Shown one piece after another: positions 1 to 64,000 of a DNA stretch of 64,000 bases. Position numbers and translations under genes: made by a program. How positions within the stretch are numbered: the stretch's first letter is position 1; every line of letters begins with the position of its first letter. The stretch comes from Methylophaga thalassica MP. GTDB lineage: Bacteria; Pseudomonadota; Gammaproteobacteria; Nitrosococcales; Methylophagaceae. The stretch spans positions 1,716,382 through 1,780,381 of the forward strand of contig NZ_AFIG01000001.1 in assembly GCF_000214595.1 (NCBI RefSeq). Direction: 5' to 3'. The notes under the pieces are model-generated. The model did not search any database and was not told the DNA's origin. It was given only the letters and a program-made list of their open reading frames with translations.

Positions 1-1553
1 CTGAGTACATCTAATAGAAAGCGATGGCGCTCCCGTAGCTCTGTATTCCAGTCCGGGGTAGCCCAGAACACATATAACAAAATATCTAGTGAATCCGCAC
101 CATAATCATTGAAATAAACCTGATACAGATCTTTTCGCATATAGGGATGTAACTGAATAATACGGCGGATACCTTCACAAAAACCTTCGATTTTTTCTGG
201 CGGCGTATCGTAAGTCACAGCCAGTTTTGTCAGCATACGACGATAGCGACGCGCGCCCATATTATCAATCTTGGTTGTCGTTAAAATGGAATTAGGCATG
301 GTGACTAGAGAGTTATAAAACGTGCGGATGCGCGTACTACGAAAACCGACCTCTTCCACCATACCTTCAATATCACCAATGACGACCCAGTCACCAATAT
401 GAAAAGGACGATCCATCAACACGGTGAGTGAACCAAAGAAATTGCCCAATAAATCTTTAGCGGCTAAGGCAAAAGCTAAACCACCGAGACCAAGCCCCGC
501 TAATAAACTGGTGACGTCAATATTCAGATTATCAGCGGCAAAGACGATTCCCATCACCACCACAAACACCTTCATACTTTTAGTGATCATGGGCACTAAT
601 AAGTCATCGTATTTGGTCTGGGTTTTACTGACTCGGGCCGTCCAATAGGCATTGAAAATATCCACCAGACGGAAAGCACTCCAAATGCCTGAGATAGAAA
701 CCAATAACTTCACCGCAACCAGCAAAATCAGCAATGCCGTATCGGGTAACCCCAGTAAATTCAGACCTGACCACCACATCAGAGCCATCGCCATTAAACC
801 TAATGGACGAAGCACATCATCATCTAGTTCGGTATACAGAGCATGATTATGTTTGCGACGTTTGATATGGAGTTTTAATAAAAAGGCGAGTGTTTTATCG
901 GCGATTGAACCGATAACAATAATCAGAAATAAACCTACCCATTGCCAGTATTCTAATAAAAATCCAGATTTCAGAAATTCGGGTATGTCTGATCGTAATC
1001 TGACGCTGATAGGCAATGACACTTTTTCTGCAGACTTTTTAACCAGTTCTTTGTTATCACTCAGTTCATTGAAAATATCAGGAATGGCTTCAACTGATTC
1101 AGAGCTAAATAACCAGTCACCTTGCTCATCAGCCTGTAGCACAATATCACCGCTATCGGTTCGTAAGTAAGTGTATTGTTTTGTTTTAGGATTTTGTGGA
1201 ATCTCACTGAGTTTCGGCATCTTGGCGATTTGCATAATGGTATACAACAACCGGGCAGTTTCGCGGCCGCGCTCTGTTCGTATCAGGGGACTAACAGCAG
1301 ATAAATCAAATGTCGAAACAGCTTGTTCAATGGCACTATTATCACCATTGGCCACCTTATCCATTGCTTTGATAAAGTGTTTTACCGTGATTCTGGGCTG
1401 TGTCAGATTAAGTTTTTCAACTGGGGGCTCGACTGCTTTTTCCTGAGTGCTTGCACTCTGCATCCCGACAATAGCCGCAGGATTGATTCCCCCGCCCGCT
1501 TGCACTGACAAGCTTAATATCATCAGAAAGAAAAACAGTAACCTCGTTGTCAT
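1..1553 (-). CDS. MscS-family mechanosensitive channel (partial, C-terminus outside window)
   Basis: Read directly on the minus strand from an ATG at 1553, the frame stays open for more than 510 codons and runs off the window start. It begins with a signal peptide (MTTRLLFFLMILSLSVQA), then a periplasmic region of about 180 residues, several membrane segments, and a typical MscS pore helix and beta domain (glycine/alanine-rich helix reading SLLAGLGLGGLAFALAAKD, followed by LLGNFFGSLTVLMDRPFHIGDWV). It would release solutes from the cytoplasm on hypo-osmotic shock. Its ATG overlaps the nagZ stop by 4 bp, so the two are probably co-transcribed. Family assignment is firm; the exact paralogue is not known. 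Confidence 0.9.
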   Translation of the reverse strand, partial: MTTRLLFFFLMILSLSVQAGGGINPAAIVGMQSASTQEKAVEPPVEKLNLTQPRITVKHFIKAMDKVANGDNSAIEQAVSTFDLSAVSPLIRTERGRETARLLYTIMQIAKMPKLSEIPQNPKTKQYTYLRTDSGDIVLQADEQGDWLFSSESVEAIPDIFNELSDNKELVKKSAEKVSLPISVRLRSDIPEFLKSGFLLEYWQWVGLFLIIVIGSIADKTLAFLLKLHIKRRKHNHALYTELDDDVLRPLGLMAMALMWWSGLNLLGLPDTALLILLVAVKLLVSISGIWSAFRLVDIFNAYWTARVSKTQTKYDDLLVPMITKSMKVFVVVMGIVFAADNLNIDVTSLLAGLGLGGLAFALAAKDLLGNFFGSLTVLMDRPFHIGDWVVIGDIEGMVEEVGFRSTRIRTFYNSLVTMPNSILTTTKIDNMGARRYRRMLTKLAVTYDTPPEKIEGFCEGIRRIIQLHPYMRKDLYQVYFNDYGADSLDILLYVFWATPDWNTELRERHRFLLDVL

Positions 1554-2599
1554 GTGAGATTTAACTCCATCTCAGGGTCAGGCGCGTAATCCATGACTGT
1601 TTGAACCGCTTGTTTCCATTCAGCACTTTGTTGTAACTCATGACGCGGTGTAGCGTGTCGACCATGCAAACGCATCAAACGTGCATTTCTCAAAGGATCG
1701 GTACTGACTTTTAAACCATCAATCACCTGCTCGACACTGCCTGGATTATTACATACCAGCACCATATCGCAGCCGGCAGATAAAGCGGCTTCAGCACGCT
1801 CTAGTGGGCCACCCATAATAGCCGCCCCTTCCATGCTCAGGTCATCGCTCAAAATGGCACCTTGAAATTGCAGCTTACCGCGCAACATTTCCTGTAACCA
1901 AAACGGTGAAAAACAAGCCGGTAGTTTGTCATTATTTTCGTAAACAATATGGGCTGGCATAATGCCCGCCAGCTCTGTCTGGCACAAACGCGTGAACGGC
2001 AACATATCGGCTTGAAGCATATCTTCCAGATGACGGCTATCCACAGGTAACCCCAAATGTGAGTCAACTTCTACTGCGCCATGGCCTGGAAAATGTTTTC
2101 CTACTGCTGACATCCATGCCCGTTTCATGCCCTGAATATAAGCACGAGCGATGTCTGTAACAGCTAACGGGTCGCGATGAAATGAGCGATCACCAATCAC
2201 CTGACTGACACCATAATCCAAGTCCAATACTGGCGCGAAACTAAAATCGACACCGATGGCTCTTAATTCCGCCGCCATTAACCAACCGCTTTGTTCTGCT
2301 CTTTCCAACGTTAATTTTGGATGCTGATGATATTCCTTACCAATCGCTGCTACCGGAGGTAAACGACTGAAGCCTTTTCTAAACCGTTGTACTCGGCCAC
2401 CTTCGTGATCCACAGAAATCAACAGATGCGGCTGCCTCAATTGATGAATCTCGTCACATAAACGGGTAATTTGCTCTACCGACTCGAAATTACGACTGAA
2501 TAAAATCACCCCACCGACCAAGGGATGTTTGAGAATCTCTTTTTCTGTCTCGCTCAGCTCGGTAGCGAGCAAATCGACCATCAATGGGCCTAATGCCAT
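1550..2599 (-). CDS. nagZ: beta-N-acetylhexosaminidase NagZ
   Basis: A 349-residue glycoside hydrolase family 3 protein of the usual NagZ length with no signal peptide, as expected for the cytoplasmic enzyme that removes GlcNAc from 1,6-anhydromuropeptides during peptidoglycan recycling. Visible signatures are the N-terminal MALGPLMVDL, the substrate-binding KHFPGHGAVEVDSHLGLP loop and the ILSDDLSMEGA segment that carries the catalytic aspartate. It sits 12 bp after a YkuD-domain gene and overlaps the MscS-type gene by 4 bp, which suggests one operon. Products of NagZ can also feed AmpR-type signalling, but no ampR or ampC is seen here. Confidence 0.95.
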   Translation of the reverse strand: MALGPLMVDLLATELSETEKEILKHPLVGGVILFSRNFESVEQITRLCDEIHQLRQPHLLISVDHEGGRVQRFRKGFSRLPPVAAIGKEYHQHPKLTLERAEQSGWLMAAELRAIGVDFSFAPVLDLDYGVSQVIGDRSFHRDPLAVTDIARAYIQGMKRAWMSAVGKHFPGHGAVEVDSHLGLPVDSRHLEDMLQADMLPFTRLCQTELAGIMPAHIVYENNDKLPACFSPFWLQEMLRGKLQFQGAILSDDLSMEGAAIMGGPLERAEAALSAGCDMVLVCNNPGSVEQVIDGLKVSTDPLRNARLMRLHGRHATPRHELQQSAEWKQAVQTVMDYAPDPEMELNLT

Positions 2600-2611
2600 A
2601 GTGATTTAACC

Positions 2612-3121
2612 TTATTCGTGAATCCAGACTTTAAGACCGGCATCTACCCGATCAAACAACGTCACTACATCCTGATTACGCATACGCACACAACCATGAG
2701 AGAGCGCTTCCCCCATAGGCAGTTCATCAGGACAACCATGGATATAAATATATCGGCGCATTGTATCAACATTTCCCAGTCGGTTTTTGCCGACTTCCAG
2801 CCCGCTAAGCCAAAGAATTCGGGTCAGAATCCAGTCACGATTAGGAAATTGCACTTTTAGTGCATCACTAAAAATCTCAGCGGTGGGGCGGCGTCCAACA
2901 AAAACGCTATTGATGGGCTGATTATTGCCAATTTTTGCACGAATTTTATGCCAGCCTCGTGGTGTACAACCGCTACCATTCTGCTCACCAGGCCCATTAA
3001 GCGCTGTAGACACTGGTGCATCAAACAAAACATCATCACCCTGGCGCAGCCAGCAATGTTGCTGTGTCAGTGAAATATCCAGCCAGACTTCATTATTATC
3101 AATCACGTCGATTTTATTCAT
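2612..3121 (-). CDS. YkuD-domain protein, probable cytoplasmic L,D-carboxypeptidase (ElsL-like)
   Basis: A YkuD (L,D-transpeptidase) domain of about 169 residues ending with the catalytic motif SHGCVRM (Cys and His present). I start it at the ATG at 3121 (MNKIDVIDNN) rather than at the longer reading frame from 3166, because the extension has no signal peptide and lies inside rmuC; the start still overlaps the rmuC stop by 8 bp. No secretion signal is visible, which is unusual for periplasmic crosslinking enzymes but fits the cytoplasmic YkuD L,D-carboxypeptidases such as ElsL that trim recycled muropeptides. The neighbour nagZ supports that. A conventional L,D-transpeptidase remains possible. 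Confidence 0.8.
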   Translation of the reverse strand: MNKIDVIDNNEVWLDISLTQQHCWLRQGDDVLFDAPVSTALNGPGEQNGSGCTPRGWHKIRAKIGNNQPINSVFVGRRPTAEIFSDALKVQFPNRDWILTRILWLSGLEVGKNRLGNVDTMRRYIYIHGCPDELPMGEALSHGCVRMRNQDVVTLFDRVDAGLKVWIHE

Positions 3122-4721
3122 TGGCAGATGTTTGCTGTTCACTGTGAGGCAATAAGTGAGCCTCATCTTCTTCCTCTATGGCTTCAACAATCATAGTCAG
3201 CGGTTCAGTCTCATAATCACGTTCAATCGTTTCTAATTGTGGCAACGATTTACTGACCTTCGTGGATAACTGACCAAAACGATCGACTTTGCCATAAAGC
3301 CCTTGTTTGCCCGCGACACCTTTGATGACCTGATTATATTGATTACTGACAGTGCCCAAGGTATTACCTAGTTTTTGCAAACGCTCGGCAACAATCGCAA
3401 CCTGATTATAAATATCCCCAGCTTTTTCGCTGATTTCGCGTGCTTCAGCATTGCTACGTTCCATCATCCACAGATTCGATACCGTTCTGAGAATGGGTAT
3501 CAATGTGGTGTGAGACACCAGGACAATGCCTTTTTTATAGCCATACTCAAACAAATCTTTATTATTTTTCAGTGCTTCAATATAGGCGGGTTCAATCGGC
3601 ATAAACATCAATACAAAGCTGGGACTACGCATGCCGACCACATTGGTGTAATCCTTTGAAGCCAAATCATCAATATGCTTACGCACCGCTCTGACATGGT
3701 CAGCCATCGCCACCGTGTAGGCCTCTGGTGTTTCTGCTGACACAGCCCGGTCATAGGCATTCAAGGACACTTTGCTATCAATAATGATGTGTTTATTGTC
3801 AGGCAGTTTAATCAGATAGTCGGTTTGTTTCTGTTTACCTTCGTTATCTTTAAACGCCGTCTGCACTTCAAAATGGGCATCTTCAATCAGGCCACTCATT
3901 TCCAGTGTACGTCTGAGTTGTGCTTCACCCCAGGCACCGCGTTGCTGGGAGTCACCTTTTAAAGCAGAAGTCAGGTTGTGCGCGTCTTCACTCATTTTCA
4001 GGCCGATATCCAATACCTTTTTGATCTCGGCATTCAGATTGGTATTGCCTTTAATCGAGGCGTCATGGACTTCGTTGATACGTTTTTGAAACCCTTCAAT
4101 TTGCTCACGAAACGGTTTCAGTAATACATCAATACTGGACTTGCTGGTATCGGTAAATGTTTTGCCTTTTTCTTCAAAAATCTTATTGGCAAGATTCTCA
4201 AATTCTTTGGTCATGGCCTGTTTGGTTTCAGCCAATTGCGCCATTTGTTCTTTGAAATGCTCTTCCCTTCTCTCGAGTGTCGTTTTTAACTCGGTATGTT
4301 GATTTGACAATGACTGATAGGCTTGTTGTAACTCTTGAAACGCGTCCAACTGCTGCTGCAGCTCTGTCTTTTTATCGCTGAATTGTTGTTGTAAAGACTG
4401 GTTATTAGCCTGTGCTGTTTCAAAGTGTTTTTCGGCCTGATGTAACTGTTGTTTTGTCTGCTCAAGACTTTGATTTAACTGCTGAACCTGCTGTTTATAT
4501 TCAGCTACTGTCTCAGTCAAGCGTGACTCGGTCGAGAACGCCGTTTGTAACTGTTGCTCCTGTCGGCTGTGACTGAGTTGTAACTCATATAATTGCGATT
4601 GCAAGGCGGTTAATTTGCGACTATGACGCAAGGCAAATAACAAATACGCCAGTGCAGCAGAAACACAGCCTACAATCACTAATAAACCAATAAGTTGATC
4701 GGGTGACAGACTTTCTAGCAT
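3114..4721 (-). CDS. rmuC: DNA recombination protein RmuC
   Basis: A 535-residue RmuC-family protein. It has one N-terminal membrane segment (about residues 10-27), a long glutamine-rich coiled coil (about 35-190), and the conserved RmuC nuclease-like core with QQRGAWGEAQLRRTLEMSGL, DYLIKLPDNKHIIIDSKVSL and the FVLMFMPIEPAYIEAL segment. RmuC limits DNA inversions and is thought to cleave unusual DNA structures near the membrane. It is the first gene of the leftward block ending in the MscS gene. The 3' end overlaps the next gene by 8 bp, and 99-119 bp of featureless sequence separate it from the mxa block. Confidence 0.92.
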   Translation of the reverse strand: MLESLSPDQLIGLLVIVGCVSAALAYLLFALRHSRKLTALQSQLYELQLSHSRQEQQLQTAFSTESRLTETVAEYKQQVQQLNQSLEQTKQQLHQAEKHFETAQANNQSLQQQFSDKKTELQQQLDAFQELQQAYQSLSNQHTELKTTLERREEHFKEQMAQLAETKQAMTKEFENLANKIFEEKGKTFTDTSKSSIDVLLKPFREQIEGFQKRINEVHDASIKGNTNLNAEIKKVLDIGLKMSEDAHNLTSALKGDSQQRGAWGEAQLRRTLEMSGLIEDAHFEVQTAFKDNEGKQKQTDYLIKLPDNKHIIIDSKVSLNAYDRAVSAETPEAYTVAMADHVRAVRKHIDDLASKDYTNVVGMRSPSFVLMFMPIEPAYIEALKNNKDLFEYGYKKGIVLVSHTTLIPILRTVSNLWMMERSNAEAREISEKAGDIYNQVAIVAERLQKLGNTLGTVSNQYNQVIKGVAGKQGLYGKVDRFGQLSTKVSKSLPQLETIERDYETEPLTMIVEAIEEEDEAHLLPHSEQQTSANE

Positions 4722-4820
4722 TGTGATTCCTGCTGGTTAGAGGGTGATTTATCAACCTTCCATATGACGGCTGAATAAGCCTTACAAGATAACAAAGCCA
4801 GCGTAGAAATGCGATATTAG

Positions 4821-5840
4821 CTAGTGTTTATGTGCAGCCCTTTTGACGCCCCATACGGTGATAACTCGACTCAGCATAAGTGGAAACAAGCTCAGCAAAG
4901 CAAGCCATAAAAATACATCATGATGATGCTGTTTAGGCACACGTTCTTCCACAATCAATGGTTGTGATTGCTGTTTATGAATTTCATCGATGGCTTGTGC
5001 AAATTCATCTAAAGAACCAGCTTCAAAAGCCTGATAAGGCACACCCAGAGTTTTGAATGTCTTATGCAATTTCCGCTCAGGCATATCAATCCACAGCAGG
5101 CTATCATTATTGCTTGGTTCCAAAGTCATTCCTCGCATCGAACGCAGATAAATCCAATATAAGTTCAGGCGCATTTTCTTAAAAACCTTCTGCAGATACT
5201 GTTTCTGTTCCGTCGATAAAATCTGGCCACCATCGGAAATGAGCAGAATATTTCGTGAACCCCGGTAAGGTTGGTCTTTATACATATTCACGGCCAGACT
5301 CAGTGCTTTAAAAATATCGGTTTGAGATAATCCTCTTCCAAGCCCACCGGCATTGATAGTCGCCAGCACAGCATCTTTGTTATAGGTGAGCTTCAATATT
5401 TCCGTTGATTTGGTGCTAAAAAATACATAGCCAAAACGATCATCCGGACGGCGTTTCACAAATTCAGCCAAATAATCGCGCGATACTTCGCGTTTGCTTT
5501 TTTTAACGCCGGTATAGCGTTGTAAGGTATTGCGTGGCGGACGGGCAAATTGGTCGTCCATGCTGCGGCTGCGGTCTAATAAAATGACAAACTCGGCTCC
5601 CTGACGGCTACGCTCAACGGTCTGTTCAGGAATATACGGATCTGCCAGCGTTAAAAGCAGACAAATCATCACGATAGAAGTGGCTAACTTGCTGAGTATG
5701 AAAAGAATGCCTGACAAGTTGTCTTTCGGTATAAAACCTTGCCAGGCTATTTTTTTTGTTGTGTTTTGAGAAAGCCACGGCAACAAAGCCAATGGCATTC
5801 CGTAGAAAAAAATGGGATGAGCCCAACTCAGCTCAAACAC
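4821..5840 (-). CDS. second MxaC-like von Willebrand factor A protein
   Basis: A close paralogue of the MxaC-like protein at 7389-8405: same length, same two N-terminal membrane segments, the same MIDAS metal site (LLDRSRSMDD), the same DYLAEF and RPDDRFGYVFFSTK segments, and a C-terminal membrane helix. The frame is open back to a TTG at 5852, but a GTG at 5840 is preceded by GGAG with a 6-base spacer and aligns with the paralogue's N-terminus, so I use that. It follows mxaL after 84 bp and probably belongs to the same transcript. Role inferred: membrane-bound factor for methanol dehydrogenase assembly or calcium insertion, duplicated from mxaC. Confidence 0.82.
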   Translation of the reverse strand: MFELSWAHPIFFYGMPLALLPWLSQNTTKKIAWQGFIPKDNLSGILFILSKLATSIVMICLLLTLADPYIPEQTVERSRQGAEFVILLDRSRSMDDQFARPPRNTLQRYTGVKKSKREVSRDYLAEFVKRRPDDRFGYVFFSTKSTEILKLTYNKDAVLATINAGGLGRGLSQTDIFKALSLAVNMYKDQPYRGSRNILLISDGGQILSTEQKQYLQKVFKKMRLNLYWIYLRSMRGMTLEPSNNDSLLWIDMPERKLHKTFKTLGVPYQAFEAGSLDEFAQAIDEIHKQQSQPLIVEERVPKQHHHDVFLWLALLSLFPLMLSRVITVWGVKRAAHKH

Positions 5841-5924
5841 TATGCACTCCAATACACTCAGGTATGGATATCCTCAGATAGCAAAGACAATCCATGTCAG
5901 ACACTTTTTCATTTCCGTTATCTG

Positions 5925-6860
5925 TTAGTCGTCTATTCGTACAAACCACCTGTAAGGTAAAAATACCAATAAAATTAGCAATAATGCTGCCCCGGAAAAC
6001 CAGGCATATAAATCGTAATCAATGGTTTGCTCACGGGTATTAGACTCATCACGAATAGTGTCTACCAAATCAACCGGATCATTAGGGGAAGACACAAAAG
6101 CAAAGCCGACACGATTCGCCAATGTGGCTAAATGTGATTTTTTCTGTGATGATAAATGCTCAGTTCTGGGTTTATTCACCTGCACATCTTTATCTGCCCG
6201 CATGGAAGCATAAACATCTTCATGCATGACTTCATTCACACCCCAGACACCTTCAATCACGCCCTTATCATTGGTTTTAGGTATAGGCAGTAATTCATCT
6301 CCCCCCACACCAACAAGAATCCCGTGAACTTCACCTGGCGTACCAGCAAATTTAGGGAATAAGGTCGGGTTAATCGGCGGTGACTCATGGCCATCCGTTA
6401 GCATGACAATCGTCGGTTTTGGTTCAATCTGTTTGGCCTGACGAATCGCGGTATAGACCGCTTTTGACACTTCACTAGAACGTGCCCATGCCATATAGGG
6501 GTCGACTTGCTCCAACATCTGGGTCAGATCATGATAAGAAGAACACACTTCTACCGGGTTCATCAGAATCAAACTTCTGGCTTCACTGAAAATGGCGAGC
6601 CCGGCATGAGCGCCACATGGCATTTCTAACAATGTCCTGCGAGTAAACTCTTTGGCCCAAGCCAGGCGACTGACTTTTTCACCATCAATTTCAGCGTCTT
6701 TCACGTTCATACTGTCAGTGATATCAAGGACAAAAATAGCATCCATGATTTTGACATCACGCTTGACCAGTGGGAACCATAAAGCCGCCATCACTAAAAT
6801 TAATGCTGTCACCATGATAATCGCGGTCAGCAAAATACGTTTTTGGTAACTCAATCTCAT
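5925..6860 (-). CDS. mxaL: MxaL-like VWA protein for methanol dehydrogenase maturation
   Basis: 311 residues with an N-terminal membrane anchor (about 9-29), a VWA domain with a MIDAS motif (FVLDITDSMNV, Asp near 46; later IVMLTDGHESPP), and a C-terminal membrane helix (about 285-303). In methylotrophs MxaA, MxaC, MxaK and MxaL are needed for calcium insertion and activation of the PQQ-dependent MxaFI methanol dehydrogenase. The gene overlaps mxaK by 4 bp. The order ATPase, DUF58, MxaA, VWA, small TPR-like protein, VWA is that of mxaRSACKL. The generic bat (aerotolerance) operon has related parts, so the symbol rests on order and on the methylotroph context. Confidence 0.85.
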   Translation of the reverse strand: MRLSYQKRILLTAIIMVTALILVMAALWFPLVKRDVKIMDAIFVLDITDSMNVKDAEIDGEKVSRLAWAKEFTRRTLLEMPCGAHAGLAIFSEARSLILMNPVEVCSSYHDLTQMLEQVDPYMAWARSSEVSKAVYTAIRQAKQIEPKPTIVMLTDGHESPPINPTLFPKFAGTPGEVHGILVGVGGDELLPIPKTNDKGVIEGVWGVNEVMHEDVYASMRADKDVQVNKPRTEHLSSQKKSHLATLANRVGFAFVSSPNDPVDLVDTIRDESNTREQTIDYDLYAWFSGAALLLILLVFLPYRWFVRIDD

Positions 6861-7396
6861 GGAAGATCTACCTTGAACGCTTTACTCTCAATAGAACGCT
6901 GACTGCTGATGATGTTTTTCTCAAAATCAGGATTCACATCCGGATCTTCAGGTACAGCCCGTAAAGCCACTTCCAGATTATAGCGGGCATCCCACATATC
7001 AGGATTGATAGCCAGAGCACTACGAAAATCCTGCTTCGCCAATTCAATTAATGGTAATTGACGAGCATCTGCCTGAGTCATTTCCAGTGCTGTACGTAGG
7101 TTGATATTGCCGCGATTGTAATAAGCGAGCGTCATTAGTTCTTTCGGTGCATCACCCAAAGCAATGGTTAACTGATCCAGTGCCAACTCATGTTTTTCCT
7201 GCTTTTCAAAGTCAGCTGCTTTGGCAAAATGCGCGCGAGGATCATCAGGTACGTCTTCACTACTGGACGGTGAAGCAATGTATCGTTCAATTTGTATTTC
7301 CTGCCACAATTTAAAGCCAAGATAACTCGCCGAAGCAGCACTACAAATAATCAATAAAATCAGCACAAAACGTAATGTTTGTAATTTTTTATTCAT
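6857..7396 (-). CDS. mxaK: MxaK-like membrane-anchored TPR-type protein
   Basis: 179 residues: one N-terminal membrane helix (about 9-28), then a helical region resembling tetratricopeptide repeats (HFAKAADFEKQEKHELALDQL and later AKQDFRSALAINPDMWDARYNLE). It lies between the two VWA genes and overlaps both (8 bp with mxaC, 4 bp with mxaL), which is the position of mxaK in methanol oxidation clusters. Probable role: scaffold in the membrane complex that matures methanol dehydrogenase. The sequence by itself supports only an anchored TPR-like protein; the symbol comes from synteny. Confidence 0.82.
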   Translation of the reverse strand: MNKKLQTLRFVLILLIICSAASASYLGFKLWQEIQIERYIASPSSSEDVPDDPRAHFAKAADFEKQEKHELALDQLTIALGDAPKELMTLAYYNRGNINLRTALEMTQADARQLPLIELAKQDFRSALAINPDMWDARYNLEVALRAVPEDPDVNPDFEKNIISSQRSIESKAFKVDLP

Positions 7397-8405
7397 GGGC
7401 TTTTTTCACTCCCCACCATGTGTATAAATGTGAACTTGCCAGTAACAACATTGCTAACATCGCCAACCAGAGAAAAACATCTTCCTTGGGTTCATGAGGC
7501 AGTGTTTCTTCCACAATCAGAGTTTGATAGTGGCGTCTGTCGATTTCGGCTAAGGCGTCAGCAAAGCTCTGCAAAGAACCGGCTTCGAACGCACGATATG
7601 GCACACCTATAGATTTAAAGAATGTATGTAATTTCCGTTCCGGAATATCCACCCATAACAAGTTGTCATTATCACTTGCTTCGAGTGTCATCTCCTGTCT
7701 GGACTTGAGATATATCCAGTAGATAGTCAGATTCATTTCACGGTAAATTTTGGCAATTTTCTCTTTTGCCTCATCCGTTAATATCTGACCACCATCAGAC
7801 ACCAATAAAACAATCCGCGAACCACGATAAGGCTGGCCTTCAAACATCTTGGCACTACTCAGCAGCGCCTCGGCCATATTGGTATCGGATAAACCTTTAC
7901 CCAAGGCATTGGCATTAATGGTTGCCAATACAGCCTCTTTGTCATAAGTCAGCGGTAAAAGATTGATAGCTTTGGTACTGAAAAACACAAAACCAAAACG
8001 ATCATCCGGACGATTTTTGACAAACTCGGTTAAATAATCACGGGCGACATTACGCTTGGAGTTATCGCCCCCCACACTCACCGAAGCCGCCTGTGTTTTA
8101 ACGGCAAAAGGATCATCCATACTTCGGCTGCGATCCAACAACAGAACAATCTCAGCCCCTTCACCGACACGCTCCCTTTTTTGTTCTGGCAGGCTTGGTG
8201 CAGCCAGAGCAATAATCAGACAGGCAATGGCTAGTGAAGACAGTGTTTTTAGTGTGAGATTGATGACTCGTGATAATGGGTCAACTGGCACAAGATTCAC
8301 CCATGCCACCGTTTTGTCGAGGTTATGATTGAACCAGGGTAATAATGCCAATGGCAGTAAAAGTAATAGCCATGCATGACCCCATTCAAAGCCAGCTAGC
8401 ATCAT
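7389..8405 (-). CDS. mxaC: MxaC-like VWA protein for methanol dehydrogenase maturation
   Basis: 338 residues. Two N-terminal hydrophobic segments (about 10-24 and 56-71) precede a VWA domain with MIDAS residues DRSRSMDD starting at Asp 91, RPDDRFGFVFFSTK, and LLVSDGGQ; a C-terminal membrane helix follows (about 312-330). This is the MxaC/BatA architecture. It overlaps mxaA by 4 bp and mxaK by 8 bp, indicating translational coupling. Known role of the family: calcium insertion into, or activation of, PQQ methanol dehydrogenase. A near-duplicate sits at 4821-5840, so one copy may be specialised. Confidence 0.86.
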   Translation of the reverse strand: MMLAGFEWGHAWLLLLLPLALLPWFNHNLDKTVAWVNLVPVDPLSRVINLTLKTLSSLAIACLIIALAAPSLPEQKRERVGEGAEIVLLLDRSRSMDDPFAVKTQAASVSVGGDNSKRNVARDYLTEFVKNRPDDRFGFVFFSTKAINLLPLTYDKEAVLATINANALGKGLSDTNMAEALLSSAKMFEGQPYRGSRIVLLVSDGGQILTDEAKEKIAKIYREMNLTIYWIYLKSRQEMTLEASDNDNLLWVDIPERKLHTFFKSIGVPYRAFEAGSLQSFADALAEIDRRHYQTLIVEETLPHEPKEDVFLWLAMLAMLLLASSHLYTWWGVKKAHE

Positions 8406-9244
8406 GCCATTTTCTCCTTAGCACGACATTTTTTAGCCAGCTCGAGTGATTCTGAAAAACTTTTTTGTTCCATCGGTTCGCGACTAAAAAAGTGACTTGC
8501 CGATTGCTGATAAAAGCTTTCAATGTCTGCAGCTAAGGGTTCCAGCCAAGGACATTCTGCCCAAAGGAGTGGCAGATCATTTTTGACCAGCACACGTCCG
8601 GCACAACGATTAAAAGCATGGTGTAAGTGACGACTGGCTTCATCGGCATTTTTGCGACCGAGAAAACGCATCTTATTGAGCTCAAACACCGCCGTTGCAA
8701 AGGGCAGACGATGGCGTGGACGTAAACCAAAGTGCCAGGCCAGCCAGATCAGAATGGATAACAGCAAGACAGCGATGGCAATCCACAAGTTTGTCAGCAG
8801 CTGCTGATGACTCTGTGCAGGTAACACCGCATCGGCTCGCGGCTGATGTTTGCTACCTTCCGCATTGGGTAGAAACGAGCCCAACTCGATTGTCGCTGCA
8901 GGAATCATTAAAAACTGCCCATCCTGTGTACGCAATTCCAGTTCAGGTGTTTTTACATCGCGGGTATGAGCAGGCACGTTAATGATCTGAAACGTCAATG
9001 ACATAACAGAACCTTCTGACTCACGCTTTAATAATTGAACCCAAGGTCCATAACGTTTATCAACTTGAGGCAGAGAGTGTTCCTCAAGTTGACTGCTATC
9101 AACAGGTAAATTGACCGTTGCATGGATTTGGTCACCGACCAGTAATCCCCAGCTACGATCAAAACGAATAGTGACATCTTCCGCATACACGTTAGTTGTC
9201 ACCAGAGTGAATAAAAACAGAGCAAATAATCGCATTGTCTGCAT
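8402..9244 (-). CDS. mxaA: MxaA-like protein for methanol dehydrogenase maturation
   Basis: About 280 residues with a signal peptide (RLFALFLFTLVTTNVYA), a periplasmic beta-rich domain that starts with RFDRSWGLLVGDQI, one membrane helix (about residues 152-170) and a cytoplasmic tail of about 110 residues. This matches MxaA rather than the shorter DUF4381 proteins of bat operons. The ATG at 9235 is 9 bases after AGGA and may be the true start instead of 9244. It follows mxaS by 2 bp. Function by family: calcium loading of methanol dehydrogenase. Confidence 0.85.
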   Translation of the reverse strand: MQTMRLFALFLFTLVTTNVYAEDVTIRFDRSWGLLVGDQIHATVNLPVDSSQLEEHSLPQVDKRYGPWVQLLKRESEGSVMSLTFQIINVPAHTRDVKTPELELRTQDGQFLMIPAATIELGSFLPNAEGSKHQPRADAVLPAQSHQQLLTNLWIAIAVLLLSILIWLAWHFGLRPRHRLPFATAVFELNKMRFLGRKNADEASRHLHHAFNRCAGRVLVKNDLPLLWAECPWLEPLAADIESFYQQSASHFFSREPMEQKSFSESLELAKKCRAKEKMA

Positions 9245-9246
9245 TC

Positions 9247-10137
9247 CTATGAGTTTTTCATGGCGTAAAAATATTCGGTCAACTGCTGTGGTGTGATATC
9301 ACCCTCAACATAAAGCGGTCTGATGCGATAACGCATAAAACAGGCTGAAAGTTGAGAAAAATGATCCTCCATCTGCTGTTGCCAACGCTTCTTAATACTG
9401 GGTCGCATCCACACGCTGTGCCGTTGTCCCGTCTCTGCATCTCGCGTTTCAGCCCAACCTGCGTGAGACGGAAAATGATCAACATCATCATGTCGCCATA
9501 CAATCGGTATCACCGTGTATTGAGATAATTTGCGCAGACTTTGTTCTAACAAACTGAGATCAAAACAGAAATCAGAGGCGAGAAAGATCATGGCCCGTTT
9601 ACTGTTAATCAGATCTGTTGCCTGTGTCAGTCCAGCCGCACCCGCCGCTTTTGGTTTAGCAGCGCCCATCAACCGTTCAGCTGCAAACGTGGGCATACTG
9701 CGTTGCCTGGTGGGCATAATGGTCATGTCCTGACGCCATTCACTATCAAAGGCGGTCATGGCAAAACGATCACCAATACCAATCGCACTATGGGCAATCA
9801 TATGGGCCAACTTAGCCAATCGTTCATGATTAACACTGGATACGGTCATCGATTGACTAATATCTGACATTAACCACAGCGTGACGGAAGCACGTTGCTG
9901 ATAACGTTTTACCAACCAGCGCTGCTGACTCTGCTGTGTGACATCCGCTGCCTGCTGACGCAAGCTGGCACGAATGTCCAGGCGCCGTGGGTCAGGGTAA
10001 TCAAACAAGTCAGCAAACCCAGCAAAACGATCACCACTACCTAATGCTGTGCCGCTGTGAGCACCAGGCACATGGCTGAACACTTTATCTGGAAAACGAT
10101 AAACAAACTCCTGCTGAGGCAGGTTTCTGGTAGCCAT
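9247..10137 (-). CDS. mxaS: MxaS-like DUF58 protein
   Basis: A 296-residue DUF58 (VWA-like) protein without membrane segments. The domain core includes DIRASLRQQAADVTQQSQQR, the VTLWLMSDISQSMT stretch equivalent to a degenerate MIDAS site, and MIFLASDFCFDLSLLEQSL. DUF58 proteins work with MoxR-type ATPases encoded next to them, and here the ATPase gene ends 5 bp upstream of this start. Second gene of the mxa operon. The molecular role of MxaS in methanol oxidation is not settled. Confidence 0.85.
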   Translation of the reverse strand: MATRNLPQQEFVYRFPDKVFSHVPGAHSGTALGSGDRFAGFADLFDYPDPRRLDIRASLRQQAADVTQQSQQRWLVKRYQQRASVTLWLMSDISQSMTVSSVNHERLAKLAHMIAHSAIGIGDRFAMTAFDSEWRQDMTIMPTRQRSMPTFAAERLMGAAKPKAAGAAGLTQATDLINSKRAMIFLASDFCFDLSLLEQSLRKLSQYTVIPIVWRHDDVDHFPSHAGWAETRDAETGQRHSVWMRPSIKKRWQQQMEDHFSQLSACFMRYRIRPLYVEGDITPQQLTEYFYAMKNS

Positions 10138-10142
10138 ACGAC

Positions 10143-11162
10143 TTAAGGTGTCGCAATATGATCGCGGAGTGCTCGAACAAATTGCGGCATAATTTGTTCA
10201 CGTCGACCTTCATATACTGGTGAAAGGAAAACGCGGTGCGTCATCGATGGTAATAAAACAGTATGAATATCATCCGGTAAAACATGATCTCTGCCATCAA
10301 GCCAGGCCGCTACTTTCGCCGCTCTGACCATGGCTGACATACCCCGTACGCTGGCGCCAGCCACCACCAGATCTTCCACGTATATATCAGGCATCTCGAT
10401 ACCTAACTCATGCGGTGTCCAACTGGCATCCCATAATCGCACCACATAATTCTCAATTTCCGGTGATACAAAAATAGCGCGTTGAATATCATGATCCAGT
10501 GCATTTAATTGCTGGTAATCCAGTAGTGGTTCACCAATGGTACTCAATAGCTGATCAACATCATGGAAGGCGGGATCAAAAATAAGCTGGCGACGAATCG
10601 CATCGTCTGTTGGGCGGCTGATATTAATTTCGAATAAGAAACGATCTCTTGCTGCGGCACTGAGTTCAAAGGTTTCTTCTTTTTCAACGGCATTACGATC
10701 AGCAAAAACCACCATATGCGGGAAATGATATTCTTTACCAAAGGCTTCAACACTGCGTTCTGCCATCGCACGCAGTAACAAAGACTGCACCTGAGGACGG
10801 GCACGGTTAATTTCATTAAAGAAAAAGACGGCTGTATCTTCACCGTGATTAATCAGCGGACCAGGATCAATCACGGGTTTGCCATCTGCATTAACCCAGG
10901 CACTATAGAGCAGGTCATTAGGCATCAAGTCCACACTACCCTCGATACGGCCAAAGGCACCGCCCAATGCTTTTGAAAAGGTACGCAGTAAAGTGGTTTT
11001 ACCGACCCCAACACCACCTTCCAGTAACACGTGGCCACGAGCATGTAAGGCAATCAAAATCAGTCGAACTGCTTCTTTTTGACCAACGACTACCTTGTTA
11101 ACAACATCTTCTAATTCCAGCGCATGTTGTCTCGCTGTTTGTAAAAGCTGAGATTCAGCCAT
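10143..11162 (-). CDS. mxaR: MoxR-type AAA ATPase MxaR
   Basis: A 339-residue AAA ATPase of the MoxR family: Walker A GGVGVGKTT near residues 49-57, Walker B-like VFFFNEINRARPQ, a sensor region ELSAAARDRFLFEI, and the C-terminal lid domain. MoxR ATPases act as chaperones that insert cofactors or remodel complexes with their VWA partners, four of which follow here (DUF58, two MxaC-like, MxaL). It is the first gene of the leftward operon, and its promoter must lie in the 305 bp shared with the divergent sensor kinase. MxaFJGI, normally upstream of mxaR, is absent. Confidence 0.9.
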   Translation of the reverse strand: MAESQLLQTARQHALELEDVVNKVVVGQKEAVRLILIALHARGHVLLEGGVGVGKTTLLRTFSKALGGAFGRIEGSVDLMPNDLLYSAWVNADGKPVIDPGPLINHGEDTAVFFFNEINRARPQVQSLLLRAMAERSVEAFGKEYHFPHMVVFADRNAVEKEETFELSAAARDRFLFEINISRPTDDAIRRQLIFDPAFHDVDQLLSTIGEPLLDYQQLNALDHDIQRAIFVSPEIENYVVRLWDASWTPHELGIEMPDIYVEDLVVAGASVRGMSAMVRAAKVAAWLDGRDHVLPDDIHTVLLPSMTHRVFLSPVYEGRREQIMPQFVRALRDHIATP

Positions 11163-11467
11163 TTTCTCTCCCCTTATTGGTTTTTTGTTTTGTTACTTTA
11201 GCAAGTCCATTTACAAAAAGTCATTGTGAATCAAAAATTAATCTATTTAATTTCTCATTCAGACCGCTTCGTTATACATATAAAAACGAATGCGTTTAGA
11301 TACGAACCATGTTCAATCAATGAATGCTATTAGAACTGTATCCTAATCTGTGTTCAGCCGAAATATGCCTAGTATCATCGGGCAAATTTCCCGATGCCTG
11401 AAACAGCACTTTGCAGATGTCAGGATTACTCCTAGACTAGTTCTATCTTTATATTAGTGAAAAACAG
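11163..11467. promoter_or_regulatory. divergent regulatory region between mxaR and mxaYX-like genes
   Basis: 305 bp without a gene between the leftward mxa operon and the rightward two-component genes. It is AT-rich and contains a perfect 7-bp inverted repeat (CATCGGG, 7-base centre, CCCGATG) at 11376-11396, about 70 bp before the kinase start, and a shorter CTAGACTAG palindrome near 11433. Both are candidate binding sites for the adjacent LuxR-type regulator. I could not identify a convincing -35/-10 pair on either strand. Confidence 0.5.
11376..11396. repeat. inverted repeat upstream of mxaYX-like genes
   Basis: CATCGGG at 11376-11382 and its exact complement CCCGATG at 11390-11396 flank a 7-base AT-rich centre. 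The symmetry and the position in a divergent promoter region suggest an operator; there is no T-tract, so a terminator is unlikely. Confidence 0.45.
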
Positions 11468-12832
11468 ATGAATCTACAGCTCCAACTCTTTGTGCGAATT
11501 TTGATTATCGCGATCATCTGTATTATTGGCAGTACCTGGTATGTCTTATATCAAACTAATCAGCAGGCATTGAGTGAGGCCGAGTCGACTGCAACCCGGA
11601 TAGAGCATCAAATCAGACAGCAACTGTTACAAATGTTTCAACGTTATGACTTTTCTCAGTCTTTTCCTGATATTGGTTTGTGGCAAAAAATTGAAAGTGT
11701 GCCCGGTTCATGTACTCAGTTTTTATCACGTACGCAAAGCCGTCAGCGTAGTTTATGCAACGCCACACAAACATCGAATAAAAATTATCCCATTTGGTTC
11801 GGGCATTTTTATGCACAGTTTTTTAACCCCGGTGTGGAAGTGAAACGTTCTGTCAGCTTTAACGCAATAAAGTACGGCACGATACTGGTGACCCTAAATG
11901 TCGATATTGAAACAGCCCGTGCCTGGCATAATTTACAAGCCGCACTCGGTGTTCTGGTAGTGACCATCCTGGCATTATGTTGTCTGGTATTTATCACCAT
12001 CAATCGTATGTTAAAACCGGCAAAAGATATTGTTAGCGGCTTGGAAAAAATGCGGGCCGGTGATTTATCTGTGCGCTTACCAGATTTTGATATCGCTGAG
12101 TGGAAACGCACCAGCCATGCTATCAATGCGTTGGTCAGTACTCAGCAAAATATTCTGGCAGAAAACAAACAGCTGTCTATTAAGATTATGAACACGCAGG
12201 AAGAAGAGCATCGTTATATTTCGCGTGAGTTACATGATGAATTTGGCCAGTGTCTTGCCGGTATCAATGCGGTCACCACATCCGTTTCACAAACAGCAAA
12301 ATCATCCTGTCCAGAATTGGTTGATGAAATACAGTCCATTCGGCACATTACTGCACATATGATGAGTGCACTACGTGATTTGTTAACGCGTTTACGGCCA
12401 GCCGAACTGGATGAACTTGGGCTGGAAACCAGTTTGAAACAACTCATAAAAAGCTGGAATCAACGTAGTTCAGGGAAAACCAACTACGTACTATCACTCA
12501 GTGGCAGCATTAATGACTTACCAGAGACTTTGGCCGTGCATGTTTATAGAATCGTGCAGGAATGCCTGACGAATATTGCCAAACATGCCAGTGCTGAACA
12601 TGCTGACGTTGTCTTGGATATTCAAGATGGCACACTTTTGTCATTGATCATTAAAGATGATGGTATCGCTGATTTAAGTGCCTTTTCCACTAGTAATGGT
12701 CTGGGCTTACTCGGTATCCATGAACGTGTAGCCGCGTTGGGTGGTGATCTCAGCCTGGATACACAAACCAATGGTGGCCTTGTGGTTAGCATTATCTTGC
12801 CTATGAATCCTAAAACGGAAGCCAAACTATGA
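11468..12832 (+). CDS. mxaY: NarX-type sensor histidine kinase, probable MxaY
   Basis: 454 residues: membrane helix at about 9-29, a periplasmic domain of about 130 residues with three cysteines, a second helix (about 155-178), HAMP linker, HisKA_3 dimerisation region with the phosphoacceptor in ISRELHDEFGQCLAGI, and an HATPase with RIVQECLTNIAKHA and the GLGLLGI box. The receiver gene follows with a 4-bp overlap. Divergent location beside mxaR matches MoxYX/MxaYX systems that control methanol oxidation, and this is the basis of the symbol. The signal sensed is unknown. Confidence 0.78.
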   Translation: MNLQLQLFVRILIIAIICIIGSTWYVLYQTNQQALSEAESTATRIEHQIRQQLLQMFQRYDFSQSFPDIGLWQKIESVPGSCTQFLSRTQSRQRSLCNATQTSNKNYPIWFGHFYAQFFNPGVEVKRSVSFNAIKYGTILVTLNVDIETARAWHNLQAALGVLVVTILALCCLVFITINRMLKPAKDIVSGLEKMRAGDLSVRLPDFDIAEWKRTSHAINALVSTQQNILAENKQLSIKIMNTQEEEHRYISRELHDEFGQCLAGINAVTTSVSQTAKSSCPELVDEIQSIRHITAHMMSALRDLLTRLRPAELDELGLETSLKQLIKSWNQRSSGKTNYVLSLSGSINDLPETLAVHVYRIVQECLTNIAKHASAEHADVVLDIQDGTLLSLIIKDDGIADLSAFSTSNGLGLLGIHERVAALGGDLSLDTQTNGGLVVSIILPMNPKTEAKL

Positions 12833-13494
12833 GCAACTCTATCCGAATCATGTTAGTTGACGATCACGCTATCGTCAGGGAAGGCTATCGTGCTCTATTA
12901 CAAAAACAGGCCAATTTTGAAGTGATTGCTGAAGCGTGTGATGGTGCCGAGGCCTATTCTCTGTATAAAGAACATCGTCCTGATGTAGTGGTGATGGATA
13001 TTTCCCTGCCCGGTCAAAGTGGTCTGAAAGCCATTGAACGGATTCGACAGTTTGATAATCAGGCGAAAGTCCTGGTATTTAGCATGCACCAAAATCCCAG
13101 CTTTGCCCTGCAAGCCACTCGAGCTGGTGCGCTAGGTTATATTACTAAAAGCAGTGATCCGGAAGTTTTGATTCGTGCCATCGTGCAGATAAGCAATAAT
13201 AAACATACTTTAAGTGCCGATATCGCTCAGGCGCTGGCAATGGAAAAATTAGGACAAGATCAATCAGCCATTGATGAACTGACCGTTAGAGAGTTTGAAA
13301 TATTACGACTTCTGCTCGAGGCTAAATCGAGTCAGGATATAGCTGACTTATTGAACATCAGCCCAAAAACGGTAGCCAACTCACACTACATCATTAAAAA
13401 GAAATTAGGGGTGAACAGCGATATTGAACTGACTCGCCTCGCCATAAAAATGAACCTCGTCAACCTGCTTGAGCTGGTTGACGAGGCAACGTAA
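12829..13494 (+). CDS. mxaX: LuxR/NarL-type response regulator, probable MxaX (MxaB)
   Basis: 221 residues with an N-terminal receiver (acidic pair in LVDDH, phosphoacceptor Asp in VVVMDISLPG, conserved Lys in YITKSSD) and a C-terminal LuxR HTH (LTVREFEILRLLLEAKSSQDIADLLNISPKTVANSHYIIKKKLGV region). It is translationally coupled to the kinase and is the likely transcription factor for the mxa operon. The nearby inverted repeat at 11376 is a candidate site. The pairing with methanol genes is inferred from position and from known MoxX/MxaB regulators. Confidence 0.8.
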   Translation: MSNSIRIMLVDDHAIVREGYRALLQKQANFEVIAEACDGAEAYSLYKEHRPDVVVMDISLPGQSGLKAIERIRQFDNQAKVLVFSMHQNPSFALQATRAGALGYITKSSDPEVLIRAIVQISNNKHTLSADIAQALAMEKLGQDQSAIDELTVREFEILRLLLEAKSSQDIADLLNISPKTVANSHYIIKKKLGVNSDIELTRLAIKMNLVNLLELVDEAT

Positions 13495-13518
13495 TCAGAT
13501 GGTTATCTAATCGATAAG

Positions 13519-15609
13519 CTATTCACGTGTGTATTGGTAGATAAAAGGTTCACTTCCATCCATGAAATACAGACATTGAAAGCTGTCTTCTTTGATATTG
13601 ATCATTTCACACACCAGTGTTTCTTTAGTCGCTTCCTGCTGCCACTCATCTTGGCAAGAATCACGGTATTGTGGTGCTGAGATATCAGTTAGCGTAAGTG
13701 TTCTGCCATTTTTTTCCCATTGGTAGTTAGATTTGTAAAGATCACAGCTTGCTGCATCATTGCTTTCCTTATAACTACCCGTGCCGTCCTCATTCCATTG
13801 CTCAGCACCATCTGATACCCAGTGACAGGTATCATCCAGATAAGCGGTTTTCCACTGGCCAGTGATATCGATATCGCTTGTTTTCAACTGTGGTTTGTTG
13901 AGGATCATGCTACCGTCAAGGCTCAAACCACGCTGCTCGACTGCAGTTTGATAACTTAATTGCATTTCCGTACCACGCAATGTGTCCAGTGTAGAGTATA
14001 TTTCCATACACCCTTCCATACTGGTTCCTGGCAATGCACTAAAGTCAGTCTTTTCAATAAGCTCAACCAATTTTGTGTAGTTCATGCTTGAACCGAAGCC
14101 TAGCGCATTTGGGCTTAGGTCTTCAGAACTGATTGCTGCGACAGCTTGTTTCCCTTTCTCGCCACTATAAACAACCACATGTGAGCCTTTAATAGCAGCA
14201 TAAACCGGGAAGTCCACGGGTAATGGCAGATCTAAAGTCACCTCACTACCATCATCTGGAATACGGATACTGGCCAATTCAGGCACCATTTGTAATAACG
14301 ATAAAATCCCGGTTGGATTGCTCGTTTCAACACTAAATAAAAAATCGAGTCTCAGAGGAAGCTCACTTTCAGCATCCAGTTCTAAATCAAATAATGATAG
14401 ACCCACGCCTTTGATACCCTGGGCCATCCCAGTAAATGCACCTAAGACCATCGGACTCATTTGTTTAGACTTAAGTTGGGCTTCTTGCAAATCTGGACAA
14501 CTAAAATCAGCGTTGGTAAATGCCGTCCATAACTTGGTAACGCCAGGCGTTAAGTTATCCATATCGAGAGCCAGTCCCAGACTGGTAATCTTATCGCCTG
14601 GATTGCCCACATGATTTGGGATATGTCCTTGTAGACTTTCCAGAACATTGATAACCATCTCATTGTTTATCTCTAATAGAGCATTTACTTTAGCAATGAG
14701 TTGATTACCCTTCACTTCCATATCGTTATAGCCCATCAGTACCCGTGGTGCCTGACTAACCAGTTTTAATGTGTCGGCCTGGCATAGTTGAGCATCTGGA
14801 TCATTTAGTGATTTTTTGGCTAATGGCGTATCAGAAAAATAGCGTTTGAAATCTTGTGAAGCCCTTGAGTTGTCGGCGGTGAACAGGCCTTTTAGTAATT
14901 TTTCAATATCAAACATAAACACCAAATCGTCGGTGTAATCCTGCTGCTCACGAATATCCGCTAAGGTTTCCTCAAAAGAAACAGGTACGGGTTTCTGGGC
15001 GAGACGCTCATCAATGTCTGTTTCCGTATCTTTGGCTGTAATCATGGTCACAATAGCGGAAGAATCAGTTGTGGCTAGAATTAATTGCAGATCATTTTTA
15101 TCAATCACCCAACTTAAAACCGATTGCTGAGCTAAGGTTTTTTCTTGATAATTCATGCCCGCTTTTTCTGAGATGGTTTTAAACAGATTAACGATTTTTT
15201 GTTTATCCGCTATGGGCATATTAATGACAGGGACCAAACCGTGTAAGTAAACCGCATAGTCACCTTCATAAGCTAAACCAAAATAGTCACTAAACGCACC
15301 ATAAGTGCCATCTGTCTTTTCAGTGTAGTCGGTCAATAAAGCGTTTAGAAATTTTGCGGCAGGTGTATCAGCCGTGAGGAGTTCTGACTGAATTTCATTT
15401 AAAGCACGTTTTTCTGATGGAGAAAAACCTAAAATTGGCGAGTCAACAAAAAAATCAGCTAACGACTTGCTCGTCGTCCCACCCATATAAAATGCTGTGT
15501 CATCAGGCACATACTGCACAATCGCTGATGTCGAAGAATGCTGTTGTTTGTATTTCCAAACACCTAATCCAGCAATAATAAGGGCTAACACAAAAAATAC
15601 TTTTTTCAT
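13519..15609 (-). CDS. large membrane-anchored protein of unknown function
   Basis: 696 residues. The N-terminus is a short signal or anchor (KKVFFVLALIIAGLGVWKY), followed by a long domain that resembles DUF3352-type proteins (early motif YVPDDTAFYMGG, repeated alpha/beta segments on proteins reporting 'LGLALDMDNL' type strands) and a distinct C-terminal cysteine-containing module of about 110 residues (from DITGQWKTAYLDDTCHW) that looks lipocalin-like. It probably faces the periplasm. It stands alone: 24 bp from the end of mxaX (convergent) and separated from ahpF by a terminator. I cannot assign a function. Confidence 0.7.
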   Translation of the reverse strand: MKKVFFVLALIIAGLGVWKYKQQHSSTSAIVQYVPDDTAFYMGGTTSKSLADFFVDSPILGFSPSEKRALNEIQSELLTADTPAAKFLNALLTDYTEKTDGTYGAFSDYFGLAYEGDYAVYLHGLVPVINMPIADKQKIVNLFKTISEKAGMNYQEKTLAQQSVLSWVIDKNDLQLILATTDSSAIVTMITAKDTETDIDERLAQKPVPVSFEETLADIREQQDYTDDLVFMFDIEKLLKGLFTADNSRASQDFKRYFSDTPLAKKSLNDPDAQLCQADTLKLVSQAPRVLMGYNDMEVKGNQLIAKVNALLEINNEMVINVLESLQGHIPNHVGNPGDKITSLGLALDMDNLTPGVTKLWTAFTNADFSCPDLQEAQLKSKQMSPMVLGAFTGMAQGIKGVGLSLFDLELDAESELPLRLDFLFSVETSNPTGILSLLQMVPELASIRIPDDGSEVTLDLPLPVDFPVYAAIKGSHVVVYSGEKGKQAVAAISSEDLSPNALGFGSSMNYTKLVELIEKTDFSALPGTSMEGCMEIYSTLDTLRGTEMQLSYQTAVEQRGLSLDGSMILNKPQLKTSDIDITGQWKTAYLDDTCHWVSDGAEQWNEDGTGSYKESNDAASCDLYKSNYQWEKNGRTLTLTDISAPQYRDSCQDEWQQEATKETLVCEMINIKEDSFQCLYFMDGSEPFIYQYTRE

Positions 15610-15701
15610 TACACCTCCCTGTCCTATTCAAAAAAGCTAACATGGTGCAACAAAACAACATCAAACAAAAACCGTTTTTGCAAAAACGTTAAGTACTTTG
15701 C

Positions 15702-15740
15702 AAAAAAAAGCCTGCTGAGATTTATCAGCAGGCTTTTATT
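15702..15740 (-). terminator. Rho-independent terminator after ahpF
   Basis: A 9-bp GC-rich stem (GCCTGCTGA at 15710-15718 with TCAGCAGGC at 15725-15733), 6-base loop, and an 8-base U-tract on the minus strand, just downstream of the ahpF stop. Confidence 0.85.
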
Positions 15741-15763
15741 CTTGAAACAAACAGGATTAAGTC

Positions 15764-17338
15764 CTAGGCTGCTTCACTTTTGTCGTCAAAGTCATTACGA
15801 ATCAGGTAATCGAATGCCCCTAGTGCAGCTCGAGCACCATCCCCCATTGCCATAATGATCTGCTTGTATGGAATGGTCGTCACATCACCTGCGGCAAACA
15901 CGCCGGGTAATGAGGTTTGGCCATGGTTATCAATTTCAATCTCACCAAATTTACTGAGTTCGATAGTGCCTTTTAACCAATCAGTATTCGGTATCAAACC
16001 AATCTGAACAAACACGGCATTTAATTGAACCGTATGTTTCTGCTCAGTGGCTCTATCGATATAAACCAATCCATTCACCTTGCCATCATCACCAGTAATT
16101 TCCGTTGTTTGGGCACCGGTAATAACTTCAACATTATCAAGCGAGAACAACTTTTTCTGTAGCACGGCATCAGCACGTAACTCACCATTAAACTCAAGCA
16201 ATGTCACATGACCAACAATACCCGCCAAATCAATCGCCGCTTCCACACCTGAGTTACCACCACCAATCACAGCAACAGGTTTACCTTTAAACAAAGGACC
16301 ATCGCAGTGTGGGCAATAGGCAACACCATGACCACGGTATTCCTTCTCACCGGGTACGCCCAGTTCACGCCAACGAGCACCTGTCGCTAAGATAACGGCT
16401 TTACTAGACAGTGTCGCTCCACTTTCCAGCTCAACATCAATCATCTTGCCATTCTTTTTCAGACCTTTTGCCCGCTGAAGATTCATCACGTCCACTTCAT
16501 ATTCTTTGACGTGTTCTTCTAAAGCCGCTACTAACTTAGGTCCTTCCGTTTCTTTGACAGAAATGAAGTTCTCAATCGCCATAGTATCCATTACCTGGCC
16601 ACCAAAACGTTCAGCCACGATACCTGTGCGGATCCCTTTACGTGCAGCATAAATAGAGGCTGATGCACCGGCAGGGCCACCACCGACAATCAGTACATCA
16701 AAGTCTTGTTTCGCACTGATTTTTTCTGCCTCGCGTTTAACCGCACCCTTGTCTAATTTGGCAATAATTTCAGGCAGACTCATACGGCCTGAACCAAAAT
16801 TTTCACCATTTAAATAGACAGTAGGCACCGCCATAATTTTTCGCTGATCCACTTCTTCCTGGTATAACGCACCGTCAATCATGGTGTGCGAAATATTTGG
16901 GTTATGAACCGCCATCACATTTAATGCCTGCACCACTTCCGGGCAGTTTTGGCATGAAAGCGAAATATACGTTTCAAAGTGATATTCCCCTTCCAGCCCT
17001 TTAATCTGGTCGATCACTTCCTGATCGAGTTTTGTTGGATGCCCACCGACATGTAGCAGAGCCAACACCAGCGATGTAAATTCGTGGCCCATAGGAATAC
17101 CGGCAAAACGAATTTTTTCCTGTCCATCGGGTTGTTTAATCTGAAACGACGGTTTACGTGAATCGCTATCAGCATCATCAATAAAGCTGATGTCCGCTGA
17201 CATATCGGCGATTTCTTGCAATAGATCGCGCATTTCAGTCGCTTTAGCACTGTCATCTAATGCCGCAATCAATTCGATTGGGCGTTTGATGTTTTGCAGA
17301 TAACCTTTCAGTTGTCCGGCGATATTTGCATCCAACAT
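15764..17338 (-). CDS. ahpF: alkyl hydroperoxide reductase subunit F (NADH:peroxiredoxin reductase)
   Basis: 524 residues, the full AhpF length. The N-terminal double thioredoxin-fold has one CxxC ([14 protein letters not shown]), followed by an FAD site ([21 protein letters not shown]), the catalytic CPHCDGP disulfide, the NADH site ([19 protein letters not shown]) and a C-terminal [13 protein letters not shown] segment. It passes electrons from NADH to AhpC for peroxide reduction in the cytoplasm. It follows ahpC after 74 bp that hold a GC-rich hairpin. Likely OxyR-regulated as elsewhere, although I did not find a clean OxyR site. Confidence 0.96.
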
Positions 17339-17377
17339 AATAATTTACCTTAATCTATAAGTAGTTTAGTGACGCTG

Positions 17378-17392
17378 CCCGGGCAAAGCCCG
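17378..17392 (-). other. hairpin between ahpC and ahpF
   Basis: A compact all-GC stem (CCGGGC at 17378-17383, loop AAA, GCCCGG at 17387-17392) in the ahpC-ahpF spacer. No U-tract follows, so it is more likely an mRNA-stability or partial attenuation hairpin that lets ahpC exceed ahpF expression. Confidence 0.5.
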
Positions 17393-17412
17393 GACAGGTC
17401 GATATAGCCTGA

Positions 17413-17979
17413 TTAGATTTTGCCAACCAAGTCTAATGATGGAGACAGAGTCTCTTCACCTGGCTGCCAAGAAGCAGGGCAAACTTCGCCATCGTGAGTT
17501 GCAACATATTGTGCAGCTTGTACACGGCGAACTAAGTCTTTGGCATTACGGCCGATACCCAGGTCGTTAATTTCAGCGGCTTTAATAACACCTTCAGGGT
17601 TAACAATGAATGTACCGCGAAGTGCCAGACCTTCTTCTTCAATCATCACTTCAAAGTTACGGCTGATAACACCTGTTGGGTCACCAATCATTGGGAACTT
17701 AATTTTTTTGATGGTTTCTGATGCATCGTGCCATGCTTTGTGAGTGAAGTGTGTGTCAGTTGAAACTGAGTAAACTTCTACACCCATTTCTTGCAGTTGA
17801 GCATAGTGATCAGCAACATCACCTAATTCTGTAGGACAGACGAAAGTGAAGTCAGCTGGGTAAAAAACGAAAACTGACCATTTACCTTTCAGGTCTTCAC
17901 TTGAAACTTCGATGAATTCGCCATTGTGATAAGCATTCGCTTTAAATGGTTTGATTTCTGTATTAATCAGTGTAGACAT
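17413..17979 (-). CDS. ahpC: alkyl hydroperoxide reductase subunit C (2-Cys peroxiredoxin)
   Basis: 188 residues from the ATG at 17979, chosen because AGGAG lies 7-8 bases upstream and the family starts here ([17 protein letters not shown]); the frame is open further upstream to 18027 but that part has no family match. The peroxidatic cysteine is in [16 protein letters not shown] and the resolving cysteine in [13 protein letters not shown]. It reduces H2O2 and organic peroxides and is recharged by AhpF. First gene of ahpCF; methanol oxidation with O2-linked electron transfer makes peroxide defence relevant. Confidence 0.97.
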
Positions 17980-18086
17980 TATTTGCTCCTTAAATTTTGC
18001 ATTAGTGTCGTAAGTGACAGTTCGCATTGTAGTCGAGGTAGATAAATAGGTACAACGACTTAATTCTATTAGTATGATTGATAAAA

Positions 18087-18102
18087 CCGATTAACCAATC
18101 GG
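18087..18102. repeat. inverted repeat upstream of ahpC
   Basis: CCGATT, four-base centre AACC, AATCGG: a perfect 6-bp inverted repeat about 110 bp upstream of the ahpC start and just past the pqqA terminator. A possible operator; no factor can be named. Confidence 0.35.
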
Positions 18103-18108
18103 AAAAAT

Positions 18109-18147
18109 AAAAAAAGCCCTTGAAGTCAAACTCCAAGGGCTTTTTTA
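18109..18147 (-). terminator. Rho-independent terminator after pqqA
   Basis: Stem of GCCCTTG (18116-18122) with CAAGGGC (18134-18140), flanked by A-rich and T-rich runs on both sides, 17-25 bp after the pqqA stop. The symmetry makes it usable in both directions, but pqqA is the obvious client, giving a very short monocistronic mRNA. Confidence 0.85.
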
Positions 18148-18163
18148 TTATTATTTATCAATC

Positions 18164-18235
18164 TTAACGATTGCAAATATACATAGTAACTTCAAAGCCG
18201 AAACGCATATCTGAGTATTCTGGTTTAGTCCACAT
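18164..18235 (-). CDS. pqqA: PqqA, precursor peptide of pyrroloquinoline quinone
   Basis: A 23-codon gene read directly from the minus strand: ATG at 18235, TAA at 18164-18166, with GAGGA 8 bases before the ATG. The peptide begins MWTKPEYSDMRFGFE and continues VTMY, so the glutamate and tyrosine that PqqE crosslinks to build PQQ fall at residues 15 and 19 with the required three-residue spacing. PQQ is the redox cofactor of periplasmic methanol dehydrogenase, whose maturation genes lie 7 kb away. No pqqB-E is nearby. A terminator follows directly, so it is expressed alone, probably at high level. Confidence 0.95.
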   Translation of the reverse strand: MWTKPEYSDMRFGFEVTMYICNR

Positions 18236-18258
18236 AATCAATTCCTCTTTTTAGGGTG

Positions 18259-18281
18259 CGTTGTTTCTAGGGGTAACAACG
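18259..18281. repeat. inverted repeat upstream of pqqA
   Basis: CGTTGTT at 18259-18265 and AACAACG at 18275-18281 form a perfect 7-bp inverted repeat, centred about 35 bp upstream of the pqqA start. It could be an operator or a 5'-UTR hairpin controlling pqqA. Confidence 0.45.
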
Positions 18282-18411
18282 TGAGTACATAATAGTAAAC
18301 CGCCTAAAAAGTCACATCAGCGTATTGCTTGATTCAACTCAGGATTATGCTTATCAAACGATAAAGCAGCTAAGGCTGACACGCTGCTCTCTGCAGAATA
18401 TGGCTCAATAA

Positions 18412-19716
18412 TCAGTTGGAACTCAGTTTATTCAAAATATTGCCTATAGCATCACATAACAAATGAAGATCAGATTCATCGATAATGTAAGGCGGCATAA
18501 TATAAATCATAGTTCTGAATGGTCTGATCCAGACGCCCTGATCAATAATAAATCCGGGCAGCCAATTCATCGCTTCATCAAGAGGCTCATTCAATTCAAC
18601 CACACCTATCGCGCCCTTAACTCTGACATCTTTGACTAATTCATGATCACGATATTTTGTCAGCTCAGTGTTAAGCCTGTTTTCGATAGTTGATACCTGG
18701 GTCTGCCAATCACTCTCCAACAGCAAATCAATACTGGCAGCTGCCACACAGCAAGCCAGCGGATTCGCCATGAAGGTGGGCCCATGCATCAACACACCGG
18801 AACCATCTGCCGCAATACCATCAGCCACCTGCTGATTACACATCACCGCCGCCAGCGTCATATAACCACCTGTCAGAGCTTTACCCATACAAATAATATC
18901 TGGAACGATACCAGCCTGTTCGTAAGCAAACATGGAGCCCGTTCGACCAAAACCAGTCGCAATCTCATCAAAAATCAACAGGATATCAAATTCATCACAT
19001 AAAGCACGGATCTGACGAAGATACTCGGCACAATACATACGCATACCGCCCGCCCCTTGAACCAAAGGCTCGACGATAACAGCGGCTAATTCATGGTGAT
19101 GTTTTTCCACCAATTGTTTGAAATTTTCGATATAGCTGTCCTGCCAATCAGCATCATCCCGACACTCTGGTGCAGCAGCAAACAAATGCTTCGGCAGCAC
19201 TTTCTCAAACATCTTATGCATGCCATTAACCGGATCACAGACCGACATCGCGCCAAAGGTGTCACCGTGATAGCCGTTTCTAAATGTCAGCAGTCGATGT
19301 TTTTCGGCTTTGCCCTGAGCGAACCAGTATTGAATGGCCATCTTAATCGCCACTTCAACAGACACAGAACCTGAGTCGGCTAAAAATACATACTGCAAAC
19401 TGTCATCAGTAATCTCCACCAGCTTTCTGGCAAGATTGACTGCCGGTGCATGTGTCAGCCCACCAAACATGACATGAGACATCGAGTCTATTTGCTGATG
19501 AGCGGCTTCATTAAGCTTCGGATGATTGTAGCCATGAATGGTTGACCACCAGGATGACATGCCATCAACCACTTCACGACCATCAGCCAGAGTTAATCTC
19601 ACGCCTTTTGCTGACACAACCTCGTGTAATAGAGGCGGATTGGTCACGCTGGTATAAGGGTGCCAGATGTGAGCGGCATCAAATTCAAGGTTACTTAGTT
19701 CTGTCATATTATTCAC
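18412..19716 (-). CDS. bioA: adenosylmethionine-8-amino-7-oxononanoate aminotransferase BioA
   Basis: About 434 residues, fold-type I PLP aminotransferase of class III. BioA hallmarks are AAHIWHPYTSV at the N-terminus, DGMSSWWSTIHGYNHP, and the PLP lysine in ICMGKALTGGYMTLAAV. It makes 7,8-diaminopelargonate using S-adenosylmethionine as amino donor in biotin synthesis. The frame opens with GTG at 19716; the ATG three codons later (19707, MTELSNLEF) is an equally good start. No other bio gene is adjacent. The gene is separated from iscA by a terminator. Confidence 0.95.
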   Translation of the reverse strand: MNNMTELSNLEFDAAHIWHPYTSVTNPPLLHEVVSAKGVRLTLADGREVVDGMSSWWSTIHGYNHPKLNEAAHQQIDSMSHVMFGGLTHAPAVNLARKLVEITDDSLQYVFLADSGSVSVEVAIKMAIQYWFAQGKAEKHRLLTFRNGYHGDTFGAMSVCDPVNGMHKMFEKVLPKHLFAAAPECRDDADWQDSYIENFKQLVEKHHHELAAVIVEPLVQGAGGMRMYCAEYLRQIRALCDEFDILLIFDEIATGFGRTGSMFAYEQAGIVPDIICMGKALTGGYMTLAAVMCNQQVADGIAADGSGVLMHGPTFMANPLACCVAAASIDLLLESDWQTQVSTIENRLNTELTKYRDHELVKDVRVKGAIGVVELNEPLDEAMNWLPGFIIDQGVWIRPFRTMIYIMPPYIIDESDLHLLCDAIGNILNKLSSN

Positions 19717-19764
19717 TAGATATTAACTGGCTCATACTGAGCTTTATTTAAATTCATGGTGCTA

Positions 19765-19793
19765 AAAACAATAATGCCCGCATTTAGCGGGCA
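19765..19793 (-). terminator. terminator after iscA
   Basis: TGCCCGC (19775-19781) and GCGGGCA (19787-19793) with a 5-base loop, followed on the minus strand by a T-rich tail. It lies 24 bp after the iscA stop and ends the queA-to-iscA gene run. Confidence 0.75.
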
Positions 19794-19816
19794 CTAGTGA
19801 GAATAAATATTATCGC

Positions 19817-20143
19817 TTATTTGGTGACACTGAAACTTTCACCACAGCCACACTCAGAAACCACATTAGGATTTCGGAATTTGAAGCTCTGGTTTAACCC
19901 TTCGCGAACAAAGTCGAGTTCCATACCATCCAGTATCGGCATGGCCTCTTCATTAATAACGACTTTGACATCACCCTGTTCAACAACGACATCGTCAGCA
20001 GCCACGTCGTCTGCATAGTCAAGTGCGTAGCTGTAACCTGAACAACCACTTTTGACGACACCGATTCTTAAACCGACACCTGAAGCACGTTTGGTCATCA
20101 TATCTCTGACACGGTTAATGGCAGATTCTGTCAATGTAATCAT
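19817..20143 (-). CDS. iscA: iron-sulfur cluster assembly A-type carrier (IscA family)
   Basis: 108 residues of the HesB/IscA family with the three conserved cysteines: one in GVVKSGCSGYSY and two in the C-terminal ECGCGESF. It accepts and delivers Fe-S clusters. It follows iscR by 150 bp rather than sitting after iscS and iscU, so the canonical isc operon is split in this organism. The CGCGESF ending favours IscA or SufA over ErpA, but the exact subfamily cannot be fixed by eye. Confidence 0.9.
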   Translation of the reverse strand: MITLTESAINRVRDMMTKRASGVGLRIGVVKSGCSGYSYALDYADDVAADDVVVEQGDVKVVINEEAMPILDGMELDFVREGLNQSFKFRNPNVVSECGCGESFSVTK

Positions 20144-20293
20144 ATTTTCACCTATATCACTCAGTGATTAAGACGCTAGCTTATTAAGGATGTTCAATCT
20201 GAATGAGAACAAAAGCACTCATCAATTGACATTGAATAATTGGATTGGAAAAGTCTACTACTTAACAGCAGATGCAGTCAGTCGCCGAATAAG

Positions 20294-20740
20294 CTAAATC
20301 ATATCAAATGCGATGACTTTCTCGCCGTTTCGACTCTTCTCAAAGTTAGACACAACTTGAGCCAGAGTAATGCCATCAAGATACACACGAATCTGATCAC
20401 TTAGGCTTTGCCATAACTCATGACTTAAACACTGCTCATGGCCATGACAATTTTGTCGGCCTTCGCACTGGGTACTATCCACTTTTTCATCAACAGCAGA
20501 GATAACATCTAAAACAGTAATGGTGTCTGCCGCCCGACTTAATCGATATCCACCACCCGGACCACGAGAACTGCTAACAAGACCTTGTTTTCGCAGTCTG
20601 GCAAATAACTGTTCCAGATAAGATAAAGAGATACCTTGTCTTTCTGAAATATCTGCCAGTGTTATCGCGCCTACGCCATAATTGAGGCTGAGATCGAGCA
20701 TCGCAGTCACCGCGTAGCGACCTTTTGTGGTTAAACGCAT
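20294..20740 (-). CDS. iscR: Fe-S cluster regulator IscR
   Basis: Rrf2-family regulator starting at the ATG at 20740 ([19 protein letters not shown]), 148 residues. Winged helix with the wing signature [20 protein letters not shown], and the three [2Fe-2S] cysteines in [19 protein letters not shown]. IscR with cluster represses type-1 promoters, including its own. A 25-bp type-1 site lies 41-65 bp upstream of this start, directly supporting autoregulation. iscA follows; iscS and iscU do not. Confidence 0.95.
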
Positions 20741-20757
20741 TCTTACCAATCCAGAAT

Positions 20758-20778
20758 AAACTTTATCCAGTAAAGTTT
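20758..20778. repeat. perfect inverted repeat between the IscR site and iscR
   Basis: AAACTTTA, five-base centre TCCAG, TAAAGTTT: an 8-bp perfect inverted repeat ending 18 bp from the iscR start. It could be a second operator or overlap the -10 region. Confidence 0.45.
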
Positions 20779-20780
20779 AC

Positions 20781-20805
20781 ATGCCTGACTATTTTAGTCA
20801 ACTTT
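20781..20805. promoter_or_regulatory. IscR type-1 binding site
   Basis: Compared with the E. coli type-1 consensus (AT-rich ends around YYGACT, a 5-base AT centre and AGTCRR), this 25-bp site agrees at 23 of 25 positions on the minus strand, including the GACT and AGTC cores. It overlaps the cysE stop codon and lies upstream of iscR, so it most likely mediates autorepression. Confidence 0.8.
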
Positions 20806-21583
20806 TATTCTCTTCATTATCTTTATAGATATCACAGCCTTCCAGATCCGGCATTTCCACGTCTGGTAACTCGCCTCCGAGCCTGTGAATTGTTTTGCAC
20901 ATGGCATCAACGCGCTTATCCATCGCATGAACATGCTGAATTAAACCATGAATAGCCGTAGCGACCGGGTCCATGGTTTTACTCGATGTGCCATAGGCAT
21001 CAAAGCCCACAGACTGAGCCAGTTTCTGGCGTTGTTTTTCATCTTCACTCAGATTCGTTTTAACGACCCTGCCCGGCACACCCACAACGGTGTCGCCTGA
21101 TGCCACATCTTTAACCACCACGGCATTAGAGCCAATACGAGCACCATCATGAAGTGTAATAGGCCCAAGCACTTTCGCTCCGGCACCGACTACAATATTA
21201 TTGCCCAGCGTAGGGTGACGTTTGCCTTCTTTCCATGATGTACCACCTAATGTCACACCATGATAAAGCGTCACATCATCACCAATTTCAGCGGTTTCAC
21301 CAATCACGACACCCATGCCATGGTCGATAAAAAAGCGACGGCCAATCTTCGCGCCAGGATGAATTTCAATCCCTGTCAGCCAACGAGCAATCGAGGAAAT
21401 AAACTTCGCCAACCACTTCCAGTTTGAACGCCACAGCCAATGGCTCAACCGATGACATTGCAGTGCATGCACACCAGGATAAGTTGTGACAATTTCAAAG
21501 ACATTACGCGCTGCTGGATCACGGTCAAATACACAAGAAATATCTTCTTTGATACGTTCCCAACGGCTTATATTTTCTGTCAT
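20798..21583 (-). CDS. cysE: serine O-acetyltransferase CysE
   Basis: 261 residues with the left-handed beta-helix of hexapeptide acetyltransferases: [41 protein letters not shown] is the CysE core with catalytic Asp-His. It makes O-acetylserine, the first step of cysteine synthesis, in the cytoplasm. It overlaps trmJ by 4 bp and its 3' end carries the iscR operator. Cysteine supply and Fe-S regulation share this locus in many gammaproteobacteria. Confidence 0.95.
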
Positions 21584-22311
21584 TCTTTCCTCGCTTTGGT
21601 TTCTGCTGCACGCAAAATACCATGCATAATTTGTAGTTCATTACGATCCAGGTCGGCCCGGTTGAATAATCGACGAATCCGCCGTAATAAATACCGTGGA
21701 TTCTCTGGGTCCAGAAAACCAATCGTCGTTAATGAACGCTCAAAATGATCATATAAGTGAGCTAAATCGTCTGCTGTGATCGCTTCACGCTCTTCACCAA
21801 TTCGGCCATGATCAATATTGGGTTGAAAGCTCATTCTGAGTTCATAGGCCACTACTTGTACAGCGGCCGCCAGATTCAAAGAACTATAGTCCGGGTTGGC
21901 AGGAATATTAACTAAATACTGACAACGGTCGATCTCTTCATTAGAGAGGCCAGAGTGTTCACGACCAAACACAATAGCTATATGCGTGTCATCATCGAAT
22001 TTTTCAAGTTGCGTGACGGCTTCACGTGGATTCATCACAGGTACATGCAAGTGACGCAAGCGTGCACTCATTGCAAAAGCATAATGACATCCAACCAGAG
22101 CCTCGTCGAGACTATCATGAACCACGGCGCGGTGTAACACATCATCAGCACCCGATGCCCGCGTAGTCGCTTCAGCACTTGGGTAAATTTTTGGCGAGAC
22201 AAGATGTAAATTCGTTATCCCCATCGTTTTCATCGCTCTGGCAGCGGCACCAATATTACCGGGGTGCGTTGTCCCTACCAGCACAAAACGAACATTATCC
22301 AACGACTTCAT
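21580..22311 (-). CDS. trmJ: tRNA (cytidine/uridine-2'-O-)-methyltransferase TrmJ
   Basis: 243-residue SPOUT methyltransferase. The N-terminal [25 protein letters not shown], the [14 protein letters not shown] loop and the [23 protein letters not shown] knot motif identify TrmJ, which 2'-O-methylates position 32 of tRNAs. It overlaps queA by 17 bp and cysE by 4 bp. The trmJ-cysE-iscR order is usual in gammaproteobacteria; queA upstream makes a tRNA-modification pair. Confidence 0.95.
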
Positions 22312-23338
22312 TATTATTCCTTGTTATAAACATGGCATCACCGTAACTGAAAAACCGATAACGCTGCTGGATAGCATGCTGATATGCATCCATGATGTGC
22401 TGTTTACCTGCAAAAGCAGACACGAGCATTAATAATGTTGACTCAGACAGATGAAAATTCGTCACCATGGCATCAACACTTTTAAATTGGTAACCGGGAT
22501 AAATAAAAATATCCGTTTCACCTTGGTAAGCAGAAATTTCGCCATTAGCAGAGGCCGACTCTAAGGCACGAACACTGGTAGTGCCCACTGCAATCACACG
22601 ACCACCGCGTGCCCTTGTTGCTTTGACTTGTTCTGCCACCTGTTCGCTGACATCGATCACTTCTTTATGCATTTGATGCGACCGGACATCATCCACTCTG
22701 ACAGGTTGGAATGTACCAGCGCCCACATGCAAAGTTAACTCTGCTGTTTCAATACCCGCTTCACGGATTCTATTTAATAACGCTTCATCAAAATGCAGAC
22801 CTGCTGTTGGTGCTGCTACCGCACCGACATTTCGGGCGTAAACGGTTTGATAACGGTCTAAATCTTCCTTATCAACTTCCCTTTCAATATAAGGCGGTAA
22901 CGGCAGTCGTCCATACGCTTCTAATGCATCAATAACAGACTCAATACCGTGAAACTTAAGTTCAAATAAGGCATCGTGACGGACCAACACTTCTACATCA
23001 AGGGCGCCCTCCAGTTGTAAATGACGGCCTGCAGTAGGCGATTTACTACTTCTTATATGGGCTAACACCCGACTTTCATCAAGTACACGTTCAATTAATA
23101 CTTCCACTTTGCCACCACTATCCTTCACGCCAAACAGTCGTGCAGGGATGACTTTGGTGTTATTAAATACCAATAAATCAGTCGGGTTCAGCAGAGATAA
23201 AAGATCGGTAAATTGTAAATCCTGACGCTGTCCATTATTCCCATCCAAAAACAATAATCGACTGGACGTTCGGTTTTCAGAAGGATATTGGGCGATCAGC
23301 TCTTCGGGCAAATCAAATTGGAAGTCACTCGTTTTCAT
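22295..23338 (-). CDS. queA: S-adenosylmethionine:tRNA ribosyltransferase-isomerase QueA
   Basis: 347 residues. Typical QueA motifs: [17 protein letters not shown] at the start, [48 protein letters not shown] and [19 protein letters not shown]. It converts preQ1-tRNA to epoxyqueuosine-tRNA in the cytoplasm. It is the first gene of the leftward run queA-trmJ-cysE-iscR-iscA; its promoter shares about 180 bp with tRNA-Leu. No tgt follows here, unlike in many relatives. Confidence 0.96.
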
Positions 23339-23499
23339 GGCGCGATCATAGCAAAATGTCTATGAAAACAGCATTTAATTAATACAAATCACCATGATTT
23401 GTGTGGAATAAATGTACCTTTAGCTATTACTATCAACCAGTTAGATTTTAGCGTCGGTAACAAATGAAAATCGGTCTTCCCATCCACCGGGGTAGACGT

Positions 23500-23505
23500 T
23501 ATAAT
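23500..23505 (+). promoter_or_regulatory. -10 element for tRNA-Leu
   Basis: A perfect TATAAT lies 14 bp before the tRNA and is followed by a GC-rich discriminator (TTCGCGC), as expected for stringently controlled stable-RNA promoters. The -35 region is less clear. Confidence 0.65.
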
Positions 23506-23519
23506 TTCGCGCTTAGGTT

Positions 23520-23606
23520 GCCGGGGTGGCGGAACTGGTAGACGCGCCGGATTCAAAATCCGGTTGGGGAAACTCAGTGTGGGTTCGATTCCCACCCTCG
23601 GTACCA
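23520..23606 (+). tRNA. tRNA-Leu(CAA)
   Basis: 87 bases including an encoded CCA end. The acceptor stem GCCGGGG pairs with CCTCGGT (two G-U pairs), the anticodon arm CCGGA/TCCGG encloses loop TTCAAAA with anticodon CAA at 23554-23556, the long variable arm marks a class II tRNA, and GGTTCGATTCC is the T-loop. It reads UUG codons. Confidence 0.97.
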
Positions 23607-24174
23607 ACCTAATATCTAGCTCTCATAAATCTATATATTTCTCAATAGCTTAACAAGAACATGATTATATAGTCATGTCTGTCGGCTTTCGATTATTTTA
23701 GAAATTCATGCCTGCACTAACATCCAAGAAACTTTTTCTGGATTGTTTTAACAAATTTTACTGTTTGTTAATTGCTAATACATTTATCCGTTTTGCAATC
23801 ATGGTAAAAGCCTTGCTCTGTATAGCTTAATCGCTGGATAAAACTTGGGGCGGCAAACGCCCACTTTGGATGACATCAGGGGTGTAATGTTTTGTTAAGT
23901 GGGGCTTGCCATAGAAAAAAAGCGGGCATCTAAAAAGCAACAATTGAAGCCGAGGAGAGTAAGAGAGAGGTGTAACTGATACCCGCGATTCAGAAAATAT
24001 AGCATTCAATTATGACTGTTTTATGAATCGACCAATTATCTTTGTTTGAGCTCTGCAAATAACAAAAGATAAGATCTAACGGCTTACCCTGAATAGCAGA
24101 TAACTTGCTCAGCTTCACCAAAGGCATAGATAAAACAGCCTCTCCCCTACCACTTTAAATTCACAGCTAGCCGT
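23607..24174. other. 568-bp intergenic region
   Basis: Gene-poor, AT-rich stretch after tRNA-Leu. It holds a small hairpin (GGGCG/CGCCC at 23848-23862) and the candidate small RNA at 23915-23989. A 60-codon frame at 23827-24009 is not convincing because it runs through both structures and has no ribosome binding site. I saw no duplicated tRNA end that would mark an integrated element. Confidence 0.6.
23915..23989 (-). ncRNA. candidate CU-rich small RNA
   Basis: On the minus strand an extended -10 (TGC-TATATT, 23996-24001) is followed within 8-10 bases by GCGGGTATC, which pairs over 47 bases with GATGCCCGC, followed at once by seven U. The 9-bp stem has one G-U pair. The enclosed loop is pyrimidine-rich (CACCTCTCTCTTACTCTCCTC is its core, split here by reading) and complementary to Shine-Dalgarno-like sequences. 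Promoter, stem and terminator fit a discrete RNA of about 75 nt. There is no direct proof of transcription. Confidence 0.45.
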
Positions 24175-24774
24175 TTATCCAGTCTGTTTTTCAAGTAAAC
24201 GTTTTATCAAGGCGAAAGATACCGGCTTTTCTTCTAAAATCACATTGTCTGGCAGGGTCAGCTTTTTCATTAAAGCCGCTTTATCGTGTTGGGTCATGAT
24301 AATAATTTTGGCATGCTGGGTTTCGTTGTTCTTTCTGATAGCACGAGCCATATTTATCACATCGATATCATCCATATCCCAATCAACCATAATGAGGTTT
24401 GGTTTATGAAGACCAGACATAATCAACGCATCTAAGCCACAATCTGTTATGTGGATATTGGTCGGTAAGCCTTCCTGCCACTGCAGCAACTGGGATTCAT
24501 ATAATTTAGATAAGTCACGGTCTTTATCAACAAGTAAAACTGTCAGCTCAGCGTTCAGATTGATCGTCGAGTTTTTAGATATTTTTAGCTCTTCAGGAAT
24601 CGGTTTCCCTAATTTCTCAGCGAGTCGAATCACTTCATCTTCAGAGATTCGTCTATGGCCGCCCAGTGTTTTTACAACATTAATTAAGCCGTTATTTGCC
24701 CATAGCTGTATGGTTCTGGCGGTAACACCAAGTAAGCTGGCAAGTTGAGTAGTGGTAAACAATCTTTTTTCCAT
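24175..24774 (-). CDS. MerR-type HTH fused to a C-terminal receiver domain
   Basis: About 199 residues from the ATG at 24774. The N-terminal 60 residues are a MerR/HTH_17 DNA-binding domain (FTTTQLASLLGVTARTIQLWANNGL, then LGGHRRISEDEVIRLAEKLG). The rest is a CheY-like receiver with the acidic pair (LLVDKDRD), phosphoacceptor Asp in LIMVDWDMDD, Thr in IIIMTQHDK and Lys in EEKPVS. The order is reversed compared with ordinary response regulators. No kinase is adjacent. It probably regulates its own promoter, which contains CACAC/GTGTG repeats. Confidence 0.8.
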   Translation of the reverse strand: MEKRLFTTTQLASLLGVTARTIQLWANNGLINVVKTLGGHRRISEDEVIRLAEKLGKPIPEELKISKNSTINLNAELTVLLVDKDRDLSKLYESQLLQWQEGLPTNIHITDCGLDALIMSGLHKPNLIMVDWDMDDIDVINMARAIRKNNETQHAKIIIMTQHDKAALMKKLTLPDNVILEEKPVSFALIKRLLEKQTG

Positions 24775-24780
24775 AACAAT

Positions 24781-24801
24781 CACACCATATTAAGTTGTGT
24801 G
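24781..24801. repeat. inverted repeat upstream of the MerR-receiver gene
   Basis: CACAC at 24781-24785 and GTGTG at 24797-24801, with a second overlapping match GTGT...TACAC ending near 24814. Located 7-27 bp from the start of the regulator and in the promoter region shared with the DUF2789 gene; candidate operator. Confidence 0.35.
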
Positions 24802-24949
24802 CAATAGTTTACACTAATTTAAGCTTTTTTTTGATTTTACGCTTAGATTGGGGCAATAAGTAAAATTAGTTATAAATTTGAAAGCCAGGCACTAGCTATT
24901 GTACTAATATGAAAGACAATTAAGACTTTTGAAAACAAGAGGTATTACC

Positions 24950-25180
24950 ATGGATACAAGTTTGCATTCACTGGAAAATTTATTTCTTCAGTTGGGTTTG
25001 GATAATAGTTCTGCAGCTATGGATGAGTTCATAAAACAGCATAAGCTAGAGCCAGAACAGCCTATCGAACAAGCTGAGTTCTGGACAGCCTCACAAAAGG
25101 CATTCATTCAGGAGTGTTTATCAGAAGACTCAGACTGGGCAGAGGTGGTCGATCAACTCAATGTGCTGCTTCATGAATAA
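24950..25180 (+). CDS. DUF2789 family small protein
   Basis: 76 residues from the ATG at 24950 (MDTSLHSLENLFLQLGLDN), supported by AAGAGG about 7 bases upstream. The sequence, ending in DWAEVVDQLNVLLHE, is typical of DUF2789, a short acidic, helical, cytoplasmic family of unknown function common in proteobacteria. Its stop codon touches the stop codon of cfa on the other strand, so the two genes converge with no spacer. Confidence 0.85.
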   Translation: MDTSLHSLENLFLQLGLDNSSAAMDEFIKQHKLEPEQPIEQAEFWTASQKAFIQECLSEDSDWAEVVDQLNVLLHE

Positions 25181-26368
25181 CTAGCGAATAGATCGATACG
25201 TTTCTAAACGGTCACGCTTGGTCAGAACAATTTGCCATAGCTGACCCTGGCGTGACTTGAAGAATCCGGCGCAGCTCATCAGGTAATATTTCCACATACG
25301 GTAGAAACGCTGGCTGTATTTTTGTGACAACTCAGGCCAAGCTTCCTCAAACCTGTCCCACCAGGCAAGAAGTGTCAGCGCATAGTCTTGCCCAAAGTTA
25401 TGCCAATCTTCTATCACCATACGTTTGTTTAAAACCCCTGCTATCTGCTCGGCTGAAGGCAGTTTTCCATTTCTGAAAATATATTTATCAATCCAGGGGT
25501 CCACACGGTGGATGGTTTTGTATATCCCGATTGTATGCAGAAGAAACAAACCATCGTCTTTGAGTAAACGATTTACGGTGTCGAAATAAATGGGGTAATT
25601 TTTTTCACCCACATGCTCAAACATCCCCACTGAAACAATCTTGTCAAACTGGCCATCTAAGTCGCGATAGTCAGTCAGACGAATTTCTACAGGTAAGCCT
25701 TGGCAACGTTGTTGAGCTAATTTTTGCTGCTCTTGAGATATGGTGATTCCTAACACTTCAACACCATAATTTTTTGCTGCATGTCTGGCTAAGCCACCCC
25801 AACCACAGCCTATTTCAAGTAGTTTCTCGCCGGGTTTGAGCTGCAGTTTTTTACAGATCATGTCGAGCTTATCAACCTGGGCTTGTTCCAGTGTATGGGC
25901 CTTTTGCCAGAAACCACATGAATAACTCATCGTCGGATCCAGCATGGCTTCAAACACATCATTGCCAATATCATAATGCTGCTCACCGACCTGATAAGCG
26001 CGCTTGACGGTTTGCAAATTAAAAAAACGATGACGGAGACTTTGAAAAATTAATGCAAATTTGCCCACACCGACCAGGTGTTCTTCAATATTGGCTCGCA
26101 TGATTCGATAAAAAAGCTCATCCAGGCGTTCACAGTCCCAAAGGCCATCCATGTAACTTTCACCAAAGCCCAATGAGCCTTTGGTTAATATCTGGGAATA
26201 AACATCACGATGATGAACCTGAATGTCCCAGGGCTCATTGTCATTAAAACGTACATCACACTGTTTGGCTAAATCACGTAGAACGGCAGGTGGAGTTAAA
26301 GAAGCCCGGCTTGAAGGGGAAGAGACGATGGCATCATCACTTTTATCATACTGCTTAAACCTAGTCAT
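25181..26368 (-). CDS. cfa: cyclopropane-fatty-acyl-phospholipid synthase
   Basis: 395 residues, the classical Cfa layout: N-terminal lipid-binding domain, then a Rossmann methyltransferase with VGEQHYDIGNDVFEAMLDPTM, YSCGFW, LEIGCGWGGLARHAA, VGMFEHVGEKNY and LLHTIGIYK. The residues that bind bicarbonate in E. coli Cfa (Cys of YSC, Glu of MFEH, His and Ile of LLHTIG) are all present. It adds a methylene from S-adenosylmethionine to unsaturated phospholipid acyl chains in the membrane. It is one of three Cfa-family genes in the window and the only one with the complete set. Confidence 0.93.
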   Translation of the reverse strand: MTRFKQYDKSDDAIVSSPSSRASLTPPAVLRDLAKQCDVRFNDNEPWDIQVHHRDVYSQILTKGSLGFGESYMDGLWDCERLDELFYRIMRANIEEHLVGVGKFALIFQSLRHRFFNLQTVKRAYQVGEQHYDIGNDVFEAMLDPTMSYSCGFWQKAHTLEQAQVDKLDMICKKLQLKPGEKLLEIGCGWGGLARHAAKNYGVEVLGITISQEQQKLAQQRCQGLPVEIRLTDYRDLDGQFDKIVSVGMFEHVGEKNYPIYFDTVNRLLKDDGLFLLHTIGIYKTIHRVDPWIDKYIFRNGKLPSAEQIAGVLNKRMVIEDWHNFGQDYALTLLAWWDRFEEAWPELSQKYSQRFYRMWKYYLMSCAGFFKSRQGQLWQIVLTKRDRLETYRSIR

Positions 26369-26481
26369 GCTTTTCCCGACCTCCAGAGAATGAGCGTGAA
26401 TAAATTGAAGAATCTACAATAATCGGTAAGTTACCTAGTTACAGGATAAATTACAATCCGTGTAATTACGTATGCCAATAT

Positions 26482-26517
26482 AAAAAACCCGAACAGACTT
26501 TGTCATGTTCGGGTTTA
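26482..26517 (-). terminator. terminator after bfr
   Basis: AAACCCGAACA and TGTTCGGGTTT form an 11-bp stem around an 8-10-base loop, followed on the minus strand by a T-tract. It is 25 bp downstream of the bacterioferritin stop. Confidence 0.85.
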
Positions 26518-26541
26518 TGTAATTGGATAATGCGTTAGTTA

Positions 26542-27021
26542 TTATTCTGCTTCTTTAACAATTTGTGCTTGATGATAGTTTTGTAGACCCATTTTCTCAA
26601 TCAGACCAAGCTGTGTTTCTAACCAGTCAACATGCTCTTCTTCTGAATTTAAAATATCCTGGAATAAATCACGGGTAACGTAGTCACCCACTGACTCACA
26701 ATATTTAATCGCTTCCTGTAGATCCGGAATAGCGTCTAATTCCAAAGCTAAATCACTTTCCAGCATTTCTTTTGTGTTTTCACCGATACGCAGTGCACCA
26801 AGATCTTGCAGGTTAGGTAGACCTTCCAAAAATAAAACACGCTCGGTTAATTTGTCAGCGTGTTTCATTTCATCTATCGACTCATGATATTCATGTTCGT
26901 ATAGATTATGTAAGCCCCAATCTTTATACATTTTGGCATGAAGAAAATATTGGTTAATGGCTACCAGTTCATTTCCTAATACTTTATTTAAATATTCGAT
27001 AACTTTTTTATCGCCTTTCAT
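26542..27021 (-). CDS. bfr: bacterioferritin
   Basis: 159 residues, standard Bfr length. It starts [36 protein letters not shown], with ferroxidase ligands Glu18, the ExxH pair of [14 protein letters not shown] and the [11 protein letters not shown] helix. Met of DEMKHAD is the usual haem ligand. The 24-mer stores iron and is drained through the small ferredoxin Bfd, encoded 318 bp upstream on the same strand. A terminator follows. Iron regulation is likely but the site directly before bfr is unclear. Confidence 0.95.
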
Positions 27022-27338
27022 AACAACCCCTCATTTTTGTATAAAGTTGCCATGATTATCGTTTGTCTTTTTCAAATGTCAAAGCTAAACGACTGTTTTA
27101 AAAATAAAATCGGAATTATTATCATCTAGATTGAAATATATCCGTCGCAGTAGACGAAATCCGTTAAGTGAGATTTTTCGGGATAAAAATCAAAAACACC
27201 TTAGTGTTTATCAACTTAGCTTAGATGAGTAGAAAGAACTTGGCCTTGCTGGAAACAGCTAACTGTTACAGATTGGACTGATGGTAATAATGAGAATCGC
27301 TAAGGATTAAAATGAGTTAAAAACAGATTGCGGGAAGA
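27022..27338. other. 317-bp region between bfd and bfr
   Basis: No gene seen. It contains AT-rich stretches, a short AAACAC/GTGTTT hairpin at 27194-27209 without a T-tract, and a weak Fur-like match around 27283-27302. Probably holds the bfr promoter. Confidence 0.4.
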
Positions 27339-27539
27339 TTAGCCTTCGCCTGAACAAGCTGAAGCCATAACATCAGTCTGTTCGAAGTCATTCAACATAC
27401 GGTTGACTTTAAATTGGCATTTACCACAACATGCAGATGCACCCGTCTGTTCACGAATATGATGCAGCGTGTTTGCACCGGACTCCATCGCCTCGGTAAT
27501 GGTGTCTGAGTTCACATTGTTACAGATACATACAATCAT
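27339..27539 (-). CDS. bfd: bacterioferritin-associated ferredoxin Bfd
   Basis: 66 residues with the Bfd [2Fe-2S] cysteine pattern: MIVCICNNV at the start (Cys4, Cys6) and SACCGKCQ (the second pair, CxxC). Bfd docks on bacterioferritin and delivers electrons that release stored iron when iron is scarce. A Fur-like box lies 29-47 bp upstream of the start, which fits induction under iron limitation. The extra C-terminal ASACSGEG tail has one more cysteine. Confidence 0.93.
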   Translation of the reverse strand: MIVCICNNVNSDTITEAMESGANTLHHIREQTGASACCGKCQFKVNRMLNDFEQTDVMASACSGEG

Positions 27540-27567
27540 TGTAGTGCCTATTCTTTAAGTCTTGGAT

Positions 27568-27586
27568 GTTAATGATAATGATTGTT
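27568..27586. promoter_or_regulatory. Fur-like box upstream of bfd
   Basis: A 19-bp stretch agrees with the Fur consensus at 15 of 19 positions (core AATGATAATGATTGTTATT overlaps it). It is positioned for repression of bfd and could also touch the divergent response-regulator promoter. Confidence 0.65.
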
Positions 27587-27705
27587 ATTTAATGAGTCAA
27601 TTGTATTTTTAGATTATTCCTAAACAAAATAATGACTTTTTCACAAACCGCATACATCAATACGTTATGCTTACGCTGCACCCGATAAATAGTAAGGACG
27701 AAGAG

Positions 27706-28404
27706 ATGAAGATTAACCCAGCCACCGTACTCATTGTCGAAGATCATCAGGATCTTGCGGCGAATGTCGGGGACTTTTTAGAGGAAGGCGGCATGACGGT
27801 CGATTTTGCCGCTGATGGTTTGACCGCATTAAAGCTATGCAGCCAGAACCACTATGATGCTGTTGTGTTGGATGTGATGATGCCGGGCATCGATGGATTT
27901 GAAGTCTGTGAACGTATACGCGGTGAGCTACAGTTGGACATGCCCATAGTCATGCTGACAGCCAGAGATACACTAGATGATAAATTGAGTGGCTTTGAAT
28001 ACGGCGCTGATGACTATTTAATCAAACCATTTGAGATGAAAGAGCTGGAAGCAAGATTGATCTCGCATATCCGCCGCCATCGGGGTGAGATGGATACAAA
28101 ATCATTACAGATTGCTGATATGGTGTTTGATCCGAAAACCATGCGCGTCACTCGTGAAGGTGAAACAATTCGGCTCTCGCCGATCATGCTGCAGATTCTA
28201 AAAATTCTGATGCGTGAGTCACCCAAGCTGGTCACCCGCGAAAAGCTGGAAACCGAAATCTGGGGTGAAGACACACCCGATAGCGATACATTACGTAGCC
28301 ACCTCTATAATCTCAGAAAACTGATTGATAAACCGTATCAGCAGCATTTGCTGCACACCATTCCTGGTGTGGGTTATAAGCTATGTGAAGAAAAAGACTT
28401 GTAA
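27706..28404 (+). CDS. OmpR-family response regulator
   Basis: 232 residues from the ATG at 27706, chosen because AAGGA lies 8 bases upstream; the frame is open further up to 27667 without a family match. Receiver domain (LIVEDHQDLAANV, phosphoacceptor in VVLDVMMPGIDGFE, YLIKPFEMKEL) plus a winged-helix output domain (TREKLETEIWGEDTPDSDTLRSHLYNLRKLID). The partner kinase is most likely the gene facing it, whose stop is 3 bp away on the opposite strand. Shares its upstream region with bfd; the regulon is unknown. Confidence 0.9.
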   Translation: MKINPATVLIVEDHQDLAANVGDFLEEGGMTVDFAADGLTALKLCSQNHYDAVVLDVMMPGIDGFEVCERIRGELQLDMPIVMLTARDTLDDKLSGFEYGADDYLIKPFEMKELEARLISHIRRHRGEMDTKSLQIADMVFDPKTMRVTREGETIRLSPIMLQILKILMRESPKLVTREKLETEIWGEDTPDSDTLRSHLYNLRKLIDKPYQQHLLHTIPGVGYKLCEEKDL

Positions 28405-28407
28405 AGA

Positions 28408-29706
28408 CTAGATTTCTATCTGTGATTTAGGGAAATGCACACTCACTTCCGTGCCTTTGCCTAATTCACTGGTAACGCGAAGATGCCAGTCATAGCGATT
28501 ACACAAGCGTTTTACGATGGTCATGCCCAAACCATAGCCCTTCTCGTTATTATTCCCCTCTCCCCGATAAAAAGGCTCAAACACATTTTTGACTTGTTGT
28601 TCACTCATGCCGACACCACTATCGGTGATCGAAAAACCTTGCTCCCAGATTTTTATCACTATATTTCCTTGGGGAGTGTAATTAAAGGCATTACGCAGTA
28701 AGTTACTCATCAAAATAGAAACAACCGATTCAGGTGCCTTCACGACTAATTTCGCTTGTTCATCAACGCTGACACTCACCGCTTTATCTTTGAATAAAGA
28801 CTCAAGCGTATCCAGCTGTTTCAATGCCATCGAGTTAATATCAACATCCTGAACCGGCAGTACCGCCTTTTCTTCTCTGGCCAGGATTAGTAAGGTTTCA
28901 ATCAACGATTCCATATCATACAAAGTACGATATACCCGTCGCATCGTTTTATCATTAGCGACATCATAGCGACGTTCGAGTAATTCCATCGCACTTCGGA
29001 TAACAGCAATCGGAGTCCTCAATTCATGACTGGCATCACGGGTAAAATGACGTTCCCTATCAATAAACAGTTCAAGGCGCTGAGTAAATTGATCCAGCGC
29101 TCCCACTAAACTCGACACTTCATCATCAGGAATATCACGCAATTCCTGCAAATCAAAATCAGGGAGACTGCCATATCTGATTTCGGCTTGTCTCACTGAC
29201 TTAGCTAACTTCACTATTGGGGATACGGCTTTATGGGATTGACGATAAGCTATCCATGCCAGGATATATAACACGACTAAGACCCCCGCCAGTGGCAATA
29301 TGCCAAACAATAAGGCCAGACGAGAGACTTTCACTTCATCAAAAATAAGATAAAGTCGCTGATTACCTTTATCTTCTATATAAACAATTGGTGTTTCCTG
29401 ATTCACTTTTGTGCGCTGATAACCTGGTGACAGGTGAATCAAATCTTTAGGTAAAGAGGAATAATCGCCATTCGTGCTCAGGTAAGCCTTTAAATTCATG
29501 GTATCGGGTGGAGAGAAATTGGGGTTTTGCTCTCGCATTTCCCAAAAATGCTGAGCTTCGCCCTCTAAGGCTTTGCGAACCAACATCCCTTCCACCATCA
29601 CTTTGGCAGCATAGATGCCGCCGACGGTCACCAGACTGATTAATGCAACCTGTATCAGGAAGACTTTGATTAACTTGGCATGAAGGGTGGTTTTATTTTT
29701 CGCCAT
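28408..29706 (-). CDS. sensor histidine kinase (OmpR-partner type)
   Basis: 432 residues: membrane helix at about 13-35, a small periplasmic domain to about 128, second helix (about 132-152), HAMP-like linker, HisKA with intact H-box (ASHELRTPIAVIRSAMELLE) and an HATPase with NLLRNAFNYTPQG, DSGVGMSEQQ and GYGLGMTIVKRL. It is convergent with the response regulator at 27706, an unusual tail-to-tail arrangement. Eight bp separate it from the downstream Cfa-like gene, so it may be transcribed through from the kinase promoter into... the lipid cluster lies upstream, at higher coordinates, and could read into it. Confidence 0.88.
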   Translation of the reverse strand: MAKNKTTLHAKLIKVFLIQVALISLVTVGGIYAAKVMVEGMLVRKALEGEAQHFWEMREQNPNFSPPDTMNLKAYLSTNGDYSSLPKDLIHLSPGYQRTKVNQETPIVYIEDKGNQRLYLIFDEVKVSRLALLFGILPLAGVLVVLYILAWIAYRQSHKAVSPIVKLAKSVRQAEIRYGSLPDFDLQELRDIPDDEVSSLVGALDQFTQRLELFIDRERHFTRDASHELRTPIAVIRSAMELLERRYDVANDKTMRRVYRTLYDMESLIETLLILAREEKAVLPVQDVDINSMALKQLDTLESLFKDKAVSVSVDEQAKLVVKAPESVVSILMSNLLRNAFNYTPQGNIVIKIWEQGFSITDSGVGMSEQQVKNVFEPFYRGEGNNNEKGYGLGMTIVKRLCNRYDWHLRVTSELGKGTEVSVHFPKSQIEI

Positions 29707-29713
29707 CAGTTAC

Positions 29714-30739
29714 TCATTTTTTCACAAAAAGATAATGCCCCACTAACCACTGATTACCATTATCAAAGCCAAATAATTCGGCACATGCCATAAAAAACAA
29801 ACGCCAGCGCTGTAACCAGGTATCAGCCTCATCCCCATAGACTTGCTGGAATAAACGTAACACATTGGCCTCATTTTTATCGGTATTTTCCAGCCAGGCC
29901 TCGGCTGTTTTCTGATAGTGGCTGCCATTGATCAACCACTGCTGCTCTATGGACAGTTCAGACTGGAAATACAATAAGGTATCAGCAGATGGCAATAAAC
30001 CACCGGTAAAAAAATAGCGTCCCATCCAATTATCGTCCCCTTCCGTTTCAAAGGGATAAACCACTTCTCGATGACAGAAAATATGAACAAATAACTTACC
30101 TTGCGGTTTTAGCCAATGAGCAATCTTATCGAATAAGCGCTGATAATTACGCATGTGTTCGAACATCTCCACCGACACTACTCGATCGTATTGCTGGTCC
30201 AGTTCCAGCTCATTGACATCACAGGTGATTACCTGAACATTACTTAGTCCCCGCTCGTGTAATTGTTTTTCGATATATTTTCTTTGTGAGTGAGAATTAG
30301 ACACAGCAGTAATTTTGGCAAACGGCAGCTTTTCTGCCATATAAATTGTTAACGATCCCCAGCCACAGCCCAGTTCAAGGATCTGCTGTCCATTCTTGAG
30401 CTCGGCTCGCTGCAGGTAAATATCCAGCATCGCTTCTTCGGCATCATCGAGCGTCAGACAACTGTTGGTCCAATAACAACCGCTGTACTTAAAGCGTTTA
30501 CCCAGCACTTCTTCATAAAACTCGGCCGGCACTTCGTAGTGTTGTTCATTGGCCGCCTGTGTTTCAATCGCTATTGGGCTTCGTTTTAATTGTTCAATAC
30601 AGTGTTGTTTACGCTGACTGAGTTTATCCGGTTCAAAGGCAGATTCATCTTTTAAGCGCTGTTTCAATAATTGCCGTATCCCTATGCGAATCAGGCTATC
30701 CGGAAACCACTTTTTTTCTGCCAAATCAATCATGCCCAT
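29714..30739 (-). CDS. Cfa-family SAM-dependent methyltransferase
   Basis: 341 residues from the ATG at 30739 (GGAG, 8-base spacer); a longer frame to 30862 overlaps the DUF1295 gene and is not favoured. Motifs: ANEQHYEVPAEFYEEVLG, LELGCGWGSLTIYMAEKLP, SVEMFEHMRNY, FVHIFCHREVVYPFE. It lacks the N-terminal domain of true Cfa and has YSGCYW in place of YSCGYW, so it belongs to a separate subgroup. It probably methylates an acyl chain or lipid. It overlaps the DUF1295 gene by 14 bp, tying it to the lipid cluster. Confidence 0.82.
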   Translation of the reverse strand: MGMIDLAEKKWFPDSLIRIGIRQLLKQRLKDESAFEPDKLSQRKQHCIEQLKRSPIAIETQAANEQHYEVPAEFYEEVLGKRFKYSGCYWTNSCLTLDDAEEAMLDIYLQRAELKNGQQILELGCGWGSLTIYMAEKLPFAKITAVSNSHSQRKYIEKQLHERGLSNVQVITCDVNELELDQQYDRVVSVEMFEHMRNYQRLFDKIAHWLKPQGKLFVHIFCHREVVYPFETEGDDNWMGRYFFTGGLLPSADTLLYFQSELSIEQQWLINGSHYQKTAEAWLENTDKNEANVLRLFQQVYGDEADTWLQRWRLFFMACAELFGFDNGNQWLVGHYLFVKK

Positions 30740-31496
30740 TTTTCTTTCTCCAAGGGATAAATGCACTGGTTGTTTGTTGATACTGACGGTAAGCCTCACC
30801 GCGACTTCTGATAGCTTGTTGTTCGGTATAGGGAATGCCGGTAATGAAATACAAAAAGGCAAACATCACGACAGGCATCAGCCATAACCACTCACCACCA
30901 GCCATGCCGATGGCTATAACCGGGTAACTGAACCAGTGACACCATTCAAAAAAATAATTGGGATGACGAGAATAAAACCACAAACCTTGTTGGCAAACCT
31001 TGCCTTTATTAGCCGGGTTTTGTCTGAACTCGGCCAGTTGTTTATCAGCGATATATACGCCTACCCAGGCACCAATGGCCAAAATAAAGGCAAGCACAAG
31101 CCAAATGATTTGAAACGTCTCAACCTGTGCCAGCCACCAAATCGGTAAGGTAAATCCCCATGCTAATACGGCCTGGAACTGGAAAAAGAAAAAATGATTG
31201 CGGTGGGTTTTATCCCCCCAATAGTCGCGAAGATAGCGATAACGACCATCTTCAGGTTCTGAAAAAACACGTGCTGAAAGATGAACAAATAAGCGCAAAT
31301 ACCAAAGGCTCATTAATGCTGCACTGGCAATTCTTAATACAATGTCACCGTCCATCTGCCAGGCATACATAATGGGCAAACATACCATCAGTGCCGACCA
31401 GAGCACATCCACTACACCGGCATTATTAGTTTTCCCTTCATAAATCCAGCCTATCAGCATGGTGATGCTGGCGATTAAAAGACTCAGCTCAAGCAT
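30726..31496 (-). CDS. DUF1295 membrane protein (steroid 5-alpha-reductase-like)
   Basis: 256 residues from the ATG at 31496, preceded by GGAGG. About six or seven membrane segments; the C-terminal signature GLWFYSRHPNYFFEWCHWFSYP is that of the DUF1295/steroid-5-alpha-reductase and isoprenylcysteine methyltransferase-like superfamily. Likely an integral-membrane NAD(P)H-dependent reductase of a lipid double bond, though this is not shown. It overlaps genes on both sides (8 bp and 14 bp). Confidence 0.82.
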   Translation of the reverse strand: MLELSLLIASITMLIGWIYEGKTNNAGVVDVLWSALMVCLPIMYAWQMDGDIVLRIASAALMSLWYLRLFVHLSARVFSEPEDGRYRYLRDYWGDKTHRNHFFFFQFQAVLAWGFTLPIWWLAQVETFQIIWLVLAFILAIGAWVGVYIADKQLAEFRQNPANKGKVCQQGLWFYSRHPNYFFEWCHWFSYPVIAIGMAGGEWLWLMPVVMFAFLYFITGIPYTEQQAIRSRGEAYRQYQQTTSAFIPWRKKNGHD

Positions 31497-32013
31497 GTTC
31501 TGCCTCCTCTCTTTCTCGCCAATGGTTTGCAAAACGCATTAGAACAGGAATCCAGATAGCCCAGCTTATCGATACCACAGCTAATGCCAGAAATGGCGTA
31601 TTGAGCGTGACGGCACCAGCTTCACTGCCAGCATAGTAAGATAAAGGAGCTGCGACAATGCACAATAATGCTAATAAAGCAGGCTTGTGTTGCAGCCAGC
31701 TCAGCGAATGATTCAAGGTCAACATAAAGTTGATCCATAAACAGCCAATCCACCAGGGAGCAAGATAAACAAAGGTTTTATCGGCATAGTTCATTAGCAT
31801 CGTATTCAGCCAGATACTGTCTAACAGCATCCCTGCTATCAGCCCCAATAAAATCAGCTTGATATCCGTTTTTTTCCATGGACTCAGCCAGAGCTGGATA
31901 ATAATAAATAGGGCGGTTGCTATCAGCGCATAACGGCTGCTCTCAGCAGCGGCAGAGAAGATACTGATAAACCAGACCAACTGAAAAGCAATAAAGTTAA
32001 AGATATTAGCCAC
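31489..32013 (-). CDS. DUF2878 membrane protein
   Basis: 174 residues with five or six predicted membrane helices; MANIFNFIAFQLVWFISI at the start matches DUF2878, a family of unknown function that occurs beside Cfa/DUF1365/FAD-oxidoreductase genes in many proteobacteria. It overlaps the Cfa-like gene upstream by 8 bp and the DUF1295 gene by 8 bp. Probably part of a membrane complex that modifies lipids; no catalytic motif can be pointed out. Confidence 0.8.
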   Translation of the reverse strand: MANIFNFIAFQLVWFISIFSAAAESSRYALIATALFIIIQLWLSPWKKTDIKLILLGLIAGMLLDSIWLNTMLMNYADKTFVYLAPWWIGCLWINFMLTLNHSLSWLQHKPALLALLCIVAAPLSYYAGSEAGAVTLNTPFLALAVVSISWAIWIPVLMRFANHWREREEAEHA

Positions 32014-33271
32014 GTCCGGGAATCCACGATGGCTGTCGGTTTCCTGGTTTACTGAAAACTAAATGAACATCACTGATGCTGCGTTCAATAAAACCACCTT
32101 CGCAGTAACAAAGATAAAACTCCCACATTCTTATAAAGCGATCGTCGTAACCCATCACCTTGACGTCATCGAGTTTATCGAAGAAACGTTCACGCCATAT
32201 CTGAAGAGTTTTGGCATAACTTGTACCGATATCTTCCAGATTGCTGAGTTTCATTTCCGCTTTTGCTGCTGAATTCACCAAGACACTGACACAAGGAATA
32301 AAACTACCGGGGAAGATAAATCGCTTAATAAAATCGACCGACTTAACAGCCTGCTGATAACGGTGGTCTTCCAGTGTAATTGCCTGAATAACGGCGATAC
32401 CGTCGGCTTTTAACAAATTACTACAACGCTGAAAAAATTCATCAATAAAATGATGGCCTACAGCCTCAACCATTTCTATCGAGATAAGCTTGTCGTACTG
32501 CCCCTCTAAGTCCCGATAGTCTTCCAGTAATACGGTGACTTTGTCTTGGAGGTTATATTCACGCACACGACGAATCGCGTAGTCGTATTGTTGCTGAGAA
32601 ATAGTTGTAGTGGTTACCCGACAACCATAATGAAGGGCGGCATAAACAGCACATCCACCCCAGCCTGTGCCAATTTCCAGTAAATGATCGTCAGGTTGTA
32701 AATCCAGCTTATCGCACAAGCGCGCGAGTTTATTACTTTGTGCCTGCTCTAAACTCTCAGCTGAATCATAATAAAGTGCAGACGAATACATCATATGCTC
32801 ACGATCCAGGAATAACTCAAACAGGTCGTTACCCAGATCGTAATGGGCGGCAATATTTTTGCGGCTGCCAGCACGAGTATTTTTTCTCAGCCAATGCACA
32901 CCTTGCATTAATAACCCCGCCAGTCTGGCTATTCCCTGCTCCATGCCATCCACCAGATGACGGTTTCTGACAAATAAACGTATTAGTCGGGTTAAATCAT
33001 CCGTTTGCCATTCGGCATCCATATACGATTCAGCCACACCGACTGAACCGCCTAATACCGCTGCTTCAAAAAAATGTGGATGTTTAACAAAAATATGACT
33101 TTTTAATTCAGCCGTTGGGTCACCAAACTCAAGCCTTAGCTCAGCCATTTCAATCACTAAAAATCCTTCTTCAAAACGCGCTAGCTGCTTACAAAGAAGA
33201 TGCATACAGAGACGATGAAACGGGCTGATTCTCAAAGAATTTTGTCGGTTTGCATGAATTGGTGGTGTCAT
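32006..33271 (-). CDS. Cfa-like methyltransferase with altered bicarbonate site
   Basis: 421 residues with the full Cfa architecture: N-terminal domain, AAHYDLGNDLFELFLDREHMM, LEIGTGWGGCAVYAA, ISIEMVEAVGHH. It differs where E. coli Cfa binds bicarbonate: the Cys motif reads MYSSALY and LLHTIG is replaced by IQAITLED, so Cys and His are lost while the Glu (IEMVE) stays. This subgroup travels with DUF1365 and FAD oxidoreductases, as here (4-bp overlap with the DUF1365 gene). It may methylate acyl chains without forming a cyclopropane ring. Compare bacterial UfaM-type methylases. Confidence 0.85.
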   Translation of the reverse strand: MTPPIHANRQNSLRISPFHRLCMHLLCKQLARFEEGFLVIEMAELRLEFGDPTAELKSHIFVKHPHFFEAAVLGGSVGVAESYMDAEWQTDDLTRLIRLFVRNRHLVDGMEQGIARLAGLLMQGVHWLRKNTRAGSRKNIAAHYDLGNDLFELFLDREHMMYSSALYYDSAESLEQAQSNKLARLCDKLDLQPDDHLLEIGTGWGGCAVYAALHYGCRVTTTTISQQQYDYAIRRVREYNLQDKVTVLLEDYRDLEGQYDKLISIEMVEAVGHHFIDEFFQRCSNLLKADGIAVIQAITLEDHRYQQAVKSVDFIKRFIFPGSFIPCVSVLVNSAAKAEMKLSNLEDIGTSYAKTLQIWRERFFDKLDDVKVMGYDDRFIRMWEFYLCYCEGGFIERSISDVHLVFSKPGNRQPSWIPGRG

Positions 33272-34065
33272 GATTTATCCTTCAAAGAGGCTTTATCTCG
33301 ATCGCGATGGTTATCTGATGATGTGTGTGGATGACTATAGAAAGGCACTCTGCGTAGCCAGAGTTTTAGTGCATGCCAGTAGATTCGCCAGACTATTTTG
33401 ACGGTCTGCATAGGAAAATCTAAAGGTAAGCGTGACATGGCCTTTTGGCTGAGAGCCTCGGCTTTTAGGGTCATGTCTGCTGTGAACTGTTTTTCATTAT
33501 GTCGAAACAAATGCATATCGATACTCAACGCATCGTCACGCCAGTAAAAACGCCATTCATATTGAATATCCATCGGCATAAAAGGCGAGATATGGAATTG
33601 TTTATCAAACACAGAAATGACCGACTGCGAATGCGTATTTTTCTCCGCTTTTAAAACATAACAATAACGTTCATCCCATGGTGTGTTATTGATATCAGCG
33701 AGTACATATTCCAGCTGTCCCTGATGATTAACACAAAAGTAAAAACTCACCGGATTAAAGACAAAACCGAGATAACGTGGGTGTGTCAGCAGATAAACCT
33801 TGCCCGAGAATTGTTCGCCGGTACGTTTAAAAATGAATGACTCAACGGTAGTTTTTAAATCACCGGAATGCCTGCCAAGATAATCTTTACGCTTAAAGCT
33901 GATTAGATTAAACCGCTCAACCGACCACCAGCGATTTTCCTCAAAGGTGGAAGCAATCTCATCAACATCGAGCATTAACATAGCGATGGGATAGCGAAAT
34001 TGATGAAATTTCGGGCTGACACGGGTGTGGCTGACTTCTCCTTTCATTAATGCTGTGGAAAACAT
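33268..34065 (-). CDS. DUF1365 protein
   Basis: 265 residues from the ATG at 34065 (GAAGG, 9-base spacer), 1 bp after the FAD oxidoreductase stop. The family signature HTRVSPKFHQFRYPI at the start and YLGFVFNPVSFYFC in the middle are clear. DUF1365 genes almost always sit between an FAD-dependent oxidoreductase and a Cfa-like methyltransferase, as here, and are thought to act with them in acyl-chain modification. Biochemical function is unknown. Confidence 0.88.
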   Translation of the reverse strand: MFSTALMKGEVSHTRVSPKFHQFRYPIAMLMLDVDEIASTFEENRWWSVERFNLISFKRKDYLGRHSGDLKTTVESFIFKRTGEQFSGKVYLLTHPRYLGFVFNPVSFYFCVNHQGQLEYVLADINNTPWDERYCYVLKAEKNTHSQSVISVFDKQFHISPFMPMDIQYEWRFYWRDDALSIDMHLFRHNEKQFTADMTLKAEALSQKAMSRLPLDFPMQTVKIVWRIYWHALKLWLRRVPFYSHPHTSSDNHRDRDKASLKDKS

Positions 34066-34066
34066 C

Positions 34067-35311
34067 TTATTCAGCCTTCCCGTTAATTTGCTGCACAACG
34101 TTTAGAGCACTGCGAACCCCATCTTCATGGAATCCCCATCCCCAATAAGCGCCACAAAAGTAGGTTTGGCGCTGGCCAGAAATATCAGCCCAGCGTTGCT
34201 GTGCAGCCATGGTTTTTTCGTTATACACCGGATGAGCGTAATGGCGCTCCACCAATACTTTTTCAGGATCAACACGCTCTGCAGAGTTAAGAGAAACGAC
34301 AAACTCGACTGGCGCCTCTAATTTTTGCAGGGTATTCATGTGATAAGAAACGGTGCACTTCTCTTGTAGCGCCGGGCTCACATATACATTCCAGCTTGCC
34401 CAGGCCGCTTTATTAGGCGGCAGCACTGACTCATCTGTATGCAACTGCATATGGTTTTTCTGATAGTCAATATTGCCTAAGACGGTGGCCTCGTCATAAC
34501 TGGAGTCGGCCAGAATCGATAAAGCCTGATCGGAGTGGCAAGCTAATACGATAGCATCAAATGACTGTTCTTGACCGTTGACTGTCACTACCACACCGTT
34601 ATCGATACGCTGAATTTTTTCAACGGCTGAACTGTGATGAATCTGCCCAGAAAACCTTTTAATAAATTGGTTTATATACTGATTTGATCCACCATCAACA
34701 ACACGCCACTGTGGACGTCTGGTCAGCGATAACATCTTGTGGTTAGCCATAAAGGCAATCAGGTACCGTACTGGCATTTCCAGCAGACTGACAGAAGGAC
34801 CGGACCACAATGCACAGGCCATGGGAATCAGATGGTCATGAATAAAAACATCACTGTAATGATGTTTTTTCAAATACTCGCCAACCGTTTGAGTATTATT
34901 CGGCTGTTTAAGAATATCGGGAGATTGTTTATAAAATCTCACAATATCCCTAATCATGCGATAAAAGTTGGGGTTGACGAGGTTTTTACGCTGACAGAAT
35001 AATTTATTGAGATTGGTGGCATTGTAGTGCAAGCCGGTATCAGCATTATGCACACTGAAGCTCATTTCAGTGTCAAAGGCATCCACTTCCAACTCACGTA
35101 ATAACTGGCTGAAATTGGGGTAGTTGTATTCATTAAAAACAATAAAGCCAGTGTCTACGGACCACGTCTTACCTGCGATATCAATTTGATGGGTATCTGT
35201 ATGTCCGCCAATGTAATCATTAGCTTCAAACAAGCTAACATCATGCTGTTTAGATAAATACCATGCGGCTGTTACCCCAGAAATCCCGCCACCAACAATC
35301 GCAATTTTCAT
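34067..35311 (-). CDS. FAD-dependent amine-oxidase-like oxidoreductase
   Basis: 414 residues with an N-terminal dinucleotide fold (MKIAIVGGGISGVTAAWYLSK), the GGHTDTHQIDIAGKTWSVDTGFIVFN substrate-site segment and a C-terminal FCGAYWGWGFHEDGVRSAL FAD closure. The family is the one fused to the N-terminus of plant cyclopropane synthases and encoded beside bacterial Cfa genes. It probably desaturates or oxidises a modified acyl chain. It overlaps the desaturase by 4 bp and runs straight into the DUF1365 gene. Confidence 0.9.
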   Translation of the reverse strand: MKIAIVGGGISGVTAAWYLSKQHDVSLFEANDYIGGHTDTHQIDIAGKTWSVDTGFIVFNEYNYPNFSQLLRELEVDAFDTEMSFSVHNADTGLHYNATNLNKLFCQRKNLVNPNFYRMIRDIVRFYKQSPDILKQPNNTQTVGEYLKKHHYSDVFIHDHLIPMACALWSGPSVSLLEMPVRYLIAFMANHKMLSLTRRPQWRVVDGGSNQYINQFIKRFSGQIHHSSAVEKIQRIDNGVVVTVNGQEQSFDAIVLACHSDQALSILADSSYDEATVLGNIDYQKNHMQLHTDESVLPPNKAAWASWNVYVSPALQEKCTVSYHMNTLQKLEAPVEFVVSLNSAERVDPEKVLVERHYAHPVYNEKTMAAQQRWADISGQRQTYFCGAYWGWGFHEDGVRSALNVVQQINGKAE

Positions 35312-36225
35312 TTAATCACCTGTATCCCAGCTCGGTGATCACGCTTTTCAGCTGAAATGGTTCGCATATCCCATATCAGCCCCAGTTTTTTCATTAAAAC
35401 AAGTAAATAGAAGCTGATATCAATTTCCCACCAATAAAAGCCTTGTCTGGCCGATGACGCATGATAATGATGATTGTTATGCCAGCCTTCCCCCAGTGTT
35501 AATAACGCCAGCCAAAAATTGTTTCGGCTACCATCCTCGGTGTTATAGCGGCGTTTACCCCATTTATGGGCCAAAGAATTGATGAGTAAAGTTGCATGAA
35601 GCAGCACAACGGTTGAAATGAAATAGCCCCACACCAGCATCTGCCAGCCATTGGTCTGCCACTCAGGTTTGATCCAGTTTAACCATTCACCAAAGCCAAA
35701 TAAGGCTATCGCCAGTATGACTGGCATCGCAATATCAAACCTGTCGAGCCAGCGTAACTCAGGATAACGCGTCAAATCTTTCACAAGGCGATAGTCCGCC
35801 TGAAAGTAACGCTTTGTCAGAAACCAGCCGAGATGACTCCATAAAAAACCATCATTCGGTGAATGCGGATCCGATGCGGTATCAGCATGGCGATGATGTT
35901 GACGATGATGGGCAGCCCACCAGATGGGACCACGTTGTGTTGAACAAGCACCAATCGCCGCAAAGATAAACTGCACCGGCCTACTTGTTTTAAATGACTT
36001 GTGAGCAAAATAACGGTGATAAAAAGCGGTGATGGCAAACATTCTGATGAAATACAACAAGGCAGCGGTTATCAGAGCAACAGGTGATACGCCCACCCAA
36101 AAAACAGCGAGACAGGCTAAATGCAGTGCGATAAACGGTATGATTCTAAACCAATCAATCGTGTTATCGACCGAGGAATTGACCTTGTCATATTTACTAT
36201 CAAACCAGTATCTGAGCGATTTCAT
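35308..36225 (-). CDS. membrane acyl-CoA/acyl-lipid desaturase
   Basis: 305 residues with four membrane helices and the three histidine boxes of di-iron desaturases: HRYFAH, HRQHHRHAD and HNNHHYH. It resembles stearoyl-CoA delta-9 desaturases and needs O2 plus an electron donor. It is the first gene of the leftward lipid cluster, so its promoter is in the 146 bp before 36372. It would supply the double bond that the Cfa-like enzymes then methylate. Confidence 0.92.
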   Translation of the reverse strand: MKSLRYWFDSKYDKVNSSVDNTIDWFRIIPFIALHLACLAVFWVGVSPVALITAALLYFIRMFAITAFYHRYFAHKSFKTSRPVQFIFAAIGACSTQRGPIWWAAHHRQHHRHADTASDPHSPNDGFLWSHLGWFLTKRYFQADYRLVKDLTRYPELRWLDRFDIAMPVILAIALFGFGEWLNWIKPEWQTNGWQMLVWGYFISTVVLLHATLLINSLAHKWGKRRYNTEDGSRNNFWLALLTLGEGWHNNHHYHASSARQGFYWWEIDISFYLLVLMKKLGLIWDMRTISAEKRDHRAGIQVIK

Positions 36226-36371
36226 ATCAGTCCTTCAAACATGGAAATAGCGTATTGAGCAATCTGTGAATTTGATGTGAAACAAGTGCTGGTGCGGTTT
36301 CACCTTAAATTCACAGTGTGAAGATTGTAATGCAGGCTTGTTTCATTTCTATAGAGCAGGAAAGCAAACTG

Positions 36372-36923
36372 ATGATGCTCAAACTATTCCCCATGATTAT
36401 GGCAATACTTTTCTCCAGCGTGACATCGGCAAACAATAGCTTTCCTGATTCAGTGGTAGACACATCGCCATCATTACAAAAATGTCATGAAACCGCGATT
36501 AGTGTGATGGCATTTATCGATGTCGCTGATGCCGCCATATATCGTCCTGATTGCAGTAAACTGCCTGAAATTCGTGGCGAGAAACAACTCTCTTTTCTTT
36601 ATCACCGTAGCATTAAAAGCAGTGATTTTATTGAGGCATCGGAAACGCTACTGAAGCGTAATCTAACAGCAGCTGAATATAGAAATATTGAGACAGAGTT
36701 ACAACAGTTTAATGCTGCTTATGAAGATGTTAATGCAGGTGATAGTTACGATATAAGACAAACACAAGACGGTTTGTATTTATTTAAAAACGGCCGCCAA
36801 CTCGCCCATAGTCCGTCATCCACACTGGCAGAATCCTACTATCAGATATGGTTTGGTGCTGACCCTTTTGATACAGATCTGAAAGAGGACTTGCTTGCGC
36901 CCATATCAAATCAACCTAACTAA
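36372..36923 (+). CDS. chalcone-isomerase-like periplasmic protein
   Basis: 183 residues starting at the ATG at 36372 (AGGAAAG upstream), with a signal peptide (LKLFPMIMAILFSSVTSANN). The mature part, with LSFLYHRSIKSSDFIEAS, AYEDVNAGDSYDI, and the ending YYQIWFGADPFDTDLKEDLL, matches the chalcone-isomerase-like family, which bind fatty-acid-type ligands. It is divergent from the desaturase and often found in these lipid clusters. Its stop overlaps the end of the symporter gene by 4 bp on the other strand. Confidence 0.78.
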   Translation: MMLKLFPMIMAILFSSVTSANNSFPDSVVDTSPSLQKCHETAISVMAFIDVADAAIYRPDCSKLPEIRGEKQLSFLYHRSIKSSDFIEASETLLKRNLTAAEYRNIETELQQFNAAYEDVNAGDSYDIRQTQDGLYLFKNGRQLAHSPSSTLAESYYQIWFGADPFDTDLKEDLLAPISNQPN

Positions 36924-38356
36924 GATGAAGAATCAGAAACGACTCTATGTGTCGTCCCCACTGTCTTTTTTTTCCAGACAAGTCCAGCAGCCAATATCAG
37001 CAAACCACTCATGATGCCCGGCAGGCCTTCGTAAACAGCATTGTGCAAACCAAAATAGCGCCATAATAAAGCCACAGACAAACCAATTAACATGGCAATA
37101 ATGCTCAGTCGTTGACTCGGTCTGAACCCCATACATAGAGTAATAAGCAAGGGAGCAAATGCACTCGCCAGACCAGACCAGGCAAAAATGACCAGACTGA
37201 ATACACTCTCTGAACTGGTTAATGCCCACAGCAAGGCAACCGTGACAATCCCAATCGTGCTCAACTTCAGAATCAAGGTATTTTCTATGTTATGTGGCAA
37301 TAAATCATGGGTTACTGCTGCCGAACAATTTAAAACAAGTGAATCAGCGGTCGACATTGTCGCAGCAAACACACCAGCAAGCACCAAACCAACTAGAGCG
37401 GGAGGCAATAATTCCATAGCCATCCTGGGTAAAGCCAACTCGGCATCAAAAGAACCTGCATCGCCAAGATAAACACGAGATAACATACCTACCCCGGTAG
37501 CAAGACAATAAAATGCTGTAAACCATAAGTAATACCATAAACGTGCTCTCATCATTTTATTGCCATGACTCAAAGCCATAAAACGAATCATCACATGCGG
37601 CTGACCAATGACTGAAAAGCCAGCAAACATCCAACTCAGGGCAAATAAGACACCACCCGTTAAACCGGGAATCACTAAATCCTGAGGGAACAAATTTAGA
37701 AAACCATCGACCTTATCCATTTCAACGATCGCGGCTGAAGGTCCACCCAATGTGGTTACTGCAATGAACAACATTAAACTCATCGCCACAATCATCACCA
37801 CCGATTGAGCAGCATCCGTCCAGATAGACGCCCTTATTCCGCCAGCAAAACAGTATAAGGTCACCATAATGGCGCCGATAATCGCGCCGGTGTAGCTAGG
37901 CCAGCCAAATAAAACGTGCAAAGCTTTACTGCCAGCAACCAGTTGAGCACCAGCATAAGCTAACAATAACACAAGAGAAATCAGCGCAATGAGTCGCTGC
38001 AGGACAATATCATTCTGTCCATACCAGTTACTTAATACACCGGCATAACTCGGTTCAGCACTGTCACTGGTGGCACGACGCAGACGGGAATGAACAAAAG
38101 TAGAGGCGATCAGATCGCCTAAAATCCAGCCAATCATAATCCAGATGGAAGCGAGACCTGTGGCGTAGGTATAACCAATCACGCCAATAAACATATAACC
38201 ACTATTATTTGTGGCTACAGCAGATAAACCAACAAGACTAGGAGGAATGTCACTACTGGCCAGGTAATAATCTTTCTTAGTGCCACGACTGAAAAAAACA
38301 GAACTCACACCAATAGCCACAAAAATGGCAAGAAATCCTAAAAAACTCCAAATCAT
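36920..38356 (-). CDS. sodium:solute symporter (SSS family)
   Basis: 478 residues from the ATG at 38356; AAGGAGG lies 5 bases upstream, so the longer frame from 38374 is not used. About 13 membrane helices; the SSS-type core YYLASSDIPPSLVGLSAVATNNSG, GGIRASIWTDAAQSVVMIVAM and AATMSTADSLVLN are visible. It resembles PutP and would import a substrate with Na+. It follows the TPR gene by 38 bp with no terminator, and thus may be read from the ectoine operon; an osmolyte is a plausible substrate. Confidence 0.85.
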   Translation of the reverse strand: MIWSFLGFLAIFVAIGVSSVFFSRGTKKDYYLASSDIPPSLVGLSAVATNNSGYMFIGVIGYTYATGLASIWIMIGWILGDLIASTFVHSRLRRATSDSAEPSYAGVLSNWYGQNDIVLQRLIALISLVLLLAYAGAQLVAGSKALHVLFGWPSYTGAIIGAIMVTLYCFAGGIRASIWTDAAQSVVMIVAMSLMLFIAVTTLGGPSAAIVEMDKVDGFLNLFPQDLVIPGLTGGVLFALSWMFAGFSVIGQPHVMIRFMALSHGNKMMRARLWYYLWFTAFYCLATGVGMLSRVYLGDAGSFDAELALPRMAMELLPPALVGLVLAGVFAATMSTADSLVLNCSAAVTHDLLPHNIENTLILKLSTIGIVTVALLWALTSSESVFSLVIFAWSGLASAFAPLLITLCMGFRPSQRLSIIAMLIGLSVALLWRYFGLHNAVYEGLPGIMSGLLILAAGLVWKKKTVGTTHRVVSDSSS

Positions 38357-38394
38357 GTCATCCTCCTTTTGCAAAAACCACCGCGCTAGGAGGC

Positions 38395-39279
38395 TTAACT
38401 TTCAACTGTATTTTTTAGTAATAGTTCCAGTTCTGGATGTGACTTCAACGGCTCAAGCGCCGGATCATCTTTGCACTGTTCACGATAGGTATCACTGCAC
38501 TGAATAGCTTGTTTCAGATAACGAATAGCCTCATCAAACTGATTCATGGCGGTATTGGCACACGCCAACTGATAAAAGGCATGGCCATTTTCCGGATCAG
38601 ACTCCAAGGCCTGATGACAAAGATTGGACGCCCACTGTGGTTCATCAAGCTCCAGTACAGCATCCGCTTTATACGTTAAGGCTTCAACATCATAGGGTCT
38701 TATCGCCATGATCTGGTCATATACCGCAATTTTGTTACTTGGACTGGTTTCCTGTCCCGCTCTTAACCATAACGACTGCACTTCTTGTGTGTGCTCAATC
38801 TTCTCGCGATTTTCTTCGATCTGTTGTGTTTCTTTACTGAGTTGCTGCTCAATAGCATGAAGACGTTTTTCATACTCATTGATCAGGCTGTTGATTTCTT
38901 GGTCTGCCAGTGTATGAACACGCTCTTTAATTTCACGAATAGATGACCAGCCCACCAAAACTAACACTGATGAGGCTGCAGCAATAAGATAGAAAAAATA
39001 GGTCACCGTATCGGTGGCATACCCGACAGCCCTGTCCGCGGCTGATAGTTCTTTATCGACAGTCATTTGAATCATTTCTGCCCGCTGAGCAGCCATATCT
39101 GTGCGTAGTTGTTTTAGCTCATCCAGCACATAGCGTTCTATAAACGGGGTATATAAGGGTTCTTTTAGGTTATCAACTGACTCTCGCATCTGCTGTTCAG
39201 AAGGAACCTGCTCAGCTGCAAACAGCTGAACAGGTAACAACAGTGCAATAAACAAACTAATCGTTAAGAAGCGAGACAT
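38395..39279 (-). CDS. TPR-containing membrane-anchored protein
   Basis: 294 residues: signal peptide (LTISLFIALLLPVQLFAAEQ), a membrane helix at about 88-108, a coiled coil (about 115-165) and three or so tetratricopeptide-like repeats in the last 120 residues (for example ALTYKADAVLELDEPQWASNL and GHAFYQLACANTAMNQFDEAIRYL). Scaffold or sensor role is likely, but the partner is unknown. It overlaps the 3' end of ask by 16 bp, which places it in the ectoine transcript. Confidence 0.75.
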   Translation of the reverse strand: MSRFLTISLFIALLLPVQLFAAEQVPSEQQMRESVDNLKEPLYTPFIERYVLDELKQLRTDMAAQRAEMIQMTVDKELSAADRAVGYATDTVTYFFYLIAAASSVLVLVGWSSIREIKERVHTLADQEINSLINEYEKRLHAIEQQLSKETQQIEENREKIEHTQEVQSLWLRAGQETSPSNKIAVYDQIMAIRPYDVEALTYKADAVLELDEPQWASNLCHQALESDPENGHAFYQLACANTAMNQFDEAIRYLKQAIQCSDTYREQCKDDPALEPLKSHPELELLLKNTVES

Positions 39280-40706
39280 ATGGCCCTTCCGTGATCGTGA
39301 ATTTCTACCAGCACACTGTGCAGGCTCTTGATGGCATCGTCATAGTCATCTTCATTGATAATAAACTGCATATCAACCTGACGCATGGACTGATGCATGG
39401 CTAAAACACTGATGTTTTCTTTTGCAAGTGCACCAACGGTTTTTGCCAAAATACCTGGGATCTTCATATCACTGCCGATGGCAGACACAATCGCCACTTT
39501 TTGTTGATTAATTTCAGCATCAACAAAACGTTCTTGTAAGGCATTACGGATACGTTTTATTGTTTTGAGATTGGCAGAGAGATAGTGGGTAATTGTGTTG
39601 GCGTTGATATCTTTAGAGATGATATGTGCTTTAAATCTGTCTATCATCGTCAGAATTTCACGATCATAAACGTCAATATTACCCGCCATATCTTGATCAA
39701 AGAGTTCAAACGCATACACCCCTTTGCAACCGGCAATGATTTCAACACAGGGGGTTGCACTGATATAGTCACCCGTAATTAATGTGCCGGCATGTTCAGG
39801 TTCAAATGTATTACGTACACGTAGAGCAATCTCATTTCTTCGTAAGCCTTTAGCCGCCTTAGGATGAATGGCTTCCATACCTAGATTAGCTAATTGATCA
39901 GCAACATCGTAATTTGTTCGGCCAATAGGTACGGCATTATCTTCACCCACTAATCGGGGATCAGCACTGCTGAGATGAAATTCTTTGTGAATGATGGCTT
40001 CACTAGCGTTGGTTAGAACAGCAATACGACTGAAGCTCATTTCACTGTAACCACGGTCAAATGTTGACATTAGACCATCATCGCTATGTGCATAACCGGT
40101 GACGATAGGCAATTGCTTTTTGAGGTCGATATCCTGAAAAGCGATTTTGATACGTTCGTCTAAAGGTAAGTGCTTGTCTGTTTGCCAGCCGGTTAAATCA
40201 ACAAAAATAGCATCAATACCATCACGCTGAAGCAACTGCGTCATGTTCCATGCACTGTGAGCTTCACCAATACTGGCGAGCATTTCCCTCACGGTTTCAA
40301 GATGCATATCCAGCTCAAAGTGGCCATGCTGGCAAAGTCTTTGTAGATCAGCCAAACAGCGTTCAGCATCATCAAGACGTTCACCTATGAACTGATTAGC
40401 ACGTTCAAGATTGTCAGGTTTTTTATAAAAACTTTCATTGATAGTGAAAATCTTTTGCTTTAAATCTGCTAAAGCTTGTTTCCAGCTATCATCATGTATT
40501 CCGTTTGCAAATAAACCGAACACACCGGGTTGCCCGGTTTTTTTATGCTCCAGCAACAAGTCGGTAATACCGCCATAAGCTGAAACAACAAATATACGAT
40601 TGTAGAGCGAGTCGTGATGAACCGGTTTCAGAATAATGTTATCGCGCACCGCAACATAGTCGCTCATAGAAGTGCCGCCGATTTTTTCTACCGTATGAAA
40701 ACTCAT
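39264..40706 (-). CDS. ask: ectoine-specific aspartate kinase
   Basis: 480 residues. The kinase core starts HTVEKIGGTSMSDYVAV (KxGGTS), followed by NASEAIIHKEFHLSSADPRLV and two C-terminal ACT domains (AIVSAIGSDMKIPGILAKTVGAL). This is the Ask_Ect type, less sensitive to feedback inhibition, and it feeds aspartate into aspartate-semialdehyde and diaminobutyrate. It follows ectC by 134 bp with a hairpin in between, as in the ectABC-ask operons of halophilic methylotrophs. Confidence 0.93.
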   Translation of the reverse strand: MSFHTVEKIGGTSMSDYVAVRDNIILKPVHHDSLYNRIFVVSAYGGITDLLLEHKKTGQPGVFGLFANGIHDDSWKQALADLKQKIFTINESFYKKPDNLERANQFIGERLDDAERCLADLQRLCQHGHFELDMHLETVREMLASIGEAHSAWNMTQLLQRDGIDAIFVDLTGWQTDKHLPLDERIKIAFQDIDLKKQLPIVTGYAHSDDGLMSTFDRGYSEMSFSRIAVLTNASEAIIHKEFHLSSADPRLVGEDNAVPIGRTNYDVADQLANLGMEAIHPKAAKGLRRNEIALRVRNTFEPEHAGTLITGDYISATPCVEIIAGCKGVYAFELFDQDMAGNIDVYDREILTMIDRFKAHIISKDINANTITHYLSANLKTIKRIRNALQERFVDAEINQQKVAIVSAIGSDMKIPGILAKTVGALAKENISVLAMHQSMRQVDMQFIINEDDYDDAIKSLHSVLVEIHDHGRAICLAS

Positions 40707-40804
40707 TGTATTCTCTCTATTTCATCCTTTTTGGATTAGCTATCTTGTTCACTGTCAAAGCAGGCAGTGAACAAGATGTTTATTGACTGTTATAGCCCGA
40801 GGTA

Positions 40805-40833
40805 AGGCATCGATCACGTTCTGATCGGTGCCT
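40805..40833 (-). other. hairpin between ectC and ask
   Basis: AGGCA.CGATCA pairs with TGATCG.TGCCT around a 5-base loop (11 pairs with one mismatch). No T-tract follows, so it is more likely an mRNA processing or stability element than a terminator. Confidence 0.5.
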
Positions 40834-40840
40834 GAGCAAA

Positions 40841-41245
40841 TTAGTCACTAATGGTGTCTGCTTCTAGTTCATAAGCACCATCTTTGTTATGAACTTCCGT
40901 GCCATGAAGTGGTGGGTTAAACACACATGCCAGTTTCATCTCTTTAAACGCACGTAGCATATGTTTATCGTGTTTATCGAGGTTATATAAGGTACCTGGC
41001 GTGATGGCATATTTTTTCCCATCATCCAATGTTTCAACTTCACCTTCACCACTGATGCAATACACAGATTCCAGATGATTCTGATAATGCATTCTGAAAT
41101 CAGCACCTTCATAGATGGTGGTGATATGGAAAGAGAATCCCATATTGTCATCTTTTAATAACAGGCGGGTACTGTCCCAATTACCATTAGGATCCACAAT
41201 TTTACGGTCTGTTTTTTCTGCTTCCTGAAGTTGTCTAACAAGCAT
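40841..41245 (-). CDS. ectC: L-ectoine synthase
   Basis: 134 residues of the cupin superfamily. The start [16 protein letters not shown], the metal-binding cupin strands ([19 protein letters not shown] and [16 protein letters not shown]), and the late [11 protein letters not shown] are diagnostic for EctC, which cyclises N-gamma-acetyldiaminobutyrate to ectoine in the cytoplasm. It lies 71 bp after ectB with a hairpin in the spacer. Length agrees with characterised EctC proteins. Confidence 0.97.
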
Positions 41246-41280
41246 TTCATTTCCTCTTATTTGATTATTATTTGGAATAG

Positions 41281-41306
41281 AAACGGGTGGCGAACCACCC
41301 GTTTTC
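41281..41306 (-). other. hairpin between ectB and ectC
   Basis: AAACGGGTGG and CCACCCGTTT form a 10-bp perfect stem around CGAA, exactly in the ectB-ectC spacer. On the minus strand it lacks a long U-tract; partial attenuation or mRNA protection is likely. Confidence 0.6.
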
Positions 41307-41316
41307 TTATAAGCAA

Positions 41317-42654
41317 TTAAGACTGACGAGACATTTTCTCGACTTCTTCACTGACTGAGTAATCACCTTCGAAGTAATCTTTTTCTTCTGGGATATTGTC
41401 AGCCTTGGCACAAACTTCTTTGATAGATTGCTCAAGAATATCGATACCCTTTTCCAGGTTTTCTTGTGTGATGGTGAGTGGACATAAAAATTTGACCACA
41501 TGATCATCGGTACCGCTTGTCTCAATGATCAAACCTTTCTGGAAAGCGTTATGCGTGATTTTTCCTGCAAGTTCACCACTAACGCAGTTAATTCCTCGGA
41601 ACATGCCACGACCATGCGAGTTAAAGTTACCCTCACCGTATAGCTCAACAATCTTGTCAACGCGTTTGGCGATGTAGTCCCCTTTTGCCTGTACTTCTTT
41701 AGCAAAAGTGTCGTCTTTCCAATAGTTATCCAGTGCCGCTTTAGCAGTAATAAAGGCAGGATTGTTACCACGGAACGTACCGTTATGTTCACCCGGTTTC
41801 CATTGATCTAACTCGGGTTTCATCAACACGATAGCGAACGGCAAGCCGTAACCACTTAATGATTTCGATACCGTCACGATATCAGGGTAGATACCGGCTT
41901 CTTCAAAGCTGAAGAAGGTACCTGTACGACCACACCCCGCCTGAATATCATCAATAATCAGCAATACATCATGTTTTTTACAGATATCTGACAGGCTTTT
42001 TAACCAAGTTGTTGAGCAAGCGTTAATACCACCCTCACCCTGAACTGTTTCCACAATCACAGCGGCAGGTTTGTCTACACCACTGCTTGAATCTGAAAGG
42101 ACTTTATCGAGATAGTTGGTCGTATCAACATCATCGCCCATATAACCATCATAAGGCATACGTGTTGCACCACTCAGGCTCACACCTGCGCCACCACGAT
42201 GATGGCCATTACCAGTAATCGCCAGTGAACCTAATGTCTGGCCATGCCAGCCGTTAGTGAACGAAATGATATTTTCTCTGCCGGTGTATTTACGTGCCGT
42301 TTTTAATGCGGCTTCAACGGCATTTGTGCCTGTTGGGCCAGTAAACATCACGATATAGTCTAAGTCACGTGGTTTTAATATATTGTTATTGAAACTCTCT
42401 AAAAACTCGCCTTTCGCACGGGTATGGAGATCAAGACCTTGGGTAATACCATCGTTTTCAATGTATTCGAGCAGTTTTTCTTTGAACAGATCATTATTGT
42501 GACCATAATTCAATGAACCAGCCCCAGCTAAAAAGTCTAGGTAAGCGTTCCCTTCTTCATCATAGATAAACTCATCTTTGGCACGGTTAAACATGCGCGG
42601 AAAAGATCGAGCATAAGAACGAACTTCTGATTCAATTTCATCAAAGATTTTCAT
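41317..42654 (-). CDS. ectB: diaminobutyrate-2-oxoglutarate transaminase
   Basis: 445 residues, class III PLP aminotransferase. The N-terminal [20 protein letters not shown], the NYGHNND substrate segment, the [13 protein letters not shown] Asp that holds the pyridine ring, and the PLP lysine in [12 protein letters not shown] identify EctB. It converts aspartate-semialdehyde to L-2,4-diaminobutyrate using glutamate. Second gene of the ectoine operon, 59 bp after ectA. Confidence 0.97.
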
Positions 42655-42713
42655 AGGTTTTTTTCTCCTAGTAGTATTTTTTTATTCGTGTCCCAGCGTG
42701 TAGAAATAATGGC

Positions 42714-43223
42714 TTACAGCTTAAACGGACCGACTTTGACCAACATTTCCGTTTCATGTTGGCCAGCAAAATGTTGTTGGCGATCAAACATCACCGAACG
42801 GTTTAGTTGTGTGTTTAATTTATTCGCTAGACTCTCGAACAAGGCCCAAGATGCACGATTATCAGGGGTGATGGTTGTTTCGATATATTTCACGTCTTTG
42901 CAGATATCCCGTGCCAGGATATGACGAAGCATTCGACTTGCGAGTCCTTGCCCCCTTGCTTTCTCTCCTACCGCCACTTGCCAGATAAATAAGGTGTCTG
43001 GCTTTTTCGGTAATACATAGCCAGAAATGAAACCCACAAGGTTTGCGTCCATTTCTGCTGCTACTGACGTCTGAGAAAAATGACTGCTTTGTAACAAATT
43101 GCAGTACATGGAATTGGTATCAAGAGGAGGACAGGCAGATATTAAATCAAAGACGGATGCACCATCTTCTGCTGTGGGCTCTCTTAAAGTAATTGAAGCT
43201 TTTTCATGATTATCATTATTCAT
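42714..43223 (-). CDS. ectA: L-2,4-diaminobutyrate acetyltransferase
   Basis: 169-residue GNAT acetyltransferase. ITLREPTAEDGASVFDLI at the start and the acetyl-CoA loop VAVGEKARGQGLASRML (RGQGLA) are clear, and the C-terminal part (TITPDNRASWALFESLA) fits EctA. It acetylates diaminobutyrate, the second step to ectoine. First gene of ectABC-ask. Its long leader (about 135 bp from the start to the EctR operator) is AT-rich with a weak ribosome binding site. Confidence 0.95.
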   Translation of the reverse strand: MNNDNHEKASITLREPTAEDGASVFDLISACPPLDTNSMYCNLLQSSHFSQTSVAAEMDANLVGFISGYVLPKKPDTLFIWQVAVGEKARGQGLASRMLRHILARDICKDVKYIETTITPDNRASWALFESLANKLNTQLNRSVMFDRQQHFAGQHETEMLVKVGPFKL

Positions 43224-43357
43224 TTATAAATAGCTCTATTGTTTATATCTCTATCAATTATAAGTTGCAAAAAACCTGTAAATTCTACGAAAAAACTATA
43301 TAAGGCATAATAAACAGTAATTCGAATAAAACTATACAGGCTGTTAATGATTTAATA

Positions 43358-43375
43358 TATATAGTACACTAAATA
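43358..43375. promoter_or_regulatory. EctR operator
   Basis: TATATAGTACACTAAATA: two 8-bp half-sites separated by 2 bp. Read on the minus strand it is identical to the pseudopalindrome reported, as I recall it, for EctR1 of Methylotuvimicrobium alcaliphilum. It lies 43 bp before the CheW-like gene and 135 bp before ectA, so one site could control both directions. Confidence 0.8.
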
Positions 43376-43417
43376 AATATATTGTCCAGCCCGAGATTAA
43401 TAACGTATATTCAATAG

Positions 43418-43855
43418 ATGACATTACAGTTACATGACAACAAACAATGGCTATGCTTCCTTATTGAAGATGAGACTTATGCACACCCTGTAAATAAGAT
43501 AAGAGAAGTTCATGATTATATGGCAGCGGTCCCTGTACCCGGTGCCCCTTCCTATATAGAAGGAGTACTGAACATAAGAGGCGAGATAGTCACCATTGTG
43601 AGTAGTAGGAAATTATTAGGAATTGATGAGACAGATCAGCATCGCCACATCGTTATTATTGAGTCAAAAAAGGGCTTGGTGGGTATTAGCGTTGATGAAG
43701 TCGTGAAAATTACATTACTGGATTTACAGAATTTGGTGCCAGTAGAACAAAAAAATACATTGAGCCCTATCTATGCCACCTTAAAACATAAACAACAGCT
43801 AATTATATTGGCCGATTTTGAGCGTTGTTTTAATCAAATGGAAAATTATGAGTAA
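43418..43855 (+). CDS. CheW-domain protein upstream of ectR
   Basis: 145 residues, a single CheW domain: WLCFLIEDETYAHPVNKIREVHDYM, PGAPSYIEGVLNIRGEIVTIVSSRKLLG, and HIVIIESKKGLVGISVDEV are standard. CheW normally couples chemoreceptors to CheA, but no cheA or receptor gene is here. It overlaps ectR by 8 bp and starts just downstream of the EctR operator, so it must be co-expressed with the ectoine repressor. A role in osmotic signalling is possible but unproven. Confidence 0.85.
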   Translation: MTLQLHDNKQWLCFLIEDETYAHPVNKIREVHDYMAAVPVPGAPSYIEGVLNIRGEIVTIVSSRKLLGIDETDQHRHIVIIESKKGLVGISVDEVVKITLLDLQNLVPVEQKNTLSPIYATLKHKQQLIILADFERCFNQMENYE

Positions 43856-44447
43856 AACTATCGGTTTAAATTTAGATGCAGTTTATAATCTTGATCTGAC
43901 TGATGAACAGAAGGATCACCTGTTGAACCAAATTGAAGAAGTATTGATTGCATTACGACGAGTTATCCGTGCAACTGATTTGCACTCTAAATATCTTGCA
44001 AAGACAACCAGCCTGACTTCTCCACAGATTTTATTGTTACAAAGTCTCAGGGATAAAGGTCAAATTACAATTGGTGAGCTTGCTAATGAAATGAGCTTGA
44101 GTCAGGCAACGGTGACGACGATTGTTGATCGCCTGGAAAAACGTGAACTTGTTTATCGTATGCGTTCTGAGTCGGATAAACGCAAAGTTCATGTACACCT
44201 AACAGATAAAGCCCTGGAAATTCTGAAAAAAGCACCAATCCCACTGCAAGAGCAATTTACTCGTCAATTTGGCGATTTACAGGAGTGGGAGCAGACCATG
44301 ATTATTTCTGCGCTTAAGCGTGTGGCTCAAATGATGGATGCCCAGCATATAGATGCCTCACCAGTATTAGATATTGGTTTGTTAGACAGACATGATGACT
44401 TAATCGATACCCATACGCCTTTTCTGGAAGAAAAAGACAAGAGCTAA
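43848..44447 (+). CDS. ectR: MarR-type regulator of ectoine genes
   Basis: 199 residues from the ATG at 43848 (MSKTIGLNLDAVYN). MarR-type winged helix: TSPQILLLQSLRDKGQITIGELANEM, SQATVTTIVDRLEKRELVYRM and SDKRKVHVHLTDKAL. The N-terminal helix, length, and location divergent from ectABC-ask fit EctR, the repressor of ectoine synthesis in halophilic methylotrophs. The operator at 43358-43375 supports this. Its stop overlaps the stop of the EAL gene by 4 bp on the other strand. Confidence 0.9.
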   Translation: MSKTIGLNLDAVYNLDLTDEQKDHLLNQIEEVLIALRRVIRATDLHSKYLAKTTSLTSPQILLLQSLRDKGQITIGELANEMSLSQATVTTIVDRLEKRELVYRMRSESDKRKVHVHLTDKALEILKKAPIPLQEQFTRQFGDLQEWEQTMIISALKRVAQMMDAQHIDASPVLDIGLLDRHDDLIDTHTPFLEEKDKS

Positions 44448-46540
44448 TGCTCGAGCAATAAGCTGAGCTGAGGGACAGGCAGTGGATGGCTAAAATAAAA
44501 CCCCTGAAACTCGGCACAGCCTAACTTTCTTAATATGTCGGCCTGCTCACTTGTCTCAACACCTTCTGCAATGGTACAAAGCTGTAAATTATCGGCCAAT
44601 TGGACAATCGTTTGTGCTATTGCACAATCCTTACTATTGGTCACGATTTCTTCCACAAATGTGCGATCAATTTTTAGGGTATCAATAGGAAAATTCTTTA
44701 AGTAACTCAATGAAGAATATCCCGTACCAAAATCATCTATCGCCAGACGTACGCCAAGTTTTTTTAATGAGAAAAGCAGCGGAATCGTCTCTGCAGTATC
44801 TTTTAACATCGCCGTTTCTGTGATTTCCAACTCGAGCGTCTCTGGGGGTAAACCAGTTTCATCTAACGTTTTTCTTACGGTATCCAACAGGTAAGATTGG
44901 GTGAATTGTGAGGCAGATAAATTAACAGCTACTCGATACGCACAGCCCGACTCTTTTTGCCATTGTCTCACTTGCCGACAAGCCTGCATCAACACCCAGT
45001 CCCCAATCCCCAATATCAAACCTGTTGATTCAGCAATTTCAATAAAATAGTTTGGCGTTAATAATCCCTTCGTAGGATGTCGCCAACGCAACAATGCTTC
45101 AAGACCAACAATAGCCATGCTTTCAGCATCATATTGAGGTTGATAATAAACTTCAAACTGCTGTTCAGACAATGCTATCCGTAAATCATTCTCCATTTCT
45201 AAACGCAGTTTGAGATAATTATTCATGCTCTCAGAAAAGAACTGGTAATTATTTCTACCCTTTTCTTTTGCGTGATACATCGCTACATCAGCATGTTGCA
45301 ATAGCGTCTGTACATTGTGGCCATCATCAGGATAAAGCGTAATCCCAACGCTAATCGAAATATGTAGATGTTTCTCACTAATAAAAAAAGGAGCTGAGAA
45401 AGCACCAATGAGGCGGTTAGCAATTTCAGCTACCTGCTCAACTTTACTTATATCATCAAGTAAAACGGTAAACTCATCACCCGCCAGGCGAGCAACCCGA
45501 TTATCAGTATCATAATTGGCTTTGGCCACCAGATCCGAATCTCTCACACATTCACGTATCCGCTGGGCTGACTGACATAAGACTTCATCACCGATATGGT
45601 GCCCATAGGTATCGTTAATATATTTAAACCTGTCCAAATCAAGAAACATCAAAGCAAATTGCGCCTGATGACGTTTTGCACTGGCAATGGCCGTTTCTAA
45701 TTGTTCAATGAATAAACGTCGGTTGGGTAAATCGGTCAGCGTATCGTAGTAGGCATAATAGGTAATTTCTTGCTCTGATTGTTTTCTTGATGTGATGTCG
45801 TGCAAAGTACCAACAATTCGCCACTGACCATATTCAAAGCTAATATCTGTTCGCTCATTCACAAACAAAACACTGCCGTCAGAACGAATGATCCGGTATT
45901 CGATATCGTATGACTGTTTTTCATACACGGCTTGCTTGAGGGCTATAATTAATTTTGTCCGGTCTTCCGGGTGCACTTTTTTCAGAGCAGATCGTACGGT
46001 GAGATTGATTTCTTTGGAAAAACCCAACATAGCAAACATATCGGAGGAGCACTCAAGAAACTCGGACTCAAAATCCCATTCCCAGTAGACCAGATTTGCA
46101 ATAGATTGAGCCTTAGCTAATTTATTTTTATTAAGACTTAACTCTTGTAAAGTCCTGTTAGCTTTCAAGATATAACGGACTCTGTGCCTGAAAAGCGGCC
46201 ACTTGAGCGGCTTGGTGATGAAGTCTGTCGCACCGGATTCAAATGCTTGTTCAATATCTTCAACATCATCAAGTGCCGTGACCATCACAATGGCGCATTC
46301 TGCACCTTTAGGTAAAGCTCGCAGTCTGGCACAACATTCAAAACCGTTCATGCCTGGCATGGAAACATCAAGTAATGTGATATCAGGCTTGTGGAGTGAG
46401 AACTGGACTATAGCATCTTCACCAGAGGCGGCCTCAACAATCTCTAATTCCGTCGATGTTAATGATTGAGTCATTAACATCCGTGTGACAGGATCGTCAT
46501 CAACAATCAAGACCACTTGCTTTTTGATGGTATTTGCCAT
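44444..46540 (-). CDS. response regulator with PAS, GGDEF and EAL domains
   Basis: 698 residues from the ATG at 46540 (GGAGG, 5-base spacer); it shares one base with the hybrid-kinase stop. Domains in order: receiver (1-125, phosphoacceptor in DITLLDVSMPG), PAS (about 140-255), GGDEF (about 265-430, signature AGDEF, catalytically acceptable), EAL (about 440-695, LEALLRWRHP, DDFGTGYSSL). It probably makes and degrades c-di-GMP according to phosphorylation by the upstream hybrid protein. Cytoplasmic; no membrane segment. Confidence 0.92.
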   Translation of the reverse strand: MANTIKKQVVLIVDDDPVTRMLMTQSLTSTELEIVEAASGEDAIVQFSLHKPDITLLDVSMPGMNGFECCARLRALPKGAECAIVMVTALDDVEDIEQAFESGATDFITKPLKWPLFRHRVRYILKANRTLQELSLNKNKLAKAQSIANLVYWEWDFESEFLECSSDMFAMLGFSKEINLTVRSALKKVHPEDRTKLIIALKQAVYEKQSYDIEYRIIRSDGSVLFVNERTDISFEYGQWRIVGTLHDITSRKQSEQEITYYAYYDTLTDLPNRRLFIEQLETAIASAKRHQAQFALMFLDLDRFKYINDTYGHHIGDEVLCQSAQRIRECVRDSDLVAKANYDTDNRVARLAGDEFTVLLDDISKVEQVAEIANRLIGAFSAPFFISEKHLHISISVGITLYPDDGHNVQTLLQHADVAMYHAKEKGRNNYQFFSESMNNYLKLRLEMENDLRIALSEQQFEVYYQPQYDAESMAIVGLEALLRWRHPTKGLLTPNYFIEIAESTGLILGIGDWVLMQACRQVRQWQKESGCAYRVAVNLSASQFTQSYLLDTVRKTLDETGLPPETLELEITETAMLKDTAETIPLLFSLKKLGVRLAIDDFGTGYSSLSYLKNFPIDTLKIDRTFVEEIVTNSKDCAIAQTIVQLADNLQLCTIAEGVETSEQADILRKLGCAEFQGFYFSHPLPVPQLSLLLEH

Positions 46541-48843
46541 CAAATCCTCCGCAATTGTCCATTTAATAGTGAAGTCAGTTCATCATAATAAGTATCTAGT
46601 TTATCTATATATATAGCAATTTGGTCAAGATTATTTTCTCGCCCTGATTTTTCTATCTCTCTTGCCAACTCAGCGATAGCGGTGGCACCGATATTCAGCG
46701 AACTGGATTTAAGTGCATGTGCAGATTTAAATACTTGCTGTGCATTTTTTTCTATAAACGCCTGCTTGATGGCTTCTATCAAATCAGGTGTATGTTGCAT
46801 ATAAACCTGGAATATTTGTTGTACGACCTGTTCACCATTCTCACCAGCCATCGTAATTATGTCATTAACAATCTTCTTATTAAGTATAGGTTTCACCTCA
46901 CTCACTTCTCTGTAGCTATGAGCCTGTGAAACTGGCTCAATTGTTTTTCCTAGAAATCGATTGACTAAATCAATCAATTTGTTCAATTCAATAGGTTTAA
47001 TTAAAATATCATCAGCACCAGCTGTATAAAAATCAAGCCTAACTTGTTCATTCGCATCAGCAGTTAACGCCACGATGGGTGTTGTACTATGTAAAAACTT
47101 TCTTAGATGCTCTGTGGCCGTCACACCATTCATCAGAGGCATGTGATAGTCCATAAATATCATGTCATATGCCTGCTCACTGCATGATGCTATTGCCTCT
47201 TCACCATTAGCTACCAACGTTACTGTGCAACCCAGTTTTTCTAACAAGCCCAAAGCAACAGATTGATTGACTTCATTATCCTCTGCAACAAGTACATGAT
47301 TAGTTTTTTTATCATCACCGCGTGGGTTGATTTGAACTCTTGCCTCAGGCGACGTATTAGTCACAGAGATAATATCAACAGGAATCGTGAACCAAAAACT
47401 GTTCCCTTGCGTGGAAGAGTTCACTCCATATTCGCCATTCATCAACTCAACGAGATGAGCATAAATAGCTAAGCCTAAACCGAGCCCTGAGTATTGCTGA
47501 TCATGCAACGGGAATTGCTGAAATGGCTCAAAAATACGTTCCTTATCATTCTCATTGATAGCTCCAGCAGAATCTTTCACTGTCAAGGTTAAAAAATGCT
47601 GTTTATCTCTTGAAAATTCGCTGACAGAAAGTTCAATATTCCCCTGCCTAGAAAACTTTATTGCATTATCAATCAAATTATTTAGCACGTTTCTGAGCAT
47701 ATGTGGGTCGAGCATCACTTCCATGCCAGAACATTTCATATTTAAAAATAATGTATTTTTTTTCTGATTTGCTTTGGCATAATTGGCCTCAACTACAGAC
47801 TTAAGAAATCGATATAAATCAACCTGTTTAACATCAAGAGTCCATTGCTTTTCACTCAGTTTCACATAATCTTGTAACTGGTTTATCACCTCTAATAAGT
47901 GATGCGTTGAGTCATTTATCAGACTCACTGTTTCATGAGCCTTAGCCTCTGTCACATATACCTTTAATAGCTCAATATGACTAATCACTTGAGACAAAGA
48001 TATTTTCAGCTCCCGGCTGATAACATTAATCATTCCGCACTTAGCATCTTCATCGTATTCAAGTCTGTTAATGGCATCAGTTAATAACTTTTGCTGCTCC
48101 GCCAAGCGTAATTCTAATTGCTGTTTTTGTTCTGTCAGATCCTGCTTATCGGAGCTGAGTTTGACGAAGTTTTGCCTTAGTCTTTCAAGCATATGTCCCA
48201 CACTGGGCTTTGAACTATCAGACTCTCCCGACATTTGTTGGGTCAAACTGTTTAATGGCGAGAGATAGTGCGTTATGAATGACCAGACTAATGCCACAAT
48301 ACAAACAAAAAGGACAAGAATGGCGATACAGGACCAATCGAATAACATTTTGAATGGTGCCTCAAACAAATACTTATCGACTGAAAGATAGACGCTTGCC
48401 AAAGCACTTCCGTTTTCTACTAGTGGGTATAGAAAATGAATAACATCAGAGTCTGAATAAATCTGCTTTTCACTGACTACTCCATTTTGGAGCCTTTGTT
48501 TGATGAAGGTGTTTGTAACCGATGTATTAAGATTTTGATAACGAAAAATACCCGTTCCATTTTTATCAAAAACGATGGACTGTTTGATATAGGGGTAAGC
48601 TCGCAACCATGACAAGGAACCACCTTGCTCAGCTGTCGAAACCGCTTTATCTGCCACTTTATCTGCCACGCTTATACTAGCTGATATAGCTTGAGCAAGC
48701 TGCTCAAGCTGTTGTTGGTTTGCTTTATCAATGAGTAATTTGTATTGAAAAACGACAGCGATCAAAAGCAGGATCAACATCAATAAGATAGTGCCGTATC
48801 TTACAGTTAAACTGCTCTTTCTAAGCATAGAGACAGTCGTCAT
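46540..48843 (-). CDS. hybrid sensor kinase with receiver and HPt; H-box histidine replaced
   Basis: 767 residues: membrane helices at about 15-35 and 168-190 around a periplasmic sensor domain, coiled coil (225-262), kinase core, receiver (about 505-625, IFMDYHMPLMNG), and HPt (about 665-760, SAHALKSSSLNIG). The H-box reads ISRELKISLSQV, with Arg277 where the phosphoacceptor His should be, and the G1 box is DSAGAI instead of DxGxG. The N-box and G2 (GLGLGLAI) look intact. It may be a receiver/HPt relay that needs another kinase. It sits directly upstream of the c-di-GMP response regulator. Confidence 0.88.
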   Translation of the reverse strand: MTTVSMLRKSSLTVRYGTILLMLILLLIAVVFQYKLLIDKANQQQLEQLAQAISASISVADKVADKAVSTAEQGGSLSWLRAYPYIKQSIVFDKNGTGIFRYQNLNTSVTNTFIKQRLQNGVVSEKQIYSDSDVIHFLYPLVENGSALASVYLSVDKYLFEAPFKMLFDWSCIAILVLFVCIVALVWSFITHYLSPLNSLTQQMSGESDSSKPSVGHMLERLRQNFVKLSSDKQDLTEQKQQLELRLAEQQKLLTDAINRLEYDEDAKCGMINVISRELKISLSQVISHIELLKVYVTEAKAHETVSLINDSTHHLLEVINQLQDYVKLSEKQWTLDVKQVDLYRFLKSVVEANYAKANQKKNTLFLNMKCSGMEVMLDPHMLRNVLNNLIDNAIKFSRQGNIELSVSEFSRDKQHFLTLTVKDSAGAINENDKERIFEPFQQFPLHDQQYSGLGLGLAIYAHLVELMNGEYGVNSSTQGNSFWFTIPVDIISVTNTSPEARVQINPRGDDKKTNHVLVAEDNEVNQSVALGLLEKLGCTVTLVANGEEAIASCSEQAYDMIFMDYHMPLMNGVTATEHLRKFLHSTTPIVALTADANEQVRLDFYTAGADDILIKPIELNKLIDLVNRFLGKTIEPVSQAHSYREVSEVKPILNKKIVNDIITMAGENGEQVVQQIFQVYMQHTPDLIEAIKQAFIEKNAQQVFKSAHALKSSSLNIGATAIAELAREIEKSGRENNLDQIAIYIDKLDTYYDELTSLLNGQLRRI

Positions 48844-48954
48844 TTAAAAGGTGGCAAACTGCGTAAATAATAATGAATTGATGAAAAGTGAATATAAGAC
48901 TAAGTCAGAAAAAGGCAAATCAACTTTAGAAAGCTTATTGTCGAAAAAACTCAT
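48844..48954 (-). CDS. 36-residue small hydrophobic ORF upstream of the hybrid kinase
   Basis: Read on the minus strand: AAGGAGG with a 7-base spacer precedes an ATG at 48954, and the frame gives 36 codons (MSFFDNKLSKVDLPFSDLVL, then a hydrophobic tail rich in Leu and Phe) ending in TAA at 48844-48846. The next base starts the ATG of the hybrid kinase. The strong ribosome binding site and the abutting stop/start suggest a real small protein or a leader peptide coupled to kinase translation. No family known. Confidence 0.6.
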   Translation of the reverse strand: MSFFDNKLSKVDLPFSDLVLYSLFINSLLFTQFATF

Positions 48955-49067
48955 ATTGCCCCTCCTTGTTATAAAACCATAGAATTTATGGTCAGTATGC
49001 TCAGGTCACTCTATATGTTGTCGTCCCTATCTTGGTTATATTTAATAAAAATGAAAAAGTTTATATT

Positions 49068-50111
49068 TTATGGTGCAGGATTAGGAATGCTTTGGTGAAT
49101 CAACTCAATTTCTGAAAGTATTTCTTCAGTTAAAATCAATTTTTCACTAGCGATATTATTTCTAAGCTGCTCCATACTGGTTGCTCCGATAATATTAGCT
49201 GTTAAGAAAGGTCGTGAATTAACAAAAGCCAATGCCATTTGGGCAGGATCCAGCTGAAAGCGGCGTGCAAGCTCTACATATCGACGAGTTGCCTCAATGG
49301 CCTGAGGGTTGCTGTAACGGCTGTAGTTAGGCCAGCGTGTCAAACGAGCATTTTCAGGTTGTTGATCAAGATATTTCCCTGTCAGCACACCAAATCCTAA
49401 TGGTGAATAGGCCAGCAAACCAACATTTTCACGATGACTAATCTCAGCACAACCTATTTCATACGTCCTGTTTAATAAGCTGTAGGGATTCTGCACACTG
49501 ACTACCAGAGGTAAGTCCATGGATTTAGCCAAAGTAATAAATTGCATTATTCCCCATGGTGTTTCATTGGATAAACCAATATGTCGAATTTTTCCTGCTT
49601 GAACTTGTTTTTTCAAACCACGCAGCGTATCGATAATGGGAGTCAGATTTTGCTCATCAGCCGCCTGCTGATAACCCAATCGGCCAAAATAGTTTGTATT
49701 TCTTTCAGGCCAATGCAATTGGTATAAATCAATATAATCAGTCTTGAGCCTTTTAAGACTTACATTAACTGCCGTTTCAATTGTTGTCCCATTAAACCGG
49801 GTACCACCACCTCGGATATGTGAAACCCAATCACTGCCCGGACCAGCCATTTTACTGGCAAGAATGATGTCATCCCGCCGGCCTCTTTTTTGTAACCAAT
49901 GACCAATAATCTCTTCTGTTACGCCATAGGTTTCTGCACAAGGAGGGATTGCATATAACTCTGCGGTATCGATAAAGTTAATTCCCTGGCTGACAGCATA
50001 ATCTAATTGCTGATGTCCTTCTGCTTGCGTGTTTTGCTCGCCAAACGTCATGGTTCCCAGACAAATACGACTGACACTCAGATCAGTATTACCAAGAGTA
50101 TTGTATTGCAT
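49068..50111 (-). CDS. aldo/keto reductase, Tas-like
   Basis: About 347 residues from ATG 50111 (MQYNTLGNTDLSVSRICLGTM), with an alternative ATG at 50120. AKR catalytic features: Asp and Tyr in FIDTAELYAIPP, Lys in IILASKMAGPG, His in LYQLHWPERNTN. The layout and the GTMTFGEQN segment are those of E. coli Tas and related NADPH-dependent reductases of the AKR11/12 type. Substrate unknown. The leader contains the hairpin modules at 50186-50566. Confidence 0.9.
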   Translation of the reverse strand: MQYNTLGNTDLSVSRICLGTMTFGEQNTQAEGHQQLDYAVSQGINFIDTAELYAIPPCAETYGVTEEIIGHWLQKRGRRDDIILASKMAGPGSDWVSHIRGGGTRFNGTTIETAVNVSLKRLKTDYIDLYQLHWPERNTNYFGRLGYQQAADEQNLTPIIDTLRGLKKQVQAGKIRHIGLSNETPWGIMQFITLAKSMDLPLVVSVQNPYSLLNRTYEIGCAEISHRENVGLLAYSPLGFGVLTGKYLDQQPENARLTRWPNYSRYSNPQAIEATRRYVELARRFQLDPAQMALAFVNSRPFLTANIIGATSMEQLRNNIASEKLILTEEILSEIELIHQSIPNPAP

Positions 50112-50185
50112 GCTAAACATGGCCTTTTTATATCGTTAGAAGGCATCAATCATACAGCAGCTATTCAGTTTACTTAACAAGGTAT

Positions 50186-50278
50186 AAAAAAAGAGGGTGG
50201 CAGAAGCCACCCTACTCCAAAAAGGAGATTTACGCAGATAGGATTACTGACGTACAGGTCAGTGAACGTCAGTACAAA
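50186..50278 (-). ncRNA. candidate small RNA, module A
   Basis: On the minus strand: a 9-bp perfect stem (TACTGACGT 50245-50253 with ACGTCAGTA 50266-50274), then CTCC-TTTTT-GGAG (50215-50227), then a terminator stem of 8 bp (50194-50201/50206-50213) with U7. It could be a free RNA or the leader of the aldo/keto reductase gene 66 bp further on. Confidence 0.45.
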
Positions 50279-50290
50279 TACGACTGCACT

Positions 50291-50322
50291 ATTAACGAAT
50301 CTATCCATTGGAATTAACGAAT
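50291..50322. repeat. 10-bp direct repeat upstream of module A
   Basis: ATTAACGAAT occurs at 50291-50300 and 50313-50322, a 22-bp period that puts both copies on the same face of the helix. Typical of an activator binding site; it precedes module A on the minus strand. Confidence 0.45.
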
Positions 50323-50349
50323 GAAAATGACTTAGTGAACTGCTAAATA

Positions 50350-50450
50350 AGAAAAAGGCGATGATGTGACCATCACCGCCTTCTCAAAACAAGGAGTAGA
50401 AATTACACCATTGACGATAGTCTCAGGTAACGTTATGACACACCTGATAA
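50350..50450 (-). ncRNA. candidate small RNA, module B
   Basis: Same layout as module A: stem TCAGGT/ACCTGA (50423-50428, 50442-50447), TCCTTGTTTTGAG element, then a 12-bp terminator stem (50355-50366/50371-50382) with a U-tract. One position pairs as G-U only if the minus strand is transcribed (A-C on plus), which supports the orientation. Confidence 0.45.
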
Positions 50451-50482
50451 ATATTGGTTGCGAAAAAGAATGTAAAGTTATG

Positions 50483-50570
50483 AAAAAAAATAAGCCAGCT
50501 TATCGGGAATAAGCTGGCTAAGGGTGGTTGAACCGTTAACAAGGATAGTTCGTAGTCGATACTAACAGCT
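50483..50570 (-). ncRNA. candidate small RNA, module C
   Basis: Upstream hairpin with mismatches (50548-50566), then ATCCTTGTTAACGG, then a strong terminator (TAAGCCAGCTTAT 50491-50503 with its partner ending at 50521) and U8. The most divergent of the three modules, but it keeps the UCCUUGUU element before the terminator. Confidence 0.45.
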
Positions 50571-50798
50571 TGATGCGAAAATTCTGTGAAATTGATTGAG
50601 GAGATTAGCATCATCCACGATATGAAAATAACGGTTCATGATTTGCATCAATTCTCATATCACTTTGTAATCGATAATTTTTATATATAAAAGCTATTAA
50701 ATATCATGCACTTAATATTTTCAAACAATAATAAATAGATTTTAAGTATATTTTTGGTGCAATGACTATTAATTAAGGTGCATAAAAAAGGAAACAAT

Positions 50799-52109
50799 AT
50801 GCAATCACTTGCATTGCTTAAGCCTATTCAATCTATTTTATGGAGCGTTGCTTTACTTCTATTGGGAAATGGATTAATCAGCACTCTTCTTACCCTACGC
50901 GGCACAAATGAAGGCTTTTCAAGTGCCACCATGGGTCTGATCATGTCGAGCTATTTTATTGGATTTGTATGTGGCACCTGGGTCAGTGGCAGACTGATTC
51001 GTCGCATGGGGCATATCAGGACGTTTGCATTCTGTGCTTCTATCTGTGCTTCAGCCACACTTTTACATATTATTTTTATTGATGCTTGGGTATGGATTGT
51101 TCTTCGTTTCTTTTATGGGCTTGCTTATATTACCCTGATGACTGTCATCGAAAGCTGGTTAAACAGTCAGGCTGCAAGCCATGAGCGTGGACGTATTTTT
51201 GCTTTTTATATGGTAGTGAATTTAGGTGCTTTAACAATTGCACAGCAAATGTTGCATATCGCTACGCCCGATAATTTTCTGCTATTTGCCATTGTGTCTA
51301 TTCTGATTAGTTGGGCCATACTGCCACTGACACTCACCCGCCGAAACCAACCGAGGATTAATTCGGAAAGGCCAAAAAGTAGTCTAAAAAACTTATTAAA
51401 GATCGCACCACTCTCGGTAGCTGGTTCAACTCTCTCAGGTCTGGCAATGGGCGCTTTTTGGGCGATGACACCTATTTATGCCACTGAACTAGGCTACGAC
51501 ATTAGTGGCATTGCACTGATAATGAGTTTAACCATTCTAGGTGGCGCTGCCTTGCAGATCCCTATTGGCCGTTATTCAGATAAACACGACAGACCCAAAG
51601 TCATTACTTGGGTAGTGGCATTAGCAGGGATTATTGCTCTATCCATGGCAGTGATTCCTTCTCAAACCGCCTTATTAGCCATCTTTTTTATCTGGGGTGG
51701 CTTATCTTTTTCCATCTACCCACTGTCCGTCGCTCAGCTTATTGACCAACTCCATCCTGACGAAATTGTGTCTGGCTCCTCAGATATGCTGGTGCTTCAT
51801 GGTTTAGGCTGCGCTTTTGCCCCGGTGATAGCTGGTTCATTAATGACCATTATTGGTTCACAAGGCCTGCCGCTCTATATTGGAACAGTATTATTAATTT
51901 TAGCCGGATATACGGCCTATCGCCGCCGTCGCGTCGTTGATCTTGTCAGTGGAGATAATGCCCACTTCGAACCGATGGTTCAAACCAGCTCGCAAGTGCT
52001 CAGTATGATGTTTGATCAACCGCAAAGAGACTTATTTGATGACCCAAGTTTTTATGAAGAGGAAGAACGTAATCGCATCATCAATGCCTTAAGGCAAAGT
52101 GGTTCGTAA
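50799..52109 (+). CDS. MFS transporter (YcaD-like)
   Basis: 436 residues from the ATG at 50799 (AAGGAAA upstream). Twelve membrane helices; the MFS signature is seen in the loop 2-3 segment GTWVSGRLIRRMGHIRTFAFC and again in IPIGRYSDKHDRPKVI. The soluble C-terminal tail (about 40 acidic residues) and the general pattern match YcaD-type exporters/importers of unknown substrate. It stands alone, followed after 39 bp by tRNA-Pro on the other strand. Confidence 0.87.
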   Translation: MQSLALLKPIQSILWSVALLLLGNGLISTLLTLRGTNEGFSSATMGLIMSSYFIGFVCGTWVSGRLIRRMGHIRTFAFCASICASATLLHIIFIDAWVWIVLRFFYGLAYITLMTVIESWLNSQAASHERGRIFAFYMVVNLGALTIAQQMLHIATPDNFLLFAIVSILISWAILPLTLTRRNQPRINSERPKSSLKNLLKIAPLSVAGSTLSGLAMGAFWAMTPIYATELGYDISGIALIMSLTILGGAALQIPIGRYSDKHDRPKVITWVVALAGIIALSMAVIPSQTALLAIFFIWGGLSFSIYPLSVAQLIDQLHPDEIVSGSSDMLVLHGLGCAFAPVIAGSLMTIIGSQGLPLYIGTVLLILAGYTAYRRRRVVDLVSGDNAHFEPMVQTSSQVLSMMFDQPQRDLFDDPSFYEEEERNRIINALRQSGS

Positions 52110-52148
52110 TCAGATGCTCTGAGTTGCTTTGGATAAACAAAAAATAAT

Positions 52149-52225
52149 TGGTCGGGACAGAAGGATTTGAACCTTCGACCCCTTGCACCCCATGCAAGTG
52201 CGCTACCAGGCTGCGCCATGCCCCG
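52149..52225 (-). tRNA. tRNA-Pro(GGG)
   Basis: 77 bases with encoded CCA. The acceptor CGGGGCA pairs with TGTCCCG, the D-arm is GCGCAGCCTGGTAGCGC, the anticodon arm CTTGC/GCAAG encloses loop ATGGGGT with anticodon GGG, and GGTTCAAATCC is the T-loop. It closely matches E. coli tRNA-Pro(GGG) in the D and anticodon loops. Confidence 0.97.
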
Positions 52226-52294
52226 ACGATATTGTTGTTAATCTATTGATGCTTGAAGTAAGCCTGATTAACGAGGTCGCTATATTAGCAAAGC

Positions 52295-52316
52295 CCGACC
52301 TGAAAAAACAGGTCGG
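52295..52316 (-). terminator. hairpin after ppsA, probable terminator
   Basis: CCGACCTG and CAGGTCGG form an 8-bp stem around six A, 20 bp after the ppsA stop. The U-tract on the minus strand is short (CTTT), so termination may be weak. Confidence 0.55.
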
Positions 52317-52335
52317 ACAGTCGCTTTTTTACTTT

Positions 52336-54702
52336 TTAAGCATGCTTTTCTGCTAAAGCCTGCCATGTACTGACTACGGTATCAGGGTTTAATGAAATAC
52401 TGCTGATTCCACGCTCTAATAACCATTCAGCCAAGTCTTCATGATCTGATGGACCTTGACCACATATACCGACATATTTATCTGCTTTCTTACAGGCTGT
52501 AATCGCCATATCCAGCATTTTCAGTACCGCAGGGTTACGCTCATCAAATGAGCCGGCCACTAGCGCTGAATCACGGTCTAAGCCCAGTGTTAACTGAGTC
52601 ATATCATTTGAACCGATAGAGAAACCATCAAAGAATTCGAGGAATTCATCTGCCATAACAGCATTTGAAGGTAGCTCACACATCATGATCAAACGCAGAC
52701 CATTTTTACCGCGCTCCAAACCGTTTTCTTTGAGCAAGTTAACCACAGACTCCGCTTCAGCCAGTGTGCGAACAAACGGGATCATTAACTCAACGTTGGT
52801 TAATCCCATTACATCACGAACACGCTTCATCGCTTCAATTTCAAGTTTGAAGCATTCAGCAAAATCTTCTGATGAATAACGTGATGCTCCACGGAAGCCA
52901 ATCATTGGATTTTCTTCTTCAGGCTCAAACAAGGTACCGCCAATCAGATTAGCGTATTCATTCGATTTGAAGTCAGACATACGAACAATCACAGTTTCAG
53001 GATAGAACGCAGCGGCGATGGTGGATACACCTTCAGCAATACGGCTGATGTAAAATTCTACCGGGTCACCGTAAGCGGTTGTACGCTCTTTGATGGCTTG
53101 TTTAACTTCACCTTCCATCTTATCCGCATTCATCAATGCTTTTGGATGGATACCAATCATATTGTTGATGATGAATTCCAAACGCGCCAGACCAACACCT
53201 TTATTAGGTAACTGAGCAAAGCTGAATGCGCGATCAGGATTACCTACGTTCATCATGATTTTGACAGGTAGCTCAGGCATATTGTCGAGTTCTTCCACAC
53301 GGTGTTCGAACTCAAGTAAACCAGCATAGATATTACCTTCATCGCCTTGGGCGCATGAGACGGTCACTTCTGTGCCTTCTTCCACTTTTTCAGTGGCATC
53401 ACCACAACCAACAACAGCAGGAATACCTAATTCACGTGCAATAATCGCGGCGTGACAAGTACGGCCACCACGGTTAGTGATAATGGCCGAAGCACGTTTC
53501 ATGATTGGTTCCCAGTCAGGATCGGTCATGTCCGTTAATAAAACGTCGCCTTCCTGGAATTTATTCATTTGGTCCAGGCTGTTTAATAAACGCACTTTAC
53601 CCTGACCAATTTTGCTGCCGATAGCACGTCCGACAGAAATCAACTCGCCTTTTTGTTTCAGGACAAAAGTTTCACGGACATTTTTCTTAGTTCGGCTTTG
53701 AACCGTTTCAGGGCGGGCCTGAACGATGTAGATACGACCATCATTACCATCTTTAGCCCACTCCACATCCATTGGACGTTGGTAATGTTTCTCGATAGTC
53801 ACTACCATTTTTGCTAAAGACTCAACTTCTTCGTCGGTCAGGCAGAAATGTAGACGTTCATCTTCATCAACATCCACGGTTTTAACCGGTGATGAAGCAT
53901 CACCAGAATAAACCATCTTAATTGCTTTTTGACCTACAGTGCGTCGTAACACAGATGGGCGGCCAGCTTCTAATGTATTTTTGTGTACATAGAATTCGTC
54001 AGGGTTAACAGCACCTTGAACCACCATCTCACCCAGGCCATAACTACCTGTAACAAACACAACGTCACGGAAGCCACTTTCAGTGTCCAGAGAAAAGGCC
54101 ACACCCGCACTGGCAATATCAGAACGTACCATTTTTTGGATACCGGCTGATAAAGCCACTTCACTGTGATCAAACCCTTGGTGATCGCGATAAGCAATAG
54201 CACGGTCATTAAATAACGATGCAAATACTTCACGGATAGCTTTTTTGATATTGTCTAAGCCGGAAACATTAAGGAATGTTTCTTGTTGTCCAGCAAATGA
54301 AGCATCAGGTAAATCTTCTGCCGTTGCTGATGAACGCACAGCAAAACTAGCTTCAGGACCGTATTCTTTTTCCAATGCAGCAAAAGCTTCATCAATGGCT
54401 TTTTCCATCGCTTCTGGATAAGGAATCGTCATGATCCAGTCACGAATTTCCTGACCTGTTTTTTGCAAAGCAGTGACGTCATCGACATCCAGCTCACGCA
54501 AACGATCATTGATTTTACTCTGGAGTCCATCGTGCAGAAGAAATTCCCGGTAAGCATCCGCAGTCGTGGCAAAACCACCTGGGACATCGACTCCTAGAGG
54601 GGCGAGATTTTGCAGCATTTCACCTAATGAGGCGTTTTTGCCACCTACTCTGCCGACATCCTCCATGCATAGCTTATCCAGAGAGATAACATATTCTGAC
54701 AT
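52336..54702 (-). CDS. ppsA: phosphoenolpyruvate synthase
   Basis: 788 residues, full length. ATP-grasp domain ([27 protein letters not shown] at the start), the phosphohistidine loop [15 protein letters not shown] (His as carrier), and the C-terminal PEP-binding TIM barrel ending near [10 protein letters not shown] with the catalytic cysteine. It makes PEP from pyruvate and ATP for gluconeogenesis, needed in a RuMP methylotroph when carbon leaves as pyruvate. It lies 8 bp after ppsR, its regulator. Confidence 0.97.
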
Positions 54703-54710
54703 AGTTATAA

Positions 54711-55601
54711 CTACCTTGCTTTTATAGATTTATTAAACATTAAGACCGACTCTCTAACACGTTCTCTACCTAGGCCAAGCGCACGAACTACACGGCTAGA
54801 GATTTCTTCGATCGATGTATCGGTTGTTTCAAAAACGGCAATGCCCGCTTTATCAAACATAGCTTGTGCTTGTGTCAATTCAGCCTGACAAATTTCCAGT
54901 GAGGCATATTCACTGCCAGGACGTCGCTGGCGTCTGATTCGACTTAACGGCACCGGTTTAATCGTTAAACCAACAAGTTTATCAATATTATCCAATAAAC
55001 ATTGAGGCAATTCATCTGATGATAAGTCTTCCGGTGTAAGTGGATAATTTGCCACTTTAAGAGAAAAGTTCATCGCCAAATAAAGACTAGTGGGCGTTTT
55101 GCCACAACGTGACACACCCGCCAGAATAACGTCAGCATCGTTATAGTGATCAGGTCTGACGCCATCATCATGCGTAAGTGCAAAATCAATCGCATCTAAT
55201 CGGCGCTGGTATGTGGTATCACTGAAGGCAATTCGCGACACGCCTTGCTTGTGTGACGACTCCACACCAAAAAAACTTTCCAGTGAGCCAATATAGCTGT
55301 GAAACAAGCTGATAACACAGGCATTAGCGCTTTCAATAATGTATTGTTCATCATCGTGCACTAATGTGCTAAAAACCACCGGCTTAAGATTAGACTCTAA
55401 GCTCGTTTCATTAATTTTTTCTCGTGCTTGCAAGGCTTTTTCTGGAGTATCCACAAAAGCCAGCGTGATGGTTTCAAATTCCAAATCAGGAAATTGGGCA
55501 AGCAAGCACTTTCCATAAGATTCGGCAGTAAGTCCAGTACGGTCTGAGACAAAGAAGACTTTCCGTATCTGTTCAGAATGTTGTAGTTCTGTTTCTGTCA
55601 T
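54711..55601 (-). CDS. ppsR: PEP synthetase regulatory protein (kinase/pyrophosphorylase)
   Basis: 296 residues of the DUF299 family. [18 protein letters not shown] at the N-terminus, the P-loop [16 protein letters not shown], and the [11 protein letters not shown] segment are diagnostic. It inactivates and reactivates PpsA by ADP-dependent phosphorylation and Pi-dependent dephosphorylation of a threonine near the catalytic histidine. Here ppsR precedes ppsA on the same strand, so the two are co-expressed, unlike the divergent pair in E. coli. Confidence 0.96.
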
Positions 55602-55698
55602 GTGTTAATCATGTGCCGAAATACAGGAATTGATCAACAAAAATTTTGCGTCCAGACAAATCAGTGTTTACTCAATTCAGCCCAAACCATATATAGTT

Positions 55699-55732
55699 AA
55701 TTCGTTGGAAAAAAGACTATTCCAATCGAATT
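55699..55732. repeat. imperfect inverted repeat in the ppsR/lyase promoter region
   Basis: AATTCG-TTGGAA and TTCCAATCGAATT pair with one bulge around a 9-base centre. It lies about 98 bp upstream of ppsR and 150 bp before the divergent lyase gene; candidate operator. Confidence 0.35.
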
Positions 55733-55880
55733 TATTACTAAAATACGGCAACCAAAACCGTGAATAATCGCATCTTTTTAAACTAAAAACCAGACTTAAT
55801 CGATATATTATGCTTTTGACAATCAGACACACGATGATCGATGACGTGATGAAAAGAGCTGAGTTAGGGATATCTATATA

Positions 55881-56870
55881 ATGACTATCTTAATTCATCC
55901 GAATGATGCACTTGTTGATGACATCTCGCCACTACCTTTAATACCTGCATGTGAACACTTCGCTGGTAGCCGCCATACTTTACTCAAAGCCTTTTCAATT
56001 CAATCTGAATATGGCCCGGTATTCGACATCACCTGTGATTGTGAAGACGGCGCAGCCTCGGGTGGAGAAATACAACATGCGAATATGATTGTTGAACTTC
56101 TCAATAGCGAACACAACATTCATCATATGTCAGGAATTCGTATCCATGGCTATGATCATTCTGTCTGGCGACAGGAAATCGATATTTTGTTATCTGGCGC
56201 AAGAGACAATATTCGCTATATTACACTGCCCAAGGCGCAAAATGCTCATCAAGTTGAGGTTATGCTTGAATATATTCAGCAAGCTTCACAGAGATACAAC
56301 ATTACCCACCCCATCCCTATCCATGTATTAATTGAAACACACGGTGCATTAAACGACGTCTACAAAATTGCAGCCATGAAGCCTGTGCAAGTTCTAGATT
56401 TCGGGATTATGGACTATATCAGCGCATATCAAGGCGCTATAACGGATAATGCTATGCATAGTCCTACTCAGTTTGAACATGCTCTGATTGTCAGAGCGAA
56501 AACAGAAATAGCCTGTGCCGCCATATCTTCTGGCTGTATACCATCACATAATGTGACACTGGCGATTAAGGATTATCAACAAACATTTGAAGATGCTTAT
56601 AGAGCGCGTAATCAGTTTGGCTTTTTGAGAATGTGGAGTGTGCATCCCCAACAAATAAAAGCCATTATAAAAGCGATGACACCTGAGTCAGAAAAGATCC
56701 AGCTTGCCAGTGAAATCTTGTTGACAGCACAACAACGTAGTTGGGCACCAATAAGCTTAAACGATAAATTGTATGATAAGGCCTCTTATCGCTATTACTG
56801 GCAGCTTCTACAGCGGGCTCATCTATCTGGCGAGAAGCTTTCTACAGATGTCCAGGAACAATTCTTTTAG
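55881..56870 (+). CDS. HpcH/HpaI-aldolase or citrate-lyase-beta-like protein
   Basis: 329 residues, TIM-barrel family of CitE/malyl-CoA lyase-like enzymes. The phosphate/acidic motif DITCDCEDGAASGGE, the IHVLIETHGALNDVYKIA strand with its metal-ligand Glu, and VLDFGIMDYISAYQG are recognisable. It would cleave or form a C-C bond in an acyl-CoA or a dicarboxylate in the cytoplasm. Divergent from ppsR, with 279 bp between. True substrate unknown; malyl-CoA and citramalyl-CoA are possibilities. Confidence 0.8.
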   Translation: MTILIHPNDALVDDISPLPLIPACEHFAGSRHTLLKAFSIQSEYGPVFDITCDCEDGAASGGEIQHANMIVELLNSEHNIHHMSGIRIHGYDHSVWRQEIDILLSGARDNIRYITLPKAQNAHQVEVMLEYIQQASQRYNITHPIPIHVLIETHGALNDVYKIAAMKPVQVLDFGIMDYISAYQGAITDNAMHSPTQFEHALIVRAKTEIACAAISSGCIPSHNVTLAIKDYQQTFEDAYRARNQFGFLRMWSVHPQQIKAIIKAMTPESEKIQLASEILLTAQQRSWAPISLNDKLYDKASYRYYWQLLQRAHLSGEKLSTDVQEQFF

Positions 56871-56945
56871 TGCCTCATTAAAACAGTAACTAACAGACCC
56901 TATCCAACTCGCATATGGCTGAAACAAAACAACTACTGTGACTCA

Positions 56946-57374
56946 CTATCGGTAAATGATCTGCTTTCTCAAGGGGACTAATCTCGCAAGCAATTGATTT
57001 TGTATGGGATGGGAAATACCTGTTTCATTCATAGCATCAATCAGTAAATCTACCAAATGATTAAAATCACGCTCATTGATATCCATCCCGTCATGAATTT
57101 GTTGCATTGAGTCACCATTGTACTGACACGGTCCATCACTAGTTGCACAAAGATATAGTATTAAGCTTTTTTTGAATCGGCTGACATTAGACTGGGCAAA
57201 GTAATGAAATAGCTGTTCATCATGTCCAATATTTTTCGTGAGGTTGTTAACAATAGAAACGATCCCCTTTTCACCGCCAAGTTTTTCGTACAATGAGGGA
57301 GCATGCGAAAAATGACCGCAAGCGGTCAAAAAGCCGAAGATAAGTAAAATAATGCAAATATTCCTGCATCTCAT
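56946..57374 (-). CDS. group I truncated haemoglobin with lipoprotein signal
   Basis: 142 residues. A lipoprotein signal (CIILLIFGFLTAC, lipid on Cys19) is followed by a 2-on-2 globin: SLYEKLGGEKGIVSIVNNL, HYFAQSNVSRFKKSLILYLC, and the proximal haem His in MQQIHDGMDINERDFNHLV. Truncated haemoglobins bind O2 or NO; anchoring in the envelope is unusual. It is the last gene of a four-gene leftward run with DUF3034, GGDEF/EAL and cupredoxin genes, and shares one base with the DUF3034 stop. Confidence 0.85.
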   Translation of the reverse strand: MRCRNICIILLIFGFLTACGHFSHAPSLYEKLGGEKGIVSIVNNLTKNIGHDEQLFHYFAQSNVSRFKKSLILYLCATSDGPCQYNGDSMQQIHDGMDINERDFNHLVDLLIDAMNETGISHPIQNQLLARLVPLRKQIIYR

Positions 57375-58201
57375 CAGAAATTGCCCATAATGGAAAAGTA
57401 GATACCATCTTGATGTTTTGCACCGGCGATATCCCCCAAGTCAATCCAACCAGCAGTGATATTCAGTGATTTATTGGGTACCCAAGCGAGAAACAGGCTT
57501 TTCCAGTCGTCTTCTTTCAGTGATAAATTATCCGGCTTTTGGCGATACTCAACCCCCAAAGCAATATGCCTTCCCAGCAATAAGGCTGTAGAAGCTTCCC
57601 AGACAAGTTCGGCACCCTCCCCTTTTGCACCAAATCCTAATAAACCGGTTTGGTTTGCCTCCGTATAACGGCCTGTGACATTCCACAGCCAATTCAGGCC
57701 AGCAATCGCGCCTAGATGTAATTTACTCGCAGCCAGATAATAATCTGTTCCACTATCATCTTCTGCGCCGAGTAAATCAGCAACAAAGGGATCATGTAAC
57801 GTTTTATGTTGGATACCTAAACTGAGTTGTGGCCAATCACTATAGACAATATCCCCATACAAACGTAATTTGGCACCGAAAATACGTTGACGAATATTGC
57901 GATCCAGAGCATCAACATGAAACGTTTGCTCTGCAATTGATAATTCCAAACGATCGTATAAATTTGTTTGAGCACCACAGACATCTAATCTGTAGTCATC
58001 AACCTCACCACGACTGCAAAAAACATTGAAAGCGACTTCATCCTGACTCGCGTAACCTGCTAATTGTGCCCAAGGAACCAGCCCTCCACCTCCGCTTCCC
58101 TCTATCTGAGAAACACCAGGAGTTGCAATTAATTTTCCATCTGCTGCACAACAGACAACGGGCATAAAAAGCATTAATTTAAGAAATATTTTTTTCCACA
58201 T
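57374..58201 (-). CDS. DUF3034 outer-membrane-like protein
   Basis: 275 residues from the ATG at 58201 (AAAGAG upstream); the frame extends to 58285 within the EAL gene but without a signal. Signal peptide (FLKLMLFMPVVCCA), then KLIATPGVSQIEGSGGGGLVPWA, which is the DUF3034 signature, and repeated aromatic beta strands that end in FSIMGNF, a C-terminal Phe typical of outer-membrane beta barrels. Function unknown. It overlaps the EAL gene by 23 bp. Confidence 0.83.
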   Translation of the reverse strand: MWKKIFLKLMLFMPVVCCAADGKLIATPGVSQIEGSGGGGLVPWAQLAGYASQDEVAFNVFCSRGEVDDYRLDVCGAQTNLYDRLELSIAEQTFHVDALDRNIRQRIFGAKLRLYGDIVYSDWPQLSLGIQHKTLHDPFVADLLGAEDDSGTDYYLAASKLHLGAIAGLNWLWNVTGRYTEANQTGLLGFGAKGEGAELVWEASTALLLGRHIALGVEYRQKPDNLSLKEDDWKSLFLAWVPNKSLNITAGWIDLGDIAGAKHQDGIYFSIMGNF

Positions 58202-60515
58202 ACTCTTTTTGCCATGAATAAAACGTACCTGCAGAAAGCGGTTTACTGATGAAATAACCTTGAATTTCGTCACAACCAAAGTCACTCAAAATCTGAAGAC
58301 CAGCTTCATTTTCTACGCCTTCAGCAACAACATAAAAGCCAAGCTGATGAGCTAATTGAATAGTAGAACGAACAATTAATTTATCTTTTTCAGAAGAAGC
58401 TAACTGCATAATAAAGCTTTTATCCAGTTTAATTTCATCTACAGGGAGATCTTTGAGTTTGGATAATGATGACTGGCCGATACCATAGTCATCAATAGCA
58501 ATATGAAAACCATGACTTTTCAACCTTTTTAATGCGGCAACAACAATATGTTCATGGTGCATGATATCTCGTTCAGTAATTTCTAGAGTAACGAGTGCCT
58601 GGTTAATTTGATGACGCTCAACCAACTCGCAGAGATGTTTTTCAAAGTCTTTATGCATCAAATCTTGCGCGGAGACATTAATCGATACAGGGACTATAAG
58701 TCCTTTGTTTTGCCAAAATGCCATCTGAGAGAAAACAGAATCAATCACCCAATCCGTTAACTCGATAATAAGCCCAGCTTGCTCGGCCAGATTCACAAAT
58801 AACTCTGGTGAAATAAATCCCTTATCAGGATGTTTCCAGCGAATCAGTGCTTCTGCCTTAATACTCTGATCTTGTAAATTAATCTTAGGTTGGTAAACCA
58901 TAAATAATTCTTCAGTATCAGGTTTTTTAAAAAGATTTTTCAGAGCATCAGTAATTGCCAAACGCTCTAGATGAGCTTCATCTTCACCATCCTTATAAAA
59001 ATGTATACGCTGTTTACTTTTTCTTGCATTATCGAGAGCGATGCTGGTTCTTCTCAGTAATGATGTTGTGTCGGTACCATTATCTGGATAAATAACAACA
59101 CCAGCGCTGAGCTCCAGGTTTATCATTAATTCAGCAACGTTAAAATCCCCCTCAAGAGAACTGAGGAAATTATCGACCTGATGTATAGGACTTAGCTTTT
59201 CTGATAAATTCAGTAGAGAAAAGAACTCTACACCGTCCAGTCTTGCCGCCATTTGTATTTCAATAAGCTCAGTATGTTTAAGGCGTGCAGACAGTGCCTT
59301 TAAGCAGTCATCTGCAATGTCAGGCCCTAAACGATCATTAATCTGTCTGAAGTTACGAATACTAAAAGCAACCAGTAGTTTTTGCCGTCCTGAAGCTAAA
59401 TACTCAGGTAATTTTTGTTTCGCCGTATAGATGTTATAGAGGCCGGTCAAAATATCGTATTGAGCTTGGTAAAGAATCTTATCCTCACGCAGTTTAATCC
59501 GCTGCCCCATCATTTCAAATGTACTCAGTAGCTGTCTTGCTTCTATACCACTTCTCTCTAGATCAATAGTTGATGAATAATCTCCAGCAGCGAATTTTTC
59601 CGCTAGCTTTGTCAATTTTGTCAGTGGGATAGTGAGACTTTTTGCCAGAAAAATACTGAGTAATGATGCAATAATTGCTACCAACAGCGCCAATAAGAGG
59701 TTATGAATGATAATTTCGTCATATTGAGCATAAAGAGGAGCAAGGCTGCTGGTCAGCAAAACACCGACAGGCGCTGCACTCGTGGATGGCAGGAGCAACT
59801 CCTCAGTAATATAAGCGGGCCGAGGAATCATAAATCGATAGGTAAGCTGATTATTCAGATTGTCTTGAAATTGTCTAAAACTCTCAACACCAATTGTGGA
59901 AATCAGTAGCTGCTTGTCTTCATCATAAAAGCTCACATCGACGCCGGTGAGCTTTTTTAAGGCATCCATATCATCAGCCGTAATTTCAAATCCGACTACA
60001 CTATAAGCAATTGTATGAGGTGCTTTAACCGGCAGTAATATTAACTGATAAAAATGCTGATTAATCGTAGCAAAAAAACTTTTTCCGGGACTGTTGATCA
60101 AACTTTTGATTAAAGCTTCATTTAAATCAGAGTCAGATAAAATCGCCCGACTGGAACTGATAAGGCTGCCAGATAAATCTGTTAGCAGCATCAAATCAGC
60201 ATCAATTCGTTTACCGTGATTTTGCAATACGCTTTTGATTGTTTCAGCATCGGAAGTTGCAACTGCACGGATGAAACCGAAGTCAGATGTCAGAACGTTA
60301 GCAGCAATAACTAATAACTTTTCTTGTGCAGATAAATATTCGATAAGTACCTGTTTTGCACTCAAAACTCGCTCTGTTAGCTGTTGCTGATTAAATTTAT
60401 GACTACTCAACCATGTACTAGCCTGGATAACGACCGTAGTAAAAAATACCAAAAAGGTACATAACAAAAAAATCTTGTTTCGTAATTTAATCCGGTGAAA
60501 CCACACCAAAAACAT
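58179..60515 (-). CDS. membrane GGDEF/EAL protein, probable c-di-GMP phosphodiesterase
   Basis: About 778 residues; the ATG at 60515 is used, though the frame opens at TTG 60521. Two membrane helices (about 16-36 and 270-292) enclose a periplasmic sensor domain; HAMP follows. The GGDEF domain is degenerate (RLDGVEFFSLL), so it probably lacks cyclase activity. The EAL domain keeps KAEALIRWKHP, VSINVSAQD, LEITERD, and IKLDKSF; the usual DDFGTG is DDYGIG. It likely degrades c-di-GMP in response to a periplasmic signal. It overlaps the cupredoxin gene by 29 bp. Confidence 0.88.
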   Translation of the reverse strand: MFLVWFHRIKLRNKIFLLCTFLVFFTTVVIQASTWLSSHKFNQQQLTERVLSAKQVLIEYLSAQEKLLVIAANVLTSDFGFIRAVATSDAETIKSVLQNHGKRIDADLMLLTDLSGSLISSSRAILSDSDLNEALIKSLINSPGKSFFATINQHFYQLILLPVKAPHTIAYSVVGFEITADDMDALKKLTGVDVSFYDEDKQLLISTIGVESFRQFQDNLNNQLTYRFMIPRPAYITEELLLPSTSAAPVGVLLTSSLAPLYAQYDEIIIHNLLLALLVAIIASLLSIFLAKSLTIPLTKLTKLAEKFAAGDYSSTIDLERSGIEARQLLSTFEMMGQRIKLREDKILYQAQYDILTGLYNIYTAKQKLPEYLASGRQKLLVAFSIRNFRQINDRLGPDIADDCLKALSARLKHTELIEIQMAARLDGVEFFSLLNLSEKLSPIHQVDNFLSSLEGDFNVAELMINLELSAGVVIYPDNGTDTTSLLRRTSIALDNARKSKQRIHFYKDGEDEAHLERLAITDALKNLFKKPDTEELFMVYQPKINLQDQSIKAEALIRWKHPDKGFISPELFVNLAEQAGLIIELTDWVIDSVFSQMAFWQNKGLIVPVSINVSAQDLMHKDFEKHLCELVERHQINQALVTLEITERDIMHHEHIVVAALKRLKSHGFHIAIDDYGIGQSSLSKLKDLPVDEIKLDKSFIMQLASSEKDKLIVRSTIQLAHQLGFYVVAEGVENEAGLQILSDFGCDEIQGYFISKPLSAGTFYSWQKEYVEKNIS

Positions 60516-61158
60516 CCTCAAAGCTATTTCTAGGTAGCGGGTCGACAGTCGTCACTTTAATCATTAACTGCCCCCTTGTATTGTGTGACAAAGTATCCAG
60601 AGTAAGTATCTGTTGTGACTCGGCACCATCAGCTTGTTGCGCATGCCACACACGAACAGCTTTAATCGGTTTGTCTACGATTATCTCGGCGCTACCATTA
60701 TCATCCGTAACAACAGTTTGATTAGAATCAGCGACATAGATATAGCCAATCATACTATCGTGGATATTACATCCCAGTACAACTACGCCAGCCTCATTAA
60801 ATGTGATAGGTGCTTCTGGCTTATTAGCATAAAGTTTTAGTTCAAAGACTTTTGCTTTTGAGAATGAATACACATGATGTCTGATGTTATCACTATTTGG
60901 AAATTCAACAGATTGTCCCTTTTGGATAATAATTTGTTGTGGCGTAAACTGCTTATTGACTTGATCGATACTGGTAAGTGGAAGCGACTTATGAGGTTTT
61001 TTTGATACATCAACTAAAGGCTCAATAACGGTATCACTTAATGGTAAGCCTTGTTGATCAACAACCACAAAGGGATATCTTTCCGTCGCCTGAGAATTAA
61101 CTGAGAAACAAAATATAATCGTTATAGAAATAATCCAGTAACAGCGTTTTAGCGACAT
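60487..61158 (-). CDS. periplasmic cupredoxin, 'methylamine utilization protein'-like
   Basis: 223 residues with a signal peptide (WIISITIIFCFSVNSQA). The copper ligands of a type-1 site appear in NIRHHVYSFS (first His) and GCNIHDSMIGYIYV (Cys, His, Met), a plastocyanin-like pattern; a C-terminal immunoglobulin-like extension follows. Often annotated as methylamine utilization protein although no mau gene is nearby. It is the first gene of the run that continues with the EAL protein, DUF3034 and haemoglobin, so a redox or copper signal to c-di-GMP is plausible. Confidence 0.85.
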   Translation of the reverse strand: MSLKRCYWIISITIIFCFSVNSQATERYPFVVVDQQGLPLSDTVIEPLVDVSKKPHKSLPLTSIDQVNKQFTPQQIIIQKGQSVEFPNSDNIRHHVYSFSKAKVFELKLYANKPEAPITFNEAGVVVLGCNIHDSMIGYIYVADSNQTVVTDDNGSAEIIVDKPIKAVRVWHAQQADGAESQQILTLDTLSHNTRGQLMIKVTTVDPLPRNSFEDVFGVVSPD

Positions 61159-61234
61159 GATAACTCTAGTCTATTCGACATTATCGATTCCAATATTGAG
61201 AATTAAGCAGATTGAATAAAGTCATTTAACTACG

Positions 61235-61274
61235 AAAAAAGCCCATACAAGCGATCTTGCATGGGCTTTTTTCA
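61235..61274. terminator. bidirectional terminator between merR-type gene and cupredoxin gene
   Basis: GCCCAT.CAAG pairs with CTTG.ATGGGC around four bases, flanked by six A on the left and six T on the right. It ends the pheT-ihfA-merR transcript on the minus strand; the symmetry also allows plus-strand use. Confidence 0.85.
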
Positions 61275-61290
61275 TAGCGATTAAATAGAT

Positions 61291-61653
61291 TTAATTTAAA
61301 AAAGTTCTTAAATCTTCCAGCTCTTTCAGTAATTCTTTTACAAGCTGTTTTTGGTCCGTTTGGTGTTCAGCAACTATAGTTTTTGTGTCCGTTCCAAGTT
61401 GCTGCCTAGCACCACCAATGGTGAATCCTTGCTCGTATAACAAACCACGAATCTCACGAATCAACACCACATCATGCCGTTGATAATAACGACGATTACC
61501 GCGTCGTTTTACCGGCTTTAGCTGTGAAAACTCTTGTTCCCAGTATCTTAGAACGTGCGGTTTTACACCGCATAGTTCACTCACTTCACCAATGGTGAAA
61601 TAACGTTTTGCAGGTATTACAGGGAGTTCGTTGTTGTTACTTGCTTCCAGCAT
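61291..61653 (-). CDS. MerR-family regulator adjacent to ihfA
   Basis: 120 residues. MerR winged-helix DNA-binding domain: [24 protein letters not shown], then [26 protein letters not shown], and a short coiled-coil tail. There is no C-terminal effector domain. It follows ihfA with a 17-bp overlap; a small MerR-type gene in this place is a standard gammaproteobacterial arrangement. Targets are unknown. Confidence 0.9.
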
Positions 61654-61933
61654 AATTGTCCACCCTTGCCTTCAGTTTTTGTCCGGGTCTGAACGTGACC
61701 ACACGACGGGCTGTTATTGGGATTTCTTCACCAGTTTTTGGGTTACGGCCAGGTCTTTCGCTTTTATCTCTTAACTCGAAATTACCAAAACCAGATAACT
61801 TTACTTGTTCACCTTTTTCTAGCGCCGAACGAATTTCTTCAAAAAACATTTCAACTAATTCTTTTGCTTCACGCTTGTTGAAACCTAATTCATCGTACAA
61901 CTGTTCTGTCATATCGGCCTTAGTCAGTGCCAT
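61637..61933 (-). CDS. ihfA: integration host factor subunit alpha
   Basis: 98 residues of the HU/IHF family. [20 protein letters not shown] at the start, the [23 protein letters not shown] beta-arm with the intercalating proline, and [16 protein letters not shown] are those of IhfA. With IhfB it bends DNA at specific sites in the nucleoid. It follows pheT after 39 bp, the conserved order pheS-pheT-ihfA, which settles alpha rather than beta. Confidence 0.97.
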
Positions 61934-61972
61934 GTCTACCTCAAATTAATTCTTATTGTTTATTAAACGATT

Positions 61973-64000
61973 TTAAGATCTTATCGTTGCATTCAGTGTT
62001 TGCGCCAGGGCTTCTGTCACACTATTGAGCAATGAGTCGACTTCATCGTCTGTTAAAGTTCGTTCTTTATGCTGGAGTATAAAGGCTACTGCCAAGCTCT
62101 TTTTACCAAGCTCGACTCCATCTCCACTATATACGTCAAATAATTGAAATGACTTAAGAATATCAGAATCGATCTCCCTCAGGCAATCTTCGATTTGACC
62201 CGCCGTAATTGCATCATCAACCAGTAATGCCAAATCACGACGCAAAGCAGGGAATTTTGATAGTGTTTCAAATTCTGGTACATCTGTTTCAACGACGTCA
62301 GACAAGCTTAATTCAAACACATAGACCTTGCCATCAATATCGAGTGGTTTATTCAATTTTGGATGTAAAGCCCCCAGCCAGCCAATGGCTTTGCCATTTT
62401 TGTACACACGAGCAGACTGCCCAGGATGTAATGCCGGATGAGATTCTGCTTCATATGTTATTTGGCCGCCACCCAGTTTGAGTAAAGCCTCAACATCCGC
62501 TTTGATATCAAAGAAATCGACATTCCGCGGCTTTTGAGACCATTGTTCTGCGTACTGGCTACCATAAATCAAGCCACCAATTTGGCGATGCTGATCAATA
62601 TTCTCCAGCGTTCCTTTAAATACACGCCCTACTTCAAACAAACGAATCCGTTCATGCTGACGGTTGGCATTATAAACCATGGCTTGCACTAAGCCTGGCC
62701 AAAGTGATGTTCTCATCACTGACAAATCAGCAGAAATCGGATTAGCTAATTTAATCGGTGCTGATGTGTCTTCAGCGAGTAGTTGTTGAATTTTAGGTTC
62801 TACAAAGCTGTAGGTAACGGCCTCATAATAACCACGATCCACTAATACATTTTGTAAACGATCAACTGGCGTCAGCGTTTCAGTAATGTTGGTTGTTAAT
62901 ACCGTTCCCTGAGGTCGTGTATTTGGCAATTTATCATAACCATACAAACGCCCTAACTCTTCTATTAAATCGACCTCAATAGCAAGATCAAAGCGGAATG
63001 AAGGTACCGAGACTTGCCAGCCACCATCAACATTTTCTACAACGAGACCTAAGCGTGTTAGCTGTTCAGATACTGTTTTTTTATCTAATTCAAGTCCGAG
63101 CACACGTTTAATTCTGTCCGCTCGCAGATAAATGCTTGCTATCTCCGGTAACTCTTTTTCACTGCATTGTTCAATAACAGGACCTGCCTCGCCACCGACA
63201 ATCTCAAGTAATAAAGCCGTAGCCCGGTTTATCGCTGACTTAGCTAATTCAGGGTCAACACCGCGCTCGAAGCGATGTGATGAATCAGTATGCAAACCAT
63301 AGCTACGCGCTTTACCGGCAATCGCTTCAGGTGCAAAAAAGGCAGCTTCTAAAAATAAAGACGTTGTTTGTGAACTGACAGCAGATTCTTTTCCACCCAT
63401 TACACCTGCTAGAGCGAGCGGTTTCTGTGAGTCAGAAATTAATAAAGTCCCCGCCTGTGTTTCAATTTCTTGTCCATCCAACAAAGTCAGTTTTTCACCT
63501 TGTTCAGATAAACGTACATGAATGGCTTGATCGATCTTATCCAGATCAAAGGCATGCATAGGCTGGCCTAATTCAATCATCACGTAGTTTGTGACATCAA
63601 CAACAGGTCCTAAACTTCTCAAGCCACTTCTGCGTAGTTTCTCTTGCATCCATACAGGTGTTTCTGCTGCAGGATTAATATTTTCGATGACACGACCCAA
63701 ATATCGGGGACAGGCAGCGCTTGCTTCAACCTTGACTTCAAATGTCTTAGAAGAAGTCGCATTAACATCATCACACGCTACCGCATTAATATCCTCTGAA
63801 GTCAGTACGCCTACTTCACGCGCCACACCAGCGACGCTCAAGCAATCGCTGCGGTTGGGTGTGAGATCAATATCTATGGCCTTATCATCTAAGTCCAGAT
63901 AAACACGGAAATCTTCACCAACCGGTGCATCATCAGCAAGCTCCATCAAGCCTTCCGCTGATTCTGTGAGACCTAATTCTTTTGATGAACACAACATGCC
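61973..64000 (-). CDS. pheT: phenylalanine-tRNA ligase beta subunit (partial, N-terminus outside window)
   Basis: The frame is open to the window end; about 675 residues of a normal 790-800 are present. Visible parts are the end of the tRNA-binding domain (MLCSSKELGL), B3/B4 editing domain, the B5 domain (RADRIKRVLG), the catalytic-like core (GVDPEL) and the C-terminal ferredoxin-fold anticodon-binding domain (LRRDLALLVDDAITAG). It pairs with PheS to charge tRNA-Phe. pheS should lie just outside the window to the right. Confidence 0.97.
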   Translation of the reverse strand, partial: GMLCSSKELGLTESAEGLMELADDAPVGEDFRVYLDLDDKAIDIDLTPNRSDCLSVAGVAREVGVLTSEDINAVACDDVNATSSKTFEVKVEASAACPRYLGRVIENINPAAETPVWMQEKLRRSGLRSLGPVVDVTNYVMIELGQPMHAFDLDKIDQAIHVRLSEQGEKLTLLDGQEIETQAGTLLISDSQKPLALAGVMGGKESAVSSQTTSLFLEAAFFAPEAIAGKARSYGLHTDSSHRFERGVDPELAKSAINRATALLLEIVGGEAGPVIEQCSEKELPEIASIYLRADRIKRVLGLELDKKTVSEQLTRLGLVVENVDGGWQVSVPSFRFDLAIEVDLIEELGRLYGYDKLPNTRPQGTVLTTNITETLTPVDRLQNVLVDRGYYEAVTYSFVEPKIQQLLAEDTSAPIKLANPISADLSVMRTSLWPGLVQAMVYNANRQHERIRLFEVGRVFKGTLENIDQHRQIGGLIYGSQYAEQWSQKPRNVDFFDIKADVEALLKLGGGQITYEAESHPALHPGQSARVYKNGKAIGWLGALHPKLNKPLDIDGKVYVFELSLSDVVETDVPEFETLSKFPALRRDLALLVDDAITAGQIEDCLREIDSDILKSFQLFDVYSGDGVELGKKSLAVAFILQHKERTLTDDEVDSLLNSVTEALAQTLNATIRS

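Follow-up and report, generated by a model that had tools for sequence, protein, structure and literature searches.

The window, a 64,000-nucleotide stretch from Methylophaga thalassica MP, carries four minus-strand genes at positions 56946-61158 that are transcribed in the order cupredoxin, EAL protein, DUF3034 protein and globin (Table 1). The genes overlap end to end, and the sequence-only reading that they overlap or touch is borne out by the coordinates of their open reading frames. The cupredoxin and EAL genes share positions 60487-60521, the EAL stop at 58179 falls within a DUF3034 gene that likely begins with the ATG at 58201, and base 57374 is common to the DUF3034 and globin genes. 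We favour the ATG at 58201 because translation from the listed GTG at 58285 would place extra residues ahead of the stretch that resembles a signal peptide. A hairpin and T run located between the cupredoxin gene and a MerR-like gene is likely a terminator that separates the module from this upstream neighbour. A pattern scan for promoters and terminators did not list this hairpin, and the scan overall performed no better than on shuffled sequence. The next gene downstream of the globin is convergent. Thus, with a strong hairpin upstream and a convergent gene downstream, the four genes look like their own unit. The row counts given below and in Table 1 (119 globin, 112 cupredoxin and 103 EAL rows) include near-copies, and the named loci partly duplicate sampled genomes (L082/L053 and L150/L050 are identical).

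Table 1. Positions of genes, candidate functional residues and the upstream hairpin at the four-gene locus
Feature	Positions	Strand	Basis or conservation	Description
Cupredoxin gene	60487..61158	-	ORF	exported cupredoxin-type protein
EAL gene	58179..60521	-	ORF and Pfam	membrane sensor-HAMP-GGDEF-EAL protein, predicted c-di-GMP phosphodiesterase
DUF3034 gene	57374..58201 (listed frame to 58285)	-	ORF and Pfam	predicted outer-membrane barrel
Globin gene	56946..57374	-	ORF and Pfam	group-I truncated globin with lipobox
H94	60877-60879	-	kept in 111/112 rows	candidate Cu ligand
C130	60769-60771	-	kept in 110/112 rows	candidate Cu ligand
H133	60760-60762	-	kept in 110/112 rows	candidate Cu ligand
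M136	60751-60753	-	kept in 110/112 rows	candidate Cu ligand
DFGF, residues 80-83	60273..60284	-	alignment	motif of sensor
DGVEF, residues 429-433	59223..59237	-	alignment	degenerate GGDEF motif
EAL, residues 557-559	58845..58853	-	alignment	EAL motif
His94	57093-57095	-	kept in 119/119 globin rows	haem His
Cys76	57147-57149	-	kept in 118/119 globin rows	
Cys83	57126-57128	-	kept in 118/119 globin rows	
Hairpin and T run	61240..61267	-	-19.4 kcal/mol, z -4.6	between MerR-like gene and cupredoxin gene

The EAL protein scores above the Pfam cut-offs for EAL (244 against 31.3), GGDEF (67.6 against 23.8), dCache_3 (38.0 against 25.7) and HAMP (27.0 against 25). Its architecture comprises a dCache_3-like sensor, HAMP, a degenerate GGDEF and EAL, from which the sensor is predicted to be periplasmic. 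Residues E557, N615, E647, D677, D678, K698, E734 and Q754 occupy the E, N, E, DD, K, E and Q positions that we take to be the EAL catalytic residue set, and all are invariant in the 103 EAL rows, which consist only of hits of at least 600 bits. The GG[DE]EF motif is retained in 30 of these rows, and the window protein carries DGVEF in its place. The protein is therefore best described as a predicted phosphodiesterase whose GGDEF domain, as in most rows, appears degenerate. With its Pfam domains over cut-off and its EAL residues intact throughout the alignment, the earlier description of a membrane EAL protein with a sensor domain holds. The sensor also includes a DFGF motif that is conserved in the 103 rows, nearly all of which come from DUF3034 loci (D80 in 101, F81 in 98, G82 in 98 and F83 in 101). 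The D[FY]G[FY] pattern is absent from 9 of 13 EAL proteins at cupredoxin loci without DUF3034, and also from those at L121 and L143.

The cupredoxin reaches only 15 bits against the Cupredoxin_1 profile, under the cut-off of 27, and its best PDB sequence match, to amicyanin, is not significant alone (E 0.035). Plastocyanin, amicyanin and pseudoazurin are fold matches of its AF2 model (pLDDT 91.8), with a VIA Z of 12.0 for plastocyanin 1bxu (83 residues aligned, 1.8 A), and alignment of the model places the cupredoxin domain at about residues 59-144. Judged by this predicted fold and the conserved His-Cys-His-Met set, the window protein is a type-1-like cupredoxin, and copper binding is predicted. 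The C-x2-H-x2-M spacing is that of amicyanin. Another fold match, to the SusC N-terminal extension 9hfj (Z 10.5), spans residues 24-209, hinting that the modelled copper domain is inserted within a second beta domain. Plasmid relatives of the protein carry the annotation 'methylamine utilization protein'. An apparent cupredoxin-EAL fusion in L126 was discarded, since the two parts lie in different reading frames.

The globin scores 59.4 bits against Bac_globin (PF01152; cut-off 21), and its PDB sequence matches are entries named HbN (E 6e-14 to 1.6e-13). A lipobox, LTAC, can be recognized by eye in the window protein. The lipobox pattern occurs in 91 of 119 globins, several more have one by eye, and others have plain signal-peptide-like starts. 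Tyr at B10 together with polar residues at E7 and E11 is typical of group-I truncated globins that bind O2 or act as NO dioxygenases (HbN type). When these positions are placed by alignment to HbN, this combination is lacking from the window globin, which has Thr46 (B10), Phe67 (E7) and Leu71 (E11), and from 116 of 119 rows, in which all three positions are apolar. The three exceptions differ at B10, with Thr in the window, Tyr in L032 and Asn in L038. Thus, the globins of this type share the profile family and proximal His of HbN, but differ from it in their export signal, Cys76 and Cys83, and mostly apolar B10, E7 and E11. Apolar haem pockets are expected to retain O2 poorly, and NO or CO should be better ligands for them. 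In globin-coupled sensors, according to excerpts of a review, distal Thr and Tyr hold O2 (PMC8846402). The sequence-only reading placed a copper protein and an 'O2/NO-binding' globin in the envelope. The export signals of both proteins agree with that location, whereas the O2/NO label is too specific given the absence of Tyr B10 and of polar E7 and E11.

As a control we used 20 globins with weaker or unlinked hits. Both cysteines are present in five of these (the strong unlinked L202 and L203, and L184, L186 and L188), and all five are apolar at the three positions and have export-like N-termini by eye. Among the remaining 15, nine have Tyr B10, and L185, L190, L193 and L200 are apolar. Because these four are apolar without the cysteine pair, an apolar pocket is consistently found in this globin family but also outside it. 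For the same reason we dropped the idea of an invariable association between export, cysteine pair and apolar pocket, which is further contradicted by the Tyr-B10 control globins L194 and L197 with hydrophobic N-terminal stretches.

The DUF3034 protein matches PF11231 with 344 bits (cut-off 25). Its N-terminus has a signal peptide by eye, then a conserved plug-like segment, and this stretch before the strands is conserved yet poorly modelled. The AF2 model (pLDDT 82.7) has 12 strands and Phe as the last residue, and the protein is predicted from it to be a 12-strand outer-membrane beta-barrel, in line with the outer-membrane role first suggested for it. The closest folds, FapF, KdgM, NanC and the COG4313 channel, have Z values of 18-20 at 6-10% identity and are matches at fold level only; a family missing from such fold-match lists is not thereby excluded. 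A PDB sequence search with DUF3034 gave no match. The nearest relatives found are from Methylophaga, with 69-76% identity (alignment A2; loci L072-L074).

To survey the module we used an even draw of 398 Pseudomonadota genomes that includes the window's genome. DUF3034 is found in 39 genomes, 33 of them from the window's own class. It is single-copy in 38 of 39, with a second, broken copy in G078, and 38 of 39 hits cover nearly the whole profile, the exception in G261 covering only positions 87-255. At these 39 loci the globin is adjacent in all, the cupredoxin is linked in 33, a full EAL gene (at least 600 bits) in 31 and all four genes in 30. The four are colinear in 23 of 39 loci and divergent in six, all outside the window's class, where cupredoxin-EAL points away from DUF3034-globin. 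The order DUF3034-globin-cupredoxin-EAL occurs in L054 and in the Caballeronia plasmid locus L032. Through all rearrangements of complete four-gene loci, the cupredoxin-EAL and DUF3034-globin pairs stay intact. Apparent globin-before-DUF3034 orders in L036, L054 and L066 are artefacts of over-long globin frames.

We also collected named loci, the best 80 of 583 confirmed stretches from GTDB genomes, a sample that consequently leans towards near relatives. Of these, 67 have exactly the same-strand order cupredoxin-EAL-DUF3034-globin, and the named hosts of the module include free-living marine genera. The other named loci include L089, in which EAL is split over two frames, contig ends, and loci from Marinomonas and others that hold cupredoxin, DUF3034 and globin without a linked full EAL gene; these last speak against a fixed module. 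Across 90 loci with all four genes colinear, gaps of at most 60 bases separate the genes at the three junctions in 89, 89 and 88 cases, respectively; these are lower bounds on gap length, since the upstream-most start codons were taken.

We searched the 398 genomes with profiles A3 (cupredoxin), A4 (globin) and A6 (EAL sensor region), for which DUF3034 loci were the main source, at thresholds chosen post hoc (cupredoxin 100 bits, sensor E 1e-25, globin 139 bits, where the next best hit has 94). DUF3034 and a strong globin occur together in 39 genomes, DUF3034 alone in none, the globin alone in two (G154 and G328) and neither in 357. A strong cupredoxin and the sensor occur together in 50 genomes, the cupredoxin only in three, the sensor only in one and neither in 344 (Fisher p 9e-59). 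Counted by genus the distribution is 35/2/1/175 (p 2e-36), with phylogeny deeper than genus ignored in the p-values. The 100-bit threshold drops 9 of 62 genomes with a cupredoxin, and if all 62 are kept, the sensor is present in 50.

Where the genes are not linked they are still commonly present. In G142, G158, G375, G015 and G126 a long distance separates sensor and cupredoxin, yet each genome has both. Four of the five genomes with DUF3034-globin-only loci carry the cupredoxin-EAL pair elsewhere (G389, G225, G261 and G213), and the fifth, G078, has neither cupredoxin nor sensor-type EAL. Conversely, 13 of 14 sensor genomes without DUF3034 have the cupredoxin. G019 holds cupredoxin, DUF3034 and globin, with no sensor-type EAL anywhere in the genome. 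G207, G225 and G389 each have an additional sensor-type place without a cupredoxin gene nearby, and the sole such place in G119 also lacks one.

The sequence-only reading named a lack of co-occurrence beyond this genome as one half of what would count against it. Instead, the families recur far beyond the window's genome, the 39 DUF3034 genomes having the globin in 39, the cupredoxin in 38 and the EAL sensor in 37. The idea of a single four-gene circuit fares less well. Linkage is recurrent, but cupredoxin-EAL is also found where DUF3034 and globin are missing, and the EAL gene can lie away from the rest. We therefore treat cupredoxin-EAL and DUF3034-globin as two sub-modules instead of parts of a single fixed circuit.

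The cupredoxin appears to have other outer-membrane partners as well. We took 28 further stretches, 26 of which surround cupredoxins away from DUF3034. A family of proteins of about 410 amino acids adjoins the cupredoxin or its EAL gene in 13 of these 26 (L163, L164, L167, L168 and L170-L175, and by profile also L156, L160 and L166). Ten of these proteins share 29-61% mutual identity, with signal-peptide-like starts by eye and, in 8 of 10, an aromatic last residue. A scan of eight returned weak, below-cut-off porin or barrel matches for five and none for three, so this family is called a barrel here only as a probable assignment. DUF4394 lies beside the cupredoxin in L162 and in Comamonas L031, and L159 and L165 each hold cupredoxin and EAL. 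These neighbourhoods suggest a recurring theme, in which an inner-membrane phosphodiesterase is accompanied by a copper protein in the periplasm and often by a probable barrel of the outer membrane. A cupredoxin tree was built by a quick method, with named loci thinned by half and five rows skipped (four with a porin-like neighbour). Partner labels are clustered on it, with 8 changes against 19.3 when shuffled. The porin-like label needs three changes, of which the starred branches force two. Exchange of the outer-membrane partner is therefore likely, and is weakly resolved on the tree.

Upstream regions were searched with 12 known operator patterns, in 108 regions against eight order-1 shuffles each. 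FNR-like patterns occur in 6 regions (shuffle mean 1.25, highest 3) and RpoN-like patterns in 5 (mean 1.5, highest 2), and the other ten do not stand out from the shuffles. Since even the best patterns reach only 5-6 of 108 regions, we rejected a shared upstream operator for the module. The largest cluster of flank genes is GGDEF/EAL-like (23 loci) and represents displaced or extra copies. Other flank clusters recur mostly within lineages and carry no family assignment, and no conserved further neighbour was found in the flanks.

We judge the chances to be about even that these genes encode a trans-envelope module, where a c-di-GMP phosphodiesterase is controlled by a copper protein dedicated to it and an exchangeable outer-membrane barrel is coupled to the pair. 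In this model the EAL protein would reside in the inner membrane and actively degrade c-di-GMP. The cupredoxin would be its dedicated periplasmic partner, changing EAL activity by contact with the sensor domain in a manner that depends on copper loading or redox state. DUF3034 would form a 12-strand outer-membrane channel that is almost always accompanied by the globin, which would face the periplasm and in most cases carry a lipid anchor. Together these two might bring in, bind or react with a stimulus and pass it to the cupredoxin, in the form of a haem with bound gas, a change in redox state or a solute that has been transported.

This model is based on the observed linkage and co-occurrence, on EAL residues that are intact throughout the alignments and on the conservation of copper-type and haem ligands. 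It further draws on predictions, namely of the cupredoxin fold, the barrel and protein export. The near one-to-one pairing of cupredoxin and sensor suggests that the cupredoxin is the likely input to the phosphodiesterase, and the near confinement of DUF3034-globin to genomes with the cupredoxin-sensor device suggests that this pair is the likely outer part. Combining the two, we propose a relay from barrel and globin to cupredoxin to phosphodiesterase. From these patterns we infer that cupredoxin and sensor make contact, in which direction activity changes and what the stimulus is (redox, NO/CO, Cu or a solute). We favour as stimulus either the redox state of the periplasm or a diatomic gas, NO or CO more than O2 because the haem pocket is mostly apolar; copper would then serve as a cofactor and not as the message. 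Counting against the model are the loci without a linked full EAL gene, genomes G019 and G078, the strong globins without DUF3034 in G154 and G328, the sensor-type places away from a cupredoxin gene, the DFGF motif missing from 9 of 13 EAL proteins, the Thr B10 of the window's own globin and the failure to find a shared upstream operator. A more specific version seems to us unlikely: exchangeable barrels, either DUF3034 with an exported haem globin or the porin-like barrel of about 410 amino acids, would report to one dedicated blue-copper protein whose redox state switches the phosphodiesterase, and the message crossing the periplasm would be an electron, perhaps one gated by a gas.

Another reading holds that the core is a transport or electron-transfer device of barrel, globin and blue copper protein, and that the EAL protein only tunes lifestyle to it; the device might, for example, take up a solute or carry out O2/NO chemistry in the periplasm, the globin receiving its electrons from the cupredoxin. 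We regard this reading as rather unlikely. Cupredoxin, DUF3034 and globin occur without a linked full EAL gene in L048, L107, L111, L112, L113, L116, L117 and L137, and likewise with another gene order in L033 and L066. The cupredoxin adjoins a porin-like barrel with no linked EAL in L163, L164, L168 and L174, and the lack of any sensor-type EAL in G019 fits this reading too. However, 37 of the 39 genomes with DUF3034 and 50 of the 53 with the cupredoxin have such an EAL, among them the genomes of L048, L163, L164, L168 and L174 (G142, G340, G348, G015 and G375). The mostly apolar haem pocket, without the residues of O2 binders and NO dioxygenases, also argues against this reading. On the other side, excerpts of a study on cable bacteria propose O2 reduction by a periplasmic truncated haemoglobin (PMC12093952).

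The locus could instead be a direct copper or metal sensor, where the barrel admits copper, the cupredoxin loads, the phosphodiesterase lowers c-di-GMP and the globin guards against copper-driven redox stress. This is decidedly unlikely in our judgement. Its four-ligand type-1-like site is kept in 110-111 of 112 cupredoxins, but the amicyanin-like short loop suggests electron transfer over reversible metal sensing. Copper-regulator boxes are not enriched in the 108 upstream regions, where CueR-like boxes number 0 (expected 0.4), CusR-like 1 (2.6) and CopR-like 5 (2.5, with shuffles up to 5). The flank clusters are mostly lineage-bound, and copper genes are possible among their unassigned families. 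In favour of direct sensing, a periplasmic CHASE4 c-di-GMP protein of P. aeruginosa binds copper in vitro and another is haem-controlled, as reported in excerpts of PMC13277305. Simple hitch-hiking, in which the four genes are linked by ancestry rather than function, would accord with the 33 of 39 DUF3034 genomes that come from the window's own class. Nevertheless, the families span 14 family codes and six genomes outside the class with differing gene orders, flanks mostly differ between lineages, and co-occurrence is kept where linkage is lost. Because of this unlinked co-occurrence we reject hitch-hiking as very improbable.

Several known systems resemble the proposed trans-envelope module. 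MbaA of Vibrio cholerae works through a separate periplasmic partner, NspS, a solute-binding protein that is not a metalloprotein, and NspS-MbaA has neither barrel nor globin. H-NOX proteins act in the cytoplasm and have another fold, whereas here an exported truncated globin is joined by a copper protein. The likeness of MbaA, from excerpts of PMC8079147, lies in the relay of a periplasmic cue (polyamine) to a membrane c-di-GMP enzyme; that of H-NOX pairs, from excerpts of PMC8846402, lies in a separate haem protein that binds NO and controls a DGC or DGC-PDE partner. The YfiBNR operon of P. aeruginosa likewise combines a c-di-GMP enzyme of the inner membrane with a small periplasmic controller and an outer-membrane lipoprotein, but excerpts of PMC2837407 describe YfiN as a cyclase and YfiB as OmpA/Pal-like, whereas the module has a phosphodiesterase, a cupredoxin and a globin lipoprotein, plus a barrel. 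A Pfam scan of the four proteins to E 0.1 gave no match to YfiR, OmpA, solute-binding proteins or the HNOB domain. YfiBNR and H-NOX pairs are thus similar in their working and have no component in common with the module beyond c-di-GMP domains. The CHASE4 proteins PA14_53310 and PA14_37690 share periplasmic c-di-GMP sensor domains that bind haem or copper, but according to excerpts of PMC13277305 they are one-component systems, with haem or copper bound directly by the enzyme. That text contains none of the terms cupredoxin, DUF3034 and hemoglobin.

In the open-access literature searched, with subscription journals largely outside it, we found no functional description of this operon and no paper pairing 'cupredoxin' with 'EAL domain'. 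Mentions of DUF3034 there, in the excerpts retrieved, give no function, and one stands in a legend otherwise on DUF3037. 'Truncated hemoglobin' and 'EAL domain' are both present in PMC3770913, where the retrieved passages do not link them, and co-occur in PMC7601679; 'EAL domain' and 'methylamine utilization protein' co-occur in PMC8055020. The leads PSHAa0458 and mauL yielded nothing on the module in the open-access literature, and the main text of a 2022 review of c-di-GMP stimuli (PMC8846402) does not include the word 'copper'.

The module is compact, with four genes and a DUF3034 that is single-copy in nearly all genomes that carry it, and is therefore directly testable. If the trans-envelope module is correct, it would provide a function and partners for DUF3034, for a widespread exported family of truncated globins and for cupredoxins annotated as 'methylamine utilization protein'. 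It would also mean that c-di-GMP levels in many marine and soil bacteria are under a copper/haem input made up of several proteins.

The HpcH/HpaI-type lyase gene next to the module lies outside it, and the score of its product against the RipC model (see table) is far under that model's cut-off of 375.

An extra sensor-type EAL gene is located directly upstream of the module cupredoxin gene in two loci (L042:4765-7200 and L043:10451-12847), and in Colwellia polaris the EAL gene is divided between two overlapping frames (L089:4611-6999). One sampled genome carries an additional, fragmented DUF3034-globin copy with in-frame TAG stops (G078:C3:72191-73313). Another, G261, has a shortened DUF3034 copy, because the match covers profile positions 87-255 only (G261:C8:130217-130723, locus L041); its cupredoxin-EAL pair is located elsewhere in the genome.

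The cupredoxin gene can also adjoin a gene for a porin-like protein, whether EAL is present or absent, and scanned members of this family gave no above-cut-off Pfam match. A DUF4394 gene adjoins it at L162:4743-5636 and L031:5027-5977. At L181:1721-6329, the neighbours of a more distantly related cupredoxin (116 bits) are a di-haem peroxidase, which scores 193 bits as CCP_MauG, and a protein of 984 aa that matches the EAL profile with 104 bits and the sensor profile with 112 bits.

Neighbours of the module and of cupredoxin genes
Feature	Location	Setting	RipC model (bits)
HpcH/HpaI-type lyase	window 55881-56870	convergent to module	64.8
~410-aa porin-like protein	L163:4146-5408	beside cupredoxin	
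~410-aa porin-like protein	L164:4670-5905	beside cupredoxin	
~410-aa porin-like protein	L167:1871-3112	beside cupredoxin	
~410-aa porin-like protein	L168:6377-7606	beside cupredoxin	
~410-aa porin-like protein	L170:8678-9925	beside cupredoxin	
~410-aa porin-like protein	L171-L175	beside cupredoxin	

Three control truncated globins (L184, L186 and L188), from genomes without DUF3034, have export-like N-termini, the Cys pair and the apolar pocket, and these proteins might form a second branch within the group of exported globins.
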